DNA of 14,061 bases from Phenylobacterium sp. Lineage in GTDB: Bacteria; Pseudomonadota; Alphaproteobacteria; Caulobacterales; Caulobacteraceae. Location: contig JANXXA010000397.1 in assembly GCA_025350885.1 (NCBI GenBank), positions 1 through 14,061 on the forward strand, given 5' to 3'. The stretch's first letter is position 1; each line of letters begins with the position of its first letter. Shown in pieces: positions 1 through 14,061 of this stretch. Below the pieces are notes generated by a model that had not been told where the DNA came from, made no database searches, and saw only the letters and a list, made by a program, of their open reading frames with translations. The position numbers and the translations under genes are program-made.

Positions 1-659
1 GCGCAGGTCTCCGAGGCCAGGATCGGCTTGCCGTCGAGGTCGCCCAGCACCAACGGGCGAATGCCCAGCGGATCGCGCACCCCGATCAGCTTCTTGTTGG
101 TCAGCGCCACCAGGGCGTATCCGCCCTCGATCTGCGACAGGGCGTCGATGAAGCGGTCGACAAACCGCGATTTTCGCGAGCGGGCGATCAGGTGGAGGAT
201 CACCTCGGAGTCCGATGTTGACTGGAAGATCACGCCGTCGCCGACCAAGTGGTCGCGCAGGGTCAGGAAGTTGGTGAGGTTGCCGTTGTGGGCCAGGGCC
301 ACGCCGCCGGCTTCCATGTCGGCGAACATCGGCTGGACGTTGCGGACGAACGAGCCGCCGGAGGTGGAATAGCGCGTGTGCCCGATGGCGAACCGGCCGG
401 GCAGGCGTTCGGTGAGGTCGGCGCCGCCGAACGCATCGCCCACATGGCCCATGTGCCGCTCGGTATGGAACCTCTGGCCGTCGAAACAGGCGATGCCGCA
501 GGCTTCCTGGCCGCGATGCTGCAGGGCGTGCAGCCCGATGGCGGTGAGGCCGGCGGCCTCGGCGGTGTCGAACACCCCGAACACACCGCACTCCAGGCGC
601 GGCGAGTCGTCGAGCGGGTCACGATAGGGCGCAGCGCCTTGCGCTTCAGACCGGCTCAT
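1..659 (-). CDS. purF: Amidophosphoribosyltransferase, N-terminal part (cut by window edge)
   Basis: PurF catalyses the first committed step of de novo purine synthesis: glutamine-derived ammonia is moved onto PRPP to give 5-phosphoribosylamine, in the cytoplasm. Only the first 219 codons are present; the gene continues past base 1. The translated part is the class II glutamine amidotransferase (Ntn) domain. A propeptide of about 23 residues precedes the nucleophile Cys24 in the motif ECGVFGVFD, followed by LQHRGQE, GHTRYSTSG and LAHNGNLTN, all hallmarks of PurF. The C-terminal phosphoribosyltransferase domain lies outside the window. The ATG at 659-657 overlaps the cvpA stop as ATGA, so translation is probably coupled. 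The cvpA-purF pair is a known arrangement in many proteobacteria. Seen: motifs and overlap. Known: family function. Identification is very secure, but intactness beyond the edge is unknown. Confidence 0.96.
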   Translation of the reverse strand, partial: MSRSEAQGAAPYRDPLDDSPRLECGVFGVFDTAEAAGLTAIGLHALQHRGQEACGIACFDGQRFHTERHMGHVGDAFGGADLTERLPGRFAIGHTRYSTSGGSFVRNVQPMFADMEAGGVALAHNGNLTNFLTLRDHLVGDGVIFQSTSDSEVILHLIARSRKSRFVDRFIDALSQIEGGYALVALTNKKLIGVRDPLGIRPLVLGDLDGKPILASETC

Positions 660-1288
660 CGGGTCTTCTCCACGAGATCGTCGATTTCGCCCCGTTGGCG
701 GGCGTCGTAGCCGTCCGACGTCAATCTGTCATCAACCGCATGATGGGCCGCGTCATGCACCGCACGGTCGAAGGCGGGTTTCAGGCGGCCGGCGATGTCC
801 AGACCCTTGGGCGCGAGCGCGTTGAGCATCCGGCCCATGTTCTGCGCCAGCGGCCAGGTGGCGGAGCCGACGATCCAGCGTGGCTTGAGGTCGTCAGGGG
901 TGGTGGCGTTGAACATCAGGTTGAGCGCGCCCAGCACGATCAGGCCGCGCGCAAGTCCGATGGCCAGGCCGAGGCTTCGGTCCAGCGCGCCGAGGAAGCT
1001 GGTCTGCTGCACCTGGCGGGCGATCATCCCGCCGATCAGCCGCAAGACGATGTAGGCGACGGCGAACACCAGGACGAGCGCCGCGGCGGTCCCCAGCCAG
1101 TCGGGATGCACGAGTCGGCGGGCGAGGGGGGCCGCGGCTGGCAGGCTGAACATGGCGATCGCCGCAGCGGCCAGCAGCGCCACCAGGGAGACGATCTCGC
1201 GGACCGCGCCTCGGACCAGACCCACCAGCCCGGATATCGCCAGCAGGCCCAGGACCACCAGGTCGAACAGGGTCAGGCCTAGTCCCAC
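656..1288 (-). CDS. cvpA: CvpA family inner-membrane protein
   Basis: This is a 210-residue integral membrane protein of the CvpA family, named for colicin V production in E. coli; its biochemical role is not settled. Four hydrophobic segments are visible: one starting TLFDLVVLGLLAISGLVG, one after AVREIVSL, one in AAALVLVFAVAYIVLRLIGG and one in LGLAIGLARGLIVLGAL. A hydrophilic cytoplasmic-type tail ends in DDLVEKTR. I chose the GTG at 1288-1286. It lies 10 bases inside the end of radA, has a GGGGA ribosome-binding match about 6 bases upstream, and gives a protein beginning just before the first membrane helix. The frame stays open further upstream, but that part is radA read in another frame. 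The stop overlaps the purF start by four bases. The order radA-cvpA-purF indicates one operon. An internal CTG at 1276 is a possible alternative start. Confidence 0.9.
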   Translation of the reverse strand: MGLGLTLFDLVVLGLLAISGLVGLVRGAVREIVSLVALLAAAAIAMFSLPAAAPLARRLVHPDWLGTAAALVLVFAVAYIVLRLIGGMIARQVQQTSFLGALDRSLGLAIGLARGLIVLGALNLMFNATTPDDLKPRWIVGSATWPLAQNMGRMLNALAPKGLDIAGRLKPAFDRAVHDAAHHAVDDRLTSDGYDARQRGEIDDLVEKTR

Positions 1289-2646
1289 TGGCCGTCCCCG
1301 ATCCGTCGCACCGCGTCGGCCAGGCGGCTTGCGCCCATCACCTGCATGGCGCCGCCGCCGTCGAGGTCGGCGGGTCCCAGGGCGCGGCGGAACCCGAGCT
1401 TGGCGGCCTCCTTCAGCCGGGACTCCATGCGGCTGACCGAACGCACTTCGCCCGACAGGCTGATCTCGCCGAACACCACACTGTCCTGCGGCAGGGCCTG
1501 GTCGAGGGCGGATGAGGCCAGCGCCGCGGCGGCCGCCAGATCCGCCGCCGGTTCGGTGATGCGCAGGCCGCCCGCCACGTTCAGATAGACGTCGCGATCG
1601 CCGAGGCTGAGCCCGCATCGCGCCTCCAGCACCGCCAGCACCATGGCCAGGCGCCCGGAATCCCAGCCCACCACCGCGCGTCGCGGCGTGCCGTAGGCCG
1701 AGGGCGCCACCAGCGCCTGGAACTCCACCAGCACCGGCCGGGAGCCTTCGATACCGGCGAACACCGCCGCGCCGGCGGCCCGTTCTCCGGAGGTGTTGAG
1801 AAACAGCGCCGAGGGGTTCTTCACCTCGGCCAGGCCTGCATCGCCCATTTCGAACACGCCGATCTCGTCGGTGGCCCCGAAGCGGTTCTTGGCCCCGCGC
1901 AGGATGCGGAACGGGTAGCCACGCTCACCCTCGAAGGCCAGGACCGCATCGACCATATGCTCGATTACACGGGGACCGGCGATGGTCCCTTCCTTGGTGA
2001 CATGACCCACCAGCAGCACGGCCACGCCCTGTTTCTTGGCCAGCCGCACCAGTTCGCCGGTGGCCGCGCGGACCTGAGTGACCGAGCCGGGGCCCGCTTC
2101 GTGGGCGTCGCTCCACATGGTCTGGATGGAATCGATCACCACCAGGTCGAAGGGGTCGCGTTTCAGGCCGTCGAGGATGGCGCGCAGCGAGGTCTCGGCG
2201 GCGAGCTTTACCGGCGCGTCGCCCAGGCCCATCCGCTGGGCCCGCGCGCGGACCTGCTCGACGGCTTCCTCGCCGGAGATATAGGCGCAGCGGGCGCCGC
2301 GCAGCGCCGCCTGGGCAGCGACCTGCAGCAGCAGCGTGGACTTGCCGACGCCAGGATCGCCGCCCAGCAGGATCGCCGAGCCCGGCACGACGCCGCCGCC
2401 GCAGACCCGGTCGAACTCGTCAACGCCGGTGGCGATGCGCGGCGGGGCCGGCGTCTGGTCGGCCAGGCCCTCGAAGGCCAGGCCCCGCGCGCGGCTGGCC
2501 TTGGAGGGGGCCAGCGCGCCGGGCGGCCGGCTCTGGCCTTCCTCGACCAGAGTGTTCCATGCGCCGCACGCCGGGCACTGGCCCGCCCATTTGGTCTGGA
2601 CCGCCCCACAGGACTGGCAGGCATAGACGGCGCCGTCGCGGGCCAT
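1279..2646 (-). CDS. radA: DNA repair protein RadA (Sms)
   Basis: RadA is a RecA-related, DnaB-like ATPase that drives branch migration of recombination intermediates and helps in DNA repair. The 455-residue length is normal for the family. In order, the sequence shows an N-terminal four-cysteine zinc finger (Cys10, Cys13, Cys24, Cys27, as CQSCG...CPACG), a RecA-type ATPase core with Walker A GGDPGVGKST at residues 95-104 and Walker B FDLVVIDS, the RadA-specific KNRFG motif beginning at Lys253, and a C-terminal Lon-protease-like domain. The ATG at 2646 opens directly into the zinc finger, as is usual. A GGAG about 13 bases upstream is the only visible ribosome-binding match; it is distant and sits inside the palindrome GGAGCGCTCC (2654-2663). 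The stop codon lies inside the start of cvpA. Confidence 0.96.
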   Translation of the reverse strand: MARDGAVYACQSCGAVQTKWAGQCPACGAWNTLVEEGQSRPPGALAPSKASRARGLAFEGLADQTPAPPRIATGVDEFDRVCGGGVVPGSAILLGGDPGVGKSTLLLQVAAQAALRGARCAYISGEEAVEQVRARAQRMGLGDAPVKLAAETSLRAILDGLKRDPFDLVVIDSIQTMWSDAHEAGPGSVTQVRAATGELVRLAKKQGVAVLLVGHVTKEGTIAGPRVIEHMVDAVLAFEGERGYPFRILRGAKNRFGATDEIGVFEMGDAGLAEVKNPSALFLNTSGERAAGAAVFAGIEGSRPVLVEFQALVAPSAYGTPRRAVVGWDSGRLAMVLAVLEARCGLSLGDRDVYLNVAGGLRITEPAADLAAAAALASSALDQALPQDSVVFGEISLSGEVRSVSRMESRLKEAAKLGFRRALGPADLDGGGAMQVMGASRLADAVRRIGDGQWD

Positions 2647-2733
2647 GGCGTAGGGAGCGCTCCTGATTCGGATCAGCCGCCAGTCTATCCGACACGAAGG
2701 GGCGGCGTCTGCGCGCGCCGACCGCTTTGCCGG

Positions 2734-3838
2734 TCAGACCGCGCCAAGATATCGCCGCTCGGCCCGGCGGCTCAGCCGCACCAGCACCTCGTGGGCGACG
2801 GTGCCGGCCGCTGCGGCGAGGTCGTCCAGGTGTGCGTTGGCCCCGAGCAGTTCGACATCCTGGCCGATGGCGGCGTCGGCATCGCCAAGATCGATGGCCA
2901 GGATGTCCATGGTGACGATCAGGATCGGGCGCCGCGCGCCAGCGAACCACGCGTAGCCGCCGGACCGGGCGGCGCGGATCACCCCGTCGGCATAGCCGCC
3001 CGCGACGATGGCTACGCGCGTCGGAACAGCGATTGTCACCGCCTCGCCATAGCCCAGGACGTCGCCGGCGCGCAGGTGGCGGATATCCTGGATCGGGGCG
3101 GTCAGGGTCGCCACGGCGTGCAGCCGGACGTCGGGCCGCTCCTGAGCCGCCGCCGAACAGACTGACGCCTGGGCGCACGAGGTCGAACCGGTAGTCCGGG
3201 CCAAGGAAGGCGCCGGCCGAGGCCGACAGGCTGGCGCGGGCGTCCGAAAATTGCGCGCGGACATCAAGGAAGTCCGACAACTGACGGGTGTTGCGAGGGT
3301 TTTCTGGCTCGGCTGCGGAGCCGAGGTGGCTCATGATCAGGCCGATGTCGAGGCCGCGCAGGCGGTCCCCGGACTGCACGAGGGCGCGGCATTCGTCGGT
3401 GGGCAGGCCCTGGCGGTTCATACCGGTGTCCACGTGCAGGGCCACGGCGAGGGGTCGGCCGGCGATGGCGGCGACGGCGGTGGCTGCGGTAACCTGGGGC
3501 AGGGTGTTCAGCACCGGCGTCAGGCCGGCCGCCGCGAGCCGCGGCGCCGCGCCATCTGTCAGGCCGTCGAGCACATAGATGGTGGCGGCACATTCTGCGC
3601 CGAGGGCCGCGCGCAGGGCCTCGCCCTCGGCCAGGCGGGCGACGAAAAAGCTCCGGGCGCCTTGCCCCCACAGCCGCCGCGCTACCGGTCCGGCGCCCAG
3701 GCCATAGGCATCGGCCTTCAGTACCGGCGCCACCTCGGCGCCGCCCGCCTCGGCGCGGATCACGGCGTGGTTATGGGCCAGGGCGTCGAGATCGACGGTC
3801 AGGCGCGCGCCAGAGGCGACCATGGGCGGTTCAGCCAT
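2734..3838 (-). pseudogene. alr: Alanine racemase, split by an apparent frameshift
   Basis: Alanine racemase is a PLP enzyme that makes D-alanine for peptidoglycan. The reading frame from the ATG at 3838 gives the N-terminal barrel with the PLP lysine Lys41 (VLKADAYGLG), the HVDTGMNRQG and SHLGSA motifs, and RPGVSLFGG. Near bases 3146-3155 the homologous sequence jumps to another frame. That frame resumes as QERPDVRLHAVATL and carries GYADG (phosphate binding) and LGYGE (the region of the second catalytic base, Tyr), ending in RRYLGAV at 2734. A single extra base in the GGCGGCGGC run explains the break; a two-base deletion is also possible. If the break is real, the original frame does not stop but reads on for about 245 unrelated residues to base 2420, inside radA. 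The start lies 19 bases after dnaB, and radA follows 87 bases downstream. A sequencing or assembly error at the GC repeat is a serious alternative. Confidence 0.88.
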
Positions 3839-3857
3839 CCGGCTTGGTCATGCGGGA

Positions 3858-5354
3858 CTAACGCGCCTCGTAGCGGCTGGGGTCGCGGGCGAGATTGCCG
3901 AACTTGGTGATTTCCTCGTTGTAGGAGAGTTTCACATTGCCGATCGGGCCGTGACGCTGCTTGCCGATGATGATGTCGGCAACCCCGCGTACCTTGTCCA
4001 TCTCCTCCTGCCAGGTGAAGTGTTCGGGGGTGTTGTCGCGCGGCTCGAGCCGGCTGAGGTAGTAGCTTTCCCGGTAGATGAACATCACCATGTCGGCGTC
4101 CTGCTCGATGGAGCCGCTTTCCCGCAGGTCGGAGAGCTGCGGCTTCTTGTCCTCGCGGTTTTCAACCTGGCGGGAGAGCTGGGCCAGCGCGATGACCGGG
4201 ATCGAGAGCTCCTTGGCGAGCGCCTTCAGTCCCTGGGTGATCATGCTGACTTCCTGCACCCGGTTGTCATTGCGGTTCATGCTCTCGCCGGCTGTGACCA
4301 GCTGCAGGTAGTCGACAATCACCAGGTCGAGGCCGACCATCCGCTTCAGCCGCCGCGCGCGGGCAGCCAGCTTCGCCATGGAAATGCCGCCCGTGGCGTC
4401 GATGTAGAGCGGCGCTTCCTGGATCTCCAGCGCAGCGTCCCGCACCCTCCCGAACTCCGAGGCGTCGATCTCGCCCTTCCGCAGCCGGTCACCGGAAACC
4501 CCCGATACCTCGGCCAGCAGGCGCATGGCCAGCTGCTCAGCGGCCATTTCCAGCGAGAAGAAGGCCACCACCCCGCCGCGGACGGTCTTCTTCGAGCCGT
4601 CCGGCTGCGGCTCCCAGGCGTAGTGCTTGGCCACGTCGAAGGCGATGTTGCAGGCCAGCGACGACTTTCCCATCGACGGGCGCGAGGCGATGATCACCAG
4701 GTCGGACGGGTGCAGGCCGCCGATCTTTGAGTCCAGGTCGATCAGGCCGGTGGAGAGACCGGCCAGACCCCCGTCGCGGCTGTGGGCCTCGGCGGCCATG
4801 GTCACCGCGCCATGCAGGGCGTCGGCGAAGGTGACGAACCCCTGGGAGACGCCGCCGGTCTCGGCCAGGGCGTAGAGCTGCTGTTCCGCCGCCTCGATCT
4901 GGTCGCGGGCCGAAAGTTCGGCGTCGCCTTGGGCGGCCACGCTGGAAATATCGCCGCCGATCCGGATCAGGTCGCGGCGGAGCGCCAGGTCATAGATCGC
5001 GCGGGCATAGTCCGGGGCATTGGCGGCTGGCGGGGCGCGGTCTACCAAGTCTGCCAGATAGCGGACCCCGCCCAGTTCCGAAAAGCCCACGTCTCTGGCG
5101 AACTGCTCGGCCATCAGGATCGGCTCGGCCAGCTGACCTTTGCGGATGTGGCCTTCGATCGCCGCGAACAGCCGCTGATGGAAGGGTTCGAAGAAGTGGC
5201 GGCCCTGCAGATAGTCGCCGATCCGTTCGAAGGCGGCGTTGTCATAGAGCAGCGCGCCCAGCAGCGCCTGTTCGGCCTCGACATTGGCGGGCGCGTGGGG
5301 GATCGCCACATCGTTGGAGACGGGGCGCAGGTCGAGTGCGGGTACGAGGGCCAT
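3858..5354 (-). CDS. dnaB: Replicative DNA helicase DnaB
   Basis: DnaB is the hexameric 5'-3' helicase that unwinds DNA at the replication fork and binds primase. The 498-residue protein shows the N-terminal helical collar domain (ANVEAEQALLGALLYDN, then the HFFEPFHQRLF region), a linker, and a RecA-like motor. Walker A is SRPSMGKSS with Lys230, and the Walker B region is LDLVIVDYLQLV. The late motifs ALAQLSRQVENR and LRESGSIEQDADMV are typical of DnaB. No intein or insertion is visible. The ATG at 5354 gives the usual short N-terminal arm. The gene is separated from rplI by 177 bases containing a strong terminator, so it needs its own promoter, which I could not place confidently. Downstream, alr starts 19 bases after the stop, suggesting co-transcription. 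The ribosomal gene-dnaB-alr order is common in bacteria. Confidence 0.97.
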   Translation of the reverse strand: MALVPALDLRPVSNDVAIPHAPANVEAEQALLGALLYDNAAFERIGDYLQGRHFFEPFHQRLFAAIEGHIRKGQLAEPILMAEQFARDVGFSELGGVRYLADLVDRAPPAANAPDYARAIYDLALRRDLIRIGGDISSVAAQGDAELSARDQIEAAEQQLYALAETGGVSQGFVTFADALHGAVTMAAEAHSRDGGLAGLSTGLIDLDSKIGGLHPSDLVIIASRPSMGKSSLACNIAFDVAKHYAWEPQPDGSKKTVRGGVVAFFSLEMAAEQLAMRLLAEVSGVSGDRLRKGEIDASEFGRVRDAALEIQEAPLYIDATGGISMAKLAARARRLKRMVGLDLVIVDYLQLVTAGESMNRNDNRVQEVSMITQGLKALAKELSIPVIALAQLSRQVENREDKKPQLSDLRESGSIEQDADMVMFIYRESYYLSRLEPRDNTPEHFTWQEEMDKVRGVADIIIGKQRHGPIGNVKLSYNEEITKFGNLARDPSRYEAR

Positions 5355-5408
5355 GGGTTACCGATAGCCCAAGGCCGGGCTCGCGATCACCGTGACATCG
5401 CGGCCCGT

Positions 5409-5425
5409 CCACCGAAATCCGGTGG
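5409..5425. repeat. Short perfect dyad upstream of dnaB
   Basis: The sequence CCACCG-AAATC-CGGTGG is a perfect 6-base inverted repeat with a 5-base spacer, lying 55 bases before the dnaB start and after the rplI terminator. It could be an operator or a hairpin in the dnaB leader. No T-run follows it on the minus strand, so it is not a terminator. At this GC content such a repeat can arise by chance. Confidence 0.35.
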
Positions 5426-5464
5426 GGCTGTGGATGAAGCGGCGCCCGCCGGGCTTCGGGCATG

Positions 5465-5493
5465 AAAAAGGCGGGCTGGAAAACCGGCCCGCC
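5465..5493 (-). terminator. Intrinsic terminator after rplI
   Basis: On the minus strand GGCGGGC and GCCCGCC form a perfect 7-base stem. The loop region can add two more GG/CC pairs across one mismatch and leave a TTTT tetraloop. The stem is followed immediately by TTTTT (5469-5465). It starts about 38 bases after the rplI stop and should end the rpsF-rpsR-rplI transcript ahead of dnaB. Confidence 0.9.
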
Positions 5494-5531
5494 TCGATCA
5501 CTTCAACCTCTGGCAGAGAGGCGTCGCGCTG

Positions 5532-6119
5532 TCAGTCCTGGACGTAGTTGCCCTCGATCGACCCCGCGCCGCCTTCGAGCAGGTCGGCCTGGGCTTCCTC
5601 GCCGGCGATGCGATCTTCCTCGAACTGAGAGTTGATCACGTTCTCACCGCGCGCCTGACGCTCGGCCTCGTCCTGGCTGCGGGCGATGTTGAGCGTCACC
5701 GTGACGGTGACTTCCGGGTGCAGCCGGATCTTCACCTCGTGCATGCCGAGCGTCTTGATCGGCTTGTCGAGCACGACCATGGCGCGTTCGACCTTGGAGC
5801 CGCCGGCGCCGTTGACCGCGTCGGCCACGTCGCGGCCGGCCACCGAGCCGTAGAGCTGGCCGCTCTCGCCGGCCTGGCGGATCAGGATGTAGGCGGTCCC
5901 GTCCAGCTTTTCACCGGACTGGCCGGCGGCGTCCTTGGCCTTGGCGTTGCGCGCCTCGATCTCGACCCGCTGGCCTTCGAAGACCTTGAGGTTGGCGTTG
6001 TTGGCCCGCAGCGCCTTGGCGCGCGGGAGCAGGAAGTTTCGGGCGTAGCCGTCCTTGACGGTGATGACGTCGCCGAGGGCGCCCTTGCCTTCCACACGTT
6101 CGAGCAGAATGACTTTCAT
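5532..6119 (-). CDS. rplI: 50S ribosomal protein bL9
   Basis: L9 binds 23S rRNA near the base of the L1 stalk of the large subunit and spans away from it as an elongated protein. The 195 residues begin with the typical N-terminal rRNA-binding domain (MKVILLERVEGKGALGD, then DGYARNFLLPRAKA), followed by the long connecting helix rich in Lys, Glu and Ala and the C-terminal domain (GQLYGSVAGRDVADAV, then LGMHEVKIRLHPEVTV). It is about 45 residues longer than the E. coli protein because of an acidic tail ending in EGNYVQD; such tails are usual in alphaproteobacterial L9. The ATG at 6119 is preceded by GGGA about 10 bases upstream and follows the rpsR stop by 12 bases. It is the last gene of the rpsF operon and is followed by an intrinsic terminator. 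Confidence 0.97.
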   Translation of the reverse strand: MKVILLERVEGKGALGDVITVKDGYARNFLLPRAKALRANNANLKVFEGQRVEIEARNAKAKDAAGQSGEKLDGTAYILIRQAGESGQLYGSVAGRDVADAVNGAGGSKVERAMVVLDKPIKTLGMHEVKIRLHPEVTVTVTLNIARSQDEAERQARGENVINSQFEEDRIAGEEAQADLLEGGAGSIEGNYVQD

Positions 6120-6131
6120 GTGCCGGGTCCC

Positions 6132-6413
6132 TTACTTCACGACGTAGGGGAGGAGCGCCAGGAAGCGGGCGCGCTTGATCGCCTTGGCGAGCTCACGCTG
6201 CTTCTTGGCCGAGACCGCGGTGATCCGCGACGGCACGATCTTGCCGCGCTCGGAGACGTAGCGCTGCAGGAGCTTGACGTCCTTGTAGTCGATCTTCGGG
6301 GCGTTGGCGCCGGAGAACGGGCAGACTTTGCGGCGGCGGAAGAAGGGACGGCGTTGGCCGCCCGCGGCGGCGCCCGCTGCCGGGACTTCGGTGGTGATGT
6401 TATCGTCGGTCAT
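6132..6413 (-). CDS. rpsR: 30S ribosomal protein bS18
   Basis: S18 is a small-subunit protein that forms a heterodimer with S6 and binds the 16S rRNA platform. The 93 residues comprise a variable Ala/Gly-rich N-terminal arm (residues 1-20), the basic [15 protein letters not shown] segment, and the conserved core [48 protein letters not shown]. Its ATG shares one base with the rpsF stop (TGATG), with AAGGAAGGAG upstream inside the end of rpsF, so translation is probably coupled. This fits the need for equal amounts of S6 and S18. Confidence 0.97.
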
Positions 6414-6787
6414 CAGAAGGCTCCTTCCTTGGCCGGGAAGTCGTCACGGCGTTCGCGGTCGCGATCGCGGCGGGCGAGGATCGGGGAGAGCTCCAGTTCC
6501 AGCTCATCGACGCGCACGGTCAGATACCGCAGGACGTCTTCGTTGATGCTGAGCTGGCGTTCCATCTCCTTGACCGCGTCGGGCGGGGAGTCGATGGCCA
6601 GCAGGGAGTAGTGTCCCTTGCGGTTCTTCTTGATCCGGTAGGTCAGGTTGCGCAGACCCCAATACTCGATCTTGGCGACGGTCCCGCCGCCGGCTTCGAT
6701 CAGAGATTTCATGGTTTCGTTGAGGGCTTCGGCCTGTTGCGGCGAGATGTCCTGCCGCGAGATGACGACGTGCTCGTAGAGCGCCAT
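6413..6787 (-). CDS. rpsF: 30S ribosomal protein bS6
   Basis: S6 binds S18 and the central domain of 16S rRNA in the small subunit. The 124 residues show the ferredoxin-like fold: [20 protein letters not shown], the strand [20 protein letters not shown], the Lys/Arg-rich [15 protein letters not shown], and [18 protein letters not shown] charged tail of Arg, Asp and Glu runs to KEGAF. The start has a strong GGAAGAAGGAA ribosome-binding region four bases upstream. It is the first gene of the operon. Its leader of about 130 bases holds a structured element and a promoter, described separately. Confidence 0.97.
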
Positions 6788-6850
6788 AGTTTCCTTCTTC
6801 CTTGTGGAGGCGGCGCGGCCGGCGGCGGAAGGTCCGCGGGCTACGATGGA

Positions 6851-6903
6851 TCTCTGACGCGGCGGTCGGGAGTTTCCCGAACCCTTTGGTGTTCCGCGAG
6901 AGA
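6851..6903 (-). promoter_or_regulatory. Candidate S6:S18 autoregulatory leader of rpsF
   Basis: The minus-strand transcript can fold into one compact element. An outer stem pairs TCTCT-CGCGG (6903-6894) with CCGCG-(TC bulge)-AGAGA (6862-6851). An inner perfect hairpin is TCGGGA-AAC-TCCCGA (6880-6866). Between them lies an asymmetric internal loop with 13 bases on the 5' side and exactly CCG (6865-6863) on the 3' side. The element starts about 16 bases after the predicted transcription start and ends about 60 bases before rpsF. S6:S18 leaders that mimic the 16S binding site and carry a conserved CCG are known upstream of rpsF in many bacteria. The pairing and the CCG are seen in the sequence; the function is inferred. 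Confidence 0.65.
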
Positions 6904-6925
6904 CCGCTCTCCGTGAAGACGCGGG

Positions 6926-6954
6926 CTGATAGGGGAAAAACGCCGCCGAAGCAA
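6926..6954 (-). promoter_or_regulatory. Candidate sigma70-type promoter of the rpsF operon
   Basis: TTGCTT (6954-6949) and TATCAG (6931-6926) are separated by 17 bases on the minus strand, which fits a housekeeping promoter. It lies between the end of the peroxiredoxin gene and the rpsF leader and predicts a start near base 6919. The stretch 6788-6994 otherwise holds only the leader element and the end of the upstream transcript. Confidence 0.6.
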
Positions 6955-6994
6955 GCGATTGCGAGGCGTTGAAGGCCTTGCGGCCGCTTGAGCC

Positions 6995-7531
6995 CTACTT
7001 CTTCAACACCTTCACCGCGTTCAGCGTCTGGGTGACGTGATCGTTGGGGTTGAGGTTCGAGTAGACGTGAGCAATCTCGCCGTTCTGAGTGATCACGTAC
7101 GAGGTCCGGCTGGACCAGTCGGGCCGGGCGGCCAGGGTCGAGTCATACTGCCTGGCGATTTTCGCGCCGGGGTCAGCGGCCACCGGGAATTTCCCGCCGC
7201 AATGCTCGGTTTCCGCGGAAAACGCGGCGAGCTCATCGACCTTGCCGGCGGTGACGCCGATGACCGTAGCCCTGGCGGCCTTGAACTGGTCGACGGCGTC
7301 CGAGAACAGGTGCGCCTCGAGATTGCAGCCGGAGGTGTGGGCGGCGGGAAAGAAATAGACCACCACCGGACCGTTCTTGAGGGCGTCAGCGAGCTTGTAG
7401 GTGAAGGGTCGGCCCGCGAGGAAGGCGGGCGCCGTGAAGTCGGGCGCCTTGGCGCCGACCCTGAGCTCGGCGAACGCCGGAGCGGCCAGGGTCGATACGG
7501 CCAGAGCGGCGGCTGCGATCAGGGTCTTCAT
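6995..7531 (-). CDS. Exported peroxiredoxin, BCP/PrxQ-like (AhpC/TSA family)
   Basis: The product probably reduces hydrogen peroxide or organic peroxides outside the cytoplasm using a reactive cysteine. The 178 residues start with a signal peptide (MKTLIAAAALAVSTLAA, likely cut after AFA at residue 21). A thioredoxin-fold peroxiredoxin domain follows, with VGAKAPDFTAP near the start and the peroxidatic site PAAHTSGC at residues 62-69, where Cys69 matches the family PxxxTxxC. Arg in SSRTSYVIT matches the conserved active-site arginine. The nearby resolving cysteine of many BCP proteins is absent; the only other cysteine is Cys111, so it is either an atypical 2-Cys or a 1-Cys enzyme. The start at 7531 has GGAAGGA five bases upstream. 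The frame is open further upstream, but that would bury the signal peptide. It lies 61 bases after the probable tip subunit and before the rpsF promoter; whether it shares the pilus transcript is unknown. Confidence 0.88.
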   Translation of the reverse strand: MKTLIAAAALAVSTLAAPAFAELRVGAKAPDFTAPAFLAGRPFTYKLADALKNGPVVVYFFPAAHTSGCNLEAHLFSDAVDQFKAARATVIGVTAGKVDELAAFSAETEHCGGKFPVAADPGAKIARQYDSTLAARPDWSSRTSYVITQNGEIAHVYSNLNPNDHVTQTLNAVKVLKK

Positions 7532-7590
7532 GGTCGTCCTTCCGTGGATTTGGCGCGTTCTACACCGACGCCGCCAGCGTGTCGCGAGGG

Positions 7591-7604
7591 GCCTAGTTAT
7601 AGGC
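7591..7604. repeat. Hairpin spanning a stop codon
   Basis: GCCTA-GTTA-TAGGC is a perfect 5-base inverted repeat covering the stop codon of the two-domain DUF4402 protein. No T-run follows on the minus strand, so it is at best a weak terminator or mRNA-end structure. Confidence 0.3.
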
Positions 7605-8606
7605 GACCGTGACCGTGAAACTACCGCTGTAGCTCCCATCGGGGGTCGTGTTGCTGACCGGCATCGAGCCGCCGACACCGAAGGCATAGGCGCCCCCCGA
7701 TCCGAGCGACGAACTGAGGATCGGAGCCGTCGCGGCCGTGTTGGTGGTGGTCACGGTCAGGGCGGCGGGGCCGATCATGGAAAAAGACGGTGGCAGGCTG
7801 ACGGTAAACGCCTGGCCGCCTTCGCCAGTGACGTTGAAGCTCGCGCGGGTCGGCGTCGGCGGTGTCAGCCCGAAGGCTCCGCCCGTCGCTGTCAGGACGC
7901 CGGTGGTGGCGTTGACCGAGACCGTCCCCGAGCCGGTGGGCGGCTTGGTGATGCGGCCAAACACCAGATCCGAGCCCTTTGACAAGGCGATGGAGCGGAT
8001 CACGCGCGCCTGGAAGCGGCCGACGTCGCCGGTGGACGGGGTGGTCGGCGCCTCGGCCGCCCAGGCGAAGAAATCGGCTTCCGCGGCCGCCGTCGGCAGG
8101 CCGGAATCGTCTCCGGCGATCGGAAAATCGGCGCCGACGAAGAACGTCTTCGACGAATTGGCGCCGATAGGGCCGATGGCGAAGGCGGGAGAGCTGGGCG
8201 TGGTCGGGCTGGTGGCGAGCGTTGCGGTGCCCATGGCGATCAGGATGCGCGACAGCGTGCGCGCCCGCCCCGTCGGGGAACCGACGACGCCCAGCTTGAC
8301 GTTGACGTTCTTGGTGCAGTCGCCGACGCCGGTCGCGGTGCAGCCTATGGTGACGACGGCGTGGCTGGCGCCGCTGCTGGATCGGGTCGCCCCGCCGGAC
8401 ACGATGGTCACCAGGCCCGTCGTCGGATCGACGCGGAAGACGGTGTCGCCGGTGACTGCCGAGGTGACATTGCCCAGATCGACGTTGGCGGTGACCTGGA
8501 CGGTGTAGGTAGAGGCGGCGTGAGCGGCCATGGCGCCACATATCGACAGCAGAGACGCCGCCAGTATTCGCGCCACACCGACTTTCAAGAACCGACTCAT
8601 GATCAT
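7593..8606 (-). CDS. Secreted two-domain DUF4402-like protein, probable pilus tip subunit or adhesin
   Basis: I do not recognise a named gene. The 337-residue protein has a signal peptide (RILAASLLSICGAMA, cut near AHA, residue 30). It appears to hold two similar beta domains. The second, from about SIALSKGSDLVFGRITKP to the C-terminus GSYSGSFTVTVAYN, matches the DUF4402 pattern also seen in the small upstream pilin (DMVFGSIVRP...TYTGALNVTINYP). The first runs from TYTVQVTANVDLG to RFQARVIR; it has two cysteines (Cys89 and Cys97) that could form a small disulfide loop. Two-domain tip subunits, one binding and one pilin-like, are usual in chaperone-usher pili. The gene lies 68 bases after the usher. 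The start is either ATG 8606 or ATG 8600; both give the same signal peptide, and 8606 sits closer to the weak purine-rich site. Tip role is inferred from architecture and position. Confidence 0.75.
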   Translation of the reverse strand: MIMSRFLKVGVARILAASLLSICGAMAAHAASTYTVQVTANVDLGNVTSAVTGDTVFRVDPTTGLVTIVSGGATRSSSGASHAVVTIGCTATGVGDCTKNVNVKLGVVGSPTGRARTLSRILIAMGTATLATSPTTPSSPAFAIGPIGANSSKTFFVGADFPIAGDDSGLPTAAAEADFFAWAAEAPTTPSTGDVGRFQARVIRSIALSKGSDLVFGRITKPPTGSGTVSVNATTGVLTATGGAFGLTPPTPTRASFNVTGEGGQAFTVSLPPSFSMIGPAALTVTTTNTAATAPILSSSLGSGGAYAFGVGGSMPVSNTTPDGSYSGSFTVTVAYN

Positions 8607-8623
8607 GGCAGGATACGCCTGCC
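8607..8623 (-). repeat. Hairpin directly before the tip-subunit start codon
   Basis: On the minus strand GGCAGG-CGTAT-CCTGCC is a perfect 6-base stem with a 5-base loop, ending at the base before ATG 8606. It includes the only purine-rich stretch that could serve as a ribosome-binding site, so the folded mRNA could limit translation of this subunit. Structure seen; effect inferred. Confidence 0.45.
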
Positions 8624-8674
8624 CCACGCGGAAAGATGCGGTCCAGTCTAGCCGGTCTCTGGTTAAAAACCCGC

Positions 8675-11629
8675 TCAACCTGGGGGGCGTCCTTCGATGG
8701 CGGCGCGCGGCTCGAACCGAACCTCGGCCGATGCGTCGGGGGTGAATGACCCATCGGGCTTTATGGTAACGCTTACCGGAGCCAGAAGTTTCATCCGCAG
8801 GCGCGCTGCCTGCTCGGCGTCCAGCTGCAGCTGATAGGTGGTCGCGGGCAGGTCGAGAAAGTTCGCCGAGCCGTCGAACTCGGTGACGCTTTCGGCAAAC
8901 GCACCCTTGCTGTCGACCAGCCGCAGCCGGACCGCCGACAGCCCGACCAGTTGCCCGTCCGGGCGGCGCAGGCGAATGGTCACCAGCACCTCGCCGGTCG
9001 GGCGCATCGGGTACTCGACCTCAGTGACGCCGCCGGGCCGGGGGGCGAATTCCACGACCACAGGCGGGGTTTTGACGGCGGTGTTGTCGATGTCGTTGAT
9101 GCCGACCAGCAAGCGCGCGGTCGGACCCGTACCGAAGCCGCTCAGATAGGCGCGCCCGTCCGCGCCTGTGCGCGCGACATGCTCCCCGCCCTGAAGGGTG
9201 ACGCCGGAGACAGACCGTTCGCCAGGATTGAACTGGCCATCGCCATTGGCGTCGATGAAGGCGTGGAACGCCACCGAGCCGCCCGAGCCGGGGCCAGGCC
9301 GGGTCAGCTGATACGCGCCGACGACGGGGTTGTAGCCCAGGCCGAAGTTCATCTGAGCGCCCAGACGCCAGCTGGAGTCCACGGTGTTGTACTGGCCGGT
9401 GAAGGTCAGGTCCCCGTACTTGGTCCGTGTGGTCGTGCCGGCGATCAGCTCCAGGCCCCTGGGCGCATCGAAGCGCTGGGTCGCGGCGAACCGCACCAGC
9501 CAGGTGTCAGTAATGGCCCTGTCGAGTGTCAGGCCAAGGCCGGTCAGCCGGACGTCGGGGATGATGTCGTAGTCGAGGTTGGCGCGGACCTGCCACTGGT
9601 AGTGCTTGAAGGTCGAGCCCGAGAGGAAGCCGCGCAGTCGCTCGTTCATGGCCCCGGAGGCCACTGAGTTGCGGTCGTATTCCAAGCCGGTGGAAAACAG
9701 CACGCTGCCTACCGAGGCCGAGCCGCGGGCCTGGCCGACGATCGCGCTGCCGCCGTCCTTGTAGAGATCGCGCACCGCGCGCACGGAAATCGGGATGACG
9801 CGACCACCGAACAGGATGTTCTGATCGACCGTGACCTCGGTGCGACGGTCCAGCGGGCGCCCGAACTCCGCCTCTGAATTGTTTTCGTCCAGCAGGCCCC
9901 CGCGGTACTCGGCGTGGCGGACAGCGACGTTGGCGCCCAGGATGCGGCCAGCGACGGTCGCGGCCAGCCCGGAGCCGTTGCGATTGTCGGCGGCGGCGTC
10001 CAACTGGGTGGCGAAGCCGGCGAGGGAGGCGCGCAGGCCCGCGCCATAGAGCTGGCGCGAGACGCCGCGCTGGTCGGTGTAGATCGACCCGCCCCCGGTC
10101 AGGGTGAGGTACTGGCTAAGGCCGTAGTTGACCTGAGCGACGATCCGGGGCTTGCCGGTGCTGCGATCCACCGAGAAAGGATCGCGGTCGCGCAGACGAA
10201 GCAGCGGCTCATCCTGATCGACCGCTCCGAATGCGAACGTGGTCTCGCCGCGACGGAGCAGGCCGCCGCTGACATTGATGATCCGGGTTTCCTCCCTGCG
10301 CTGGCCGCGCGGTCCATAGGTGACGATGCGCACGACATTGACGCCCTGGGTCAGCGAGACGTTGAGGAATTCATACTGGCCCCGCTGGGATTGGGTCTGG
10401 CCGCCTTGCAGGACGTCGTTGACGTAGAGCTCCACGTCATCGCCCAGCTGCAGTTCGCCGCGCAGGTCGATGCGGTTGAAGACGTTGGTCTGGTCCAGGG
10501 GCACGGTGGAAATCGCAATCCCCCGCCCGCCGAAGCTGCGCGGCCCGATCGCCAGGCCCGGCGTGAAGACATCGCCGATGCCAATGCTGCGCGCGTGCAG
10601 GGGACCGAGAAGATCGCCCTCCAGGGATCGGCGTTCCAGCAGGATCCGCGCCGTTGTCAGGCTGCCGGTTTCGTCGGAGCCGAAATAGGCCTGCAGTCCA
10701 GCGTAAAGAAGATCGCCGCCCAGGCGGACATCGTAGCGGCTCGGAACCCGCGGTGACGTCGTCTGCACGCCGAGGCCAAGCGCGACATCGACGGACGGCG
10801 GGGTGAACAGGCGGTAGGGTGTCTCGACCCGCAGTACAGGGGCGGCGATGCTGGGCGTCGCCTGACGCAGGCGCGCGACACGCTGCAGGCGGCCCTGGAT
10901 CGGCAGCAGCTCCGACGCGGTTATTTTCATCGACAGGGCGCGCGAATTGACCTCGAATTTCAGCGGCAGCAGCTGTGCCAGCACCGAGGCCCGGACATAG
11001 ATTTCCGTGGGGCTCACGGCCACATCGCCAACGGCAAGGGCGACTTGCGTCGGCCCGATTCTCGCTGTGCTGGTGGCCAGGTCGATGACCAGGGCGCGGC
11101 GCGCCTCGCCGATGCTGCCGACGATCCGTCCTTCGCTGGGCATGACCTGAATGTCGAGCTCCAGCAGGCGGCTGAGTTCGCCAACCGGAATTTGCGGGTC
11201 GTTCTGCAGACCGTAGGCGGCCATGCCCTCGGTCAGCGTCAGGTTGTCGAGCTGCACGAACAGCAGCAGCAGCGTCTGCGGGTCCGGGGGCGCAAAGGCC
11301 AAGGCGCGGACCGGAGCGGAGCCCCGGCCAGAGACGCCGGCAGCGCTGATGCGGATGAGGCGCGGGTTTCCGATGGCCGCACGCTCCGCAAGCTGCGCCG
11401 GGTCCGGTGCGGCCAGCAGCAGGTCTCCAAAAGTGTCCGCCTGGCGCTGAAACTCGCGCTGAAATTCGGGGCGCTCAAGACCGGGACGATCCGGGCCGCG
11501 GCTGCTGGCTCGCAGCAAGGCGTCGATGGGGTCGGGTGGGCGTTCCTGCGCGATCCCCCGACCGCTGACCAGAAGCAGCGAAGCCGTCGTCGCGAGGAGC
11601 GCGGCGCGTCTAGAGGATGAGTTTCGCAA
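8675..11629 (-). CDS. Usher-like outer-membrane assembly protein (FimD/PapC/TcfC-type, divergent)
   Basis: The 984-residue protein probably forms the outer-membrane pore that receives chaperone-subunit complexes and assembles the pilus. Visible parts: a signal peptide (RRAALLATTASLLLVSG, cut near IAQ, residue 27); a long N-terminal periplasmic region, including VSPTEIYVRASVLAQLLPLK and ELLPIQGRLQR; and a beta barrel from about residue 275. Within it an usher plug-like domain at about 385-450 contains DDVELYVNDVLQGG and FLNVSLTQGVNVVRI. Alternating aromatic strands continue to about 780. C-terminal immunoglobulin or carboxypeptidase-regulatory-like domains begin with FIDANGDGQFNPGE near residues 789-802, a DxNxDG calcium-type loop. 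The usual C-terminal cysteine pair of classical ushers is not seen. The start is TTG at 11629-11627 with GGGAAAG six bases upstream, overlapping the chaperone end by 20 bases and pointing to coupled translation. I cannot assign it to an established usher clade with certainty. Confidence 0.82.
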   Translation of the reverse strand: MRNSSSRRAALLATTASLLLVSGRGIAQERPPDPIDALLRASSRGPDRPGLERPEFQREFQRQADTFGDLLLAAPDPAQLAERAAIGNPRLIRISAAGVSGRGSAPVRALAFAPPDPQTLLLLFVQLDNLTLTEGMAAYGLQNDPQIPVGELSRLLELDIQVMPSEGRIVGSIGEARRALVIDLATSTARIGPTQVALAVGDVAVSPTEIYVRASVLAQLLPLKFEVNSRALSMKITASELLPIQGRLQRVARLRQATPSIAAPVLRVETPYRLFTPPSVDVALGLGVQTTSPRVPSRYDVRLGGDLLYAGLQAYFGSDETGSLTTARILLERRSLEGDLLGPLHARSIGIGDVFTPGLAIGPRSFGGRGIAISTVPLDQTNVFNRIDLRGELQLGDDVELYVNDVLQGGQTQSQRGQYEFLNVSLTQGVNVVRIVTYGPRGQRREETRIINVSGGLLRRGETTFAFGAVDQDEPLLRLRDRDPFSVDRSTGKPRIVAQVNYGLSQYLTLTGGGSIYTDQRGVSRQLYGAGLRASLAGFATQLDAAADNRNGSGLAATVAGRILGANVAVRHAEYRGGLLDENNSEAEFGRPLDRRTEVTVDQNILFGGRVIPISVRAVRDLYKDGGSAIVGQARGSASVGSVLFSTGLEYDRNSVASGAMNERLRGFLSGSTFKHYQWQVRANLDYDIIPDVRLTGLGLTLDRAITDTWLVRFAATQRFDAPRGLELIAGTTTRTKYGDLTFTGQYNTVDSSWRLGAQMNFGLGYNPVVGAYQLTRPGPGSGGSVAFHAFIDANGDGQFNPGERSVSGVTLQGGEHVARTGADGRAYLSGFGTGPTARLLVGINDIDNTAVKTPPVVVEFAPRPGGVTEVEYPMRPTGEVLVTIRLRRPDGQLVGLSAVRLRLVDSKGAFAESVTEFDGSANFLDLPATTYQLQLDAEQAARLRMKLLAPVSVTIKPDGSFTPDASAEVRFEPRAAIEGRPPG

Positions 11630-12593
11630 GGAGCTTTCCCGGCGAGGTGTCGTCGTCGGTGAAGGTCACCTCCAGGTGTTCAGCCGGCGACGGGACGCGG
11701 GTGAGGGTGATGCGGATCGTCCGACGTTCGATCTCTGGGTAGACGCCGACCCCGCGGGCCATGCCCAGTGGCAGAGGCTTCAGATCGCCCAGGGTGCGGA
11801 TCTCGACATTGCCGAACAGCGAATTCGCACCTTGCCGGACCAGTTCCAGCGTCAGGATCGCGGTCCGGACCGCCGGTGCGCCCAGCGACGGCGCCAACTG
11901 CTCGTAGCTGATGCGGGCGTTCTCAATGCCGGCGCGCATGTCCAGCTCGTTCAAGCGCACGATAGCCGGTATGCTCAGTCCCAGAAGGGCGTTGATCTGA
12001 AAGCGCAATTCGCCCTGCGGTGTCGCCGCCGCAGCAGCGGCCTCGGCCGTCGTGCCGGCCTCCCGAGGGGGCAGGGTCGAGATTGTCAGGTGGCTGCGCA
12101 GTTCCGATGCGCCGGGCTCGTCCGCCGCTCCGATCATCCGCAGACGGATTGTCTGCCCCTGGCCGGGGTCCAGGGTCACGCGACGCGGCGACACCTGCAG
12201 GACGTTCTTTGCCGACCTCACCCGATCAGCGATCGCCTTGGTCTCCGGCTTGGCCAGGGCATCGGCAAGCGGCAGGATCTGGCCGTCCGGCATCATCACC
12301 CGATCCACCAGGGAAATGTCAAAGGTGCCCGGCCCGGAACCTTGGTTGAAAATGAAGACCGAGCCCGAGCGATGGCTCCGATCAAAGGTCACCCGCTTCG
12401 GAGAAATGTTGAGGTTCGCGCCGCTGGCCGGGGCGATCGTCACCTGAGGCGGCGAGGCTGGCGGCGCCGTGCCGGGGGATGCGGGCGCGGCGCCGGCCGC
12501 CGCCGGTCCCCGGGCTCCGGCCGGCTGGGCTGAAACCGCGGGCGCGCAAATTCCCAGGACGAGAAGCGCGGCGAGGAAGGCTTGAGGCTTCAC
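11610..12593 (-). CDS. Periplasmic pilus chaperone (PapD-like)
   Basis: The product probably binds pilin subunits in the periplasm and delivers them to the adjacent usher. From the GTG at 12593 the 327 residues give a signal peptide (FLAALLVLGICAPAVSA, cut near residue 22), then an unusual Pro/Ala/Gly-rich stretch at 24-49. An N-terminal immunoglobulin-like domain starts near 59: LNISPKRVTFD with Arg67, SGSVFIFNQGSGPGTFDISL, then the G1-type strand LQVSPRRVTLDPGQGQTIRL and the family-like RSHLTISTLPP. The phrase LGLSIPAIVR and a second domain (AILTLELVRQGANSLFGNVEI) match two-domain chaperones, best the archaic or alternate types. The frame is open to 12722, but only the GTG places the signal peptide at the N-terminus. 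The stop is inside the usher start. Identity as a fimbrial chaperone is good; its clade is uncertain. Confidence 0.85.
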   Translation of the reverse strand: MKPQAFLAALLVLGICAPAVSAQPAGARGPAAAGAAPASPGTAPPASPPQVTIAPASGANLNISPKRVTFDRSHRSGSVFIFNQGSGPGTFDISLVDRVMMPDGQILPLADALAKPETKAIADRVRSAKNVLQVSPRRVTLDPGQGQTIRLRMIGAADEPGASELRSHLTISTLPPREAGTTAEAAAAAATPQGELRFQINALLGLSIPAIVRLNELDMRAGIENARISYEQLAPSLGAPAVRTAILTLELVRQGANSLFGNVEIRTLGDLKPLPLGMARGVGVYPEIERRTIRITLTRVPSPAEHLEVTFTDDDTSPGKLLAKLIL

Positions 12594-12665
12594 GCAAAAC
12601 GCACCGCGACGGGACCATCGGCCTGCGACCGCTGGGCGGCGACCCCGGGGCGCGAGACCACGCGG

Positions 12666-12695
12666 AGTATCCGTCAGGGATTGGTTGGCTCGCAA
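12666..12695 (-). promoter_or_regulatory. Possible promoter for the chaperone-usher genes
   Basis: TTGCGA (12695-12690) and GATACT (12671-12666) are spaced by 18 bases, four of six matches in each box. It would start transcription near 12659, about 65 bases before the chaperone GTG. It is the best candidate I find in the 375-base gap between the pilin and the chaperone, which also contains a terminator and a dyad and shows no convincing gene. Confidence 0.35.
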
Positions 12696-12733
12696 GTTCG
12701 TTTCCGATCGCGAAGGGTGCATCGCGCCGCCCC

Positions 12734-12751
12734 ATGCTCACGATTGAGCAT
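12734..12751. repeat. Perfect 7-4-7 dyad, possible operator of the chaperone-usher genes
   Basis: ATGCTCA-CGAT-TGAGCAT is a perfect 7-base inverted repeat with a 4-base spacer. It lies about 39 bases upstream of the candidate -35 box of the chaperone promoter, a place where activators bind. There is no T-run, so it is not a terminator. The binding factor is unknown. Confidence 0.5.
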
Positions 12752-12883
12752 CAGCGAGTCGGAAGCGTGGCGGCATAGGGTTAATGTCGCGTTCCAGAGC
12801 CCCAATCGGGCGTTTTCCAGCGATCTTTTTCGTGAGTTCGCCGTCGCGTGACCACGGCGTCACCTTGAAAGGCGCCCCGTTAC

Positions 12884-12919
12884 AAAAACAGCGATGGCCG
12901 CCCCGAGAGGAGCGGCCAT
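12884..12919 (-). terminator. Intrinsic terminator after the pilin gene
   Basis: On the minus strand an 11-base stem (ATGGCCGCTCC with GGGGCGGCCAT, one G-T pair) closes a TCTC loop and is followed after four bases by GTTTTTG. It lies 49 bases after the pilin stop and 290 bases before the chaperone. It should end most pilin transcripts and so set pilin expression well above that of the assembly genes; some read-through is possible. Confidence 0.88.
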
Positions 12920-12968
12920 GCCTGTATCGCGATGGCCGATGTCTCGGCCGGACGCCCGTCGCCGGGGA

Positions 12969-13484
12969 TCAGGGGTAGTTGATCGTGACGTTCAGCGCCC
13001 CGGTATAGGTCGCGGGCGGTGTCGCCGGATCGATGTCGAATTGTCCACCGTAGCGGATTTCCTGCGTACCCGCGGCCGGGATGGTGCCCAGGGTGCCGGT
13101 GGAGGCCACCGGCAGGCTCGCGGCGATGCCCGTCAGGCCGGGCGTGGTGAAGGTCAGGGTCTGCGTCGTCGTGTAGGTCGTAGCCCCGGTTACCGTGATG
13201 TTGAACTTGGCCGAAGTTGTCGTGCCCGCGATGAGTGATGCATCGCCCGCGCCGGTCTTCGAGACCACGTTGGTGGTGTTCAGAATGATGGTGTTGGTGC
13301 CGGTCACCGGGCGGACGATGGAGCCGAACACCATGTCCTGGGTCTTGGTGATGGTCACCGGCGAGATGATCGTCGCGGTGGCGTTCGCCGAGGTGGAGAC
13401 CGAACCGGCCGCCAGCGCGCCGCCGGCCGCGGTGGTCAGCGCGATCGCCGCGCCGGTTGCGATAAGAATGTTGCGCAGTTTCAT
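12969..13484 (-). CDS. DUF4402-type secreted protein, probable major pilin
   Basis: I do not recognise a named gene. The 171-residue protein starts with a clear signal peptide (MKLRNILIATGAAIALTTAA, cut after ALA at residue 25). The mature part of about 146 residues is Thr/Ala/Gly-rich, has no cysteine and few charged residues, and is predicted to be all beta. DMVFGSIVRPVTG and the C-terminal TYTGALNVTINYP are the features of the DUF4402 family, and the same two stretches recur in the larger protein at 7593-8606. The start has GGGGA six bases upstream. Size, composition, a strong promoter candidate, its own terminator and the neighbouring chaperone-usher genes all suggest an abundant shaft subunit. 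The assignment to DUF4402 comes from remembered family patterns, not from a search; the pilin role is inferred. Confidence 0.82.
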   Translation of the reverse strand: MKLRNILIATGAAIALTTAAGGALAAGSVSTSANATATIISPVTITKTQDMVFGSIVRPVTGTNTIILNTTNVVSKTGAGDASLIAGTTTSAKFNITVTGATTYTTTQTLTFTTPGLTGIAASLPVASTGTLGTIPAAGTQEIRYGGQFDIDPATPPATYTGALNVTINYP

Positions 13485-13569
13485 GGTGTTCCCCGATGCC
13501 GTTCGAATGAAGCGGGTAAACGAACTTGCATCACATCGTTCCAGGGAATCCGGACCGGTGCGCCCCGCC

Positions 13570-13608
13570 TTAACTACTCGTTAGGAAAGTTCATTAAATA
13601 GATGTTTA
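13570..13608. promoter_or_regulatory. Two CtrA-like boxes at the pilin promoter
   Basis: TTAA-N7-TTAG (13570-13584) and TTAA-N7-TTTA (13594-13608) each match seven of eight bases of the Caulobacterales CtrA consensus TTAA-N7-TTAA. One overlaps the -10 region and the other the predicted start, positions where CtrA could repress or time expression. The region is locally AT-rich, so chance matches are possible. Confidence 0.35.
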
Positions 13609-13619
13609 CAAACTGTCAA
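13593..13619 (-). promoter_or_regulatory. Candidate promoter of the pilin gene
   Basis: A perfect -35 TTGACA (13619-13614) is followed after 15 bases by TTTAAT (13598-13593), five of six matches. TAATGA at 17-base spacing is a weaker alternative. It predicts a start near 13586 and a leader of about 100 bases before the pilin ATG. A consensus -35 in an otherwise GC-rich region fits a highly expressed gene. Confidence 0.55.
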
Positions 13620-13788
13620 GGCGAAGCATCGGGGTTACGATTCGCCAATGACCTCTTGGCGGTATCAGCTTTGGATGCGCGCCCCGGCCGTTAACCAAGT
13701 TAAGCGGAAGGCCAGAACCTGAGCCTTCGCGGGTTCGCCTCGCACGCGAATAGTCCAGTGTTCGCCTGACAAGTCAGAGCCTGGCGAA
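13620..13788. repeat. Cluster of five TTCGCC/GGCGAA hexamers upstream of the pilin gene
   Basis: GGCGAA occurs at 13620-13625 and 13783-13788, and TTCGCC at 13641-13646, 13734-13739 and 13761-13766. The first two form an inverted pair centred 21 bases apart directly against the -35 box. The last two form a second inverted pair enclosing the perfect dyad CTGAC-AA-GTCAG (13766-13777). Such a cluster resembles a set of binding sites for a dimeric regulator. The surrounding gap 13485-13932 shows no convincing gene. Confidence 0.45.
13691..13703. repeat. TTAAC-CAA-GTTAA dyad
   Basis: A perfect 5-base inverted repeat with a 3-base spacer lies about 70 bases upstream of the pilin -35 box. It contains the CtrA-like half site TTAACC but not the N7 spacing. 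It may be an operator or chance. Confidence 0.3.
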
Positions 13789-13932
13789 ACCTGGATGGGA
13801 ACAGACCGTCGCTTGGCTGAGACTGCGCGGACCCGTAGCCTTGCGAAATGTGCGGCGCGCCCAGGCGTCTTCCGATGACGATCCAGACCCACCGCGACAA
13901 TATGCGCAGACAACGCCCGAAGAAATTTCCGC

Positions 13933-14061
13933 CTAAAGCTGCGGCGTAACGAGAATTTTTACATGGGCTTCCGGGTCGCTTAACGCCGTGAAGGCCCCGG
14001 TCACCCCCTCGAGGCCCACGCGCCCGGTCACCAGGCCAGTCACATCGATCCGGCCCTCGGC
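13933..14061 (-). CDS. C-terminal end of a probable zinc-type medium-chain dehydrogenase
   Basis: Only the last 42 codons are present; the gene begins beyond base 14061. The translated stretch reads IDVTGLVTGRVGLEGVTGAF, then TALSDPEAHVKILVTP and a TAG stop. The pattern of a target phrase on gained ground (TGRVGLEGVTGAF), then DPEAHVKILV, is typical of the C-terminus of zinc-binding alcohol or sorbitol/threonine-type dehydrogenases, where the last strand rejoins the catalytic domain. Substrate cannot be told. No clear terminator follows within the 100 bases after the stop. It is oriented like the pilus genes but separated from the pilin gene by 448 bases and is probably unrelated. Confidence 0.68.
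   Translation of the reverse strand, partial: AEGRIDVTGLVTGRVGLEGVTGAFTALSDPEAHVKILVTPQL

Follow-up and report, generated by a model that had tools for sequence, protein, structure and literature searches.

A predicted chaperone-usher pilus locus with DUF4402-domain subunits in Phenylobacterium sp. and its relatives in other phyla

Do four adjacent genes of a Phenylobacterium sp. encode a surface pilus made of DUF4402 domains, and where would such a pilus stand among the chaperone-usher systems? The window analyzed here is a whole contig of 14,061 nt from a draft genome of 3.09 Mb (598 contigs, 73% complete) that, among named organisms, is closest to Phenylobacterium and other Caulobacteraceae. 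The initial annotation had placed on its minus strand, at 7593..13484, genes for a shaft pilin, a chaperone, an usher and a tip protein. All four open frames were found there, and signal peptides were recognized on the four proteins by eye-reading of their sequences alone. Sequence and model comparisons identified each of the four components, and their anatomy points to the shaft and tip roles. We consider it very likely that the locus, known from genes and models, encodes all the parts of a chaperone-usher pilus that has DUF4402-domain subunits and forms a branch of its own. Behind this reading stand the four components, their kinship to archaic chaperone-usher proteins, an extension on the pilin, the gene order and the co-occurrence of the genes, all established by sequence and model.

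The major pilin (12969..13484, minus strand) has 171 amino acids, no cysteine and a signal peptide read by eye; it matches Pfam DUF4402 with 51 bits over residues 43-170 (cut-off 25.2), as expected of the small secreted DUF4402 protein that had been proposed. When it was aligned with 29 relatives, its strongest alternating 13-residue stretch was found to begin at residue 26 (score 1.0 vs a median of 0.47, 30 rows). Residues 29-39 at the mature N-terminus alternate Ala/Val/Ile with Ser/Thr, and column hydropathy over 52 aligned rows revealed small-hydrophobic positions alternating with polar ones in the putative donor strand (residues 27-40, the mature N-terminal extension, 13365..13406, minus strand). 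The extension thus appears donor-strand-like by its pattern, and its donation to a neighboring subunit is putative. Orphan DUF4402 genes that occur away from the machinery would suit a pathway that secretes soluble DUF4402 proteins and makes no polymer; however, the conserved alternating strand would then have no evident use, and we regard such a pathway as hardly credible.

The chaperone of the proposed pilus (11610..12530, minus strand) lies in an open frame from 12722; its start is probably GTG 12530 rather than ATG 12722 because most aligned homologues begin there. The protein scores 21.5 bits against Pfam PapD_N, just below the cut-off of 23; PF00345 is present in some homologues, with PapD_N above the cut-off in 3 of 10 relatives. 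A mixed chaperone set aligned with archaic chaperones by hhalign at 97.6% (E 3.1e-12). Both Pro179 and Arg209 are conserved, the superfamily-invariant proline being aligned in 45/45 rows, and the locus chaperone set carries the Arg of the archaic/alternative type; this Arg, which sets those branches against the classical one, and the invariant Pro are named as such in PMC4654587. These results support the PapD-like assignment. A Bacteroidota chaperone-like protein (L076:11644-12570) shows a sub-threshold match to a type IX secretion sorting domain.

The outer-membrane usher (8675..11629, minus strand) was recognized from its AlphaFold model and by profile comparison. The model predicts an N-terminal periplasmic domain (residues ~115-258), a beta-barrel (~276-767) and C-terminal domains (~784-972), the layout that defines an usher of the chaperone-usher superfamily, and its best 15 entries in the PDB are all PapC/FimD. 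By hhalign, the usher set matched archaic ushers at 99.5%, aligned over most of the usher length. Pfam Usher (PF00577), the mark of the classical branch, gave no match in the locus usher, anywhere in the source genome, or in 24 close-family and nine distant ushers, apart from a single sub-threshold match (15.2 bits) among the distant ones. The only Pfam families that the 24 close-family ushers matched are C-terminal ones of beta-sandwich type: 22 ushers matched SdrD_B, 16 carboxypeptidase-regulatory, 4 EMC7 beta-sandwich and 2 SpaA. The usher is therefore divergent, as had been suspected, and belongs to a family that escapes the standard Pfam model. The usher, by fold and hhalign, and the chaperone, by hhalign, score to the chaperone-usher superfamily and not to an unrelated family. 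A merged usher alignment (uall) was discarded since its column shuffles also scored strongly. Among relatives, we observed a Bacteroidota usher-like protein with C-terminal tetratricopeptide repeats (L118:12065-15877), Copper-amine-oxidase-N-like matches in the usher N-terminal region (L115:10606-14166 and L076:12525-15581, above the cut-off in L115 only), and usher matches containing an in-frame stop in G283 (L106) and G487.

The last gene, which probably starts at ATG 8606, encodes the two-domain tip protein, with a score of 93.4 bits against Pfam DUF4402 (cut-off 25.2). Pfam and hhalign delimit a C-terminal DUF4402 pilin domain (7593..7997, minus strand) that aligns with pilins at 99.9%. 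The putative binding domain preceding it (7998..8519, minus strand), which has two cysteines, was delimited by its model, by alignment A3 and by a remote DUF4402 relation: the N-terminal half reached 94.3% against its own C-terminal domain and 91.3% against pilins by hhalign, vs at most 0.3% for three shuffles. Hence this half appears to be itself remotely DUF4402-like, in agreement with the two-domain DUF4402-like protein first described. Its model has a pLDDT of 90.6, and comparisons of the tip model did not single out pilus adhesins. In the tip protein, a second domain replaces the N-terminal donor-strand-like extension seen on the pilin. Elsewhere, two sub-threshold DUF4402 matches fall within one open frame of 1815 residues (G111:C1:1101977-1104046), possibly a large adhesin.

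The order pilin-chaperone-usher-tip, with one to three pilins, was found in 31 of 41 loci of named genomes recruited by an usher search, nearly all of the 31 being alphaproteobacterial; because it recurs so often, the arrangement is more than chance. It also returns in other Bacteroidota and in Acidobacteriota. Most of the remaining ten loci are truncated at a contig end, and L034 shows no upstream pilin. Two Bacteroidota loci (L045 and L046) carry pilins, a chaperone and an usher, and the tip profile gives no two-domain match in them. Pilin, chaperone and usher are present in all seven Acidobacteriota loci L133-L139, and in four of them the usher is followed by a two-domain DUF4402 protein; the L128 sequence breaks off within the usher gene. 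Chaperone-usher systems also make thin amorphous coats, e.g., F1 antigen and spore coat U. Exported DUF4402 subunits might likewise form such a coat instead of discrete pili with a tip adhesin, a reading that suits the many Bacteroidota loci with several small pilins and no profile-detected two-domain DUF4402 protein after the usher. However, the tip-like protein in that position in the 31 loci and in four Acidobacteriota loci speaks for discrete pili, and we find a coat improbable.

For a pilus, DUF4402 genes were expected to keep company with ushers in other genomes as well. Indeed, 41 of 43 genomes have at least one DUF4402 place beside a chaperone and an usher; of the two exceptions, G389 has them on two contigs that end there and G144 has neither. 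Counted by place, using profiles to which five of the class loci had previously been added, 70 of 86 had both genes in the fetched stretch, 69 of them on the same strand, and the median distance from DUF4402 to the chaperone was 588 bases. Outside this count stand G339, G234 and G258, whose loci are whole or almost whole (L045; L131 and L132). Five further DUF4402 places, as well as those in G111 and G868, were left out; the majority of these score under the Pfam cut-off.

In Caulobacterales, DUF4402 was found in 8 of 150 genomes, the source included, and all eight have an usher; weak partial usher matches occurred in 3 of the 142 others. Genomes drawn from wider groups had DUF4402 at E 0.001 in 8/190 Alphaproteobacteria (7 above the Pfam cut-off), 5/249 Pseudomonadota (3), 31/198 Bacteroidota (30) and 9/149 Acidobacteriota (8), each of these counts including the genome at the center of the draw. 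With a wide usher profile built partly from Bacteroidota loci recruited via DUF4402, a full-length usher match (>190 bits) was obtained in 30 of the 31 Bacteroidota genomes with DUF4402 (124.6 bits in the 31st) and in 9 of the 167 without it. In seven of these nine, DUF4402-like pilins that Pfam missed lie next to the chaperone; another is truncated at a contig end and the last shows none. The same profile matched 124 Bacteroidota genomes, 84 of them only partially, and these were not counted as ushers; the partial matches fall mostly on the C-terminal domain, among the matches listed. Therefore, the co-occurrence suggested for Alphaproteobacteria stood, and the range had been drawn too narrowly, extending also to Bacteroidota and Acidobacteriota.

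Pilin, chaperone and usher are all nearest by profile to archaic (sigma) counterparts such as Csu of Acinetobacter and CupE of Pseudomonas, with which the system shares the usher profile alignment, the remote homology to SCPU pilins, and the non-classical Arg and invariant Pro of the chaperone. DUF4402 pilins matched SCPU pilins at 96.7% (52 rows, including five from Bacteroidota and three repeats) and 97.3% (67 other rows; 97.6% before removal of the one row in 68 that came from an archaic locus), vs at most 0.1% for shuffles and only 7.5% and 40.7% for the two sets against FimA-type pilins. Rebuilding, after removal of the archaic row, the pilin profile applied to Acidobacteriota loci and to Bacteroidota without Pfam DUF4402 gave the same outcome. 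Furthermore, the SCPU-type pilin of archaic locus L091 reaches 17 bits against the DUF4402 profile, and the csu gene order resembles pilin-chaperone-usher-tip. The locus could thus be an ordinary archaic system in which sequence drift has simply taken the proteins out of reach of the Pfam models, which we nevertheless consider unlikely. The source genome has no match to Pfam SCPU (PF05229) or Usher. The locus pilin has none of the invariant archaic cysteines, and no cysteine follows residue 30 in 41/52 and 39/67 rows of the two pilin sets, vs two or more in 16/16 SCPU pilins. Moreover, in a quick, unrooted tree of 74 ushers whose composition differs strongly between rows, 55 DUF4402-side ushers (one, L107, from a genome in which Pfam DUF4402 has no match) are set apart by one branch (94), and 13 archaic ushers, from 14 reference loci of which L090 gave none, are set apart together with 5 classical ones by another (99); EcpC forms a very long branch beside the DUF4402 rows. 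Given the separate usher clade and the composition bias, the comparisons do not establish that the locus belongs to the archaic branch, two of whose defining pilin features it lacks, while its mode of working looks like that of this branch.

A distinct DUF4402 branch would share with classical type 1 (Fim) and P (Pap) pili the usher fold, the donor-strand logic and a two-domain tip. Its pilin, however, is hardly related to the FimA type by profile, and five of five classical chaperones of K-12 have Trp, Phe or Tyr where DUF4402-side chaperones have Arg. That Arg is also found in EcpB of the alternative (alpha) pili (ECP, CFA/I), whose ushers, like those of the DUF4402 side, carry near their C-terminus a domain of carboxypeptidase-regulatory or SdrD-like type. 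The clean sets gave no usable profile match to single EcpC and EcpA sequences, and archaic ushers themselves reached only 42% against EcpC. Type V fimbriae (FimA/Mfa1 of Porphyromonas) are likewise donor-strand polymers on the Bacteroidota surface; they arise from lipoprotein precursors by gingipain cleavage, and the passages on them in PMC4789730 mention neither ushers nor fimbrial chaperones. Pfam, NCBIfam and PDB sequence searches with usher and chaperone as single sequences, and with pilin, chaperone and tip as profiles, revealed no convincing solved relative.

These comparisons suggest, by sequence, a complete and widespread pilus-type system that would constitute a new branch within the known chaperone-usher pathway. 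We see an even chance that it is a fourth branch, split off before archaic and classical ushers parted, and present in Alphaproteobacteria, Acidobacteriota and Bacteroidota, in the last beside type V fimbriae. As a possible new outgroup, it makes the origin of the pathway testable. In the open-access literature, which leaves out most subscription papers, we found no paper on DUF4402 (PF14352) and no description of a DUF4402 pilus, consistent with the poorly described branch that the initial annotation suspected; databases label a few relatives fimbrial usher or 'P pilus assembly chaperone PapD'. The chaperone-usher phyla listed in PMC4654587 are Proteobacteria, Cyanobacteria and Deinococcus-Thermus, and Table 1 of PMC4827864 adds Spirochaetae. 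Bacteroidota and Acidobacteriota are missing from these two lists, so the range of chaperone-usher systems is widened relative to them, and a Pfam domain of unknown function acquires a likely one, that of pilus subunit.

In the assembly that we propose, the chaperone would lend a strand to each DUF4402 subunit and anchor the subunit C-terminus via Arg209. Lacking an N-terminal extension, the tip protein with its two domains would enter the usher first, each incoming pilin would insert its alternating N-terminal strand into the preceding subunit, and a thin fiber would leave through the usher pore; the fiber probably serves to attach the cell to a surface or to other cells. A terminator-like hairpin (12894..12919, minus strand; 11-pair stem, 4-nt loop, T-rich tail) lies 49 nt after the pilin stop and may stop part of the transcripts. 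With such partial hold-back, more shaft pilin would be made than chaperone, usher or tip. The scan found 2 terminator-like sites vs 1.5 expected by shuffling, and the 84-nt stretch with the hairpin has a z of -3.7. The close relatives L007, L008, L009 and L015 keep this hairpin with letters of its stem altered. Of 33 loci whose gap could be used, 8 have a hairpin, vs 4% of rough block shuffles; only in the closest relatives is it found consistently, and it is not general.

The pilus genes lie upstream of a gene for a signal-peptide peroxiredoxin (6995-7531, downstream of the tip gene) and of rpsF, rpsR, rplI and dnaB. A peroxiredoxin relative occurs, not always directly beside the tip gene, within the fetched stretch of 21 of 48 related loci, together with rpsF in 20, rpsR in 19 and rplI in 18 of the 21. 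Because these neighbors recur, we infer that the locus occupies a fixed chromosomal place in the source lineage and does not lie on a mobile element. A promoter scan of 12400-14061 found none, and an Rfam search of the whole window gave nothing at the gathering score. Finally, a third DUF4402 gene of the source genome (L003, G000:C43:11231-11614) has no chaperone or usher within the fetched 3.4 kb and lies downstream of a frame for an AraC-like regulator, named by eye. Its product is 51% identical to the locus pilin and may be an alternative subunit for the machinery of the locus.
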